49,930 nt of DNA from Clostridia bacterium (GTDB taxonomy: Bacteria; Bacillota; Clostridia; Oscillospirales; CAG-272). Of the stretch, positions 1 through 49,930 are shown in pieces. Position numbers and translations under genes: made by a program. The stretch is from positions 1 to 49,930 of the forward strand of contig JAFQPR010000028.1 of NCBI GenBank assembly GCA_017411605.1, in the 5' to 3' direction. Under the pieces are notes generated by a model that was not told where the DNA came from, did no database searches, and was given only the letters and a program-made list of their open reading frames with translations. Position 1 is the first letter of the stretch. The number at the start of each line of letters is the position of its first letter.

Positions 1-11
1 AGCACTAAAAA

Positions 12-89
12 TGGTCGGAGTGACAAGATTTGAACTTGCGACTTCTTGCTCCCGAAGCAAGCGCTCTACCAAGCTGAGCCACACCCCGA
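12..89 (-). tRNA. tRNA-Pro, anticodon CGG
   Basis: Read on the minus strand, this 78-nt segment folds as a tRNA. The 7-bp acceptor stem pairs TCGGGGT with ACTCCGA (one G-T pair). A GTTCAAATC T-loop and a CTTGC/GCAAG anticodon stem enclose the loop TTCGGGA, which places CGG at positions 34-36 with G37, as expected for proline. The 3' CCA is encoded. It decodes CCG codons. Confidence 0.95.
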
Positions 90-487
90 TTGGTGTAAAA
101 CGATATTTTTTTGTAAGTGGTCAAACATGTGGTCAGACCGAAGATTTGATGATTTTTCGACATTCGGGAGAGCCGAAAAAGTCAGTGTTTTCAAGGGTTT
201 TCGGCTCTTCTCGAAAATTCTACGCCGAGCGTGGTGATTGAGACCCGAAACTGGCGCGATACCACCTTCGCTACGCCTCGAACAATCAAATGCATAAGGT
301 TGTGTAAAAACACCACGCTATGTATTATAACATAACAAACGCGGTTTGTCAAATGAATTTTGAAAAAAATTGATAAAAATTGATTATAGTAAATTCTCTG
401 ACTAAATCCAACTCTAAATTGTATTGTTGAATTTATTTTGAAATTTTACTTTCAAATATTTAACAGTGTTGGGGGAGTATTTTAATA
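90..487. other. intergenic region between tRNA-Pro and prfC
   Basis: I see no credible gene here. The stretch holds an 11-bp inverted repeat (separate entry). On the minus strand around 225-285 there is a short sequence resembling the T-box antiterminator core, GGTGGTATCGCG, without a recognisable stem I and without a downstream gene. From about 315 to 487 the sequence is AT-rich and otherwise featureless. Confidence 0.5.
169..208. repeat. 11-bp perfect inverted repeat
   Basis: AGAGCCGAAAA at 169-179 and its exact reverse complement TTTTCGGCTCT at 198-208 can form a hairpin with an 18-nt loop. It lies on the 5' side of the minus-strand tRNA. No U-run follows it on either strand, so it is not a clear terminator. 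Its function is unknown. Confidence 0.5.
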
Positions 488-516
488 TTGACAAATTATA
501 AATAATATGGTAAAAT
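488..516 (+). promoter_or_regulatory. sigma-A type promoter of prfC
   Basis: TTGACA at 488-493 and TAAAAT at 511-516 are separated by 17 nt. Transcription would start about 45 nt before the prfC start codon. Confidence 0.7.
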
Positions 517-570
517 ATTTGTCGGTTTTATTAAAATGGTTATAAGTTTTTATTTTGGAAGGCAGGAAAT

Positions 571-2180
571 ATGCTAGATTCGGTAAGCGAGATTAAGAGA
601 AGAAGAACCTTTGCGATCATATCGCATCCCGACGCGGGTAAAACAACTTTAACAGAGAAATTCCTTCTTTACGGAGGCGCTATTCAGTCCGCGGGCTCGG
701 TTAAGGGCAAGCAGTCGGATAAGCACGCGGTTTCCGACTGGATGGATCTCGAAAAGCAGAGAGGTATTTCGATAACCTCGTCTGTTCTTCAGTTTGAATA
801 TGACGGATATTGCATCAATATTCTTGACACTCCCGGTCACCAGGACTTCTCTGAGGACACTTACCGTACCCTTATGGCTGCGGATAGCGCGGTAATGGTT
901 ATCGACGCGGCGAAGGGTATCGAGCCGCAGACCCGTAAGCTCTTTAAAGTCTGCGCTATGCGCGATATTCCAATCTTCACGTTTATAAATAAGCTTGACC
1001 GCGAGGCTCGCGATCCTTTTGACCTTCTTGATGAGCTTGAGCGCGAGTTCGGTATAGGCACTTATCCTATGAACTGGCCTATTGGCTGCGGTCAGAATTT
1101 TAAGGGAGTTTATGACAGAGATAAGCGTTCGATCCTCTCTTTCGGTGACTCTCACCGAGGTAGGGAAAAGATACACGGTATAGACTGTGACATTACCGAT
1201 ACGGAAAAGCTCGACGAGCTTATCGGCGAGCGTCTTCGCTCCGAGCTTTGTGAGCAGATCGAGCTGCTCGACGGCGCGTGCTTCGATTTCGACCTTGAAA
1301 AGGTTCGACACGGTAAGCTCTCGCCCGTGTTCTTCGGCTCGGCGCTCAATAACTTCGGTATCGAGCCCTTCCTTGAGCATTTCCTTAAGATGACGACTTC
1401 TCCCTTGCCAAGACTCGCAGGCGAGGACTTTATTGATCCCTTCGATGAGGGCTTCAGCGCTTTCGTATTTAAAATTCAGGCGAATATGAATAAGGCGCAT
1501 CGCGATAGAATCGCTTTTATGCGTATCTGCTCGGGTAAGTTCGTGCGCGACCGTGAGTATTATCACGTCCAGGGAAAAAGAGCTTCAGACTCTCTCAGCC
1601 GCAGCAGATGATGGCTTCCGAAAGAGAGGTTATCAATGAGGCTTACGCAGGAGATATTATTGGCGTTTTCGATCCCGGTATCTTCTCGATAGGTGATACG
1701 ATCTGCGAGCGTGGAAAGAAAATATGCTTCGAGGGAATCCCTACCTTCGCTCCTGAGCATTTCGCTATGGTAGAGCAGGTAGATTCAATGAAGAGAAAGC
1801 AGTTCTCAAAGGGTATGAACCAGATAGCTCAAGAGGGTGCTATACAGATATTCTTCGAGCCTAACTCCGGTCTTGAGCGTGTTATCGTTGGTGTTGTCGG
1901 CGTGCTTCAGTTTGAGGTGCTTGAATACAGACTTAAAAATGAGTACGGATGCGACCTTCGCAGGAGCACTCTTCCTTATCAGCAGATAAGATGGATCGCA
2001 AACGAGGGACTTGATCCGAAAGCTCTTAAGCTCTCTCACGATACTAAGTGGGTGCAGGATTTCAGGGGTAATAATCTACTCATCTTCACGAGCGAGTGGA
2101 GTATCCGTTGGGTGCTTGAGGATAACCCCGGTCTTGAGCTTCTTGAATTTAACAAGGGCTCGCAGGGAGATAATGAATAA
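571..2180 (+). pseudogene. prfC: peptide chain release factor 3, interrupted by a -1 frameshift
   Basis: RF3 is a GTPase that recycles RF1/RF2 from the ribosome after termination. The 5' part (571-1611) carries the G1 motif HPDAGKTT at residues 19-26, G3 DTPGH at 86-90 and G4 NKLD at 140-143. The 3' part, in another frame, runs to 2180 and contains the usual RF3 C-terminal domains (AYAGDIIGVFDPGIF motif). The frame changes in the run GGGAAAAAG near 1572-1580. Adding one A to the five-A run would join the halves as GKKSFRLSQPQQMM, as in ordinary RF3, and give a normal length of about 528 residues. The start is chosen for the good SD GGAAGGCAGG. The cause may be a real one-base deletion or a sequence error. 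Both halves are otherwise undamaged, which favours a recent event or an error. Confidence 0.85.
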
Positions 2181-2244
2181 TTTTCATGTTTGACTACAAT
2201 TGTTAGCATGATGAGGTATTTTTTAGTCAAAAAAGGACTTTTTT

Positions 2245-2949
2245 ATGAGAATGAGAAAAAAGAAGCACGGAGAGGAAAGACTTCTTGCGTGCGGTGAGTT
2301 TGTTATTGATAAGCCTGATTTTTCGGCGATCTGCCAAAAGCCTCCCGTTTGGCTTGAAATAGGAGCGGGTAAGGGTGGATTTGCTTGCGGAATGACGGCT
2401 AAGTATCCTGACGTGTCTTATTTTGCAATGGAACGCGTTACGGATTGCGTAGTTCTCGCGGCAGAGCAAGCTAAACGTATGCGCGACGAGGAAGGCAAAT
2501 GCGGAAATCTCAGATTTATAATTGATACCGCGGATAATCTTACTAAGCTTTTTCCCGAGGAGAGCATTGATGCTATGTTCCTCAACTTTTCCGACCCCTG
2601 GTCAAAAAAGGGGTATGCAAAACGCCGCTTGACTCACAGGCGATATCTTTCTGTGTACTTTAACCTGCTTAAGGACGGAGGCGTGCTTACTTTTAAGACC
2701 GATAACGTAGGGCTTTTCGACTTCTCGATTGAGGAGATCGAGGCTATGGGACTTAAGTGCGACGTTATAACGCGGGATCTGCACGCATCCGAGTATGCGA
2801 AGAATAACGTGGTTACCGAATACGAGGCTAATTTCTCCTCGCAGGGTATTAAGATAAATATGCTAAAGGTAACAAAGCCTTTGGGATTTAAGCCCGAGAT
2901 ACCCGAAAATCTTTCACGCGATTACGTTAGACGCGATTACGAGAATTGA
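2245..2949 (+). CDS. trmB: tRNA (guanine-N7-)-methyltransferase TrmB
   Basis: This 234-residue protein matches the TrmB family, which uses S-adenosylmethionine to methylate G46 in the tRNA variable loop. The SAM-binding motif LEIGAGKGGF lies at about residues 37-46. The diagnostic signature LNFSDPWSKK...KRRLTHRRYL lies near 114-136, with the conserved FKTDN element after it. The length is normal for the family. The gene follows prfC by 64 nt in the same direction and both act on translation. There is no clear promoter between them, so co-transcription is likely. The start has a modest AAAAAAGGAC purine tract upstream. Confidence 0.92.
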   Translation: MRMRKKKHGEERLLACGEFVIDKPDFSAICQKPPVWLEIGAGKGGFACGMTAKYPDVSYFAMERVTDCVVLAAEQAKRMRDEEGKCGNLRFIIDTADNLTKLFPEESIDAMFLNFSDPWSKKGYAKRRLTHRRYLSVYFNLLKDGGVLTFKTDNVGLFDFSIEEIEAMGLKCDVITRDLHASEYAKNNVVTEYEANFSSQGIKINMLKVTKPLGFKPEIPENLSRDYVRRDYEN

Positions 2950-3000
2950 TCAACCTCGGTGCCAAAACGCATTTTTGTCTGCTTTTTATTGCCGTCTTTC

Positions 3001-3025
3001 GCGCCTAGCATTTTTAGCCGGGCGC
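3001..3025 (+). other. small hairpin before the radC pair
   Basis: GCGCC at 3001-3005 pairs with GGCGC at 3021-3025, and an inner GC/GC pair closes an AT-rich loop. It lies 35 nt before the next start codon and lacks a U-run. It could be a weak terminator or an mRNA-stability element. Confidence 0.3.
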
Positions 3026-3059
3026 TATTAATTTGTTTTAAAATTTACGGGAGGTAAAT

Positions 3060-3809
3060 ATGGACGAGCTTGTTCACCGCGGCCACAGGAGCCGTATGAG
3101 AAGAAAGTTTTCAGATTTCGGCGCTCGGGTTTTCGATACGTATGAGCTTCTCGAAATGCTGTTGTACAATACCGTTCCGGTAAAGGATACGAATCCAATC
3201 TCCAAAAGACTTCTTGCAGAGTTCGGATCGCTTGACGGAGTTCTTTCTGCTGATGCCGAAAGCCTTATGAATGTTGATGGGGTGGGAAAGAAAACTGCAG
3301 AGATGCTCGTTACAGTCGGCGAGGCTCTGGAAATTTGCAAAACTGAATATGAGAACTCGACTGACAGCAGAACGTTTTCAAATTATGCTGAGCTGGGTGA
3401 GTATCTCGTTAAGTATTATAAAGGTGCCAAAGAGCGAAGTGTTTTGCTTCTCAGCTTTGATAACAATATGAAGCTTATCGGAATGGATGAGATATACAGC
3501 AATATAGATTTCGAATCGGGCGCAGTAATTGCTAAGCCGTTTATCGATGCCTCTATATACAGATCGGCTTCGCTTGTTGTAGTAGCTCATAACCATCCGT
3601 TTGGTCCGATCTGCCCAACAGAAGGGGATAGGCAAACGAACTATCTTGTTGAAGGAGCATTCGATAATATCGGCGTTCTGCTTGTTGAGCATTACGTTGT
3701 ATGCGGAGACGATTATCTCGGTTTTATGTCACATATGAGTACCGCGTTTGCTCAAAGGCCCGCACTTCGCAAATTCTTTGAAGGGAAAGGCGGTGTGATC
3801 GGTGTTTAA
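3060..3809 (+). CDS. radC: RadC-like JAMM-fold protein (first of a tandem pair)
   Basis: This 249-residue protein has the RadC layout. An N-terminal helix-hairpin-helix region (LMNVDGVGKKTAEML, about 69-83) is followed by a JAMM/MPN-type domain of about 105-235. The metal-site motif H-x-H-x10-D is visible as H177, H179 and D190 (HNHPFG...D). RadC proteins carry a JAMM metalloprotease fold. Their cellular role is still debated despite the historical DNA-repair label. The start ATG has a strong GGGAGG SD. The stop overlaps the start of a second radC-like gene by 8 nt, which indicates translational coupling. Confidence 0.85.
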   Translation: MDELVHRGHRSRMRRKFSDFGARVFDTYELLEMLLYNTVPVKDTNPISKRLLAEFGSLDGVLSADAESLMNVDGVGKKTAEMLVTVGEALEICKTEYENSTDSRTFSNYAELGEYLVKYYKGAKERSVLLLSFDNNMKLIGMDEIYSNIDFESGAVIAKPFIDASIYRSASLVVVAHNHPFGPICPTEGDRQTNYLVEGAFDNIGVLLVEHYVVCGDDYLGFMSHMSTAFAQRPALRKFFEGKGGVIGV

Positions 3810-4473
3810 TAAAGATTGCAGAGAATATCTCGCAAGACTTATTTCTTTTGGAAATCCTCGCGCCGCAGAAGAGGACGCGGATGCTTTGGCAAAAAAATTC
3901 GATGACCTGAACTATCTGTTGCACGTCGATGAGTTTGCTTTATCCAGAGCTGACGAGGTTGATAAAAATACGTCATCGTACATCAGACTTGTTTCGGCGT
4001 TGTGTTCGAGAAGAATTACAGATAAGTTCAAAAATGGAAAGAAATATTCACAAAACGAGATAAAAGAGTACATAATAGGTCTGTTTTTCGGCTTAACGGT
4101 AGAAACCGTATATATCATACTTTTTGATGAAAACGGCAAGCTTATATCTGCCGAGCATCTTGGTGACGGAACGGTTAACGCATCCGGGTTCTTACCGAGA
4201 AAGCTTCTGGAGGTCGTGCTGAGAAAAGGAGCAAAGAGTGTAATAATTGCGCATAACCATCCTTGCGGAAGGACGGTCCCGTCAAGAAACGACATCATAG
4301 CAACAACTATTGCCGAAAACGTCCTTGCTGATGCCAACGTAGAGTTTTTGCACCATTATATAGTTGCCGGCTTCGATATCGACGATTGCCTTAACGATAC
4401 ATTTGAAACCATTGCCGGTGAAGACGATTATTTAAACGTTTCGGTAAATCGAGGTAAAAAAAGAAAGAGTTGA
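3802..4473 (+). CDS. RadC-like JAMM-fold protein (second of a tandem pair)
   Basis: This 223-residue protein is a divergent paralogue of the preceding gene. Its JAMM motif is intact: H151, H153 and D164 in HNHPCG...RND. The N-terminal 90 residues are helical, but I see no clear GVGxxxA hairpin like that of its neighbour. The start is GTG at 3802, inside the end of the upstream gene, with the purine-rich GAAGGGAAAGGCGG ahead of it. The C-terminus ends in the basic tail RGKKRKS. Two co-translated RadC-like proteins might form a heteromer; this is inference. Confidence 0.8.
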   Translation: MFNKDCREYLARLISFGNPRAAEEDADALAKKFDDLNYLLHVDEFALSRADEVDKNTSSYIRLVSALCSRRITDKFKNGKKYSQNEIKEYIIGLFFGLTVETVYIILFDENGKLISAEHLGDGTVNASGFLPRKLLEVVLRKGAKSVIIAHNHPCGRTVPSRNDIIATTIAENVLADANVEFLHHYIVAGFDIDDCLNDTFETIAGEDDYLNVSVNRGKKRKS

Positions 4474-4540
4474 GCAAAATCCATTGATGCGTGTTTGCTT
4501 TTGACCGATTTTTTGATTATTATTAAGAAAGGATATATAG

Positions 4541-5287
4541 ATGCCTTTTGTTGGAACTTTAATTAATTTTGCGTGTATAATTGTCTTTTCATTTCTCGGT
4601 TCTCTCGTAGGAGAGAGGATACCCGAGAGGATAAACAGAAGCGTGTTCCACGCTATTGCCGTATGCGTAATGTTCGTTGGAATAGAGGGGGCGCTCGAAG
4701 CTCCGAATGAGAATTGTCTGACTACGTTATTTGACAGTGCGTCGCTTACAAAATTTGTTATAGTCATTCTTTCGATGGTTATAGGAACGGCTGTCGGAGA
4801 GCTCATCGATATTGATAAATGGGTAAATAAGCTTGGAGCGAAGCTTGAGAAAAAGCTTACCAAAAAAAGCGTCGCTGATGACGGCGTTTTTGCGAGAGGC
4901 TTCGTGAGCTGTACGATAATGACCTGTGTCGGCGCTATGGCGGTGAACGGAGCGATACTCGATGCGAACGGCGAGCCCGATATTCTTATAGCAAAATCGG
5001 TTATAGATGCTATTTCGTGCTTCGTTATGGCTACGTCACTTGGTATAGGATGCGCGTTTTCTGCATTTCCTATGCTGATTTATCAAGGAGCAATAACTGC
5101 GCTCGCGCTTATTGCAACCTCTGTTATACCTGCAGCATCAATATATTATCTTGCTGCCACAGGCTCCTTGATAATCATACTTATCGGTACTAATTTTATC
5201 GGAGCGACAAGTGTAAAAACCGCAAATATGACGCCTGCGGTATTCGTTCCGCTGATACTTGTTCCGATTTTTGAGCTTTTCTCGTAA
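4541..5287 (+). CDS. DUF554 family integral membrane protein
   Basis: This 248-residue hydrophobic protein has about seven membrane segments and the DUF554 (YdfK/YqgA-like) pattern. It shows an N-terminal GTLINFACIIVFSFLGSLVG segment, a central region FVSCTIMTCVGAMAVNGAI and a C-terminal IGTNFIGATSVKTANMTPA. The family is a putative transporter or channel with no firm substrate. The start follows a clear AAGAAAGGA SD. A terminator downstream separates it from rpoB. The name is firm; the function is unknown. Confidence 0.8.
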   Translation: MPFVGTLINFACIIVFSFLGSLVGERIPERINRSVFHAIAVCVMFVGIEGALEAPNENCLTTLFDSASLTKFVIVILSMVIGTAVGELIDIDKWVNKLGAKLEKKLTKKSVADDGVFARGFVSCTIMTCVGAMAVNGAILDANGEPDILIAKSVIDAISCFVMATSLGIGCAFSAFPMLIYQGAITALALIATSVIPAASIYYLAATGSLIIILIGTNFIGATSVKTANMTPAVFVPLILVPIFELFS

Positions 5288-5334
5288 AAGCTGTGTTGAA
5301 AAATCCGAAAATCAATATAAAAACTCCCTAAAAG

Positions 5335-5372
5335 GTCTGTTTTTGAGTCGCAAAAACAGACTTTTTTATTTT
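5335..5372 (+). terminator. rho-independent terminator
   Basis: GTCTGTTTTTG (5335-5345) pairs perfectly with CAAAAACAGAC (5351-5361) around the 5-nt loop AGTCG, followed by TTTTTTATTTTT. It closes the trmB-radC-DUF554 stretch and isolates rpoBC. Confidence 0.85.
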
Positions 5373-5485
5373 TGTCAACTTTAAACAAAAGACAAACTCC
5401 TTTTTTGTATAGCGATAATTTCTGCCCCAAAATAGCTATGAATTGTATTAATTTTCAAAAAAAAGAAATTTTTTAAAAAAAACTA

Positions 5486-5513
5486 TTGACAAATGCAATT
5501 AAAATGGTATAAT
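5486..5513 (+). promoter_or_regulatory. consensus promoter of rpoBC
   Basis: TTGACA at 5486-5491 and TATAAT at 5508-5513 are both perfect, with a 16-nt spacer and an A/T-rich upstream tract resembling an UP element. Transcription would start near 5520, leaving a leader of about 170 nt before rpoB. Confidence 0.85.
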
Positions 5514-5552
5514 ATTAAAATGCATTATAATCGCATACTATGGGTGAATTAT

Positions 5553-5585
5553 GCCTTTTTTTAGGTCAGACCACCGAAAAAAAGC
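5553..5585 (+). promoter_or_regulatory. hairpin in the rpoB leader
   Basis: The T-run at 5556-5562 can pair with the A-run at 5577-5583, capped by GGT(5564-5566)/ACC(5570-5572) and closed by GC pairs. It is mostly A-U and has some internal mismatch. It lies within the untranslated leader and might affect rpoBC expression. Confidence 0.35.
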
Positions 5586-5688
5586 CGCAAAATTCGCAAA
5601 TTAGTGGATTTTTTGTTCCTTAATATATTATAGTTAAAAAATTCTGCGATCGAACTTGTAATTTTTGAAGAATGGAGTGATTCTTTTT

Positions 5689-8600
5689 ATGATGCTTAAA
5701 CCCAGGAAGCTTGGCACTAATGTCAGACATAGCTTTTCCAAGATTGAAGCAGCGACGGAAATGCCGAACCTCATCGAAGTTCAGAAGGATTCGTACAAAT
5801 GGTTCCTTGAAGAGGGCTTTAACGAGGTGCTCCGCGATGTGTCTCCCGTTGTGGACTACACCGGAAATCTTTCTATCGAGTTCACCGATTTTACGATCGA
5901 CCCGAACCCCAGATATTCGGTAGAGGAGTGTAAGGACAGAGCCGTTACTTACGATACTCACATTAAGGTGGGTGTAAGACTCGTTAATAAGGCTACGGGT
6001 GAGCTTAAGACAGCTCAGATCTATATGGGTGATTTCCCGCTTATGACAGAGAACGGTACCTTTGTTATCAACGGCGCAGAGAGAGTTATTATTTCTCAGC
6101 TCGTACGTTCTCCCGGTATCTGCTACAAGGATGAGATGGATAAGCAGGGTAAGCATAATTATACCGCAACCGTTATCCCTTACAGAGGAGCATGGCTTGA
6201 GTACGAAACAGACGCTTCGGGTATTTTCTACGTTAAGATAGATAAAACCAGAAAGCTTCCCATTTCCGTACTTATCCGCGCGCTTTGCCCTGCAGGTCAG
6301 GACAATGACGACGCTATTATTTCTATGTTCGGAGATGAAGAGGGACTTATCACTACTCTCGCAAAGGACGAGTGCATAAAGCTCGCGGAGGAAAATAATT
6401 CCTCGTTCAGAGATGAAGCGCTTAAGGAGATATTCAAGAAGCTTCGTCCCGGTGAGCCTCCCGTTGTTGAGAGCGCAGAGAACCTTCTTAACGGTATTCT
6501 CTTCGATCCCAAGAGATACGATCTTGCTCCCGTTGGTAGATACAAATATAATAAAAAGCTTTCTCTCGCATCGAGAATCGCAGGATTTGAGCTTGCGCGC
6601 CCCGTAATCAATCAGCTTACGGGTGAGATAGTTGCAGAGCCCGAGGAGGGTGTTGTTATCACTCGCGAGCTTGCTGAGGCTATTGAGGACAGCCTTGTTA
6701 ACGAGGTTTACCTTAAGACAGAGCTCGGCAGAGAGGTTAAGGTATTCTCTAACTTCACCGTTCGCCCCGAGCTTATTCTCGGATATGACCTTTCCGACTG
6801 CGGCGTAAAGAGAGGCGAGAAGGTAAGAAGCTCTGTACTCAATGAGATCATAGCTGCAGCAGATGCCGACGGACTTGTTGGAGATTCCAGAGTAAGCTAC
6901 ATCAAGGGCGAGGTTCGCGCAAGAATTACCGAGCTCGCTCCCAAGCATATAACCAAAGAGGATATATTCGCTTCCATTAACTATCTGTTCTGCCTTTGCC
7001 ACGGCATCGGAAGCACCGACGATATCGACCATCTCGGTAACAGACGTCTTCGTTGCGTAGGCGAGCTTCTTCAGAACCAGATGAGAATAGGTATGTCCAA
7101 GATGTATAAGAACATCACCGAGAGAATGTCGGTCAATGACACCGAGGATCTCCGTCCCGAGACGCTTATCAACACGCGTCCTGTTGCGACGGCTATCCGC
7201 GAGTTCTTCGGATCATCTCCTCTTTCCCAGTTCATGGACCAGAACAACCCGCTCGCGGAGCTTACTCATAAGCGCCGTCTTTCTGCTCTCGGTCCCGGCG
7301 GTCTTTCGAGAGACAGAGCATCCTTCGAGGTTCGAGACGTTCACTATACTCACTACGGCAGAATCTGTCCCGTAGAAACTCCCGAAGGTCCTAACATCGG
7401 TCTTATCTCTTATCTTGCATCATACGCGAGAATCAGCGATTACGGATTCCTTAAGGCTCCCTTCCGCAAGGTTGACAAGACTACGGGAAGAGTAACCGAC
7501 GAGGTTGTATATCTTACTGCTGATGAGGAAGACGGAAACATAGTTGCTCAGGCAAACGAGCAGCTTGATGAGAACGGCTACTTTGTAAATAAGAGAGTTA
7601 TCTCGAGATACAAGACCGAGTTCATCGAGGTTGCTCCCACCGAGGTTGACCTCATGGACGCATGCCCTCAGATGGCAGTATCGGTTGCAGCGGGCTGCAT
7701 ACCCTTCCTTGAAAACGACGACAATACCCGTGCGCTCATGGGATCTAACATGCAGAAGCAGGCAGTGCCGCTTATGATGACGGATTCTCCCATCGTTGCA
7801 ACAGGTATGGAATATAAAGCAGCGGTTGACTCGGGTACGGTAATCGTTGCAAAAGAGGGCGGTACAGTTGAGCGTGCCGCAGGCTCGGAAATCGTTATCT
7901 ATACCGATTCGGGCAGAAAAGATACCTATCACTTAATTAAGTTCAAGAGATCTAACCAGGGTACGTGCGTAAACCAGCGTCCTATTGTAAACGAGGGCGA
8001 CCGTGTTGAAGCGGGACAGGTTATCGCAGACGGACCTGCTACATCGAACGGTGAGATCTCGCTCGGTAAGAACGCTCTTATCGGATTTATGACTTGGGAA
8101 GGTTATAACTACGAGGACGCAGTTCTTCTTAACGAGAATCTTGTCCGTAACGACGTTTATACATCAATTCATATAGAAGAGTTCCAGATCGAAGCAAGAG
8201 ATACCAAGCTTGGTACTCAGGAGATCACTCGCGAGATTCCCAACGTCGGTGACGACGCGCTTAAGGATCTCGATGCGGACGGTATCGTAAGAATCGGTAC
8301 CGAGGTACGCGCTAACGATATCCTCGTAGGTAAGGTAACACCTAAGGGTGAGACCGAGCTTACTCCCGAGGAAAGACTTCTCAGAGCAATTTTCGGAGAG
8401 AAGGCAAGAGAGGTTAAGGATTCCTCGCTCAGAATGCCTCACGGTATGTCGGGTATCGTAGTTGACGTTAAGATCTATGACAGAACGAATTCCGACGATC
8501 TTGCTCCCGGTGTTAACAAGGTTGTCCGCGTATACGTAGCTCAGAAGAGAAAGATCTCTGTCGGAGATAAGATGGCGGGCCGTCACGGTAACAAGGGTGT

Positions 8601-9645
8601 CGTTTCCAGAATTCTTCCTCCCGAGGATATGCCCTTCTTAGCGGACGGTACTCCTCTTGATATCGTGCTTAACCCCCTCGGCGTTCCTTCCCGAATGAAT
8701 ATCGGTCAGGTGCTTGAGGTGCATCTCGGTATCGCGTGCCGCAAGCTCGGCATTAAGATAATGACTCCCGTATTTGACGGTGCGAAGGAAACCGATATTC
8801 TTGAGCTTCTTCGCCGCGCTAAATACACAAGAGATATAAGACCTGGTGAAAGTGTTCGCGGTAAGGCTGTATTCATGGAGGTTATCCGTGAGGACGGCAA
8901 GCCCGACCTTCAGAGAGTCGATCAGGAAATAGTTGACAATGATGAAAAGCTTCATAACCTTATGAAGAGCGAAACTCTTAAGGTTATTGACGGTAAGGTA
9001 ACGCTTTACGACGGACGTACGGGCGAGCCCTTCGACAACCCCGTAACCGTTGGTATCATGTACTACCTCAAGCTTCACCATCTTGTAGATGATAAGATCC
9101 ACGCACGTTCAATAGGTCCTTACTCGCTTGTAACCCAGCAGCCTCTCGGCGGAAAGGCGCAGTTCGGAGGACAGCGTTTTGGAGAAATGGAGGTTTGGGC
9201 GCTCGAAGCATACGGCGCAGCTTACACGCTCCAGGAGATCCTTACCGTTAAGTCTGACGATATTACAGGTAGAACCAAGACCTACGAGGCGATCGTTAAG
9301 GGTCAGAATATTCCTACTCCGGGTATCCCCGAGTCCTTTAAGGTGCTTGTTAAGGAGCTTCAGTCGCTCTGTCTTGATATTCACGTTCTTGACGAAGATG
9401 GCGCTGAAATAGAGCTTTCCGAGTTCTACGGCGACGATGCTCCCGCATACGCAAGCATTGACGAGGTAAACCGTTCTGCAGATCTTGAAAAGGAAGCTGA
9501 AGAGGCTGATGACGATGAGGATTCCGATGCAGATTACGAGGATGACGATATGCTTGATGACATTCTCGGTGAGTTTGCCGATGATGAGGATTACGACTTC
9601 GCGGCAGAGGATGACTCCTACGACGACGCAGGCGACGAAGAATAA
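5689..9645 (+). CDS. rpoB: DNA-directed RNA polymerase subunit beta
   Basis: This is the beta subunit of RNA polymerase, which forms the active cleft with beta' and binds rifamycins. The rifampicin region is wild-type in appearance: [31 protein letters not shown] and [11 protein letters not shown]. The late catalytic motif [12 protein letters not shown] and the beta-beta' contact motif [20 protein letters not shown] are present. I chose ATG 5689 because GGAG at 5674-5677 is well placed; a TTG at 5665 is in frame but less likely. The 1318-residue product is longer than the B. subtilis protein (about 1193). The last 50 or so residues form a strongly acidic Asp/Glu tail. No rplJ/rplL genes precede it, although those often do; here a terminator and DUF554 lie upstream. 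Confidence 0.97.
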
Positions 9646-9660
9646 TTTAGAGAAGGGATT

Positions 9661-9684
9661 GGCATCCCGATAAAAAGGGATGCC
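9661..9684 (+). promoter_or_regulatory. perfect hairpin between rpoB and rpoC
   Basis: GGCATCCC (9661-9668) and GGGATGCC (9677-9684) form an 8-bp stem with the loop GATAAAAA. It lies 15 nt before the rpoC start, where a Shine-Dalgarno site would be expected. It may influence rpoC translation or RNA processing; this is inference. Confidence 0.55.
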
Positions 9685-9699
9685 TCAATATAAAAATCT

Positions 9700-12600
9700 A
9701 TGGAAAGAAATGCGTTTGATTCGATCAAAATAGGTCTTGCATCTCCCGAAACCATTCGTTCATGGTCATATGGTGAGGTTACCAAGGCGGAGACGATCAA
9801 TTACCGTACACTTAAGGCAGAGCGCGACGGCTTGTTCTGCGAAAAGATCTTTGGCCCGACCAAGGATTGGGAATGCCTTTGCGGTAAGTATAAGAGAGTC
9901 CGCTTCAAGGGCAAGGTCTGTGAAAAGTGCGGCGTTGAAGTAACCACTAAGAAGGTAAGACGTGAGCGTATGGGCTCTATCGAGCTTGCTGCTCCCGTAT
10001 CTCATATCTGGTACTTCAAGGCAGTTCCTTCAAGAATGGGTCTTGTGCTTGATATGTCGCCGAGACTTCTTGAAAGAGTAATTTACTTCGCAAGATATAT
10101 AGTTATCGATCCGGGCAACACTCCTCTTGAGAAGAAGCAGCTTCTCACCGATGATGAGTACAGAGCTGCACGTGAGAGATATGAAGACGATTTCAGAGCG
10201 GGAATGGGCGCTGAGGCTATCCGCGAGCTTCTTGCAGAAATCGACGTTGAAAAGCTTGCCGCAGAGCTCAAGACTCAGCTTGCTGAGAGCTCCGGTCAGA
10301 AAAAGGTTAAGATCATTAAAAGACTCGAGGTTATCGAGGCGTTCAGAAAGTCGGGCAACCGTCCCGAGTGGATGATCCTTGAAACACTTCCCGTTCTTCC
10401 TCCCGATATCCGTCCTATGACTCAGCTTGACGGTGGAAGATTTGCTACCTCGGATATCAATGAGCTTTACCGCAGAGTAATTAACAGAAATAACCGTCTT
10501 AAGCACTTCATCGAGATGCATGCTCCCGACATCATTATCCGTAATGAGAAGAGAATGCTTCAGGAGTTTGTTGACGCTCTTATTGATAACGGTAGAAGAG
10601 GAAAGGCTGTAACAGGCGCTTCCAACCGTCCTCTCAAGTCTCTTTCCGAGGCTCTCAGAGGTAAGCAGGGACGTTTCCGTCAGAACCTTCTCGGTAAGCG
10701 TGTTGACTATTCGGGACGTTCGGTTATCGTCGTAGGTCCCGACCTTAAGATCTTCCAGTGCGGTCTTCCTAAGGAAATGGCTCTCGAGCTCTTCCGTCCC
10801 TTCGTTATGAAGCGACTTATCGAAACTCAGAAGGCTAACTCCATCAAGGACGCAAAGAAGAAGGTAGACAGAGTTGCTCCCGAGGTTTGGGACGCTCTCG
10901 AATATGTAATCAAGGAGCACCCCGTGCTTCTTAACCGTGCTCCTACACTTCACCGCCTTTCGATTCAGGCGTTCGAGCCCGTTCTCGTTGAGGGTAGAGC
11001 AATAAAGCTTCATCCGCTCGTTTGTCCCGCGTTCAACGCCGACTTCGACGGTGACCAGATGCCCGTTCACGTTCCGCTTTCGAGCGAAGCTCAGGCAGAG
11101 GCAAGATTCCTTATGCTCTCTGCGAACAACCTGCTTAAGCCCGTTTCCGGTAAGGCTGTTACCGTTCCTTCTCAGGATATGGTCCTCGGTTCTTACTACC
11201 TCACGATCGACCATCCCGGTGAGGCAGGTGAAGGCAAGGTATTCCGCAACTTCGACGAGGTTGAGATGGCTTATGAGAATAAGCTTCTCGGAATGCACGC
11301 GGCTATTAAGGTTCGCGTAACTAAGGTAATTGACGGCGTAGAGAAGAGCGCAATTATAGATGCTACCTATGGTAGACTTATCTTCAACTCGAAGATTCCT
11401 CAGGATCTTGGATACGTTGACCGCTCAAAGGACCCCTTCGCGCTTGAGATCAACTTTGCAACTACAAGTAAAAAGCTTAAGGAGATAGTAGACCTTACCA
11501 TTAAGTACCACGGCTTTGCCGAGGCTGCTGCTGTTCTTGATAACATCAAGGCTATGGGTTATAAGTACTCTACCAGATCCTCGCTTTCCATCTCGGTTTA
11601 CGATATGACCATTCCTCCCCAGAAAAAGCAGATCCTCGACGATGCTGCTAAAAAGGTTGAAGAGATCACAGAGCTCTTCAATTGGGGTGAGCTTTCGGAC
11701 GATGAAAGATATAAGCAGGTCATCTCGGTTTGGGAAAAAGCAACTAACGACGTTACCGACGCTCTTACCGCAAACCTTGATAAATACAACTCGCTTAATA
11801 TGATCGCTACTTCGGGAGCCCGCGGTTCCACGAAGCAGATGAGACAGCTTGCCGGTATGCGTGGACTTATGTTTGCGACCAATGGTAAGACTATCGAAAT
11901 TCCCATCAAATCAAACTTCCGTGAAGGTCTTACAATGCTTGAGTACTTCATGGGTGCAAAGGGTTCACGTAAGTCACTTTCGGATACGGCTCTCCGTACC
12001 GCGGACTCCGGTTACCTCACACGTCGTCTTGTTGACGTATCGCAGGACGTTATCATTCGTGAGGAAGACTGCGGAGCTACCTCGGGTATCATAGTTTCCG
12101 ATATCAGAACAGGCGATAACGTTGTTGAAAAGCTCTTTGACAGACTTGTCGGCAGATATACCGTTAACGACGTTGTTAACGATGAGACCGGCGAGCTTAT
12201 AGTTCCCGCAAACACTATGATCGACGAGGAAATGGCGCACGCTATCGTTGACGCAGGTGTTACTCAAGTTGAGGTAAGAACTATACTCAGATGTCTTGCT
12301 AAGCGCGGAGTTTGCGTACATTGCTATGGCGCAGACTTGGCGCACGGAAATCCCGTTGCTATCGGTGAGGCGGTAGGTGTTATCGCAGCTCAGTCTATCG
12401 GTGAGCCCGGTACTCAGCTTACGATGAGAACCTTCCATACCGGTGGTGTCGCAGGTTCGGATATTACCCAGGGTCTTCCCAGAGTTGAAGAGCTCTTCGA
12501 GGCAAGAAAGCCCAAGAAGCCTGCTATCGTTACCGCTTATACGGGTACTGCTCGTATTCAGTCAGATAAGAAGCTTTCCAAGGTTATTATTCAGAACCCC

Positions 12601-13314
12601 GTTGAGCCCACCTCGAGTGACGTTGTTTACGATATACCCTTCGGTATGCGTCTTTGCATAGAGGACGGTCAGGAGGTTGTAAGAGGTCAGCAGCTTACTG
12701 AAGGCTTCCTTAACCCCGCAGACGTTCTTCATATGAGCGGTATTGATGCGGTTTATGACTACATTATCCGTGAGGTACAGAAGGTGTACCGCGGTGAGGA
12801 CGTTGAAATCAACGATAAGCACGTCGAATGTATCACACGTCAGATGACCAGAAAGGTAAGAATAGAGGATGCGGGAGATACCGATCTTCTTTCGGGTACT
12901 ACGGTTGATATTCTTGAGCTTCGCGATGAAAATGAGAAGATCGACGCGAGAATCGCAAACGGTGAGATAGCTCTTCGCCACGCAGAGGCTGCTCCTATGC
13001 TTCTCGGTATTACCAAGGCTTCTCTTATGACCGAGTCCTTCCTTTCCGCAGCATCCTTCCAGGAGACCACAAAGGTTCTCACAGAGGCTGCTATCAGAGG
13101 AAAGCAGGATAAGCTTCTCGGACTTAAGGAAAACGTTATTATCGGTAAGCTCATTCCCGCAGGAACGGGTCTTTCCCGTTACCGCGCTGTGGAAATTTGC
13201 GACGTTGAGAAGAAGGATGAGAATCTTGAGACAGAGGTTGTTTCCTTCGGTCCCGACGGAGAGAGTGTTTCTCTGCTTGAGAACACTTCCGACCTTATCG
13301 GAAACGTTGACTGA
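9700..13314 (+). CDS. rpoC: DNA-directed RNA polymerase subunit beta'
   Basis: This is the catalytic beta' subunit, 1204 residues and close to the usual Firmicutes length. The N-terminal zinc site is CLCGKYK...CEKCG. The active-site loop NADFDGDQ has its Mg-binding aspartates at D448, D450 and D452. It is followed by MPVHVPLS, where most RpoC proteins I know read MAVH. The trigger-loop/bridge region and second zinc site ([12 protein letters not shown]) are present. An in-frame TAA at 9691 leaves ATG 9700 as the only reasonable start, yet no good SD precedes it; a hairpin occupies that place. It is co-transcribed with rpoB. Confidence 0.97.
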
Positions 13315-13341
13315 TTTTAGTTCAGTGTAAAATAATTATAG

Positions 13342-13397
13342 AAAAAGCAAAGAACAGGTAAGCTCTTTTTGCGCGAGCCTATTCTTTGCTTTTTTGT
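13342..13397 (+). terminator. rho-independent terminator after rpoC
   Basis: AAAAAGCAAAGAA at 13342-13354 pairs with TTCTTTGCTTTTT starting at 13382. A partly paired inner loop lies between them and a T-run follows. It ends the rpoBC transcript. Confidence 0.85.
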
Positions 13398-13612
13398 TAT
13401 ATGCAAACAATTATTCTCAAAATACACGATTTTGTTACTTTTAAAACTGAAAGTTGGTATTAATCAAATCAAATATGAATGCTTCTTTCGTATGCCAATT
13501 AACAGCTTTTCTTTTTGCTTTGTTTTTTTGGAGGAGCAGTTCTTTATTAGCTTGATACAAACTGTACAAAAAACGGAAGAAAAAATGTACACAGTTAAGA
13601 TATCCTGTGTCC

Positions 13613-13641
13613 TTGACAAATTTTTTAAAATATAGTAATAT
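13613..13641 (+). promoter_or_regulatory. promoter of the AAA+ chimera gene
   Basis: TTGACA at 13613-13618 and TAATAT at 13636-13641 have a 17-nt spacer. The preceding stretch from 13398 to 13612 is AT-rich and shows no gene that I would support. Confidence 0.7.
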
Positions 13642-13676
13642 ATACTTGTATTAATATATTTAAATAGGAGAACTCT

Positions 13677-16600
13677 ATGAAAAAATCTACGCTACTGAAT
13701 TTTCTTTGCGATTACGCTAAGAGTATTAGCGAGAGCTTTGGAAAAAGCGCGATAACCGCAGACCACTTTATGATCGCGGTACTCAAAACGATGTGCGATG
13801 ACCGCGACGGTAAGCTGCCCGCAGATATCCGTACGCCCGAGGTCAGCTTTGAGTTTTTAAAGATCAATACCTTACTTCACCATTATGATATCACGTTCGA
13901 CGACGTGATTGAAAAAATATCCGATGAGCTGAGATCGGAAGAATACAACTCATCAATGGACGAGTTTGTTTTCAGAAAAATAAAATACACCGCTGAGGCG
14001 GAGGCAATAATCAAGACGCGTGAAGAGGTCGATACGGTTGCTTATCTCGAGCTCATTATTAAAGAGCCTACCGATGCTATAAGCAAGCATATCATCTCCG
14101 CTACGTGCGTTGCGGAAACGCCTGCGGCAGAGGTTAAAAAGCCCGAGGAGCCTACTCCCGAGCCTGAGCCGACGCCTGTTGATTTCAGCACTCTCTTTGA
14201 TTTTGATTTTTCGTCCGACTCCGATAAAAAGGAAGAGCCCGCGGATGATCTGAGCGCTACGGAGCAGCTTTGCAAAACCGTTGAAACAACGAAGAAGATA
14301 CAGGAATTCTTGCTTGACCGAGTATTCGGTCAGGATCAGGCGGTAAACGCATTCGTTTCGGGATACTTCCAGTCAGAGATCCAGAGAGCTATGCGCAAGG
14401 ATACGAGAAAGCCTGCCGCAATGTTCCTCTTTGCGGGCCCTCCCGGTGTAGGTAAGACCTTCCTTGCCGAGACCGCTGCCGAGGCTCTTAAGCTTCCGTT
14501 CAGAAGATTCGATATGAGTGAATATTCCGAAAACGAGTCTAATATTGAGTTCTGCGGCTCGGATAAGGTGTATAAGAACGGTAAAGCGGGTAACGTTACA
14601 AGCTTTGTTGAGGAAAATCCCCGTTGCGTGCTTCTCTTTGACGAGATCGAAAAATCGCATATCAACGTAATTCATCTCTTCCTTCAGATGCTTGATGCGG
14701 GAAGACTTAGAGATAACTATACCGATACAGAGGTATCGTTTACCGATGCTATTATAATTTTCACGACCAACGTCGGAAGAAGCCTTTACGAGGATACCGA
14801 GATATCCAACCTTTCCGCTATTTCGAGAAAGAAGGTCATCAAGGCTATTGCCGAGGATAAGAATCCCTCAACGGGAGAAAAGCTTTTCCCCGCGGCTATC
14901 TGCTCGCGTCTTGCGTCCGGTCACGTCGTTATGTTTAACCGCCTTGGCGCAGGCAACCTTTATACTATCGTAAACCGTGAGCTCCAGAAGAGTGCAAAGG
15001 GCTTTGAGGATGCTATGGGTATAAAGATAAACGTGGACGAAAAGGTGTCTACCGCGCTTATCTTTTCCGAGGGCGGAAATGCCGATGCGAGAACGGTTAA
15101 GGGAAAGACGGGAACGTTCTTCCACGAGGAGCTCTATGAGTTCTTCAGACTCTTCGCGTCGGAAAAGCACGGCGGTGACGTTGAAAAGCTTAAGAGCATT
15201 AACGTTAAGGTTGAGTTTGACGAAAAGGACGTCGAGGTATCTAAGCTCTTCGTGAATAACGGCGAGCGCGAGATACTTGTATTTGCCGACGCGGATATGC
15301 GACGCGAATGCGAAAGAAAGCTTCGCGACGTCAGATGCTATTTTGCTGACACTATTGCGGAAGCAAAGGAGCTCTTATTCCAGCACGACGTATCCGCAAT
15401 TCTTTGCGACGTAAGCTGCGGAGCAAAGACCAATATCGAGGGACTTCTCAATGCCGAGGACGTTCAGTCCGTGGGCAGAGATTTCATCTCCTACGTTATT
15501 GAAAGATATCCGCTTCCGATATATATTCTCGAAGAAAATACGGGCGATATAAGCAAGGAAGAGCGTCTCTCGTTTATGAAGCTTGGCGCAAAGGATATAG
15601 TTACTATAAACAGCAAGCATTCGGCTTCGTTCGAGAACCGCGTTAAGTTCATCTGCGACGTTTCTTACCAGCAAGGTAATATGATAAAGCTTGCAAAAGC
15701 AAATAAGGTACTCACTTACAAGACCGCTCAGACGGTGTCCGCAGATCAGAAGACCGCAGATATCAAGCTCTTTGATCTTCGTCTTGAGATGGCTACGGAT
15801 ACCTCGGATTCGGGCAGCGTACTTGATAATATATCTAAGCCTAACGTTTTGTTTGAGGATGTTATAGGCGCTGAGGATGCTAAGGGTGAGCTCAAGTATT
15901 TCGTTGAATATCTTAAAAATCCCGCAGACTTTATGCGCCGCGGTGTGAGATCTCCGAAGGGTGTGCTCCTTTACGGCCCTCCCGGTACGGGTAAAACGCT
16001 TCTCGCCAAGGCTATGGCAGGTGAGTCCGACGTAACCTTCCTTACGGCTGAAGGAAATCAGTTCTTAAAGAGTCTTATAGGACAGGGAGCTGACGAGGTA
16101 CATAAGCTCTTCAACGCCGCAAGAAAGTATGCTCCGTCTATTCTCTTTATTGACGAGATAGATGCGATAGGTAAGGACAGAAGCTCCGCCCAGGTGGATA
16201 ACACAGGCGACGTGCTTACCGCATTCCTCACCGAGATGGACGGCTTCAAATCCGATACTTCAAAGCCCGTTTTCGTTCTCGCGGCTACAAACTATGAGGT
16301 TGAGCCCGGACGAGGAAAGAGCCTTGATCCCGCGCTTCTCAGAAGATTTGACAGAAGAATATACGTAGATCTTCCCAATAAGGAAGAGCGTAAGCGTTAT
16401 CTTAAGATGAAGATATCGAAGAACGGTAACGTTGCTCTCAGCGACGAGCAGATAGATAATATCGCTCTCCGTTCTACGGGTATGAGCCTTGCAGAGCTCG
16501 AAAACGTCTTTGAGATGGCGCTCAGAAACGCTATTCGCTCGGGCGGAACCGTTAACGACGAGTCGTTCGAGGAGGCGTTTGAAACCTTTAACAGCGGTGA

Positions 16601-17162
16601 AAAGAAGGAATGGGCTCCCGAAACTCTCCTTCGTACCGCGCGCCACGAGGCAGGTCATGCACTTCTTTCGTGGATATATGGCGATAAGCCCTCTTACCTT
16701 ACGATAGTTGCAAGAGGAAACCACGGCGGTTATATGCAGCACGGCGAGAGTGAGGATAAAGCGATCTATATGAAGTCCGAGCTTCTCTCGAAGATAAGGA
16801 CCGCTCTTGGCGGAAGAGCCGCAGAGCTTGTATATTACGGTGAGGATGACGGTGTTTCGACAGGGGCATCGGGAGATCTCTATACCGCTACCAAGACCTG
16901 CGAGCGAATGATTTGCAGCTACGGTATGGATGATGAATTCGGACTTTCTTACATTGATGAAAACTACACGGCAACCGACCTTGCAAAGGATATCAGAGCA
17001 AGAATAAACTCTGTTCTTGAGGCTGAGCTTGCGAATGCTCGCGAGGTTATTTTGTCCCAGAGCGAGGCTATGGATAATATCGTCAGAGTCCTTATGGATA
17101 AGAATCACCTCAAGGGTGACGAGATCGATGAGATCTTCAGAAAATACGTAAAAAGAAAATAA
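13677..17162 (+). CDS. Clp-like AAA+ / receiver-like / FtsH-like AAA+-M41 protease chimera
   Basis: This 1161-residue protein has several modules. Residues 1-145 resemble a Clp N-terminal helical domain; 146-192 form a Pro/Glu/Asp-rich linker. Residues 205-480 are a ClpA/ClpB-D2-like AAA+ module: Walker A GPPGVGKT 254-261, Walker B VLLFDE 318-323, sensor-1 N365, arginine-finger candidate R411 and sensor-2 candidate R472. Residues 530-670 look like a receiver domain with acidic pair D538/D540 and D578 in the phospho-acceptor place, but the conserved Lys near the end is not evident. Residues 725-970 are FtsH-like AAA+: GPPGTGKT 767-774 and Walker B 822-827. The C-terminus is an M41 zinc protease with HEAGH at 990-994 and third ligand D1067. 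I see no membrane helices, unlike ordinary FtsH. The FtsH pore aromatic (FVG) reads LIG at 800-802. The start has a strong AGGAG SD. A YbjN-like gene follows by 28 nt. It is likely a soluble unfoldase-protease; substrates are unknown. Confidence 0.85.
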   Translation: MKKSTLLNFLCDYAKSISESFGKSAITADHFMIAVLKTMCDDRDGKLPADIRTPEVSFEFLKINTLLHHYDITFDDVIEKISDELRSEEYNSSMDEFVFRKIKYTAEAEAIIKTREEVDTVAYLELIIKEPTDAISKHIISATCVAETPAAEVKKPEEPTPEPEPTPVDFSTLFDFDFSSDSDKKEEPADDLSATEQLCKTVETTKKIQEFLLDRVFGQDQAVNAFVSGYFQSEIQRAMRKDTRKPAAMFLFAGPPGVGKTFLAETAAEALKLPFRRFDMSEYSENESNIEFCGSDKVYKNGKAGNVTSFVEENPRCVLLFDEIEKSHINVIHLFLQMLDAGRLRDNYTDTEVSFTDAIIIFTTNVGRSLYEDTEISNLSAISRKKVIKAIAEDKNPSTGEKLFPAAICSRLASGHVVMFNRLGAGNLYTIVNRELQKSAKGFEDAMGIKINVDEKVSTALIFSEGGNADARTVKGKTGTFFHEELYEFFRLFASEKHGGDVEKLKSINVKVEFDEKDVEVSKLFVNNGEREILVFADADMRRECERKLRDVRCYFADTIAEAKELLFQHDVSAILCDVSCGAKTNIEGLLNAEDVQSVGRDFISYVIERYPLPIYILEENTGDISKEERLSFMKLGAKDIVTINSKHSASFENRVKFICDVSYQQGNMIKLAKANKVLTYKTAQTVSADQKTADIKLFDLRLEMATDTSDSGSVLDNISKPNVLFEDVIGAEDAKGELKYFVEYLKNPADFMRRGVRSPKGVLLYGPPGTGKTLLAKAMAGESDVTFLTAEGNQFLKSLIGQGADEVHKLFNAARKYAPSILFIDEIDAIGKDRSSAQVDNTGDVLTAFLTEMDGFKSDTSKPVFVLAATNYEVEPGRGKSLDPALLRRFDRRIYVDLPNKEERKRYLKMKISKNGNVALSDEQIDNIALRSTGMSLAELENVFEMALRNAIRSGGTVNDESFEEAFETFNSGEKKEWAPETLLRTARHEAGHALLSWIYGDKPSYLTIVARGNHGGYMQHGESEDKAIYMKSELLSKIRTALGGRAAELVYYGEDDGVSTGASGDLYTATKTCERMICSYGMDDEFGLSYIDENYTATDLAKDIRARINSVLEAELANAREVILSQSEAMDNIVRVLMDKNHLKGDEIDEIFRKYVKRK

Positions 17163-17190
17163 ATAAAATTATAAACGGAGGATTTTAGTT

Positions 17191-17670
17191 ATGGCAGATT
17201 TAGACATGAAAAAGGCAAGAGAAGTATACGCTTCTCTCATCAGTATGCTTGATAGCATCAACTGGAGCTATGAAAAGGAAGAAGAAAAGCTCATTATCAG
17301 AAGCGGAGTAAACGGTGACGACCTTCCCGTAGAGTTCCTCGTTGTTGTAAATCCCAAAAATGAGGTAGTTCAGTTCATTTCTCAGCTTCCCTTCAACGCT
17401 CCCGAGGATAAGAGAATAGATCTCTCTATCGCTGTAAACGTTGCTAACTGGGGACTTTGCGACGGTTCGTTCGATTACAACGTAACCGACGGAAGAATTA
17501 TTTTCCGTATGACCTCAAGCTACCGCGAGAGCGTTCTCGGTGAGGAGCTCTTCAAGTACCTTATCATGGTTGCGGCTTCGACCGTTGACAGATACAATGA
17601 TAAGTTCTTTATGATATCCAAGGGAATGATCTCTATCCAGCAGTTCATTCAGCAGGAAAACGAAGACTAA
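17191..17670 (+). CDS. YbjN domain protein
   Basis: This 159-residue acidic, soluble protein fits the YbjN family. The fold resembles type III secretion chaperones, and members are often small adaptors or stress-response proteins of unclear mechanism. Visible features are an N-terminal helix (KKAREVYASLISMLD), a central beta region (EFLVVVNPKNEVVQFISQLP), the segment AVNVANWGLCDGSFDYN and a C-terminal helical end. It starts 28 nt after the protease chimera with an excellent GGAGG SD. It shares that gene's promoter and is followed by a terminator. A role as adaptor or chaperone for the upstream chimera is plausible but inferred only from context. Confidence 0.75.
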   Translation: MADLDMKKAREVYASLISMLDSINWSYEKEEEKLIIRSGVNGDDLPVEFLVVVNPKNEVVQFISQLPFNAPEDKRIDLSIAVNVANWGLCDGSFDYNVTDGRIIFRMTSSYRESVLGEELFKYLIMVAASTVDRYNDKFFMISKGMISIQQFIQQENED

Positions 17671-17692
17671 TTACTAATACAAATTTAAAAAC

Positions 17693-17742
17693 AAAGCACG
17701 CGGCGTAGGAGTTTAACGTTCCTATTACCGCGTGCTTTTTTG
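17693..17742. terminator. rho-independent terminator, probably bidirectional
   Basis: AAAGCACGCGG starting at 17693 pairs with CCGCGTGCTTT near 17728-17738. An inner TAGGAG/TTCCTA pairing lies within and TTTTTT follows. It sits between convergent genes and could also serve the minus-strand HtrA-like gene. Confidence 0.85.
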
Positions 17743-17790
17743 TGTTAATTTTAATTATATGGTATGAATATGTAAATAATTATAGGTAAA

Positions 17791-19221
17791 TTACTTGTAA
17801 TTGGTAACGTCACCTGCATCAAAGGTGATATCAACCGTCACCTCGATGCCACCTCTGAGTACAACGAGCGTTAGCGTGTCACCTACTCTCAGATCGAGGG
17901 AAATATCGATAAGATGATGATTGCGCGTTATCGGCTTTGTTTTTCCGTTTAGCATGGCGCTCAAGATGATATCGTCGGCAAAAAGAAGACCCTCTGCGGC
18001 GCTGCCCTCGTTAACGGTCAATATTTTAGTGCTTTCCGAAATTTCAATTTTACCCGTTTCGGTATTAAATGCTGCTTTTGAGTCGGTAGGTATTATGGAA
18101 ATACCCATCATAACGCGCTGCACGGTCTTGAGCTCCGTACCCACGCAATTGTCGATTATATTATCCGCAACGGCTCTGGCAACGTTTGAGGGGATGGCAT
18201 AACCGATGTTATCAACCGTGTCGTCCTCGAGTTTTGCGCTGACGATACCTATGACCTCACCGCGGTCATTGAATAGGGGACCGCCACTGTTTCCGTGGTT
18301 TACCGAAGTATCTATTCTTATAACTCTTCTTGATACCTGACCCGTGCCGTCGGCAAGATTCATCGCGATATCCTCCGAATCAACGCTGATAATGCCTGAG
18401 GTTGCGGATATGCATAAGCCTTCCGCATTTCCTATTGCGATAGAGGTTTCACCTACGGATACCGTATCCGAGTCGGCAAGCGTGCAGCTTGAGGGGAATT
18501 CATCGCGAAGGGCATCGCAGCCCTCGACGTAGAGTACAGCTATATCGTAGTTCATTGAGCCGCCGACGTACGTGGCAGGGAAGCTTTGCTCGGCGTATTC
18601 CGAGCCATAGAGATATACTTTGATATTGTCGCTTATCTTGTCTGCAGTGTTACATTCGGCATCATAAACTACGTGATGGTTAGTTATTATATACGCGTTT
18701 CCGGCTTCGTCATCAAGCTTATAGATAACGCCGGAGCCTTCTGATGCATAGTCTGTAACGGTAGTACCCGTGTAAATATTATATACGGTTTTCTTGTAAT
18801 GAGATTCGATGCTGACAGTGCTTCGAAGACCTTTAGCTATCGCCGCCGCAACAGCGGTGTCGTCAGTGTTGATATTTAAGGAAATATCAACGGTTCCGTC
18901 TTCGCCGTCACTTCCGTCCCGTCCATCTTCACCGTCTTCACCGTCTTTGCCGTCTTTACCGTTTTTGCCATCTTCTCCGTCTTTTCCGTTTTCACCGGGA
19001 GCACCGTCCTTGCCGTTCGCACCGTCTTTACCGTCAGCCCCGACGACTACACCGAGATTTTTCTCGCTTCCGTCGGAAAACTTGATAATAAGCTCTCCGT
19101 TATCGTTTATTTCCGCATCGAGAGCATCGGCTGAATTTGCAGCGGTACATCCCGAAAGGATAAGTGCCAAAACAACAGTTAAGCACAAAGCCAGAGTAAA
19201 TAAAACTGTTTTCTTTTTCAT
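17791..19221 (-). CDS. HtrA-like trypsin/PDZ lipoprotein with collagen-like stalk
   Basis: This 476-residue protein begins with a lipoprotein signal peptide (KKK, hydrophobic core, lipobox LSGC with Cys25). Residues 61-109 are 16 uninterrupted Gly-X-Y triplets, mostly GKD, GED and GAP type, resembling a collagen-like stalk. A trypsin-like serine protease domain of the HtrA/DegP type follows. The triad is visible: H183 (TNHHVV), D226 (NYDIAV) and S312 (GNSGGP). The C-terminal 100 residues fit a single PDZ domain. ATG 19221 is preferred over a GTG at 19230 because GGTG of the SD lies 7-10 nt upstream. The likely location is the outer face of the membrane, where it would degrade misfolded envelope proteins. 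Whether the Gly-X-Y segment trimerises is unknown. Confidence 0.88.
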   Translation of the reverse strand: MKKKTVLFTLALCLTVVLALILSGCTAANSADALDAEINDNGELIIKFSDGSEKNLGVVVGADGKDGANGKDGAPGENGKDGEDGKNGKDGKDGEDGEDGRDGSDGEDGTVDISLNINTDDTAVAAAIAKGLRSTVSIESHYKKTVYNIYTGTTVTDYASEGSGVIYKLDDEAGNAYIITNHHVVYDAECNTADKISDNIKVYLYGSEYAEQSFPATYVGGSMNYDIAVLYVEGCDALRDEFPSSCTLADSDTVSVGETSIAIGNAEGLCISATSGIISVDSEDIAMNLADGTGQVSRRVIRIDTSVNHGNSGGPLFNDRGEVIGIVSAKLEDDTVDNIGYAIPSNVARAVADNIIDNCVGTELKTVQRVMMGISIIPTDSKAAFNTETGKIEISESTKILTVNEGSAAEGLLFADDIILSAMLNGKTKPITRNHHLIDISLDLRVGDTLTLVVLRGGIEVTVDITFDAGDVTNYK

Positions 19222-19315
19222 AAATATCACCGACCTTTGGTTTTCTTTATAAGGATTCTAGCATCATCTGCTTAAAAAAGATTAAATACAACAGATAAGA
19301 AGGGATACCGTGTTA

Positions 19316-19344
19316 ATTATAGCACTTTTTAGGTATATTTTCAA
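19316..19344 (-). promoter_or_regulatory. promoter of the HtrA-like gene
   Basis: On the minus strand, TTGAAA (19344-19339) and TATAAT (19321-19316) are separated by 17 nt. This gives an untranslated leader of roughly 85 nt. Confidence 0.7.
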
Positions 19345-19382
19345 GTCCCTTACAATCCGTTTCGAAAAATATTTGTAATGAA

Positions 19383-19411
19383 TTGAAATAGATGATAACT
19401 TATGATATAAT
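19383..19411 (+). promoter_or_regulatory. promoter of the nitroreductase gene
   Basis: TTGAAA at 19383-19388 and TATAAT at 19406-19411 have a 17-nt spacer. It diverges from the HtrA-like promoter, and a short ATTATAATG direct repeat overlaps and follows the -10 box. Confidence 0.65.
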
Positions 19412-19514
19412 TATAATGATTATAATGATTATAGAATGTCGACTTTCGATTGTCGTGATAGCAGAGTATAGCTTATTAAGGAAAAACGTTTGTAATATCA
19501 AAAAGGAGATAATC

Positions 19515-20042
19515 ATGAATTTTACCGAAATAGCAAAGAGAAGGCAATCTTGCCGCAGTTACTTATGCGCAAAAGAGGTTGAAGAGGAGAAGCTTATCAG
19601 TATTTTAGAGTCTGCAAGGTTATCACCGTCTGCGTGTAACGGTCAGCCTTACCATATTACCGTGTGTCGCGGTGATGCCGCAAAACGCGTTGCAAAGGCT
19701 TGCGGTGGGATGGGAATGAATAAATTTGCGACCGATGCTCCCGTGATGCTCGTTCTTTCGGAGATGCCTTATATCGCATCAGCCGCTCTCGGCGCGAAGG
19801 TCAAGAAGAATGATTACAGATCGATAGATATCGGAATTCTTTCCGCATATATTACCGCTGAAGCGGAGGCGCAGGGGCTGGGAAGCTGCATTCTCGGCTG
19901 GTTTGACGATGATGCGATAAGAGAGATATGCCATATTGACGGTAAGGTTCGTCTTGTTATCACTCTTGGATACTCGGCAGATGAAAAAATACGTGAAAAG
20001 AAGCGCAAGGATATGGATAAGCTTGTAAGCTTCGTTGGATAG
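19515..20042 (+). CDS. nitroreductase family flavoprotein
   Basis: This 175-residue protein fits the FMN-dependent nitroreductase fold, which reduces nitro compounds, quinones or related substrates with NAD(P)H. The N-terminal signature RRQSCRSY and the ESARLSPSACNGQPYHI segment are typical FMN-contacting regions. The later DIGILSAYITAEAEAQGLGSC helix and VRLVITLGY strand are also typical. ATG 19515 follows AAAAAGGAGAT, a strong SD, so upstream in-frame starts are not needed. The natural substrate cannot be told. The stop lies 10 nt before the next start, so the two genes are probably co-transcribed. Confidence 0.88.
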   Translation: MNFTEIAKRRQSCRSYLCAKEVEEEKLISILESARLSPSACNGQPYHITVCRGDAAKRVAKACGGMGMNKFATDAPVMLVLSEMPYIASAALGAKVKKNDYRSIDIGILSAYITAEAEAQGLGSCILGWFDDDAIREICHIDGKVRLVITLGYSADEKIREKKRKDMDKLVSFVG

Positions 20043-20052
20043 GTATTTTGCT

Positions 20053-20760
20053 ATGACAAATAAGTATAATAATAAACTTTTTTCCGTGCTGGGTGATTCC
20101 ATAAGCACGCTTGACGGATATACCGAGCCCGAAGGAATGGCGTACTATGAGGGAGCGGCGAAATTCAGCGCTGACGTATTTTTCCCCGAGGATACGTGGT
20201 GGGGCGCGGTAATTGAAAGACTCGGAGCAAAGCTCCTTGTAAATAATTCCATATCCGGAAGTATGGTAATAAAGCATCAGAAGTGCGAGCTACCGACATA
20301 CGGTTGCAGTGACGAACGTACCTCGGCTTTAGATAAAGAGGGATTATCTCCCGACGTGATTATGGTGCTTTTAGGCACGAACGATTGGGGCTGCGGAGCA
20401 AGGCTCGTTCCCAACGGTCCCTCGCAGGAAAATGATCTTGCGGTGTTTTCGATTGCTTATAAAGCAATGCTCGAAAAACTTACTGCGAACTATCCCTATG
20501 CCGAGATATGGTGTATGACGCTCCCTGTCGGTAGGTGGTCCGCAAACGAATTTTATAGCTTCAGATATTGCTATGCCGGCACGCATATAGACGAATATTG
20601 CGAAATAATAAGAGAGATGGCAAAAAGCTTCGGCTGCCGCCTGATAGATCTTTATCACGGAGATGAAAGACACGATACTATAGACGGTTTCCACCCGAAT
20701 AAATCAGGTATGATGACCTTGGCGGATTCCGTCATTAGGATGTTGGAGAATGATAATTGA
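20053..20760 (+). CDS. SGNH/GDSL-family hydrolase
   Basis: This 235-residue protein has the SGNH hydrolase blocks. These are GDSIST near residue 14 with the nucleophilic Ser, the oxyanion Gly/Asn region VNNSISGS, the GTND block (VLLGTNDWG), and the C-terminal DGFHPN with catalytic Asp and His. Such enzymes cleave esters, often acetyl groups on sugars or lipids. No signal peptide is seen, so it is probably cytoplasmic. ATG 20053 is preferred over an in-frame TTG at 20035 that overlaps the nitroreductase end; GGATAGG lies about 9 nt upstream. The specific substrate is unknown. Confidence 0.85.
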   Translation: MTNKYNNKLFSVLGDSISTLDGYTEPEGMAYYEGAAKFSADVFFPEDTWWGAVIERLGAKLLVNNSISGSMVIKHQKCELPTYGCSDERTSALDKEGLSPDVIMVLLGTNDWGCGARLVPNGPSQENDLAVFSIAYKAMLEKLTANYPYAEIWCMTLPVGRWSANEFYSFRYCYAGTHIDEYCEIIREMAKSFGCRLIDLYHGDERHDTIDGFHPNKSGMMTLADSVIRMLENDN

Positions 20761-20838
20761 TCATCATTCTCTCTTGATTTGGAGATAGCTACCATATTTG
20801 AAAAATGAAATAATAACAGTATCACATATTTAAACTAA

Positions 20839-20880
20839 AGCGCCCCCGCTTGATGCTACGGAGGCGCTGATTTTTTATTA
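20839..20880. terminator. rho-independent terminator between convergent genes
   Basis: AGCGCC...CCG (20839-20848) pairs with CGG...GGCGCT (20859-20868), followed by TTTTTTATT. It lies between the SGNH hydrolase and the minus-strand acyl-CoA synthetase fusion. The minus-strand T-tail is weaker. Confidence 0.75.
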
Positions 20881-20913
20881 TAGCTCGAGGTCAAATTTTT
20901 TCGCAGAGCGAGA

Positions 20914-23427
20914 TTATGATTTTGGATTACCCGCGGTATCCGAGCCGTCACCCGTAAGTCCGAGGCGCTTTGCGGCATCCTCTCGCATTTTATACTTGAG
21001 GACCTTTCCTGCGGCATTCATCGGGAATGACGTTACGAATTCGATATACTTCGGAACCTTATGGCGAGCCAAGCTTGCCTTGATGTAGTTTGTCATTTCC
21101 TCGACGGTAACGCTACCGGGATTTTTGAGAATGATGCAAGCCATGATCTCTTCGCCGTATTTCCGGTCGGGAACACCGATTACCTGTACGTCCTTCGTTT
21201 GGGGGTGAGTATAAATAAATTCCTCTATCTCTTTGGGGTAAATATTTTCACCGCCTCGTATGATCATATCCTTAAGACGTCCCGTAATCTTATAGTTGCC
21301 AAACTCATCACGTGATGCAAGGTCGCCCGAATGAAGCCATCCGTCTTCGTCTATCGTGCCCTTTGTTGCCATAGGCATCTTGTAGTATCCCTTCATCGTG
21401 TTGTATCCCTTGGCGCAGAATTCACCGTTAACGCCGGGACCGACCTCTTCGCCCGTTTCGGGATCAACGATCTTGCAACGAACGTGGGGAAACGCATAGC
21501 CGACGGTTTCGGTACGTACCTCGAGAGAGTCCGTCCACGAGCTCATAGTGTTACCGGGAGCGCATTCGGTCTGACCGTAAACGCTGACGATTCCCGTCAT
21601 ATTCATCTCGTCGGGACTTGCCGCGCGGCGCATAAGCTCGGGAGGGCATCCTGCGCCTGCCATAATACCCGTTCTCATATGCGAGAAATCGGTGCTGCGG
21701 TAGTTCGGATGGTTAAACATTGCTATGAACATCGTAGGAACACCGTTGAAGCAGGTTATCTTTTCCTGGTTAATGCAGGCAAGCGAGGATTTTGCGGAGA
21801 AATAAGGCATAGGACACATCGTTGTTCCGTGAGTCATAGATGACGTCATTGATAACGTCATACCGAAGCAGTGGAACATAGGTACGTGTATCATCATACG
21901 GTCAGCCGTGGAGAGTCCCATACGGTCACCGATGCATTTTCCATTGTTGATAACGTTATAGTGAGTGAGCATAACGCCCTTTGGGAAGCCTGTTGTTCCC
22001 GAGGTGTACTGCATATTGCAAACGTCGGAAGGGCGCACTGCCGCTGCCATCTTTGCAACCTCTTCGGAGCTTACGAGCTTGTATCTTGCCATAGCCTCAT
22101 CAAAGGTAAGGCATCCGGGCTGCTTGAAGCCTACTGTTATAACATTGCGTAAGAAGGGAAGCTTTTTCGAGTGAAGAGGCTCGCCAGGTACGGTATCCTT
22201 GATTTCAGGGCAGAGCGTGTTAATAATATCACGGTAATTTGAGTCAAGGCAGCTATCTATCATAACGAGAGTATGAGTGTCCGACTGACGGAGAAGATAT
22301 TCTGCCTCGTGAATTTTATACGCGGTATTTACCGTAACGAGAACCGCGCCAAGCTTTGTTGTTGCCCAGAAGGTAATGTACCACGCGGGAAGATTTGTTG
22401 CCCAAACCGCAACCTTAGAGCCTGCCTTCACTCCGAGAGACACGAGTGCTCTCGCGAAGCGGTCTACGTCCTCTCTGAACTCGGCATAGGTACGCGTATA
22501 GTCAAGAGTTGTATATTTGAAGCAATACTGGTCGGGTATCTCATCGGCAACGCGGTCGAGCACTTGAGAAAAGGTAAGATCGATAAGCTCATCCTTCTTC
22601 CAGATGTACTGTCCCGTACCGTCGTGATTATAGTAAAGCTGCTTTTTCATATCCCTTGTGGAGCTAAAACGTGACATATAGTTTACAAAATAAGGGAAAA
22701 TGATCTCGGGATCCTGAAGATCATCGAGCCATTCGGGCTTCCATTCAAGAGAAATAAATTCGTCGTAATTGACCGAAGAAAGCGCTCGCATCACGTCAGC
22801 GATAGGCATAGTTCCTTCGCCGATAAGCTGATATGTTCCGCTGTCATCGGAATCTCGCATATGAACGTGGCGCACGTAACAGCCGAGATTTTTTATCGTA
22901 TCGTCACTTGATTCGCCGTTGTCGCGGTAAGGATGATGGATATCCCAAAGTACCGCGAGGTTATCGCTCGCAAATCTGTCAAGCATATTTCGGAGCCTTG
23001 CCGTATCCGAATATATTCCGCTGGTTTTTACAAGTACGGTTACGTCGAGCTTTACTGCTATAGGTAAAAGAGTGCTGAGTACCGAATAAACGGTATCCTC
23101 GTCATCACTCAGCGCGCAAACGACAACGTAAGGAACGCGCGCGTTGTGCGCTGTTTCTAAAAGAGGAATAATAGTATCGGTAACAGATTTATCTGCCGAT
23201 ATATCGCAGGACGTATCAAAGCAAGGCACGGTAAGCTGTTTTTCACGGAGATTACGCGCGGTTGCTGCGGTATTGTATTTATGGAAGGGACCTCCGCGGT
23301 CTGTAAGGCTTGCAAAGTTGGGAAGGTTATAAACCTCTACTCCCGAAAAACCCATCTCGATTGCGGTTTCGAGCATTTCATCCCATGAAAGACCCGGCCA
23401 TCCTCTTGTGGAAAAGGAGAGCTTCAT
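20914..23427 (-). CDS. TIM-barrel isomerase-like / acyl-CoA synthetase fusion
   Basis: This 837-residue protein fuses two enzyme folds. Residues 1-250 match the AP endonuclease 2/xylose-isomerase-like TIM barrel, with metal-ligand candidates E31, D162, H164, H187/H189 and E228 retained. Residues 275-825 are an ANL-superfamily AMP-forming ligase. Its P-loop is YTSGTTGFPKG (474-484), with a typical GQTE motif, a SGDLA hinge region and the AGKVLKYK lysine motif near the C-terminus. It would activate a carboxylic acid to an acyl-adenylate and then a CoA thioester. It overlaps the upstream LeuA-like gene by 4 nt (ATGA), so the two are translationally coupled. Both lie behind a minus-strand T-box. 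The pairing of these two folds in one chain is unusual to me, and the barrel's substrate is unknown. Confidence 0.85.
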   Translation of the reverse strand: MKLSFSTRGWPGLSWDEMLETAIEMGFSGVEVYNLPNFASLTDRGGPFHKYNTAATARNLREKQLTVPCFDTSCDISADKSVTDTIIPLLETAHNARVPYVVVCALSDDEDTVYSVLSTLLPIAVKLDVTVLVKTSGIYSDTARLRNMLDRFASDNLAVLWDIHHPYRDNGESSDDTIKNLGCYVRHVHMRDSDDSGTYQLIGEGTMPIADVMRALSSVNYDEFISLEWKPEWLDDLQDPEIIFPYFVNYMSRFSSTRDMKKQLYYNHDGTGQYIWKKDELIDLTFSQVLDRVADEIPDQYCFKYTTLDYTRTYAEFREDVDRFARALVSLGVKAGSKVAVWATNLPAWYITFWATTKLGAVLVTVNTAYKIHEAEYLLRQSDTHTLVMIDSCLDSNYRDIINTLCPEIKDTVPGEPLHSKKLPFLRNVITVGFKQPGCLTFDEAMARYKLVSSEEVAKMAAAVRPSDVCNMQYTSGTTGFPKGVMLTHYNVINNGKCIGDRMGLSTADRMMIHVPMFHCFGMTLSMTSSMTHGTTMCPMPYFSAKSSLACINQEKITCFNGVPTMFIAMFNHPNYRSTDFSHMRTGIMAGAGCPPELMRRAASPDEMNMTGIVSVYGQTECAPGNTMSSWTDSLEVRTETVGYAFPHVRCKIVDPETGEEVGPGVNGEFCAKGYNTMKGYYKMPMATKGTIDEDGWLHSGDLASRDEFGNYKITGRLKDMIIRGGENIYPKEIEEFIYTHPQTKDVQVIGVPDRKYGEEIMACIILKNPGSVTVEEMTNYIKASLARHKVPKYIEFVTSFPMNAAGKVLKYKMREDAAKRLGLTGDGSDTAGNPKS

Positions 23428-24830
23428 TCTACTTCCTCCTCATAAATTATTTTATTAAGTGCTGAAAGGTATGCCTGTATTCCCGCACCGACGATATCGG
23501 TGGAGATACCTCTGCCCGAGTATACCTTTGCGCCTGAGCGAAGCTTAACTACGGTCTGACCCATAGCCTCTCTGCCCTCGGTAACAGCCTGTAGCTGAAA
23601 GTCGTCAAGCTCGTAGTGGCAGCCCGTGATCTTTTCGATAGCCTGGAATGCCGCGTCTATCGAGCCGTCGCCGATATACACACCCTCGGTTGGCTGACCG
23701 TTTTTAGTAAGCTTTATGTGCGCGGTTGCGGAAATGGTATTACCCGAGGTGATAACGTAGGTGTCGAGCTTATATGTAGGGGGGACCTGCATGGCGGACG
23801 ATGCAACTATGGCATCAAGCTCCTTGAGTCCTACCTTTTCCTTCTTTTCGGCTATCTGGCAAAATGCGTTATAAACCTTTATTCCGTCATCTTCGGAAAG
23901 GTCGTAACCCAGCTTTTTGACGGCAAGAGTAACTGCGTTTATATCATCATGCGCGGTAAGGAAAATATCGGAATCCCCGTGTTCCGAAGAGTTTGATATC
24001 GTACCCTTTTTGCTGGGCTGGCACACCCAGTTGACCTGGTCTATAATTCTTGTGAGCTGTGTTGTTCTGATATTGCAGTAAGCATCAAGCGCATCGGATT
24101 TCGCGGAAATAATACGCGCGATATTAGCAAGCGACGCGGAGTTTATCGGATATGCCGCCGCGCGAATCTGACCCGCTCCGTTCGCGACTGCAGCGATAGC
24201 GCAGGCATCCGCCATAGATATAGCGTTCGAGGTGCAGATACCGAGAGTAACGTTTTTAAGCTCGGGAAGCTTCTCATACTGCAAGCTGATAAAGTTTGAA
24301 AACTCTGCGGGAAGCATCGAACCTGCTGTGTCGCAAACCGTAACCGTGGTTGCGCCCGCATCAATTGCGGTTTTAAGAGCTAAGGTCAGATAAGACTGCT
24401 CGCTTCTCGTAGCATCGCCGGCTATGAATTCAACATCGGAGCAAAGCGATGCGCATTTTTCTACGGCGGAGCGTATAGCTTCTATCATCGAGTCCGGCTT
24501 TTTGCGGTAAAGATATTCCACCTGCACGGCACTTGTGGGAGCGGATACCTGGAGTCGAGGCCTCCTCGCCTCCTTAAGCGCGCACCATGTATTCTCAATG
24601 CTCTCATTATTTAATTCAACGGGTACCGCTATAATGCTGTCCTGTATAGCTGCGGCAACCGATTTTATTCGGAGTGAATCGATGCGAGCGTCTGATATGC
24701 CCTCAAGCTCAATAACGTCTGCTCCGAGCTTATCAAGCAGCTTTGAAAATTCGATTTTTTCCTTAAAGGATAGTCGGAAGTCCTCGGATATCTGCTTCAT
24801 TGTTGCATCGCTGATCTTTACCTGTTTCAT
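23424..24830 (-). CDS. LeuA-like protein with degenerate catalytic site and intact regulatory domain
   Basis: This 468-residue protein aligns along its length with isopropylmalate/citramalate synthases: an HMGL-like barrel at about 1-270, a linker, then a LeuA allosteric domain at about 350-460. Key residues are missing. The family RDGEQ motif reads SDATM (7-11), keeping only the Asp. The HCHND metal site reads ICTSN (198-202). The NGIGERAGN segment is replaced by AAYPINSAS. The later HESGIH segment is also not recognisable. The C-terminal domain, which binds the end-product amino acid in LeuA, looks intact (VYIGDGSIDAAFQAI, GRGISTDIVGAGIQAYL). It is probably a pseudoenzyme or an enzyme with changed chemistry, perhaps a leucine-like sensor. 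ATG 24830 has a good AAGGAGAG SD and lies just downstream of a T-box. Confidence 0.82.
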   Translation of the reverse strand: MKQVKISDATMKQISEDFRLSFKEKIEFSKLLDKLGADVIELEGISDARIDSLRIKSVAAAIQDSIIAVPVELNNESIENTWCALKEARRPRLQVSAPTSAVQVEYLYRKKPDSMIEAIRSAVEKCASLCSDVEFIAGDATRSEQSYLTLALKTAIDAGATTVTVCDTAGSMLPAEFSNFISLQYEKLPELKNVTLGICTSNAISMADACAIAAVANGAGQIRAAAYPINSASLANIARIISAKSDALDAYCNIRTTQLTRIIDQVNWVCQPSKKGTISNSSEHGDSDIFLTAHDDINAVTLAVKKLGYDLSEDDGIKVYNAFCQIAEKKEKVGLKELDAIVASSAMQVPPTYKLDTYVITSGNTISATAHIKLTKNGQPTEGVYIGDGSIDAAFQAIEKITGCHYELDDFQLQAVTEGREAMGQTVVKLRSGAKVYSGRGISTDIVGAGIQAYLSALNKIIYEEEVE

Positions 24831-24852
24831 AATTTCTCTCCTTAATAAATAA

Positions 24853-25131
24853 AAAAACCTGAGGCTGCATATGCAGCTTCAGGGACGAATTAAATTCGCG
24901 GTACCACCCTGATTACCCCCCAAAAAAGGGAAATCGCTCATTAAACCTCAAACAAGGTCCTGCCCTGTAACGGTGGCATCCGTGTCTCATTACTCGCAAA
25001 AAGCTTTGACAAGACCGACTCGGGAAGAAGAATTCCGGATTCATTCGTATCGGCTCGCAGCAAACACCGACTCTCTGTGACATCTGAAAAGGGAATAGTT
25101 TCCGTCATTGTCTTTAAAATGGTAACTTAAT
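24853..25131 (-). promoter_or_regulatory. T-box leader upstream of the LeuA-like gene
   Basis: On the minus strand the leader shows the AGAGAGTCGG box, a GCTG/GAGCCGA distal stem, a GAGTA element, a CCGTTA stem III piece and the antiterminator AGGGTGGTACCGCG...TTCGTCCCT. An alternative terminator follows, CCTGA-GCTGCA...TGCAGC-TCAGG with a T7 run near 24855-24890. T-boxes read through when a cognate uncharged tRNA binds. The specifier codon cannot be assigned safely by eye; by spacing from AGTA, TTG (Leu) is one candidate and TTT another. Confidence 0.93.
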
Positions 25132-25137
25132 GATAAT

Positions 25138-25166
25138 ATTAAATCACTAATACAGTTATTTGTCAA
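25138..25166 (-). promoter_or_regulatory. promoter of the minus-strand T-box operon
   Basis: On the minus strand TTGACA (25166-25161) and TTTAAT (25143-25138) are separated by 17 nt, placing the start near 25131, just before the T-box. Confidence 0.7.
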
Positions 25167-25262
25167 GAGAAAATCTAAAAAAATGATGACATTTGTTTGA
25201 TACGCATATAAAAGCTGCTATTTTTTTGCTTATTTTTTTGCATTTTCACAACAAAAAAATGT

Positions 25263-25291
25263 TTGACATTTGAAAAAAGTTGTGGTAGAAT
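25263..25291 (+). promoter_or_regulatory. promoter of the plus-strand T-box transcript
   Basis: TTGACA at 25263-25268 and TAGAAT at 25286-25291 have a 17-nt spacer. It diverges from the other T-box promoter, about 100 nt apart. Confidence 0.75.
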
Positions 25292-25297
25292 ATCCAT

Positions 25298-25557
25298 ATA
25301 AAAACTATGACGAAGACGGTACGGCGAAATGAGCCTCCAGAGAGTCGGCGTTTGGTGCGAGCCGATAGCTTAGAGCCTGTTACCCATCACTTCCGAGTTG
25401 AAGGTTCGAGCGAGCGCCAGGGCCTTTCGTTTCCCGCGTTAAGGGATAGGGCTTGTTGGAGTCTGAAGCGGCGACTTTTTTCGCAAATTGAGTGGTACCG
25501 CGGGTATATTTTACTCGTCTCAAGAAGAATTCTTTTCTTGAGGCGTTTTTTTATTTT
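25298..25557 (+). promoter_or_regulatory. T-box leader upstream of the first HTH-cupin-acyl-CoA synthetase
   Basis: The leader contains AGAGAGTCGG (25339-25348), TTTGGTGCGAGCCGA (GNUG-type stem I top), a CACTTCCGAGTTG segment and the antiterminator core GAGTGGTACCGCG with partner CTCGTCTC. The terminator CGTCTCAAGAA/TTCTTGAGGCG with a T7 run follows at about 25516-25553. The specifier region lies around GAAGGTTCGAGCGAG, but the codon is not certain. It implies induction when an amino acid is scarce, so the downstream enzyme is probably biosynthetic. Confidence 0.92.
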
Positions 25558-25586
25558 TATAAACTTTAATAAAAGGAGGAAAAAAC

Positions 25587-27854
25587 ATGACTAATCAGTC
25601 CGATACAAATCATTTAAAGAGGATAGCTCTTCGAATTCGTGATATGCGTGAAATTCTCGGATATACAACTTCGCGTATGGCGGAGCTTACGGATCTTGAC
25701 GAAGAGACTTATCTTTCCTATGAATCGGGAACGGTCGATCTGCCGTTTACCTTTATGCATAAATGCGCACAGGTGTACGGTATTGAGATTACCGATATTC
25801 TCGAGGGACACAGCGCAAAGCTGAGCGGTTATACCATTACCCGTAAGGGAAAGGGGCTTACCACCGCAAGTGAGGACGGTATTACGATTCAGGACATGGC
25901 TCCTCTTTTCCGTCATAAGCTTGCAACGCCCTATTGGGTAACCTACGAATATTCCGAGGAGCTTCAAAAGCTCCCTATTAATACAGTAACGCACTCGGGA
26001 CAGGAGTTTGACCTTGTGCTTAAGGGCTCAATGCGTATCCGTATAGGGGACCGCGAGGAGGTCTTGCGCGAGGGTGACAGTGTATTCTTTAAATCCTCGA
26101 CTCCTCACGGAATGATCGCGATTGACGGCAAGGACTGCGTATTTCTTGCAATGGTTATGGCAAGTGATAGCACCGATCAGCCTATGATTATTCGCGGCGC
26201 AGAGCACGCGACAGCACATAGACCTCTGCTTTGCGAGAAATTCATCAAGGCTGAGGAAGATGAGAATGGAGTTCTTCTTGGTGTTAATTATACTAATGAA
26301 GACAAGTACAATTTTGCTTTCGATACTGTTGATGAGATAGCAAGGAAGAATCCCGAGAAGCTCGCGATGGTACATATCGCAAACGATATGACTGAACGTA
26401 GATTTACCTTCAAGGATATTAAGGATGCGTCGAGCCAGAGCGCAAACTACTTCAAATCGCTCGGCATCAAGCGCGGTGACAGAGTTATGCTCGTCTTGAA
26501 GCGCCACTATCAGTTCTGGTTCGCGATCCTCGGACTTCATAAGCTCGGCGCAATAGCCATCCCTGCGACAAATCAGCTCGTTGAGCATGATTTCAGCTAC
26601 AGATTTACGGCTGCGGGCGTCAGCGCTATTCTTTGTACCGCCGACGGAGATACTGCAAATCAGGTGGATCTCGCTGAAAAGAACTGCGGTATGTCGCTTA
26701 CCAAGATAATGGTAGGAGGAGAAAAGCCCGGCTGGCATAACTATGACAATGAGTACGGTCTTTTCAGCCGCAGATACGTTCGTGAGGAGGATGCTCCTTG
26801 CGGAAACGATCCTATGCTTATGCTGTTCACCTCGGGAACAACAGGTTATCCGAAAATGGCAATGCACTCTTATAAGTATGCTCTCGGTCATTACGTAACC
26901 GCTAAATATTGGCATCTTTGTGAGACCGACGGACTTCACTTTACTATTTCCGAAACCGGTTGGGGTAAAGCGCTCTGGGGTAAGCTTTACGGTCAGTGGC
27001 TCTGCGAGGGCGCGGTATTTACGTACGATTTCGACAGATTTGACTCATCGAAGATACTTCCTATGTTTGCGAAGTATAAAATTACTACCTTCTGCGCGCC
27101 GCCTACTATGTACAGAATGCTTATAAAGCAGGATCTCAGTAAGTACGATCTCTCGTCTATACACCACGCTACTACTGCAGGTGAGGCGCTTAACCCCGAG
27201 GTATTCTATCAGTTTGAGAAGGCTACAGGTCTTCGTATAGCAGAGGGCTTCGGACAAACGGAGATGACGCTCGGTATCGCAAATCTTCTCGGAACTCAGC
27301 TTAAGCCCGGCGCTATGGGTAAGCCCGTTCCCGGATACGGTATTGATATCGTTGATATGGACGGTAATCCCGTTGCCGACGGTGTTAACGGTGAGATAGT
27401 TATACGCACGGAGCCTAAGACCTCGTGCGGAGTATTCCTCGGTTATTACCGTAACGAGGAGGCAACGAAAAACGTATGGCACGACGGAATGTACCACACC
27501 GGTGACCTTGCGTGGCGTGATGAGGACGGCTATTATTGGTACGTAGGACGTACAGATGACGTTATCAAGTCCTCGGGCTACAGAATAGGTCCGTTCGAGA
27601 TAGAGTCCACCATAATGGAGCTTCCTTACGTTCTTGAGTGCGGAGTTTGCGCCGCACCCGATGAGGTAAGAGGTCAGGTCGTTAAGGCTTGCATCGTTCT
27701 CGTTGCGGGGACAGAGGGCACAGAGGAGCTGAAAAAAGATATACAGAACTATGTAAAACTTCACACGGCTCCCTATAAATATCCGAGAATCGTCGAATTC
27801 CGCAAGGAATTGCCTAAGACGATAAGCGGTAAGATAATGAGAAACAAACTTTAA
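25587..27854 (+). CDS. HTH-cupin-acyl-CoA synthetase fusion, copy 1
   Basis: This 755-residue protein fuses a regulator to an enzyme. Residues 13-70 are an XRE-type helix-turn-helix. Residues 115-190 are a cupin domain (THSGQEFDLVLKG, GDSVFF...TPHGM). Residues 225-755 are an AMP-forming acyl-CoA synthetase nearest to the medium-chain ACSM type. The P-loop is LFTSGTTGYPK at 413-423; the core also shows a TGWGKALWGKLYGQWL segment, GQTE, YHTGDLAW and the catalytic Lys in ISGKIM. The likely substrates are short or branched carboxylic acids. The start has a strong AAAAGGAGG SD and is controlled by the T-box upstream. HTH-cupin regulators normally sense small molecules. Here the sensor and the ligase share one chain, so the enzyme may repress or activate genes according to substrate load; this is inference. 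Confidence 0.88.
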   Translation: MTNQSDTNHLKRIALRIRDMREILGYTTSRMAELTDLDEETYLSYESGTVDLPFTFMHKCAQVYGIEITDILEGHSAKLSGYTITRKGKGLTTASEDGITIQDMAPLFRHKLATPYWVTYEYSEELQKLPINTVTHSGQEFDLVLKGSMRIRIGDREEVLREGDSVFFKSSTPHGMIAIDGKDCVFLAMVMASDSTDQPMIIRGAEHATAHRPLLCEKFIKAEEDENGVLLGVNYTNEDKYNFAFDTVDEIARKNPEKLAMVHIANDMTERRFTFKDIKDASSQSANYFKSLGIKRGDRVMLVLKRHYQFWFAILGLHKLGAIAIPATNQLVEHDFSYRFTAAGVSAILCTADGDTANQVDLAEKNCGMSLTKIMVGGEKPGWHNYDNEYGLFSRRYVREEDAPCGNDPMLMLFTSGTTGYPKMAMHSYKYALGHYVTAKYWHLCETDGLHFTISETGWGKALWGKLYGQWLCEGAVFTYDFDRFDSSKILPMFAKYKITTFCAPPTMYRMLIKQDLSKYDLSSIHHATTAGEALNPEVFYQFEKATGLRIAEGFGQTEMTLGIANLLGTQLKPGAMGKPVPGYGIDIVDMDGNPVADGVNGEIVIRTEPKTSCGVFLGYYRNEEATKNVWHDGMYHTGDLAWRDEDGYYWYVGRTDDVIKSSGYRIGPFEIESTIMELPYVLECGVCAAPDEVRGQVVKACIVLVAGTEGTEELKKDIQNYVKLHTAPYKYPRIVEFRKELPKTISGKIMRNKL

Positions 27855-27901
27855 TCTGCTAAATTTTTTTGAAAAATACGCAATTTATTTGAAAAAATAT
27901 A

Positions 27902-27931
27902 TTGACAAAAGCCACTCTTTTTCGATATAAT
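27902..27931 (+). promoter_or_regulatory. promoter of the second synthetase and the downstream operon
   Basis: TTGACA at 27902-27907 and TATAAT at 27926-27931 are both perfect, with an 18-nt spacer. Transcription would start near 27938, just before a palindrome. No terminator is seen between here and the terminator at 34756. Confidence 0.8.
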
Positions 27932-27953
27932 ATATTTTATTATTAAATAGCAC

Positions 27954-27972
27954 TGTATAAACGCTTTATACA
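27954..27972. promoter_or_regulatory. perfect palindrome, candidate operator
   Basis: TGTATAAA (27954-27961), CGC and TTTATACA (27965-27972) form a perfect 8-3-8 inverted repeat. It sits about 16-35 nt after the predicted transcription start, a good place for a repressor roadblock. The HTH domains of the adjacent synthetase fusions are obvious candidates to bind it. Confidence 0.6.
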
Positions 27973-27996
27973 AGTAAACCGACAAGGAGGTACGAT

Positions 27997-30282
27997 GTGG
28001 GACCGGGTATAAATGGAATGGAAAATAAGATCAAAGAGATCGCCGGGCGTATAAAAGAGCTTCGTCTTATAACGGGTCTATCCGTAGAAGAGATGGCTGC
28101 CCGTACGGGTACCACCGTAAGTGAATACGAAGAGTGCGAGGCGGGTAACAGAAATCTGAGCGTTGCATTTCTTTATCACTGTACCTTAAGCTTCGGCGTT
28201 GATATGGGAGATCTTCTTGAGGGTAAGAGCCCGAAGCTCCGCTCCTATGCTCTGACAAGACGGGGTGAGGGACAGAGAATAGAAGAGGCCCACAATATGA
28301 TAGGCTTCAACCTTGCCGCGGAATTCCGCAACCGTATAGCTCTTCCGCTTTATATGGAGCTGAATTACCACGAGGGCGACGAAGATCAACCTATAAACCT
28401 TGTAACGCACGAGGGTCAGGAATGCGATATCGTGATACGCGGTCGCATGAAAATACAGATCGGTGACCACACCGAGGTGCTTGGTCCGGGAGATACGATT
28501 TATTACGATTCGGGCACGCCTCACGGTATGATAGCCGTCGGTGGCGAGGATTGCGCGTTTTATGCTATAGTTTTACGCAATCAAGCAGCGAGAGAGGGCG
28601 AGCAGGAGGCTGTTCTTTCCTCCGCTACAAAGCGGCACGGAGAGGATTCCGAGCGCAGAGTTTATCACGATTTCATTATCCCCACAGAAGAGAACGGTGT
28701 TCTCAAGAGCATCGCGTTCAAGAATGAGGAAAGCTTCAACTTTGCGTTTGACGTCGTTGATAAATTGGGACGCCGTAAGCCCGAGAAGCTTGCTATGCTT
28801 TACGTCAGCGAGAATGGTACGGAAAGAAGATTTACCTTCCGCGATATGAAAAAAGAGTCCGCGAGAGCGGCAAATTATTTCAAATCACTCGGTATAAAGC
28901 GCGGGGACAGGGTTATGCTGGTGCTTAAGCGCCACTATCAGTTCTGGTTCTCGATACTTGGATTACATAAGCTTGGTGCGGTTGCAATACCCGCTCCGAA
29001 TCAGCTCCTTGAAAAGGATTTCAAATATCGCTTCGAGGCGGGAAATATCAAGGCTATAATCTGTACAGCGGACGGTGATGTTGCAAGCTCGGCTGAGCGA
29101 GCGGCTGAGTCCTGTCCTAATCTTACTCATAAGATACTTGTCGGCGGGGTAAGAGAGGGATGGCACAGCTTTGATGAGGAATACAGCATATACAGCAGCC
29201 ACTTTGCTCGCGCCGAGGATGCTCCTTGCGGCAGCGACCCTATGCTTATGTTCTTTACCTCGGGTACTTCGGGATATCCAAAGATCGCTGCGCATAACTA
29301 TAAATATCCGCTCGGTCACTTTATTACCGCCAAATATTGGCATCAGGTAAATCCCGAAGGCTTGCATCTGACTATCTCGGATACGGGATGGGCAAAGGCA
29401 ATGTGGGGTAAGCTTTACGGTCAATGGTTATGCGAAGCGTCAACATTTGTTTACGATTTCGATAGATTTGACCCCGAAAAGATACTTCCGCTCTTTGCAA
29501 AATACAAGATAACGACGTTCTGCGCGCCACCCACAATGTATAGAATGCTTATCAAGCAGGACCTCTCGAGATTCGACCTTTCCTCGATAGAGCATGCCTC
29601 TACCGCAGGAGAAGCGCTCAACCCCGAGGTGTTCCGTCAGTTTGAGAAGCATACCGGACTTAAGATAATGGAAGGCTTCGGTCAGTCCGAGAGCACTCTT
29701 ATCATCGGTAATCTCTCGGGCGGCAGCCATAAAATGGGCTCTATGGGTAAACCCGTGCCGCTTTATGACGTTCATCTTCTCAGCGTGGACGGCGAGGAGG
29801 TCGATCGCGGTGAGAGCGGTGAGATATGCATCAATATCTCGGGCGGTTTGCCTTGCGGTCTTGCCTATGCCTACGACTCAAACGAGCAGGTAACGGCAGA
29901 GACCTGGCACGACGGCTTCTATCACACGGGCGATATAGCCTGGATGGATGAGGACGGCTTCTTCTGGTACGTCGGACGCGCCGATGACGTTATCAAGTCC
30001 TCGGGCTACAGAATAGGTCCGTTTGAGATAGAAAACGTTATCATGGAGCTTCCTTACGTTCTTGAGTGCGGAGTTTCCGCCGCACCCGATGAGATAAGGG
30101 GACAGGTAGTAAAGGCAAGCATCGTTCTCGTTCCGGGAACGGTTGGTTCGGATGAATTGAAAAAGGAGATTCAGAACTACGTCAAGTCGAAGACAGCTCC
30201 TTATAAATATCCGAGAATAGTTGAATTCCGCGAGAGTCTTCCCAAGACCACGAGCGGAAAGATAATAAGAAAGCAGTTATAA
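27997..30282 (+). CDS. HTH-cupin-acyl-CoA synthetase fusion, copy 2
   Basis: This 761-residue paralogue of the preceding gene keeps the same order: XRE-type HTH (about 17-75), cupin (about 120-195) and ACSM-type AMP-forming synthetase (about 225-761). The P-loop is FFTSGTSGYPK and the C-terminal lysine motif is TSGKII. Long segments are identical between the copies, for example RVMLVLKRHYQFWF and CAPPTMYRMLIKQDL, while the sensor domains differ more. The start is GTG 27997, six nt after AAGGAGG; ATG 27995 opens only a 5-codon frame and the next in-frame ATG (28018) has no SD. It heads the run of genes encoding the ATPase, oxidoreductase and dehydrogenase. The two copies probably activate different acids or answer to different signals. 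Confidence 0.88.
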   Translation: MGPGINGMENKIKEIAGRIKELRLITGLSVEEMAARTGTTVSEYEECEAGNRNLSVAFLYHCTLSFGVDMGDLLEGKSPKLRSYALTRRGEGQRIEEAHNMIGFNLAAEFRNRIALPLYMELNYHEGDEDQPINLVTHEGQECDIVIRGRMKIQIGDHTEVLGPGDTIYYDSGTPHGMIAVGGEDCAFYAIVLRNQAAREGEQEAVLSSATKRHGEDSERRVYHDFIIPTEENGVLKSIAFKNEESFNFAFDVVDKLGRRKPEKLAMLYVSENGTERRFTFRDMKKESARAANYFKSLGIKRGDRVMLVLKRHYQFWFSILGLHKLGAVAIPAPNQLLEKDFKYRFEAGNIKAIICTADGDVASSAERAAESCPNLTHKILVGGVREGWHSFDEEYSIYSSHFARAEDAPCGSDPMLMFFTSGTSGYPKIAAHNYKYPLGHFITAKYWHQVNPEGLHLTISDTGWAKAMWGKLYGQWLCEASTFVYDFDRFDPEKILPLFAKYKITTFCAPPTMYRMLIKQDLSRFDLSSIEHASTAGEALNPEVFRQFEKHTGLKIMEGFGQSESTLIIGNLSGGSHKMGSMGKPVPLYDVHLLSVDGEEVDRGESGEICINISGGLPCGLAYAYDSNEQVTAETWHDGFYHTGDIAWMDEDGFFWYVGRADDVIKSSGYRIGPFEIENVIMELPYVLECGVSAAPDEIRGQVVKASIVLVPGTVGSDELKKEIQNYVKSKTAPYKYPRIVEFRESLPKTTSGKIIRKQL

Positions 30283-30324
30283 AATTTTCGCGCCTAATCA
30301 CAGCGCGGAAAGAAAAATAAAAAT

Positions 30325-30993
30325 ATGGATCATAAAAGATTAACGCTTTTCGCAGGTCACTACGGTAGCGGCAAAACAAATATCGCCGTAAATTACGCGC
30401 TGTACCTTGCGAAGACAGGGAAAAAGGTTTGCATAGCGGACCTTGATATCGTCAATCCGTATTTCAGAACGAAGGACAGTGAAAAGGAACTTTCTGAGGC
30501 GGGTATCCGTCTTGTTTCTCCTCAGTATGCAAACAGTAACGTAGACCTTCCCGCGCTTCCCGCGGAGAGTTACCGACTCGTGCAGGACAGATCTACGTAC
30601 GGTATTATGGATATCGGAGGGGATGACAGAGGAGCTTACGCACTCGGCAGATATGCCGATGCTATCAAGAGCGAGGGAAATTACCGCATGGCGTTCGTGG
30701 TAAATTGCTACAGACCGCTCACTTCTACAGTCGCGGACACTGCCGAGATTATGAAGGAGATAGAGGCGGCGTGCGGCCTCGGATTTACCTGCATCGTCAA
30801 CAACTCAAATCTCGGACCCGAAACAACTGCGCAGACCGTTCTGGATTCGGTTGATTTTGTAAATAAGTTAAGCGAGGTGACGGGGCTTCCCGTGTGGCTA
30901 ACTACCGCCGAGGAAGGCGTAGCCAAAGAGCTTACCGACCTTAACGTATTACCTATGAAGCTTCAGAAGAAGATTTTTGATATACCGGACTGA
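30325..30993 (+). CDS. ParA/MinD-like P-loop ATPase
   Basis: This 222-residue protein has a deviant P-loop GHYGSGKTN near residues 11-19, DLDIVNPYFRT as a second motif, and MDIGGDDRGA in the Walker B place. This is the pattern of small MinD/ParA-like ATPases found beside 2-oxoacid oxidoreductase genes in anaerobes. No Fe-S-binding cysteine pair is evident. It follows the synthetase by 42 nt and precedes the ferredoxin subunit, with no promoter or terminator between. A role in assembly or cofactor loading of the oxidoreductase is possible but unproven. Confidence 0.75.
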   Translation: MDHKRLTLFAGHYGSGKTNIAVNYALYLAKTGKKVCIADLDIVNPYFRTKDSEKELSEAGIRLVSPQYANSNVDLPALPAESYRLVQDRSTYGIMDIGGDDRGAYALGRYADAIKSEGNYRMAFVVNCYRPLTSTVADTAEIMKEIEAACGLGFTCIVNNSNLGPETTAQTVLDSVDFVNKLSEVTGLPVWLTTAEEGVAKELTDLNVLPMKLQKKIFDIPD

Positions 30994-31060
30994 GTTCGGT
31001 AATTATCGCAATATTTTGTTATTGCCTATCAAGGCAAGCCTTGTTATAAGGAGGATAAAA

Positions 31061-31267
31061 ATGGCAAAGGTTACTTTTAACACGGATATGTGCAAGGGCT
31101 GCGGTCTTTGCGTTGATGCGTGTCCCAAAAAATGTCTTGCAATTGCAGATAATAAGCTTAATCAAAAGGGATATTCTCCCGCTTATATGCAGGATCAGGA
31201 GAAATGCATAGGCTGCGCTTTTTGCGCAACGATGTGTCCCGATTGCATAATTACTGTTGAAAAGTGA
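31061..31267 (+). CDS. 2-oxoacid:ferredoxin oxidoreductase, ferredoxin-like (delta) subunit
   Basis: This 68-residue protein is a 2x[4Fe-4S] ferredoxin. Two CxxCxxCxxxCP motifs are visible (CKGCGLCVDACP and CIGCAFCATMCP). It passes electrons between the TPP-bound intermediate in the beta subunit and external ferredoxin. ATG 61 nt into this intergenic region has a near-perfect AAGGAGG SD. The gene opens a delta-alpha-beta-gamma operon, the usual order for KOR/VOR-type enzymes. Confidence 0.92.
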   Translation: MAKVTFNTDMCKGCGLCVDACPKKCLAIADNKLNQKGYSPAYMQDQEKCIGCAFCATMCPDCIITVEK

Positions 31268-31277
31268 GGCGACTATA

Positions 31278-32342
31278 ATGGCAGATAGAATTTTAATGAA
31301 GGGCAACGAGGCTATTGCGGAGGCAGCGATCCGCGCAGGTTGCCGACACTACTTTGGTTATCCCATCACACCTCAGACAGAGATCGCCGCTTATATGGCA
31401 AAAAAGATGCCAAAGATCGGCGGAGTGTTCCTTCAGGCTGAAAGTGAGATAGCATCTATAAATATGGTCTACGGCGCTGCTGCCGCGGGTATGAGAGTTA
31501 TGACCTCGTCCTCAAGCCCGGGAGTATCTCTTAAGGCAGAGGGACTCAGCTACATAGCAGGCTCGGACGTTCCCGCGCTCGTTGTAAACGTTCAGAGAGG
31601 CGGCCCCGGACTCGGCGGCATTCAGCCCTCTCAGTCGGATTATTTCCAGGCAACTAAGGGAGGCGGTCACGGCGACTACCGTATGATAGTTCTCGCTCCC
31701 GCATCGGTTCAGGAGATGGCAAGCCTTACTATCAAGGGCTTTGACCTTGCCGATAAATACTGCATCACGTCTATGATCCTCGCAGACGGAACAATAGGTC
31801 AGATGATGGAGCCTATCACCTTTGAGGATACCGAGATAAAGACTTACGAGAAGCCCTGGGCTCTTACGGGTACGGGCTGCGCTCGTAAGCATAATATCAT
31901 CAACTCTCTTTATCTTAAGCCCGATGAGCTTGAAAAAAAGAATTTCGAGAGATATGAGAAGTATAAAGAGATAGAGAAGAACGAGGCTATGTGGGAGGAA
32001 TATATGATGGACGACGCAGAGGTTTGCGTTGTAGCCTTCGGTATTACGTCCCGTGTAGCGAAGAATGCCGTTCTCACGGCAAGAAAAGAGGGAATCAAGG
32101 CAGGACTTATTCGTCCTATTACGCTCTGGCCCTTCCCGAACGCGCCGTTTGAGGCTGCGGCAGATAAGGTCAAGGCGTTTATATCCGCAGAGTTAAGCAT
32201 GGGTCAGATGATCGAGGACATCAAACTTGCGACAAAGTGCAAAAAGCCCGTTACGCTTTGCAACCGTTGCGGTGGAATGATACTTGCGCCCGATGAGATC
32301 CTTGATGCTATCCGTAACGCTGAGAAAGGAGAGCTTGCATAA
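31278..32342 (+). CDS. vorB: 2-oxoacid:ferredoxin oxidoreductase alpha subunit, VorB type
   Basis: This 354-residue protein is the alpha subunit (pyrimidine-binding TPP domain plus transketolase C-terminal-like domain) of a four-subunit 2-oxoacid oxidoreductase. Family segments include [11 protein letters not shown], the [19 protein letters not shown] block, [14 protein letters not shown] and the [15 protein letters not shown] loop. The sequence is nearest to the 3-methyl-2-oxobutanoate (2-ketoisovalerate) branch, but KOR and IOR-like enzymes are close relatives. ATG 31278 has GAGG 8 nt upstream. It overlaps the beta subunit gene by one base (TAATG). In the direction suggested here it would carboxylate an acyl-CoA using reduced ferredoxin. 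Confidence 0.88.
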
Positions 32343-33094
32343 TGGCTGTAGTATTTGAAAAACCTAAATCACTGACGGACGTGCCGTTCCATTACTGCCC
32401 CGGCTGTCCTCACGGTATTATTCACCGTCTCGTAGCCGAGGTTATCGACGAGCTCGGAATAGAGGGAACCGCTATCGGAGTTGCTCCCGTTGGATGCGCC
32501 GTTATGGCGTACGACTATTTTGCCTGCGATATGATAGAGGCTCCTCACGGAAGAGCGCCCGCGGTTGCCACGGGTATTAAGCGCTGCCGTCCCGAAAACG
32601 TTGTTTTCACCTATCAGGGTGACGGCGACCTTGCATCGATCGGTATGGCTGAAACCGTTCATTCGGCGGCAAGAAACGAAAATATCACAGTTATCTTTGT
32701 AAATAACGCTATATACGGTATGACGGGCGGTCAGATGGCTCCCACGAGCTTACCCGGTCAGGTTACTCAGACCTCCCCTTACGGCCGTGACGTAAATCAT
32801 TGCGGTTGGCCTATCCGTGTCAGCGAGATGCTTGCAACGCTTGAGGGTCCCGAGTACGTAGCCCGTGTTGCCGTTAATAACGTTAAGAACGTAAAAAACG
32901 CAAAGAAAGTAATCAAGAAGGCTTTCGAAAACCAGATAGCAGGCAAGGGATTCTCTCTTGTAGAGGTAGTTTCCGCTTGTCCCACTAACTGGGGAATGAC
33001 GCCTAAGGCGGCGCTTGAATGGGTGGAGAGCGATATGCTTCCTTACTATCCCATCGGTGTATATAAGGACAGAAGCGCAGGGGAGGAGAAGTAA
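32342..33094 (+). CDS. 2-oxoacid:ferredoxin oxidoreductase beta subunit (TPP-binding)
   Basis: This 250-residue protein is the thiamine-pyrophosphate-binding subunit. The TPP/Mg motif starts at GDGDLASIG and ends with [12 protein letters not shown]. The N-terminal [14 protein letters not shown] is the usual Cys-containing signature of KOR/VOR beta subunits. It carries out decarboxylation or carboxylation at the active site formed with alpha. Its start overlaps the alpha stop by one base, so translation is coupled. The chain ends just before the gamma subunit, which begins one base after this gene's stop codon. Confidence 0.92.
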
Positions 33095-33095
33095 T

Positions 33096-33635
33096 ATGAA
33101 AACAACAGAGATCCTCATTGCGGGCTTCGGCGGTCAGGGAATACTCTTCTCGGGTAAATTCCTTGCGTATAAAGGTCTTATGGAGGAGCTTCAGGTATCC
33201 TGGCTTCCTTCCTACGGTCCCGAGATGCGCGGTGGTACGGCTAACTGTAACGTAATCCTCTCGGATACGCCCGTAGGCTCGCCTATCATAACAACGCCCG
33301 ACGTTCTTATCGCTATGAATTTACCTTCTCTTCAGAAGTACGTAAATACCGTTAGGTGCGGCGGTCAGATCTATATCGACTCTTCTCTTATCAATATCAA
33401 GGTTGAAAGAAATGACGTCGAGGTATTCTATATCCCGGTAACGCAGATGGCAAAGGACGAGGGTATCGGAAGCCTTGCAAATATGATAATTGTCGGACAT
33501 CTTCTTGAAAATCATCCGGAATTATCCTTTGACGGTGCGTCCGAGGTTGTTGAAAATCTTGTTCCTCCCAAAAAGGCGGCTCTCAAGGAGCTTAATATGA
33601 AGGCTCTTTCATTAGGAAAGAATTATAACAAGTAA
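33096..33635 (+). CDS. 2-oxoacid:ferredoxin oxidoreductase gamma subunit
   Basis: This 179-residue protein is the gamma (CoA-binding) subunit, with the hallmark IAGFGGQGILFSGK at the N-terminus and SWLPSYGPEMRGGTANC after it. ATG 33096 is chosen because GGGAGGAGA lies right upstream. It completes the delta-alpha-beta-gamma set. A short hairpin and then the leucine-dehydrogenase-type gene follow in the same direction. Confidence 0.92.
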   Translation: MKTTEILIAGFGGQGILFSGKFLAYKGLMEELQVSWLPSYGPEMRGGTANCNVILSDTPVGSPIITTPDVLIAMNLPSLQKYVNTVRCGGQIYIDSSLINIKVERNDVEVFYIPVTQMAKDEGIGSLANMIIVGHLLENHPELSFDGASEVVENLVPPKKAALKELNMKALSLGKNYNK

Positions 33636-33640
33636 TTTTT

Positions 33641-33657
33641 TTCTGCAAAATGCAGAA
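33641..33657 (+). other. small hairpin before the amino-acid dehydrogenase
   Basis: TTCTGCA (33641-33647) and TGCAGAA (33651-33657) form a 7-bp stem around AAA. No T-run follows, so it is more likely a processing or stability element than a terminator. Confidence 0.4.
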
Positions 33658-33679
33658 TAACTGAAAGGAGAATATATTT

Positions 33680-34711
33680 ATGAACGCAATGACCGAAATG
33701 AGCAAATACCGCCATGAAAAGGTATTGTTCATTAACAATGAAAAGGCAGGACTCAAGGCTATTATCGCAGTGCATAATACCAACCTCGGCCCTGCAATCG
33801 GCGGATGCCGTCTTTTCCCTTATGCATCGTATGATGACGCACTTTTTGATGTACTTCGTCTTTCTCGCGGAATGTCACATAAGAATGCTGTTGCAGGCTT
33901 GCCTCACGGCGGCGGAAAGGGTGTAATTATCGCCGATCCTTCACAGAAGACAGAGGCTATGTTCGAGGCGTTTGGCGAAGCTGTTAACAATCTTGGCGGA
34001 GATTACATCACCGCTGAGGACGTAAACACCACTTGCGACGATGCACTTGTAATGCTTCGTAAGACCAATCACATCTGCGGACTTCCTCAGAACAGCGGCG
34101 ACCCCTCGCCCTTCACAGCAAGAGGTGTTTGGCAGGGTATCAAGGCAACCGCAAAGGTAGCTCTCGGCGCAGACTCTCTCGACGGACTTACAATCGCAGT
34201 TCAGGGTCTTGGTAAGGTTGGTTATGACCTTTGCCGTCTTCTTCACGAGAGCGGAGCAAAGCTTATCGTTGCTAACCGCAGCAATAAGGAGATCGCTGCT
34301 CGCGCTGCTGAAGAATTTGGCGCTATCGTAGTTCCCACTACCGAGATCATAAGCCAGAAGTGCGATATCTTCTCTCCCAACGCAATGGGCGCTATCATCA
34401 ATCCTACCACTATCCCCACTCTCAACTGTAAGGCAGTTGCGGGCGGCGCGAACAACCAGATCCTTGATGATGAATCGGGTCTTGCTCTTAAGGCTCGCGG
34501 AATCTTCTACGCTCCCGACTTCGTAATTAACGGAGGAGGAGTTATCAATGCTGCTGCAGAGGTTGACGGTCCTTACAACAAGGATGCGGTTCTCGCAAAG
34601 GTAGATAATATCTATAACTCTATCGAGCATATTCTCACCGAGTCAAAGGCAACAGGCGAGCCCGAGGGCGTTATCGCAACCAAGTACGCTGAGTCCTTGA
34701 TCTATCGTTAA
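33680..34711 (+). CDS. leucine dehydrogenase-type Glu/Leu/Phe/Val dehydrogenase
   Basis: This 343-residue protein belongs to the amino-acid dehydrogenase family and is of leucine-dehydrogenase size. The glycine-rich active site reads GLPHGGGKGVI. K68 and K80 fall at the positions used for substrate binding and catalysis in Bacillus leucine dehydrogenase. The coenzyme fold shows QGLGKVGYDLC (GxGxxG). It interconverts a branched-chain (or aromatic) amino acid and its 2-oxoacid with NAD(H) and ammonia. The SD GAAAGGAG is good. As last gene after the oxidoreductase it would aminate the 2-oxoacid product. Valine or phenylalanine preference cannot be excluded. Confidence 0.88.
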   Translation: MNAMTEMSKYRHEKVLFINNEKAGLKAIIAVHNTNLGPAIGGCRLFPYASYDDALFDVLRLSRGMSHKNAVAGLPHGGGKGVIIADPSQKTEAMFEAFGEAVNNLGGDYITAEDVNTTCDDALVMLRKTNHICGLPQNSGDPSPFTARGVWQGIKATAKVALGADSLDGLTIAVQGLGKVGYDLCRLLHESGAKLIVANRSNKEIAARAAEEFGAIVVPTTEIISQKCDIFSPNAMGAIINPTTIPTLNCKAVAGGANNQILDDESGLALKARGIFYAPDFVINGGGVINAAAEVDGPYNKDAVLAKVDNIYNSIEHILTESKATGEPEGVIATKYAESLIYR

Positions 34712-34755
34712 TTTTGAATTATACTTTGATAGAAATGATGAAATAAATATAATAG

Positions 34756-34800
34756 ATCACCCGTCTATTCGAATGAACAGACGGGTGATTTTATGTTTAT
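34756..34800. terminator. bidirectional rho-independent terminator
   Basis: ATCACCCGTCT (34756-34766) pairs perfectly with AGACGGGTGAT (34779-34789) around a 12-nt loop, with T-rich sequence downstream and A-rich sequence upstream. It lies between the dehydrogenase and a convergent aminotransferase. Confidence 0.85.
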
Positions 34801-34849
34801 TACAAAAACAATTATCGAATTATGAAAACAAAAGTTGTCAAAGCTGTGA

Positions 34850-36043
34850 TTATAATCCGTATTCTTCTGCGAGAGCGTGAAATGCGGGGAGCGAGCCAAT
34901 AACCTTTTGTTTGTCGGTGCAATACGCAATTCGAACGTACCCAAAAACGCCGAAATCATCGCAGGGGACTACAAGCAGCTCGTGCTTCTTTGCTCTCTCA
35001 TAAAACTTGTACGCATCGTCCTCGGGAGCTTTAACAAAGAGATAAAAAGCGCCGTCGGGCTTTACGCATTTGTAGCCGTATGCGGTGAGATTATCGTAGA
35101 GAATATCACGATTTTCTTTATAGGCTTCTACGTTTACTTTAGCATCTATGCATCGCGCGATGACCTGCTGGAAAAGACTCGGCGCGCATACGTAGCCGAG
35201 AGAGCGCCCCGCGCCGCATACCGCCAGATAAACATTTTCACCCTCCTCCATAGTAGGAGATACGGCAATATAACCGATTCTCTCCCCGGGCAATGAAAGC
35301 GATTTTGAGTAAGAGTAGCAGACGAGGGTATTGTCATAGTAATTCATAAGATAGGGAACCTTTACTCCCGAATAAACAAGCTCGCGGTAAGGCTCGTCGG
35401 CTATAAGGTAAATTGGGTGCGAAAACTCCTGTGATTTTCTCTTTAAAACCTCGCAAAGGGCGCGAACCGTTTTCTCGGAATAAACCACTCCGCTCGGATT
35501 GTTAGGGGAGTTAACTATGACCGCCTTGGTATTACGTGTAAGCCTGCTTTCGAAATCGGCAATATCTATCTGGAATGTATCGGGTTCGGGATTGCTGATG
35601 ACGATCCTTCCGCCCGCGTTTTCAATGAACACGCGGTATTCGGTGAAGAACGGGGCAAAAACTATGCACTCGTCGGAATCTTCCTCAATAAGAGCCTTAA
35701 GGCAGATAGAGAGGGAAGCCGCAGCACCGCAGGTCATATAAATAAGATTAGGTGAAATATTTACGCCGAAGCTTTCGCTGATCTTGTCCGAAATAATTTT
35801 TCTTACATTAGCGTCACCCTGCGCTGAGGTATAACCGTGAAGAAGAACGGAGCTCTCGCTTGCGATAAGGCTTGCAATAGCATCATTCACCTCGTCGGGA
35901 GCAGGGACGCTTGGATTACCAAGGCTGAAATCGTACACGTTGTCAGCGCCGATCTCCGCCGCTCTTTTTTTACTGTATTCGAAAATTTCTCTTATTATCG
36001 AGCGTCGGCTTCCAAGGCCGAACATTTTCTTATTATATCCCAT
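34850..36043 (-). CDS. class I/II pyridoxal-phosphate aminotransferase
   Basis: This 397-residue protein has the fold-type I aminotransferase signature. It shows NSPNNPSGVVYS, the Asp/Tyr pair in IADEPYRELVY and the PLP lysine in SYSKSLSLPGERIGY. The N-terminal SLGNPSVPAP loop is also typical. It would transfer amino groups between an amino acid and a 2-oxoacid. The position beside the 2-oxoacid oxidoreductase and dehydrogenase suggests use in the same amino-acid pathway, but it has its own promoter and no T-box. The start has AGGTGA upstream. Confidence 0.88.
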   Translation of the reverse strand: MGYNKKMFGLGSRRSIIREIFEYSKKRAAEIGADNVYDFSLGNPSVPAPDEVNDAIASLIASESSVLLHGYTSAQGDANVRKIISDKISESFGVNISPNLIYMTCGAAASLSICLKALIEEDSDECIVFAPFFTEYRVFIENAGGRIVISNPEPDTFQIDIADFESRLTRNTKAVIVNSPNNPSGVVYSEKTVRALCEVLKRKSQEFSHPIYLIADEPYRELVYSGVKVPYLMNYYDNTLVCYSYSKSLSLPGERIGYIAVSPTMEEGENVYLAVCGAGRSLGYVCAPSLFQQVIARCIDAKVNVEAYKENRDILYDNLTAYGYKCVKPDGAFYLFVKAPEDDAYKFYERAKKHELLVVPCDDFGVFGYVRIAYCTDKQKVIGSLPAFHALAEEYGL

Positions 36044-36078
36044 AAAATCACCTAAAAAAATAAATTAATACGGTGAAA

Positions 36079-36107
36079 ATTATATCACAAATTGCTCTTT
36101 GTGTCAA
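36079..36107 (-). promoter_or_regulatory. promoter of the aminotransferase gene
   Basis: On the minus strand TTGACA (36107-36102) and TATAAT (36084-36079) are both perfect with a 17-nt spacer. Confidence 0.8.
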
Positions 36108-36143
36108 GATTAAAGCTTTGCGGAATTATATAAATAGTGAAAT

Positions 36144-36188
36144 AGCAACAACGTGTTGCTTGCCAAGCCTACCTCTCTGTGATATAAT
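36144..36188 (+). promoter_or_regulatory. promoter with overlapping palindromic operator
   Basis: TTGCCA at 36160-36165 and TATAAT at 36183-36188 are 17 nt apart. The perfect inverted repeat AGCAACA-ACG-TGTTGCT (36144-36160) abuts and touches the -35 box. The HTH protein encoded just downstream is a natural candidate for autoregulation. Confidence 0.65.
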
Positions 36189-36215
36189 ATGTACAAAAAA
36201 ACGAGGCGGAGTTTT

Positions 36216-36878
36216 ATGGAAACGAAAAAGATACTTTTTGAATTAAGAACAAAAAGAGGATTTTCTCAGGATGAGCTTGCTGAAAAGCTTTTTGTTACCA
36301 GGCAGGCGGTATCCCGTTGGGAAAACGGAGAAACAGTGCCGAATACCGAGGCGTTAAAGCTTTTATCTAAGCTTTTTGACGTATCTATCAATACGCTTCT
36401 CGGCTCTCCTAGGGAGCTTGTGTGCGAGTGCTGCGGTATGCCGCTCAAGGATTCGGATATCAGCCGCGAGAAGGATGGCGAATTGAATGAAGATTATTGT
36501 AAATGGTGCTACGCTGACGGAGAGTATACGCTCGATTTCTGGCAACAGTATAAGGATGCGGGTATCAAGGAAAAATTTGAGAAATTCAAGTCTGATCTTG
36601 TGAGTGAATTTAACACGCTATTGCGTATAGAGGGCTTGCCCGAGGTACGTGACCTTTGTGTTTTGTCGGGTGAGTTCATCAATATGGAATATGCTCTGCC
36701 CGGAGGAGAAAGAGCAAAGTTTCTTGACGATAACGCAACGTATCTCGGCAGCCAGCTTGAAGGGGAAGGGGGAAAGTGCTACGGTATTGCCGCAAATATG
36801 GATTTTCTCCTTATCTGCAGATATGAGGAAAACGGCGAGAATCCCGAACTTGTAATTTATAAAAAACGCAAGCCTTAA
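36216..36878 (+). CDS. XRE-type HTH regulator with zinc-ribbon domain
   Basis: This 220-residue protein starts with an XRE/Cro-type helix-turn-helix (residues 4-58; SQDELAEKLFVTRQAVSRWENG). A putative zinc-ribbon follows at about 70-105 (CECCGMPL...YCKWCY), as in the zinc_ribbon_2 family. The last 85 residues form an alpha/beta domain I do not recognise firmly. ATG 36216 is favoured over ATG 36189 because GAGGCGGAG lies just before it and the -10 box ends at 36188. It likely represses its own promoter through the palindrome upstream. Its ligand and other targets are unknown. Confidence 0.8.
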   Translation: METKKILFELRTKRGFSQDELAEKLFVTRQAVSRWENGETVPNTEALKLLSKLFDVSINTLLGSPRELVCECCGMPLKDSDISREKDGELNEDYCKWCYADGEYTLDFWQQYKDAGIKEKFEKFKSDLVSEFNTLLRIEGLPEVRDLCVLSGEFINMEYALPGGERAKFLDDNATYLGSQLEGEGGKCYGIAANMDFLLICRYEENGENPELVIYKKRKP

Positions 36879-36889
36879 AAGAAATAAAA

Positions 36890-36925
36890 GCCGCTGAGGA
36901 TTGAATTCCCCGGCGGCATTTTTTT
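36890..36925. terminator. rho-independent terminator between convergent genes
   Basis: GCCGCTGAGG starting at 36890 pairs with CCCCGGCGGC ending at 36917, with one wobble and one mismatch, followed by a T7 run. It separates the HTH regulator from the minus-strand aldo/keto reductase. Confidence 0.75.
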
Positions 36926-37916
36926 ATAGTGCTATTCTATCAATCTCACAAAGCTCTTCTTCGGTAAAGTAAATACTAGTTGTCATTTTTAGGTTTTCTG
37001 TTATCTGTTCGGGCTTAGATGCGCCTATCAGGACGCTTGTTATACCTTCGTGACTGTATATCCAAGAGAGAGCCATCTGCGCGAGAGTCTGACCTCTGCT
37101 TTTAGCAATTTCGTTGAGCGCTCCGATCTTTTTCAGCATCTCGGGAGATATAGAGGACTCTTTTAAAAATCTTCCGTCGGTAATAACGCGGCTATCGCTT
37201 GGAATACCGTTAAGATATCTCTCTGTAAGTAAGCCTTGCGCAAGCGGACTGAAGGTTATCATACCTTTCTTAGCTTTAATTGCTTCGTCAAAAATACCGT
37301 TTCTCTCTACTGTTCGGTCAAAAATGGAATACCTATTCTGATTGATGATAAACGGGCAGTGTAATTCTTCGAGTATTTTTGCCGCGCGCAGCATAGTTTC
37401 CCCGTCATAGTTTGAGAGCCCGACGTAAAGCGCTTTTCCGCTTTTTACGATAGAATCGAGCGCCCACATCGTTTCATAAAGCGGAGTTTCGGGATCCATT
37501 CTGTGATGATAAAAAATATCCACGTAGTCGAGTCCGAGCCTTTTTAAGCTTTGATCAAGGCTGGCTATCAGATATTTTCTGCTGCCCCTGTCGCCGTAGG
37601 GACCTTGCCACATATAATATCCCGCTTTCGTGCTTATCACGAGCTCGTCGCGGTAAGAGATAAGGTGCTCGCGCAGAATTTTACCGAAGTTCTCTTCAGC
37701 GCTTCCTGCGGGCGGACCGTAATTATTGGCAAGATCAAAGTGAGTTATACCGTTGTCAAAGGCGGTGAAACACATCTTGCACATATTTTCATAATCAGCG
37801 CAGCCGCCGAAATTATGCCATAATCCGAGCGATACCGCAGGTAGCTTAAGACCGCTCTCGCCGCAGCTTCTGTATATCGCAGATTCATATCTTTTATCGT
37901 TTGCAGTGTATTTCAT
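36924..37916 (-). CDS. aldo/keto reductase, YghZ-like
   Basis: This 330-residue protein is an NADPH-dependent aldo/keto reductase of the (beta/alpha)8 barrel type. The catalytic tetrad regions are FDLANNYGPP (Asp, Tyr), STKAGYYMW (Lys) and IFYHHRMD (His). The stretch GSAEENFGKIL and the CDS length resemble the L-glyceraldehyde-3-phosphate reductase (YghZ/GpR) subgroup. ATG 37916 is chosen because AAAGGAG lies 7 nt upstream; an earlier in-frame start lacks an SD. The physiological substrate is not evident. It is transcribed alone from its own promoter. Confidence 0.9.
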   Translation of the reverse strand: MKYTANDKRYESAIYRSCGESGLKLPAVSLGLWHNFGGCADYENMCKMCFTAFDNGITHFDLANNYGPPAGSAEENFGKILREHLISYRDELVISTKAGYYMWQGPYGDRGSRKYLIASLDQSLKRLGLDYVDIFYHHRMDPETPLYETMWALDSIVKSGKALYVGLSNYDGETMLRAAKILEELHCPFIINQNRYSIFDRTVERNGIFDEAIKAKKGMITFSPLAQGLLTERYLNGIPSDSRVITDGRFLKESSISPEMLKKIGALNEIAKSRGQTLAQMALSWIYSHEGITSVLIGASKPEQITENLKMTTSIYFTEEELCEIDRIAL

Positions 37917-37942
37917 AAAAAACTCCTTTACTTTATACTTAT

Positions 37943-37971
37943 AGTATAGCACACTGTTATCTTAACTTCAA
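37943..37971 (-). promoter_or_regulatory. promoter of the aldo/keto reductase
   Basis: On the minus strand TTGAAG (37971-37966) and TATACT (37948-37943) are 17 nt apart. Confidence 0.65.
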
Positions 37972-37989
37972 TAAACTCTGTATAAATGA

Positions 37990-38018
37990 TTGAAAAGTAT
38001 TTTAAACTGTGATATACT
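37990..38018 (+). promoter_or_regulatory. promoter of the flavin reductase gene
   Basis: TTGAAA at 37990-37995 and TATACT at 38013-38018 have a 17-nt spacer. It diverges closely from the aldo/keto reductase promoter. Confidence 0.65.
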
Positions 38019-38098
38019 AAAAGGAGAAAGTCTTGTTATATTAATATTTTTATTAAGAAATAAGACATAATTATACGTTTAAAAGCAGGAGAAATAAT

Positions 38099-38656
38099 AT
38101 GCGTAAGAATTTTGGAGCAAAAACCTGGCTTTACCCTATGCCGGTACTGATTATAGGTACTTATGACGAAAACGGAACACCCAATGCAATGAATGCCGCT
38201 TGGGGAGGTATTTACGATACGAATCAGGTGATGGTTTGCCTTGCGGACGATCATAAGACAACCGAAAATATAAAGAAGCAGGGAGCTTTTACCGTCAGCT
38301 TTGCAACTGCAAAGACGGTCATACCCTCAGATTACGTCGGTATCGTTTCGGCAAACGACGTACCCGATAAGATGCAAAGAGCAGGTTTCCATATAACGAA
38401 GAGCGAATATGTTAATGCTCCGCTTATTGATGAGCTTCCTATGACTGTTGAATGCAAGCTTATCAAGTTCAATGAGGACGGCATCTGTGTCGGTGAGATA
38501 GTTAACGTTTCGGCTGACGATAGTATTCTTGACGAAAACGGCAAGGTTGATGCAAAGAAGCTTGATCCTATTATATACGACAGTGTTACACACGCTTATT
38601 GGACCTTTGGTGAGCGTGTAGGTCAGGCGTTTTACGACGGAAAGAAGATCAAATAA
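38099..38656 (+). CDS. flavin reductase-like FMN-binding protein
   Basis: This 185-residue protein fits the flavin reductase/FMN-binding split-barrel family. The N-terminal PMPVLIIGTYDENGTPNAMNAAWGG pattern and the QGAFTVSFAT and VNAPLIDELP segments are typical. Members bind FMN and often act as flavin reductases or as redox partners of other proteins in anaerobes. ATG 38099 follows GCAGGAGA. No partner gene is obvious nearby; the gene precedes a MATE transporter by 55 nt. Confidence 0.85.
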   Translation: MRKNFGAKTWLYPMPVLIIGTYDENGTPNAMNAAWGGIYDTNQVMVCLADDHKTTENIKKQGAFTVSFATAKTVIPSDYVGIVSANDVPDKMQRAGFHITKSEYVNAPLIDELPMTVECKLIKFNEDGICVGEIVNVSADDSILDENGKVDAKKLDPIIYDSVTHAYWTFGERVGQAFYDGKKIK

Positions 38657-38711
38657 TCTCAAAATACTATTTTGACTTAAAATGACGTTTTGATGAATAC
38701 ATGGAGAAAAA

Positions 38712-40091
38712 ATGAAAAGGATTGATAATTTCACAGAAGGAAAAATCTTTTCACCCTTGATACGTTTTGCGTTGCCCGTGCTTCTTGCTCTGTTTTTGCA
38801 GGCAATGTACGGAGCGGTGGATCTTCTGATAGTAGGGCAGTTCGGCGGTGACAATGCGGACGTCTACGTTTCCGCGGTATCTACAGGCAGTATGATAATG
38901 AGCACTTTGACTTTCGTCGTAACCGGTCTCGCAATGGGACTTACGGTATATGTCGGTGAGAAGATAGGCGCGAAAGAGAGGGAAGAGGCGGGAAGGATCG
39001 TCGGCAGCGGAATATTCTTCTTAGGAGTTTTAGCCCTGGCTTTGACCGCCGTTATGCTTATAGCTGCGCCGCTCTTCGCAAAACTTATGCAAGCGCCCGA
39101 GGAGGCGTTTGATGAAACTGTGGCATACGTTATGATATGCTCGTCGGGTATGGTGTTTATTGTCGCTTATAATCTGGTAGGCAGTATTTTCAGAGGTATA
39201 GGAGATTCAAAGGTCCCGCTGCTCACGGTGGCTATGGCTTGCGTTATGAATATCCTCTGCGATCTTTTGCTTGTTGCGGTATTTGATATGGGCGCGGCAG
39301 GCGCAGCTATTGCTACAGTTTTTGCCCAGGCATCAAGCGTTGCTTTTTCAATTCTTATCCTAAAGAAAAGAGAGCTGCCGTTTAAGCTTTCTAAAAATGA
39401 TATACGCCCGAACGCCTCTCATATAAAAAAGATATGCAGACTCGGAGTACCGATTGCGCTTCAAGACCTGCTTGTCAGCATATCCTTCCTTGTAATTATC
39501 GCGCTTGTAAACAATATCGGGCTTACAGAATCTGCGGGTATCGGAGTTGCGGAAAAGGTTGCGGCATTTATTATGCTCGTTCCATCTGCCTTTATGCAGT
39601 CAATGTCCGCATTCGTCGCGCAGAATTACGGAGCGGGACGTCTTGACCGAGCACGAAAAGCTCTATGGTATGGCATACTGTCTTCGCTCTCGGTTGGTGT
39701 TTTAATGTCCTACTTCACGTTTTTCCACGGAAATCTCTTGGCGGGCATATTCGCAAAGGATGCGCCGATCATCGCGCTTGCTGCCGACTACCTCAAGGCA
39801 TACGCGATAGATTGTATTTTCGTTTCTTTTCTATTCTCGTTTATGGGATATTTCAACGGCTGCGGAAACACGACGTTCGTTATGGCTCAGGGAATTATTG
39901 GCGGTATCGGAATCCGCCTACCGTTATCCTGGATGTTCAGCAGAGTTGAACCCGTGTCACTTTTTCGTATAGGACTTGCAACTCCGTCATCAACGGTTTT
40001 GCAGATCTTGCTATGCACCGCTTTTTATATTTATCTTATGAAAAAAGAAAAAGATGACTGTCAATACAATAATTCACGCGGAAAAAAGTAA
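38712..40091 (+). CDS. MATE family multidrug/cation antiporter
   Basis: This 459-residue protein has about twelve membrane segments arranged as two MatE repeats. The first repeat opens FALPVLLALFLQAMYGAVDLLIVGQFGG; the second begins near residue 235 with CRLGVPIALQDLLVS. MATE proteins export drugs or metabolites in exchange for Na+ or H+. The start has GGAG eight nt upstream. The substrate cannot be predicted. It is followed by the accessory gene run with no terminator that I can see. Confidence 0.92.
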   Translation: MKRIDNFTEGKIFSPLIRFALPVLLALFLQAMYGAVDLLIVGQFGGDNADVYVSAVSTGSMIMSTLTFVVTGLAMGLTVYVGEKIGAKEREEAGRIVGSGIFFLGVLALALTAVMLIAAPLFAKLMQAPEEAFDETVAYVMICSSGMVFIVAYNLVGSIFRGIGDSKVPLLTVAMACVMNILCDLLLVAVFDMGAAGAAIATVFAQASSVAFSILILKKRELPFKLSKNDIRPNASHIKKICRLGVPIALQDLLVSISFLVIIALVNNIGLTESAGIGVAEKVAAFIMLVPSAFMQSMSAFVAQNYGAGRLDRARKALWYGILSSLSVGVLMSYFTFFHGNLLAGIFAKDAPIIALAADYLKAYAIDCIFVSFLFSFMGYFNGCGNTTFVMAQGIIGGIGIRLPLSWMFSRVEPVSLFRIGLATPSSTVLQILLCTAFYIYLMKKEKDDCQYNNSRGKK

Positions 40092-40176
40092 ATATGTGCT
40101 TGAGATAAACAACTTGAAAGACATAGAGTTCAAAAGTATTTGTTTCGATTAAATTCAGTTTTTTTGGAGAAAACAT

Positions 40177-40719
40177 ATGATTTTGCAAACAAAACGTCTC
40201 ATTTTACGCCCTTGGAGTGAAAATGATGCGGAAGAATTATATAAATATGCAAGCGATCCCGATGTTGGTCTGCCGGCAGGATGGCAGCCGCATACGAGTG
40301 TGGAAAACAGCCGTGAGATCATAAGAACGGTACTGTCTGCGCCCGAAACTTACGCCGTTTGCCTGAAAGAAGACGGAAGCCCCATAGGTAGCGTAGGATT
40401 TCATCGCAATGATCTTGCCGAACGTGACGATGAGTACGAGCTGGGTTATTGGATAGGAAGACCGTTTTGGGGACGCGGACTTATACCCGAGGCATCGCGT
40501 GAGATGCTTCGCTATGCGTTCGAGGACCTGGGTATGAACCGTATCTGGTGCGGATATTACGACGGAAACGTGAAAAGCCGCCGAGTTCAGGAAAAGCTCG
40601 GCTTCGTTTATCATCACACAACCGAAGGAATTGAGCTAAAGCAGATAAATGAAATACGAACAGGGCACGTAATGTTGATGACAAAGGAAACTTGGAAAAA
40701 AACAAAAGATCACTTATAA
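40177..40719 (+). CDS. GNAT family N-acetyltransferase, RimJ/RimL-like
   Basis: This 180-residue protein has the GNAT fold of the ribosomal-protein-acetylating subtype. Visible features are the N-terminal [19 protein letters not shown], the acetyl-CoA-binding motif [19 protein letters not shown] and the terminal [11 protein letters not shown]. It transfers an acetyl group to an amine; the acceptor is unknown. A TTTTTTTGGAG SD precedes it. It begins a co-directional run of small genes that continues to the window's end. Confidence 0.88.
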
Positions 40720-40755
40720 AGTGACGAAACAACAATATTTTGCAGGAGAAATGAT

Positions 40756-41511
40756 ATGATACGCGAGCTGATAATGGAGAAAATTGCTGAAATAGAGCAG
40801 AGGGAAAACGTAAAGATTCTGCATTGCATTGAGTCGGGAAGCCGCGCGTGGGGCTTTGCATCGTCGGATAGTGATTATGACGTGCGTTTTATTTACGTTC
40901 GACCAAGAGAATATTATCTGCGCCTTGATAAGACACGCGATGTAATCGAATGGCAGCTCGATGATGCGCTTGATATCAGCGGCTGGGATATTAGGAAGGC
41001 TTTGATTTTGCTTCATAAGTCAAATCCGACGCTTTTTGAATGGAATTCTTCACCGATCGTATACAAGACTACCGATGAATGGCAGAGAATCTCCGCTTTG
41101 ATAAACCATTACTTTTCGCCTAAATCAGGTCTCTATCATTACCTTAGTACCGCGAAGAGCAACTATCACAAACACATCACTTGCAATACGGTACGGTTGA
41201 AGAGATATTTCTATGTTTTGAGACCTCTGCTTGCGTGCAAATGGATCCTGGCAGAGGGAACACCGCCGCCTGTTGAGTTCCGTATTTTGATGGAAAAATA
41301 TCTCGACGAAGAGATAAGTCCCGACGTTGAGAAGCTCTTAGATATAAAAATTAACACTCCCGAAATAACAGACGGAAAGCCCTTCAATCGTATTAACGAA
41401 TATTTTGAAAAAACAATTACCGCTCTCACGGATACTCTTGCATTATTGCCGAAAGAACGAATACGATCCTGGACTGAAATTAACGATGTTTTTTTGGAAC
41501 TGTTAAAGTAA
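40756..41511 (+). CDS. predicted nucleotidyltransferase, RlaP/YcgL-like
   Basis: This 251-residue protein belongs to the DNA-polymerase-beta-type nucleotidyltransferases related to RlaP (RNA-ligase-associated). The catalytic motif is ESGSRAWGFASSDSDYDVRF, with the hG[S]...D-x-D acidic pair. The KSNYHKHI and RYFYVLRPLLACKWI segments also match that family. RlaP proteins are linked to RNA repair. No RNA ligase is encoded beside it here, so its partner or substrate is open. ATG 40756 follows GCAGGAGA. Confidence 0.85.
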   Translation: MIRELIMEKIAEIEQRENVKILHCIESGSRAWGFASSDSDYDVRFIYVRPREYYLRLDKTRDVIEWQLDDALDISGWDIRKALILLHKSNPTLFEWNSSPIVYKTTDEWQRISALINHYFSPKSGLYHYLSTAKSNYHKHITCNTVRLKRYFYVLRPLLACKWILAEGTPPPVEFRILMEKYLDEEISPDVEKLLDIKINTPEITDGKPFNRINEYFEKTITALTDTLALLPKERIRSWTEINDVFLELLK

Positions 41512-41544
41512 AGCCGGCTGTATAGGTTTTGGAGAAAGTAATAG

Positions 41545-42288
41545 ATGAGTTTTTTGAAAAAATTGTACGATAAAAGCAAAATTTGGTTTGCCGTCGCGTG
41601 GATCATTGCATACTGTGTACTGATGTCCGTCGGTGATGCCCTTTCCGAAATGATAGGCATAGAGAAATCGGTCACACTTGTTATCGGAATTATTCTCTCG
41701 GCTGCACTTTTGTTGTTTTTAAAGAAAAATAAGCTTTTTGCGGATTACGGTATTTGTGCACCAAAGACTTCTGCGAGGTCTATGTTATACTACGCCCCGA
41801 TAATAGTAATGCTCACGGCAAATTTTTGGTATGGCGTGACCTTGAACTACGGTGCGATTGAAACCGTACTTTATATTGCGGCTATGCTTTGCGTTGGCTT
41901 TCTCGAGGAAGTGATCTTCCGCGGGCTTCTCTTTGAGGCAATGCGGAAAGACAACGTGAAGGTAGCTATCATCGTTTCAAGCGTGACGTTTGGTATCGGT
42001 CACATCATTAATCTGATAAACGGCTCGGGCGCTGAATTGTTACCGAATCTGCTTCAGGTGTTATATGCCACTTCCGCGGGCTTTATGTTTGTAATGATGT
42101 ATTATAAATCAAAAAGTCTGCTCGTTTGCATTTCAGCCCACGGCATCTTCAATGCGCTTAGCGTATTCGCAAACGAGGCAAACGCAACCGCCGAGCTGCG
42201 GATACTTAGCGCAGTTTTGCTTACTTTAATAACGGTATCTTACGCGTTGTATCTGGCGCTTTTGAAGAAAGAGAAAGCGAACGGCTAG
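41545..42288 (+). CDS. CPBP family intramembrane glutamic protease
   Basis: This 247-residue membrane protein carries the CPBP/Abi motifs: EEVIFRG (motif 1) in the middle, FGIGHI (motif 2) and HGIFNAL (motif 3). They form a glutamate-based active site inside the membrane. About seven or eight transmembrane segments are visible. Bacterial members process prenyl-type peptides, confer bacteriocin immunity or help process signalling proteins. The start follows TTTTGGAGAAAG. No bacteriocin gene is evident nearby, so the substrate is unknown. Confidence 0.88.
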   Translation: MSFLKKLYDKSKIWFAVAWIIAYCVLMSVGDALSEMIGIEKSVTLVIGIILSAALLLFLKKNKLFADYGICAPKTSARSMLYYAPIIVMLTANFWYGVTLNYGAIETVLYIAAMLCVGFLEEVIFRGLLFEAMRKDNVKVAIIVSSVTFGIGHIINLINGSGAELLPNLLQVLYATSAGFMFVMMYYKSKSLLVCISAHGIFNALSVFANEANATAELRILSAVLLTLITVSYALYLALLKKEKANG

Positions 42289-42381
42289 CTTCAGATTTGT
42301 TAGAGAAAACTCGTGCGCCGGTTGATTTTCAAAAAAAGTATATTATAGTTATTTAAATCTTAAGATTTTGAGGTTTTCAAA

Positions 42382-43642
42382 ATGGCTTGTAATTTATGCG
42401 GCGGGGAAGCGGAAAGTATTTTTTGTGCTTCAAATGCAATAAGCTCAAGGATGAATGAAAAGCATTAAAATGCCCTGATTGCGGTAATTGGTATTATGCG
42501 GATAAAGGATGCACTTGTAAGTTATCTGTATCTCAGGGCGAAAACAAAATCGTTAAAGCACCACCTGCGGTAAAAGCAGATAATACGGTGTTGAAATTAA
42601 CGTTGATGATCTCAGTAAAGAGGAAATCATCAACTACATTGAAAACGAAAACTTTAATAGCCTGTCCTATATGAAACAGGACTATTTCAACTTCAAAAAA
42701 TATATTAATTCGGAGTTTTATCCGAAGCACATGGACTTCTTAAATAACGATTGTGCTCCCGATCTTCTCAGATTCATGAGCATTAAAATCGGCGGTAAGA
42801 AGAACATCTCTTACTACAATTTCCTTCGCGGAATTGAAGAAGATAATCTTCCAACCTTCTCGGAAAGACAAGTATTATTTGCAAATTACCTGTCTGCACA
42901 GCTTCCGCTCGTCAGAAAGCATGAGTATCTGATTTTCGATTGCTTAGTAAATGGAATCACTGATATTGCTGAAATCAAGCAACTTTTGAGTCAGAACATC
43001 GGTGCTTGCAGAGCAGAGGAAACAGAGCATGCGCTCCACTATATTTATGAGAACGGCTATGCACGCAAGGAAGCGGACAAGCTCAGTCTCGCCGTTGAGA
43101 TGGACGAGGACTTCAAGGAGTATATTCTCGATTTGCTGTCATATGGATTGACTCGTTACTTCATCGATTTTGGCGATGAAACTGATTTCAAGTTGTGGCA
43201 GAGCTATCGTATGGATCAGGTACAGATGAAGTTTTTGAAGAATCCTCAGCATAATCAGGTCGGCACATATTACTACGGCAGAGAAGTCGTGATTTTTGCA
43301 TCTCTCAAAAAGGATTTGACAGAGGAAGATAGACTGAATTACAACGATAAATTCCTCGAGCCTGCGATGTTCCAATGGGAGAGCATGGCGAATGTCTCTG
43401 CAGCTGATGTTGATAAGCAGCAGAATAGTGAACACGCCTATCTGTTTATCCGTAAGGTGTCTGACGAAAACGGCATCGTTTTGCCGTTTATCTATGTAGG
43501 AAAGGGAAAGATGACCAATCCGCGCAAACAGGTGAAGTTCGATAGAGCAAAAGGCAAGGATGTTGTGACGTATCTTTACGATATCGTAATGGAGAATGAG
43601 TTACCGGATTACTTGCAGTACGATTTTGGACTAACCAAATAA
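42382..43642 (+). pseudogene. zinc-ribbon/DUF3427 protein, broken in its 5' part
   Basis: The reading frame starts with a zinc-ribbon (MACNLCGGEAESIFC, then CFKCNKLKDE and KALKCPDCGNWYY), but in three frames. The first frame shifts by -1 near 42426 after a T6 run; there is an in-frame TGA at 42456-42458; another -1 shift occurs near 42590. From 42590 to 43642 the frame is open and encodes a C-terminal DUF3427 region, the domain usually found at the end of superfamily-2 helicases. Characteristic parts are YNFLRGIEEDNLP, FQWESMANVSA and YLFIRKVSDENG. The 323-residue piece starting at ATG 42671 might still be translated. The helicase core itself is absent, so this is either a decayed derivative or a small relative of that family. 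Confidence 0.75.
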
Positions 43643-43651
43643 GGAGTTAAT

Positions 43652-44437
43652 ATGACTGAAGTAGTAGCAGCCCTTATATGGCAGGGCGATAAATTCATGA
43701 TATGCCAACGCCCGGCGCACAAGGCCAGAGCTCTCCTTTGGGAGTTTGTTGGCGGCAAGGTGGAGTTAGGCGAAACAAAGGAGCAGGCATTGATTCGCGA
43801 GTGCAAAGAGGAACTTAATATTCTTCTTTCCGTCGGTGACGTGTTCATGGATGTAGTTCACGAATATCCCGACCTGACGGTGCATCTGACTTTGTTCAAC
43901 GCAACAATAGCCGAAGGCGAACCGCAGAAACTAGAACACAACGATATCCAGTGGATAACGCCGAGTGATATTCCGAACTATGAGTTCTGCCCAGCAGACG
44001 AAGAAATATTGAAGAAAATTGCAAACATTAGCAGGGTGAGTTGCGCAATGCGCAAGGCGTTAGAGAATGTTTCAATACAGGGGCTTTTGCCTGCAAACAA
44101 AGATGATTTTCCGAGCGGATGTTGTGGTTGGGCGGCAGAATCATTAGGGATAGCATTAAGTATAGAATATCCCCAAGAATACTGTTTTAGAGTTCTTGGC
44201 AAAAAAGGTATTATGTCGCATGGTTGGATTGAATTTTGTGGTTTAATACTTGACATAACCGCTGATCAGTTTGGTGAATTTTTTGGCGGTGTTGTGATGT
44301 GTCCAAACCATCTAAACAATTTTTATGAGCAGTGGGATACATATTCAAGACGTGTTAATGGTGATGAGTATTTACGTTACAGAGAAGAAAATACGATATA
44401 CAATGAGTATGTCAAGTTGTTAGAAAAAGATAAATGA
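43652..44437 (+). CDS. NUDIX hydrolase fused to a papain-like/transglutaminase-like domain
   Basis: This 261-residue protein has two halves. Residues 1-128 are a NUDIX (MutT-type) hydrolase with an intact box: G35-x5-E41-x7-R49-E50-x2-E53-E54. Residues 145-235 show a Cys-His-Asp arrangement typical of papain-fold enzymes. Cys157/Cys158 lie in SGCCGWAAESLG, His190 in SHGWIEF and Asp201 in LDITADQF. The first half would clean up oxidised nucleotides or hydrolyse another nucleoside-diphosphate derivative. The second half may cut or crosslink an unknown substrate. The start has AAGGAG. I do not know this domain pairing as a characterised system; it could be a modification or defence function. Confidence 0.8.
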   Translation: MTEVVAALIWQGDKFMICQRPAHKARALLWEFVGGKVELGETKEQALIRECKEELNILLSVGDVFMDVVHEYPDLTVHLTLFNATIAEGEPQKLEHNDIQWITPSDIPNYEFCPADEEILKKIANISRVSCAMRKALENVSIQGLLPANKDDFPSGCCGWAAESLGIALSIEYPQEYCFRVLGKKGIMSHGWIEFCGLILDITADQFGEFFGGVVMCPNHLNNFYEQWDTYSRRVNGDEYLRYREENTIYNEYVKLLEKDK

Positions 44438-44444
44438 TATTTAT

Positions 44445-44822
44445 ATGGGAATGATGGAAACCTATAAAACCGAAGTTCGCGAGCGTTGGGGAAACACCGC
44501 CGCGCATCTCGAGCACGAGCAAAAGACAAAGAATTACACAAAAGAGAAGTGGGCAGAGGCAAACAATGGCTTAATGGCGATCTTTGCTGAGTTTGCTGCT
44601 TGCAAACGGATGGGTACAAGTGCGGAATCCAACGAAGCACAGGCACTTGTAGCCAAGCTTCAGGAACACATAACAGCCAACTACTATACCTGCACTGATG
44701 AGATTCTTGCGAGGCTTGGCAAGATGTACGTTGCCGACGAGAGATTTAAGAAGAACATCGATAAGTATGCTGAGGGAACTGCAGAGTTTGTCGCGGATGC
44801 GATTGCCGCATACGTTAATTAA
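44445..44822 (+). CDS. stand-alone TipAS-like antibiotic-recognition domain
   Basis: This 125-residue helical protein matches the TipAS domain, the ligand-binding C-terminal part of the MerR-type regulator TipAL. Typical segments are RERWGNTAAHLEHEQKTK, EAQALVAKLQEHI, LGKMYVADERFKKNIDKY and a final FVADAIAAYV. The MerR DNA-binding half is missing and nothing like it is encoded upstream. TipAS binds thiopeptide antibiotics covalently, so a free domain could sequester such drugs. The start is uncertain: ATG 44445, 44451 and 44454 are all in frame and no strong SD is present. Confidence 0.8.
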   Translation: MGMMETYKTEVRERWGNTAAHLEHEQKTKNYTKEKWAEANNGLMAIFAEFAACKRMGTSAESNEAQALVAKLQEHITANYYTCTDEILARLGKMYVADERFKKNIDKYAEGTAEFVADAIAAYVN

Positions 44823-44890
44823 AATATGAACCGATATCGGAATTTACACCCTATTGATTTTAATCTTTAAGTAATGACAAGGAGAATTAT

Positions 44891-46117
44891 ATGATTGACC
44901 CGCCAAGATCATTAGAAGAACAAGAAGTTAAAACCCAAATAAATGAAAAGAAAGATTGGAAAACTTGGTTAAAAACTAAATTGCGAGATAAATTGCAAGA
45001 TATTTTCGCAACGATTATCATTTTTGCTATCTTGATATTTTTAATCATTCTTCCTCTAGTTTTTAATTTTAGCGATGTGAAATGGTATGCTAAAATTATG
45101 ATGATTGTAGGATCATATTTTGGAGCTGTTTTTCTAATAGTGTTCTCAACTACATTTTCCGAGCTGGCTCAAATCAAAAGGAGCATTTTCCACTTTTCCC
45201 CTTTATGGCTCGTTTTTTTACTTGGTATAATTGCATATTTCAATTTCGAATTATGGGGTTATAAAAGTGCTCTTATCGGTTTGATATTTACTTGGGCATT
45301 CTTTATAGTATTCTACTCGAGCGCAAAAATGCTATTTAACAAAGCAGTTGGTTCTGAAAACACTCCAATTGTTTTGATTGCTATGGCAATGTTAACGCTT
45401 TTTATTGCTCTAGTAAACCAAGAAGAAGATAATAATGCTTCTGCTGATTTGTACTACAAAATTAGCGGATTAATTATTTATTTGGTCGCGATAGCGATTT
45501 ACACTAATAAGTACATATATCGAAAAAGGGATGAGAATCAGGTAATTAGCAACATTATAGGCATTATCTTTTGGGGAGCTATTATAACTATTTCATTTCC
45601 ATTCTATGTTCAATGGTGTGGATTAACCGGGGATAATTTAGATATGTTCGTGTCTGTTTATTCTGCTGTGTTGGGTGGTGGCATAACTCTCGCTGGTGTA
45701 GCATGGACAATTCGTCATACAAATAAAGAAAAAAGAGAAGATGAACGGAAAGCCATACGCCCTATTATATATCCATATAATACACCAAATCCCATGGATG
45801 CTATGCGACGAGTACCACTAGAGTTTGTAGATCAAGAATGTAAACACTATGATGGAAGATATATTGGAGGCATCAAAAATACCGACAATGGAATTTTTCT
45901 TGTAAAAGAATTAATTGTAGACAACGAGCATTTTTTGGCTCAATACGAAGATGTGTTAGATAAAAACAATTACGCAGAGATAGTTCTTTATACAAATAAA
46001 ACTTTGCAATTTGACACGATCGCATTGATAGGAACGGATGTTCGCGGATATTCTGTGGTATTTAATATTGAATTAACTGAAGATAAAAAAGAAATATTAA
46101 AAATCGTAGAGGCATAA
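44891..46117 (+). CDS. AT-rich multi-pass membrane protein of unknown function
   Basis: I do not recognise this 408-residue protein. About the first 45 residues are charged and cytoplasmic. About eight hydrophobic segments follow (from IFATIIIFAILIFLIILPLV to about residue 275, AVLGGGITLAGVAW). A soluble C-terminal region of about 125 residues ends the protein. Codon use is markedly AT-rich (AAA, GAA, ATT), unlike the rpoBC or VOR genes, which suggests separate acquisition. The SD AAGGAG is good. The layout, a membrane part plus a soluble tail in a run of defence-like genes, is compatible with an abortive-infection or toxin-type effector, but nothing proves it. Confidence 0.7.
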   Translation: MIDPPRSLEEQEVKTQINEKKDWKTWLKTKLRDKLQDIFATIIIFAILIFLIILPLVFNFSDVKWYAKIMMIVGSYFGAVFLIVFSTTFSELAQIKRSIFHFSPLWLVFLLGIIAYFNFELWGYKSALIGLIFTWAFFIVFYSSAKMLFNKAVGSENTPIVLIAMAMLTLFIALVNQEEDNNASADLYYKISGLIIYLVAIAIYTNKYIYRKRDENQVISNIIGIIFWGAIITISFPFYVQWCGLTGDNLDMFVSVYSAVLGGGITLAGVAWTIRHTNKEKREDERKAIRPIIYPYNTPNPMDAMRRVPLEFVDQECKHYDGRYIGGIKNTDNGIFLVKELIVDNEHFLAQYEDVLDKNNYAEIVLYTNKTLQFDTIALIGTDVRGYSVVFNIELTEDKKEILKIVEA

Positions 46118-46193
46118 ATTAATGATTAAAGCATCAATGTGTGATTACCTCTTTATTGATGGAAAGTAAGAGCACGCAGAAAAATAAGAACAA

Positions 46194-46952
46194 GTGAAAA
46201 ACCAATACCTCAAAAAATTAAACAAGATTGAGTTCGTCGTGACCTACGCCTGCACGGGGCGGTGCAAGCACTGTTTCGAGGGCGATCACACGTCTTGCGG
46301 TGAGCGGATCGATCCGCAAATCGCCGCAGATGCGGTGCGGAAGATTGCGGCGGAGTATGATATCAAAACCGTGATGACTTTTGGCGGCGAACCGCTTTTG
46401 TATACGGACGCGGTTTGTGCGATAATGACGGCCGCCAAAGAACTGAATATCCCAAAACGACAAGTCATTACCAACGGCTATTTTTCAAAGAATGCCGATA
46501 AGATTCGTGAGGTCGCGGAGCGACTTGCCGAGTGCGGCGTGAACGATCTGCTTTTGTCGGTGGATGCTTTCCATCAGGAAACGATATCGCTTGACGTGGT
46601 AAAACAGTTTGCCACAGAAGCAAAGAACTGTGGCATACCGATTCGTCTTCAACCAGCGTGGTTGGTAAGTGTGACAGATGACAATCCGTATAATTTAAAA
46701 ACGCAAGACATTCTCGACAGCTTTGCCGAGATGGAGCTTCCCGTGGGAGAGGGAAATGTCATTTTCCCCGGAGGAAACGCTCTGAAATATCTCGCGGAAT
46801 ATTTCGAGGACACTCTTCCCAAAAATCCGTATGCAGATGACCCGCGTAACATAAAATGCATTTCATTTGAGCCGAATGGCGACGTTCTCGACGGAAATGT
46901 GTATGAGCACGATATTATGGAAATTATAAAGGATTACGGAGAAAACCTATGA
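46194..46952 (+). CDS. radical SAM protein
   Basis: This 252-residue protein has the radical SAM signature CTGRCKHC, with Cys20, Cys24 and Cys27 holding the [4Fe-4S] cluster. The GGEPLLY motif binds the SAM amino group. Only a short C-terminal part follows the barrel, and a full SPASM cysteine set is absent (a single Cys in IKCISFEPNGDV). The start is GTG 46194 with only a weak purine tract, so another start is possible. It overlaps the next gene by 4 nt (ATGA), so both are probably made together. The reaction is unknown; modification of a peptide or of the neighbouring protein is possible. Confidence 0.85.
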   Translation: MKNQYLKKLNKIEFVVTYACTGRCKHCFEGDHTSCGERIDPQIAADAVRKIAAEYDIKTVMTFGGEPLLYTDAVCAIMTAAKELNIPKRQVITNGYFSKNADKIREVAERLAECGVNDLLLSVDAFHQETISLDVVKQFATEAKNCGIPIRLQPAWLVSVTDDNPYNLKTQDILDSFAEMELPVGEGNVIFPGGNALKYLAEYFEDTLPKNPYADDPRNIKCISFEPNGDVLDGNVYEHDIMEIIKDYGENL

Positions 46953-47443
46953 AATATATTTATGAAAACATATCATCGCTCCCATGTCCTGTTGGCAAAT
47001 TTTCTGTTTGTTTCGGCAAGGAAAGAATTCCTTTTAGCATTCGAAAAAACGACTATAATGTGCCTTATGACAACATCACAACGGAAACAAATTATGCTTT
47101 GGACATAGATACGAAACTTTTAGAAGTTGGAAAGCAATACAATGTTGTATTCTCGGAGGGCGGTTTAAACTATTGCGGATCTGATGAGCACACCGAATCT
47201 ATTACCAATACTATTGACAAATGGTCTGTCGGTATCGGTTCTTACGATATGAATGACGACTATTTTCATCAAGATGAACCGCACAAAGGCTATGATGTGT
47301 GGCGTTCTGAAGATAACCTCGGCTTCTCGTTTGTTCTTTTAGATAGAACGATAGACAAAATCACATTCCTTGTCGCTTGGATTGAAAACAGGGAAATTTC
47401 GAACGTTGATTACGAAAGCGTTCTGGATTTTTGGTTAACGTAA
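46949..47443 (+). CDS. unknown protein coupled to the radical SAM gene
   Basis: I do not recognise this 164-residue acidic, soluble protein. It contains several aromatic-rich strands and the tail FLVAWIENREISNVDYESVLDFW; no catalytic motif, membrane segment or signal peptide is evident. Its ATG overlaps the radical SAM stop (ATGA) and its stop lies one base before the next gene, so it belongs to a tight three-gene run. It could be a partner or substrate of the radical SAM enzyme; that is inference from overlap only. Confidence 0.65.
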   Translation: MKYIYENISSLPCPVGKFSVCFGKERIPFSIRKNDYNVPYDNITTETNYALDIDTKLLEVGKQYNVVFSEGGLNYCGSDEHTESITNTIDKWSVGIGSYDMNDDYFHQDEPHKGYDVWRSEDNLGFSFVLLDRTIDKITFLVAWIENREISNVDYESVLDFWLT

Positions 47444-47444
47444 A

Positions 47445-47933
47445 ATGAAGAAAATTATTGTAATTGGTTGTCCCGAAAGCGGCAAAAGCACGGTTTCGCG
47501 GGCGTTACATAATAAGACGGGCATTCCGCTGTATCACCTCGATATGATGTATTGGAATGCGGACAAGACGACGGTGGAAAAGAGCGTGTTCCTTGAACGG
47601 TTGTCCGCTGTGCTCGAAAAATACGAGTGGATCATTGACGGCAATTACGGCTCTACAATGGAGCTACGAATGGCAGCGTGCGATACGGTGATTTTTCTCG
47701 ACTATCCGCTTGATATTTGCCTTGACGGAATCAGGGAGCGACGCGGAAAGCCGCGCAGTGATATGCCGTGGATTGAAACCGAGGAAGATGCGGAATTCAT
47801 CGAGTTTATAAAAAGTTACAACGAGCAGCAAAAGCCAAAAGTGCTTGAATTGCTCAAAAAATACAGTTGTAAAAATATTATCATTTTCAAGAGCAGAGAA
47901 CAAGCGGATGAGTTTTTAATAAGCAAATTATAA
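47445..47933 (+). CDS. P-loop kinase, adenylate-kinase/FlaR-like
   Basis: This 162-residue protein has a P-loop GCPESGKST at residues 8-16, followed by HLDMMYW and a conserved WIIDGNYG segment. It fits the small kinase family often annotated as 'DNA topology modulation protein FlaR', which resembles adenylate kinases. The RRGKPRSDMP lid-type region is present. The name reflects old work; the physiological substrate is unclear, and a nucleoside or small-metabolite kinase is likely. It starts one base after the preceding stop codon, so translation is probably coupled. Confidence 0.85.
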   Translation: MKKIIVIGCPESGKSTVSRALHNKTGIPLYHLDMMYWNADKTTVEKSVFLERLSAVLEKYEWIIDGNYGSTMELRMAACDTVIFLDYPLDICLDGIRERRGKPRSDMPWIETEEDAEFIEFIKSYNEQQKPKVLELLKKYSCKNIIIFKSREQADEFLISKL

Positions 47934-47949
47934 TAAGGAGGGGATGCAA

Positions 47950-49476
47950 ATGGCACGAAGTAAAAAGTTTATATCTTTAGCGGAACACAACCCCGGGCTT
48001 TTGTCTGAATGGCATCCTACTAAAAATACAGCCATTACACCGCAAAACATATCTTATGGTTCTGCGATTAAAGTATGGTGGAAATGTTCTTGCGGACATG
48101 AATGGGAAGCTACGCCAAACCACAGATCTCGGGGCAGAGGGTGTCCTGAATGCGCAAAAAACCAACGTGCGATCACAAAAAGAAAAAATATTGTTGCAAC
48201 GCGAGGTTCGCTTGCGGATAAAAATCCCGACTTGGCTCGAGAGTGGCATCCGACAAAAAACGGAACATTGACACCATACGATATATCGGTCAATTCTCCG
48301 GAAAGAGTATGGTGGCAGTGTATTAAAGATAAAAGACACGAATGGGATGCCCCTGTTAATAGCAGAAACAGCGGAGTAGGTTGTCCTGTTTGCTCGGGGC
48401 ATAGGCTTATGGTAGGCGTTAACGATTTGGCAACTTTAAGACCTGAGATTGCTGTGCAGTGGCATCCAACGAAAAACGGAGAATTAAGCCCAACCGATAT
48501 AATTGCCGGAACTGACAAGAGTGTTTGGTGGCAATGTGAAAAAGGGCACGAATGGCAGGCAAGGATCAATAACAGGATCAACGGGAACAATTGCCCTATA
48601 TGCATAGGCAAAAAAGTTCTTGTTGGGTATAACGATCTTGCAACTGTTATGCCGAGTATTGCCAAAGAATGGCATCCTACAAAAAATGAAAACTTGACAC
48701 CGCAAGATGTGGTTGTAGGTTCGAACAAAAAGGTTTGGTGGCAGTGCGAAAGAGGGCACGAGTGGCAAACCTCGGTAGCTCATAGAAGTAATGGAAGAAG
48801 ATGCCCTAAATGCTTTGGAGAGTCGAAAACAAGTTTTCCGGAACAAGCAATATTTTTCTATTTTCGTCGGGTAACCACAGCATATAATCGTTATTTAATA
48901 GATTCTAAAACGGAAATAGATATATATTTGCCCGATTACAAGATAGGTATTGAATATGATGGTGCATATTTCCACAAAGGAGAGACAGCTGAGCAAAGGG
49001 AAAAGCGTAAGCAAGAAAAGCTTGATAAGCTCGGAATAACTCTAATAAGGGTAAGAGAGCTTGAGGGAAAGGCGAGCGAATACACTGCATATTCGAAACC
49101 TGCAGCGAACGATGCCGAATTGACTAAAACGATAAAGAATTTATTTGCTCTCGTTGCTCGCTTGGTTCAGATTGCGTTTGATGCAGATGTTGACATTACT
49201 AGAGACAGAAACAAGATTTACGAGCAATATATACAAAGCGAAAAAGAAAACTCGTTATCAGTAGTAAACCCCGAATTAACACTAGAGTGGCACTCGGATA
49301 AAAACGGGACATTGTTGCCTGAGTTTGTTAGTGTGCATTCTAACAAAAAAGTTTGGTGGCAGTGTGAAAAAGGTCATGAATGGGAAGCGAGTGTAAACAC
49401 CAGAAACAAAGGGCACGGATGCAGAGATTGTTATATGTTGACAAGAAGAACAGTTGGAGTTAGAAAAGATGATTAA
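47950..49476 (+). CDS. treble-clef (DUF4379) repeat protein with embedded nuclease-like domain
   Basis: This 508-residue protein contains five treble-clef zinc-binding repeats of the DUF4379 type, each with WHPTKN, VWWxC, GHEW and CPxC hallmarks. Four lie in tandem (about 8-70, 84-150, 155-220 and 224-290) and one at the C-terminus (about 434-495). Between repeats four and five, residues 293-372 resemble a Vsr/PD-(D/E)xK endonuclease core. E298, D324 (EIDIYLPD), E335 (GIEYDG) and K343 are candidate active-site residues. Such proteins likely bind nucleic acid and cut it. ATG 47950 is preferred over 47944 because AGGAG then lies 9 nt away. The stop overlaps the deformylase gene by 8 nt. Confidence 0.82.
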   Translation: MARSKKFISLAEHNPGLLSEWHPTKNTAITPQNISYGSAIKVWWKCSCGHEWEATPNHRSRGRGCPECAKNQRAITKRKNIVATRGSLADKNPDLAREWHPTKNGTLTPYDISVNSPERVWWQCIKDKRHEWDAPVNSRNSGVGCPVCSGHRLMVGVNDLATLRPEIAVQWHPTKNGELSPTDIIAGTDKSVWWQCEKGHEWQARINNRINGNNCPICIGKKVLVGYNDLATVMPSIAKEWHPTKNENLTPQDVVVGSNKKVWWQCERGHEWQTSVAHRSNGRRCPKCFGESKTSFPEQAIFFYFRRVTTAYNRYLIDSKTEIDIYLPDYKIGIEYDGAYFHKGETAEQREKRKQEKLDKLGITLIRVRELEGKASEYTAYSKPAANDAELTKTIKNLFALVARLVQIAFDADVDITRDRNKIYEQYIQSEKENSLSVVNPELTLEWHSDKNGTLLPEFVSVHSNKKVWWQCEKGHEWEASVNTRNKGHGCRDCYMLTRRTVGVRKDD

Positions 49477-49894
49477 AGAACTGATGCACGATCCGATATT
49501 CCTTGCAGGGAGGTCGGAGGTTGCAACGAAAGAAGATTTGCAGGTCGCGCAGGATTTGCTTGATACGCTGATGGCGCACAGAGAAAGTTGTGTCGGCATG
49601 GCGGCAAATATGATCGGCGTGCGTAAGCGCATTATCGCATTTCTTGACGAGAGCGGACGAGCTCCTACATACACGGTTATGCTCAATCCTGAGATTATCA
49701 AGAAGGATGGCGCATACGACACCGAGGAAGGCTGTCTGTCGCTTCTCGGCGGCCCTCGTAAGTGTAAGCGCTATAAGACCATCAAGGTGCAGTATCAAAC
49801 CTTGGAAATGCAAACACGCACGAAAAACTTCACCGGCTGGACGGCGCAGATCATTCAGCATGAGGTGGATCATTGTAATGGTATTTTGATATAA
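49469..49894 (+). CDS. def: peptide deformylase-like protein, variant motif 1
   Basis: This 141-residue protein matches peptide deformylase, which removes the formyl group from nascent N-terminal Met using a metal. Motif 2 EGCLS holds Cys89, and motif 3 HEVDH holds His131, Glu132 and His135. Motif 1, normally GxGLAAxQ, reads VGMAANM, so the conserved Gln is Met48. That residue helps stabilise the transition state, so activity may be altered. ATG 49469 has GGAG 9 nt upstream and overlaps the previous gene by 8 nt. Its place in an accessory run, away from fmt and priA, suggests a second, specialised or resistant copy rather than the housekeeping gene. Confidence 0.82.
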   Translation: MIKELMHDPIFLAGRSEVATKEDLQVAQDLLDTLMAHRESCVGMAANMIGVRKRIIAFLDESGRAPTYTVMLNPEIIKKDGAYDTEEGCLSLLGGPRKCKRYKTIKVQYQTLEMQTRTKNFTGWTAQIIQHEVDHCNGILI

Positions 49895-49917
49895 ACCAAA
49901 TCTTTGGAGAAATTGAT

Positions 49918-49930
49918 ATGGAAAAAATTG
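49918..49930 (+). CDS. start of a further gene, cut by the window end
   Basis: ATG at 49918 follows TTTGGAGAAATTGAT, a good SD, and opens MEKI before the window ends. Nothing more can be said of the product. It shows that the co-directional run continues. Confidence 0.45.

What the first reader, a model, noticed from the sequence alone, without database searches (positions are those of the whole stretch)
13677..17162. Soluble chimera of a Clp-type AAA+ unfoldase, a degenerate receiver-like domain and an FtsH-type AAA+/M41 protease
One 1161-residue chain holds two full AAA+ modules of different families (Walker A at 254-261 and 767-774), a receiver-like domain between them and an intact HEAGH zinc-protease site at 990-994. 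Ordinary FtsH is membrane-anchored with one AAA+ module; here I see no membrane helix. The FtsH pore aromatic reads LIG and the usual ALLRPGRFDR reads ALLRRFDR, so substrate handling may differ. I know of no described protease with this layout, which could be a two-engine machine. Novelty is judged from memory only.
Basis: partly seen in the sequence, partly recalled or inferred. Interest (0 to 1): 0.9.

Follow-up and report, generated by a model that had tools for sequence, protein, structure and literature searches.

The report
Two-motor soluble protease of gut bacteria
A gut bacterium carries one long protein that joins two different ATP-driven unfolding motors and a zinc protease; the same protein occurs sporadically in related gut bacteria, often together with genes that look like immune signalling parts, so it may be the core of an undescribed defence or stress machine.

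Summary
Window 13677-17162 is one intact 1161-aa ORF: Clp-N-like domain, ClpA-D2-like AAA+ module, receiver-fold domain, FtsH-type AAA+ module, M41 zinc protease, no predicted membrane helix. It is not an assembly join: I count 46 distinct loci for the chimera, where named from gut Clostridia metagenomes. In the 37 aligned, both ATPase sites, their arginine fingers and the zinc ligands are invariant. All 37 read RRF where FtsH has RPGRF; the "LIG" pore is local (30 of 37 keep an aromatic). The receiver keeps its aspartate (37 of 37) but never the lysine, so it is a pseudo-receiver.

New here: the gene is accessory (13 of 345 genomes of its order) and travels with a recurring gene set: YbjN (next gene here), a membrane TrkA-like/RyR protein, a Card1-like CARF nuclease, TIR proteins. 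The TrkA/RyR gene is in 21 of 25 chimera genomes and 2 of 55 without. This genome has TrkA/RyR and Card1-like genes side by side on another contig.

Best reading: a soluble two-ring ATP-dependent protease, probably the proteolytic arm of an undescribed signalling or defence module. Function is untested.

The parts
13677..17162 (+). Chimera gene, 1161 aa: two-AAA+ M41 protease
   Evidence: relatives
13666..13670 (+). AGGAG, ribosome-binding-like site of the chimera
   Evidence: sequence printed
13677..14096 (+). Residues 1-140: Clp-N-like helical domain
   Evidence: hhalign to 5 Clp N domains, probability 83.7; all-helical in model; Pfam finds nothing here
14103..14246 (+). Residues 143-190: acidic, proline-rich linker, predicted disordered (pLDDT under 50)
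14274..15176 (+). Residues 200-500: first AAA+ module, ClpA-D2-like (Walker A 254-261, Walker B 318-323, pore Tyr 299, sensor-1 N365, Arg finger R411, sensor-2 R472)
   Evidence: Pfam AAA_2; NCBIfam ClpA 203-502; residue counts (motif roles recalled)
15270..15698 (+). Residues 532-674: receiver-fold domain, phosphoacceptor-position D578, family insert with LNxEDVxS (N592, D595, S598)
15705..15791 (+). Residues 677-705: beta hairpin between receiver and second AAA+ module
15834..16601 (+). Residues 720-975: FtsH-type AAA+ module (Walker A 767-774, Walker B D826 E827, pore L800-I801-G802, sensor-1 N872, R889-R890)
16632..17135 (+). Residues 986-1153: M41 zinc protease, HEAGH 990-994, third ligand position D1067
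   Evidence: invariance (third ligand recalled from FtsH)
17191..17670 (+). YbjN-like protein, 159 aa, 28 bases after the chimera, GGAGG at 17177-17181; predicted partner or adaptor
   Evidence: Pfam YbjN 34 bits, cut-off 22; linkage; site

Best explanation
A soluble, self-contained ATP-dependent zinc protease with two stacked motor rings. Shown: one chain carries a Clp-N-like domain, a ClpA-D2-like AAA+ module, a pseudo-receiver, an FtsH-like AAA+ module and an M41 protease; the residues for ATP hydrolysis in both modules and the zinc ligands are invariant in the family; there is no membrane helix. Inferred: six copies stack; the N domain, with YbjN as adaptor, captures a substrate; the Clp-like ring pulls with its pore tyrosine; the chain passes a collar of receiver domains (a gate controlled by ligand or partner, not by phosphorylation) into the FtsH ring and is cut in the M41 chamber, so ClpP is not needed. 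Inferred at lower confidence: the protease is the proteolytic arm of an accessory signalling module, most likely defence or stress, whose other parts are a membrane TrkA-like/RyR protein, a Card1-like CARF nuclease, YbjN peptide-binding proteins and TIR proteins. It would either destroy an inhibitor to switch these on or clear the alarm protein to switch them off.
For: Domains and motifs. Conservation in 37 of 37: K260, D322, E323, N365, R411, R472, K773, D826, E827, N872, R889, R890, H990, E991, H994, D1067; pore Tyr or Phe of ring 1 in 35 of 37 (2 gaps). No IGF/IGL-type ClpP-docking motif between N365 and R411 in 0 of 37. Single family: 37 chimeras on one side of a branch against 5 FtsH (100/100) and against 3 Clp modules (100/99); pairwise identities of the four domains correlate at r 0.83-0.89. 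Linkage: TrkA/RyR gene 21 of 25 chimera genomes against 2 of 55 without; YbjN 15 of 25 against 2 of 55; Card1-like 10 of 25 against 5 of 55 (Fisher p 3e-13, 5e-8, 0.002); within the window's genus TrkA/RyR 6 of 8 against 5 of 53 (p 2e-4). In 29 of 41 loci at least one of these genes lies in the same run of genes.
Against: No activity, hexamer or interaction was shown; pTM of the whole model is 0.58, so the ring stacking is not predicted with confidence. In this window the only linked partner is YbjN; the neighbours after it (trypsin/collagen protein, nitroreductase-like and hydrolase-like ORFs) are not defence genes. 9 of 41 loci have none of the six linked families within 6 kb. No model of YbjN, TrkA/RyR or RyR protein exists in PADLOC (0 hits). 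The TrkA label is weak (one of four proteins tested passes Pfam's cut-off: L034 yes, L098 below, L031 and L056 none). No cyclase or signal-making enzyme other than TIR proteins was seen. No chimera was found in viral contigs, plasmids or phages (the last two with the receiver region only), so a mobile-element carrier is not shown.
Confidence: 0.6

Rival explanations
1. A soluble quality-control protease: the same two-ring machine, but serving general turnover of damaged proteins, with no immune role. The linked genes are co-located only because accessory genes gather at the same variable sites.
For: YbjN relatives are tied to stress and protein stabilisation (PMC5398634 passages; PMC3575483 abstract). 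Clp-N domains and pore loops suit general unfolding. In the window the gene sits behind rpoB-rpoC, beside ordinary genes.
Against: Presence in only 13 of 345 genomes of the order is unlike a quality-control enzyme; the genome has its own membrane FtsH and several Clp ATPases. Co-occurrence with the TrkA/RyR gene holds even where the genes lie on different contigs (this genome), which shared hot spots explain less well.
Confidence: 0.25
2. An ATP-driven remodeller in which the protease matures or trims one partner (for example the membrane TrkA/RyR protein or the nuclease) rather than degrading substrates processively.
For: Gene pairs chimera-TrkA/RyR are often 6-62 bases apart on one strand; the second-ring loop is changed (RRF in 37 of 37) and this protein has no pore aromatic.
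Against: Both rings keep all ATPase residues and most relatives keep the pore aromatic (30 of 37), as expected for processive pulling.
Confidence: 0.1
3. Artefact: two neighbouring genes joined by misassembly or a frame error.
For: The genome is a draft of 104 contigs, 81.8% complete.
Against: The same layout in 46 distinct loci from independent assemblies, identities 33-62% to the window protein within the 37 aligned; domain trees and identities agree.
Confidence: 0.01

Closest known systems
FtsH / M41 AAA+ proteases (E. coli FtsH, YME1L, AFG3L2)
   Same: Second AAA+ module plus M41 domain, HEAGH and third Asp; best solved relatives by sequence and fold
   Different: No membrane anchor; an additional Clp-type ring, Clp-N domain and receiver in front; RRF in place of RPGRF in 37 of 37; 365 bits against the 600-bit cut-off
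ClpA/ClpC/ClpE (Hsp100) unfoldases
   Same: Clp-N-like domain and D2-type AAA+ module with pore tyrosine, Arg finger and sensor 2
   Different: No first (D1) AAA+ module; no ClpP-docking motif (0 of 37); carries its own protease
FtsH ternary systems of Kaur et al. 2020 (PMC7159879; passages seen)
   Same: A two-AAA+ FtsH-type protein within a proposed conflict system; ClpN domains appear elsewhere in the same systems
   Different: There both AAA+ modules are FtsH-type and the first is inactive, with MoxR and vWA partners; here the first is Clp-type and intact, with an M41 protease and other partners
Card1/Can2-type CARF nucleases and CARF-protease effectors of type III CRISPR (CalpL recalled)
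   Same: A Card1-like CARF nuclease is a recurring partner (PADLOC CARF4--CARF_PDDEXK E 3e-34)
   Different: The chimera has no CARF domain that any search found; no Cas10 or CRISPR part was searched for or seen
ARG-centred ADP-ribose systems with YbjN-superfamily chaperones (Iyer et al. 2022, PMC9503650; passages and section 3.8 seen)
   Same: YbjN-type peptide-binding proteins beside nucleases; one chimera locus has an ADP-ribosylglycohydrolase gene next to it (L059)
   Different: No AAA+ protease, FtsH, RyR or TrkA mention in that paper (0 occurrences)

Membership tests
FtsH (M41) proteases | FtsH-type AAA+ module with Walker A/B and arginine fingers | tested here: met
   K773, D826, E827, R889, R890 in 37 of 37
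FtsH (M41) proteases | M41 zinc protease with HEXXH and third Asp ligand | tested here: met
   Peptidase_M41 111 bits; H990, E991, H994, D1067 in 37 of 37
FtsH (M41) proteases | N-terminal membrane anchor | tested here: not met
   19-residue hydropathy at most 1.62 in 37 sequences against 3.14 in own FtsH
FtsH (M41) proteases | Curated equivalog cut-off (600 bits) and RPGRFD loop | tested here: not met
   365 bits; RPGRF in 0 of 37, present as RPGRF or RAGRF in 5 of 5 FtsH compared
Clp/Hsp100 unfoldases | D2-type AAA_2 module with pore aromatic, Arg finger, sensor 2 | tested here: met
Clp/Hsp100 unfoldases | Clp N domain | tested here: met
   only by profile comparison, probability 83.7; Pfam itself finds nothing
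Clp/Hsp100 unfoldases | D1 AAA+ module (class I) and ClpP-docking loop | tested here: not met
   one Clp-type module only; [ILVM]G[FL] in 0 of 37
Response-regulator receivers | (beta-alpha)5 fold | tested here: met
Response-regulator receivers | Phosphoacceptor Asp | tested here: met
   D578 in 37 of 37
Response-regulator receivers | Acidic pair, Thr/Ser and Lys of the active site | tested here: not met
   first acid 0 of 37, second 18 of 37, T/S 3 of 37, Lys 0 of 37, (positions from the alignment)
Anti-phage defence systems | Protects a host from phage | not testable with these tools
   only gene linkage
FtsH ternary conflict systems (Kaur 2020) | Two FtsH-type AAA+ modules, first inactive, with MoxR and vWA genes | tested here: not met
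   first module is Clp-type with intact Walker residues; MoxR and vWA not seen among the neighbours scanned with Pfam

The most novel reading that the evidence does not exclude
A soluble two-engine protease, with a Clp-type ring feeding an FtsH-type ring and its own zinc chamber, is the executive core of an undescribed immune module that uses NAD-derived or nucleotide signals (TIR proteins, RyR domains, CARF nuclease) and a pseudo-receiver gate between the rings to decide when to destroy its target.
Probability: 0.35. Interest if true: 0.92.

Novelty: new variant of a known kind. Interest (0 to 1): 0.75.

Why it matters
FtsH is taught as a membrane protease with a weak single motor, and Clp as a strong unfoldase that must borrow ClpP. 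A natural fusion of the two, in one soluble chain with a gate-like domain between the motors, makes the question of how two unlike AAA+ rings hand over a substrate directly testable in one purified protein. If the linkage with TIR, RyR, CARF-nuclease and YbjN genes is functional, it adds an ATP-dependent protease to bacterial nucleotide-signalling immunity in a lineage (gut Clostridia) where few such systems have been tested.

Tried and rejected
Assembly join or pseudogene: rejected (46 loci, invariant active sites). ClpP partner: rejected for the family by the missing docking motif; one locus, L046, does have a clpP gene two genes downstream, which I cannot explain. Receiver as a working phosphorelay domain: not supported. 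The first residue counts for the receiver's Thr/Ser position were one column off; one search replaces them. LIG pore as a family trait: rejected. Reading the system as the published FtsH ternary system: rejected. Known defence system by PADLOC: the chimera's hits (IetA, DolB, PDC-M37B and others) are AAA+ domain matches, not whole-protein matches. The four-gene NAPRTase neighbourhood (cluster 5) recurs in 4 loci (L019, L021, L037, L047) that are two records each fetched twice, so it was not counted as a partner. A second look with VIA-align was not available. CARF superfamily review (10.1093/nar/gkaa635) is not held.

Weak points of the linkage test: the 25 chimera genomes came from three searches and 8 are of one genus; the 55 others were taken by running handle number (G241-G297 without the two positives) as genomes without a match, which I infer from the order of handles; the tree of relatedness was not corrected for, apart from the same-genus test. 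The family labels come from profiles seeded and enlarged from the loci themselves; TIR labels in L056 and the 110-aa piece of L040 were not checked with Pfam. From I left out 4 copies of the same record (L065, L068, L104, L110), the broken copy L071, and L042 (ORF hidden by a longer reverse ORF in my ORF picker); L075, L078, L079 and L081 were not fetched with wide flanks. The RyR match of the TrkA/RyR C-terminus (probability 95) had no shuffle control. One Clp sequence (L006) dropped out of the Clp tree because my motif search missed it, and that tree's bootstrap had not settled.
Full report
What is there. Window 13677-17162 on the + strand is a single ORF of 1161 codons, with AGGAG 6 bases before the ATG and a YbjN-family gene starting 28 bases after its stop, preceded by GGAGG. 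It lies behind rpoB and rpoC (identified by me from the translations) and before a reverse-strand trypsin-like gene. Pfam places AAA_2 at 246-385, AAA at 763-898 and Peptidase_M41 at 986-1153; NCBIfam matches ClpA from 203 to 502 and FtsH from 718 to 1150, both far below the curated cut-offs. The closest solved structures by sequence are FtsH over 720-1157 (274 bits); by fold also FtsH (E 1.4e-30).

The two regions that Pfam does not name were tested by profile and fold. Residues 1-145 of 31 relatives, as a profile, match five Clp N domains with probability 83.7 and score 36.1; the best of 20 column shuffles scores 8.1. Residues 527-712 of 37 relatives match four receivers of the same genome with probability 95.4 and score 48.1; shuffles reach 11.4. 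The predicted structure of that piece (pLDDT 90.8, pTM 0.81) finds almost only receiver and response-regulator entries among the 50 PDB matches listed. The aspartate of the receiver is invariant (37 of 37), but the first acid is absent (0 of 37), the second is acidic in 18, Thr/Ser stands in 3 and Lys in 0 of 37. A family-specific insert, LNxEDVxS, is nearly invariant (N592 34, D595 36, S598 36 of 37). This looks like a pseudo-receiver that binds something other than a phosphoryl group; that is inference.

Is it real and old? Searches found it in 7 of 146 genomes of the same family, 11 of 98 close relatives, 13 of 345 genomes of the order, 2 of 341 of the class and 2 of 348 of the phylum, this genome included each time, at E 1e-100 or 1e-110. 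A scan of named genomes gave 23 loci with a chimera among 29 listed; the other six match one module only. Their titles name gut metagenomes of cattle, sheep, goats, deer, horse and rabbit among others, labelled Clostridia, Oscillospiraceae, Christensenellaceae or Ruminococcaceae. After removing records fetched twice I count 46 distinct loci; two of these (L079, L081) are incomplete in the match, and L014 and L024 lack most of the N-terminal part. All 37 aligned chimeras fall on one side of a branch against five FtsH (support 100/100) and against three Clp modules (100/99, bootstrap not settled). Identities of the four domains correlate at 0.83 to 0.89 over all pairs. So the fusion is a single, diversified family.

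Mechanism. In 37 of 37 the residues for nucleotide binding and hydrolysis are kept in both modules, with arginine fingers (R411; R889 and R890), and so are both histidines, the glutamate and the third aspartate of the zinc site (roles recalled). The pore tyrosine of the first module is Y in 33 and F in 2 of 37 with 2 gaps. The second pore position is aromatic in 30 of 37; this protein has L. FtsH's RPGRF loop is RRF in 37 of 37; four of five FtsH compared have RPGRF and one RAGRF. No ClpP-docking motif is found (0 of 37), and no membrane helix. The simplest machine is a soluble hexamer of two rings that ends in its own zinc chamber. The rings were not modelled; the monomer model has pLDDT 82.8 but pTM 0.58.

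Surroundings. In 41 distinct loci examined, at least one of six linked families lies in the same run of genes (same strand, gaps at most 200 bases) in 29, and within 6 kb in 32: YbjN 15 and 16, the membrane TrkA-like/RyR protein 10 and 11, a Card1-like nuclease 7 and 9, short RyR proteins 4 and 4, TIR proteins 4 and 5 (a second TIR profile 0 and 1). Pfam and PADLOC back the names: Card1_endonuc and CARF4--CARF_PDDEXK, RyR 126 bits, TIR_2 in five proteins. The TrkA label is weak, and the RyR label of that protein rests on a profile match of its C-terminus.

Linkage beyond neighbourhood. Of 25 genomes with the chimera and 55 of the same order without, the TrkA/RyR gene is in 21 and 2, YbjN in 15 and 2, the Card1-like gene in 10 and 5. 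In the window's genus the TrkA/RyR gene is in 6 of 8 with and 5 of 53 without. This genome has TrkA/RyR (788 aa) and the Card1-like nuclease (406 aa) in tandem on contig C25, 31 bases apart, while the chimera and YbjN are on C15. Five genomes of the same genera as chimera genomes but without it (G246, G257, G259, G266, G290) have none of the three.

What this suggests. YbjN proteins share the fold of secretion chaperones that hold extended chains (PMC5398634, passages; PMC3575483, abstract) and have been proposed as peptide-binding chaperones in ADP-ribose-related conflict systems (PMC9503650, section 3.8). An adaptor role for YbjN at the Clp-N domain is therefore a fair guess. Card1-like nucleases, TIR and RyR domains point to nucleotide or NAD-derived signals. 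I read the chimera as the proteolytic arm of such a module, with moderate confidence. A plain quality-control role stays possible.

Known or new. The nine paper searches listed nothing with this layout; the nearest published idea is the FtsH ternary system of PMC7159879 (passages), which differs in both modules and partners. The kinds of parts are known; the machine is a new variant, and the gene set may be a new system.

Noticed in passing
17791-19230 (-): Trypsin-like protease (Trypsin_2) with collagen-type Gly-X-Y repeats in one chain, a secreted or lipoprotein-like protein by its start.
   Followed up: no
20914-23427 (-): 837-aa fusion of a xylose-isomerase-like TIM barrel and an AMP-binding enzyme, next to a LeuA-like enzyme at 23424-24830; the same pair lies 3.5 kb beyond the chimera in L034, so two genomes share this neighbourhood with different chimera partners.
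   Followed up: partly
25587-27854 (+): 755-aa protein with helix-turn-helix-like start, cupin and AMP-binding enzyme in one chain.
   Followed up: no
L098:7112-10730 (own genome, contig C25): TrkA-like/RyR membrane protein (788 aa) and Card1-like nuclease (406 aa) in tandem, 31 bases apart, unlinked to the window.
   Followed up: yes
L071:583-5483: A second chimera copy in one genome is broken: ORFs of 278 and 314 aa match residues 1-270 and 850-1150 only, behind a TrkA/RyR gene and a NERD-domain gene.
   Followed up: partly
L046:11358-12556: A phosphoesterase gene and a ClpP gene follow the chimera directly in one genome, although the chimera lacks a ClpP-docking motif.
   Followed up: no
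L059:11377-14594: ADP-ribosylglycohydrolase gene and a TIR-TPR gene directly upstream of a chimera that is followed by TrkA/RyR and RyR genes.
   Followed up: partly
L034:4863-14311: Dense cluster: Card1-like nuclease, TrkA/RyR, chimera, tubulin-like/TIR, RyR and a second TIR gene.
   Followed up: partly
L005:715-3321: 869-aa protein of this genome with one Clp-type AAA+ module and a long unrelated N-terminal part; not a standard ClpC or ClpE.
   Followed up: no
L014, L025, L026: A divergent branch of chimeras (33-35% identity) with other neighbours: a small protein of about 135 aa directly upstream in L025 and L026, a 394-aa protein directly downstream in L014.
   Followed up: no
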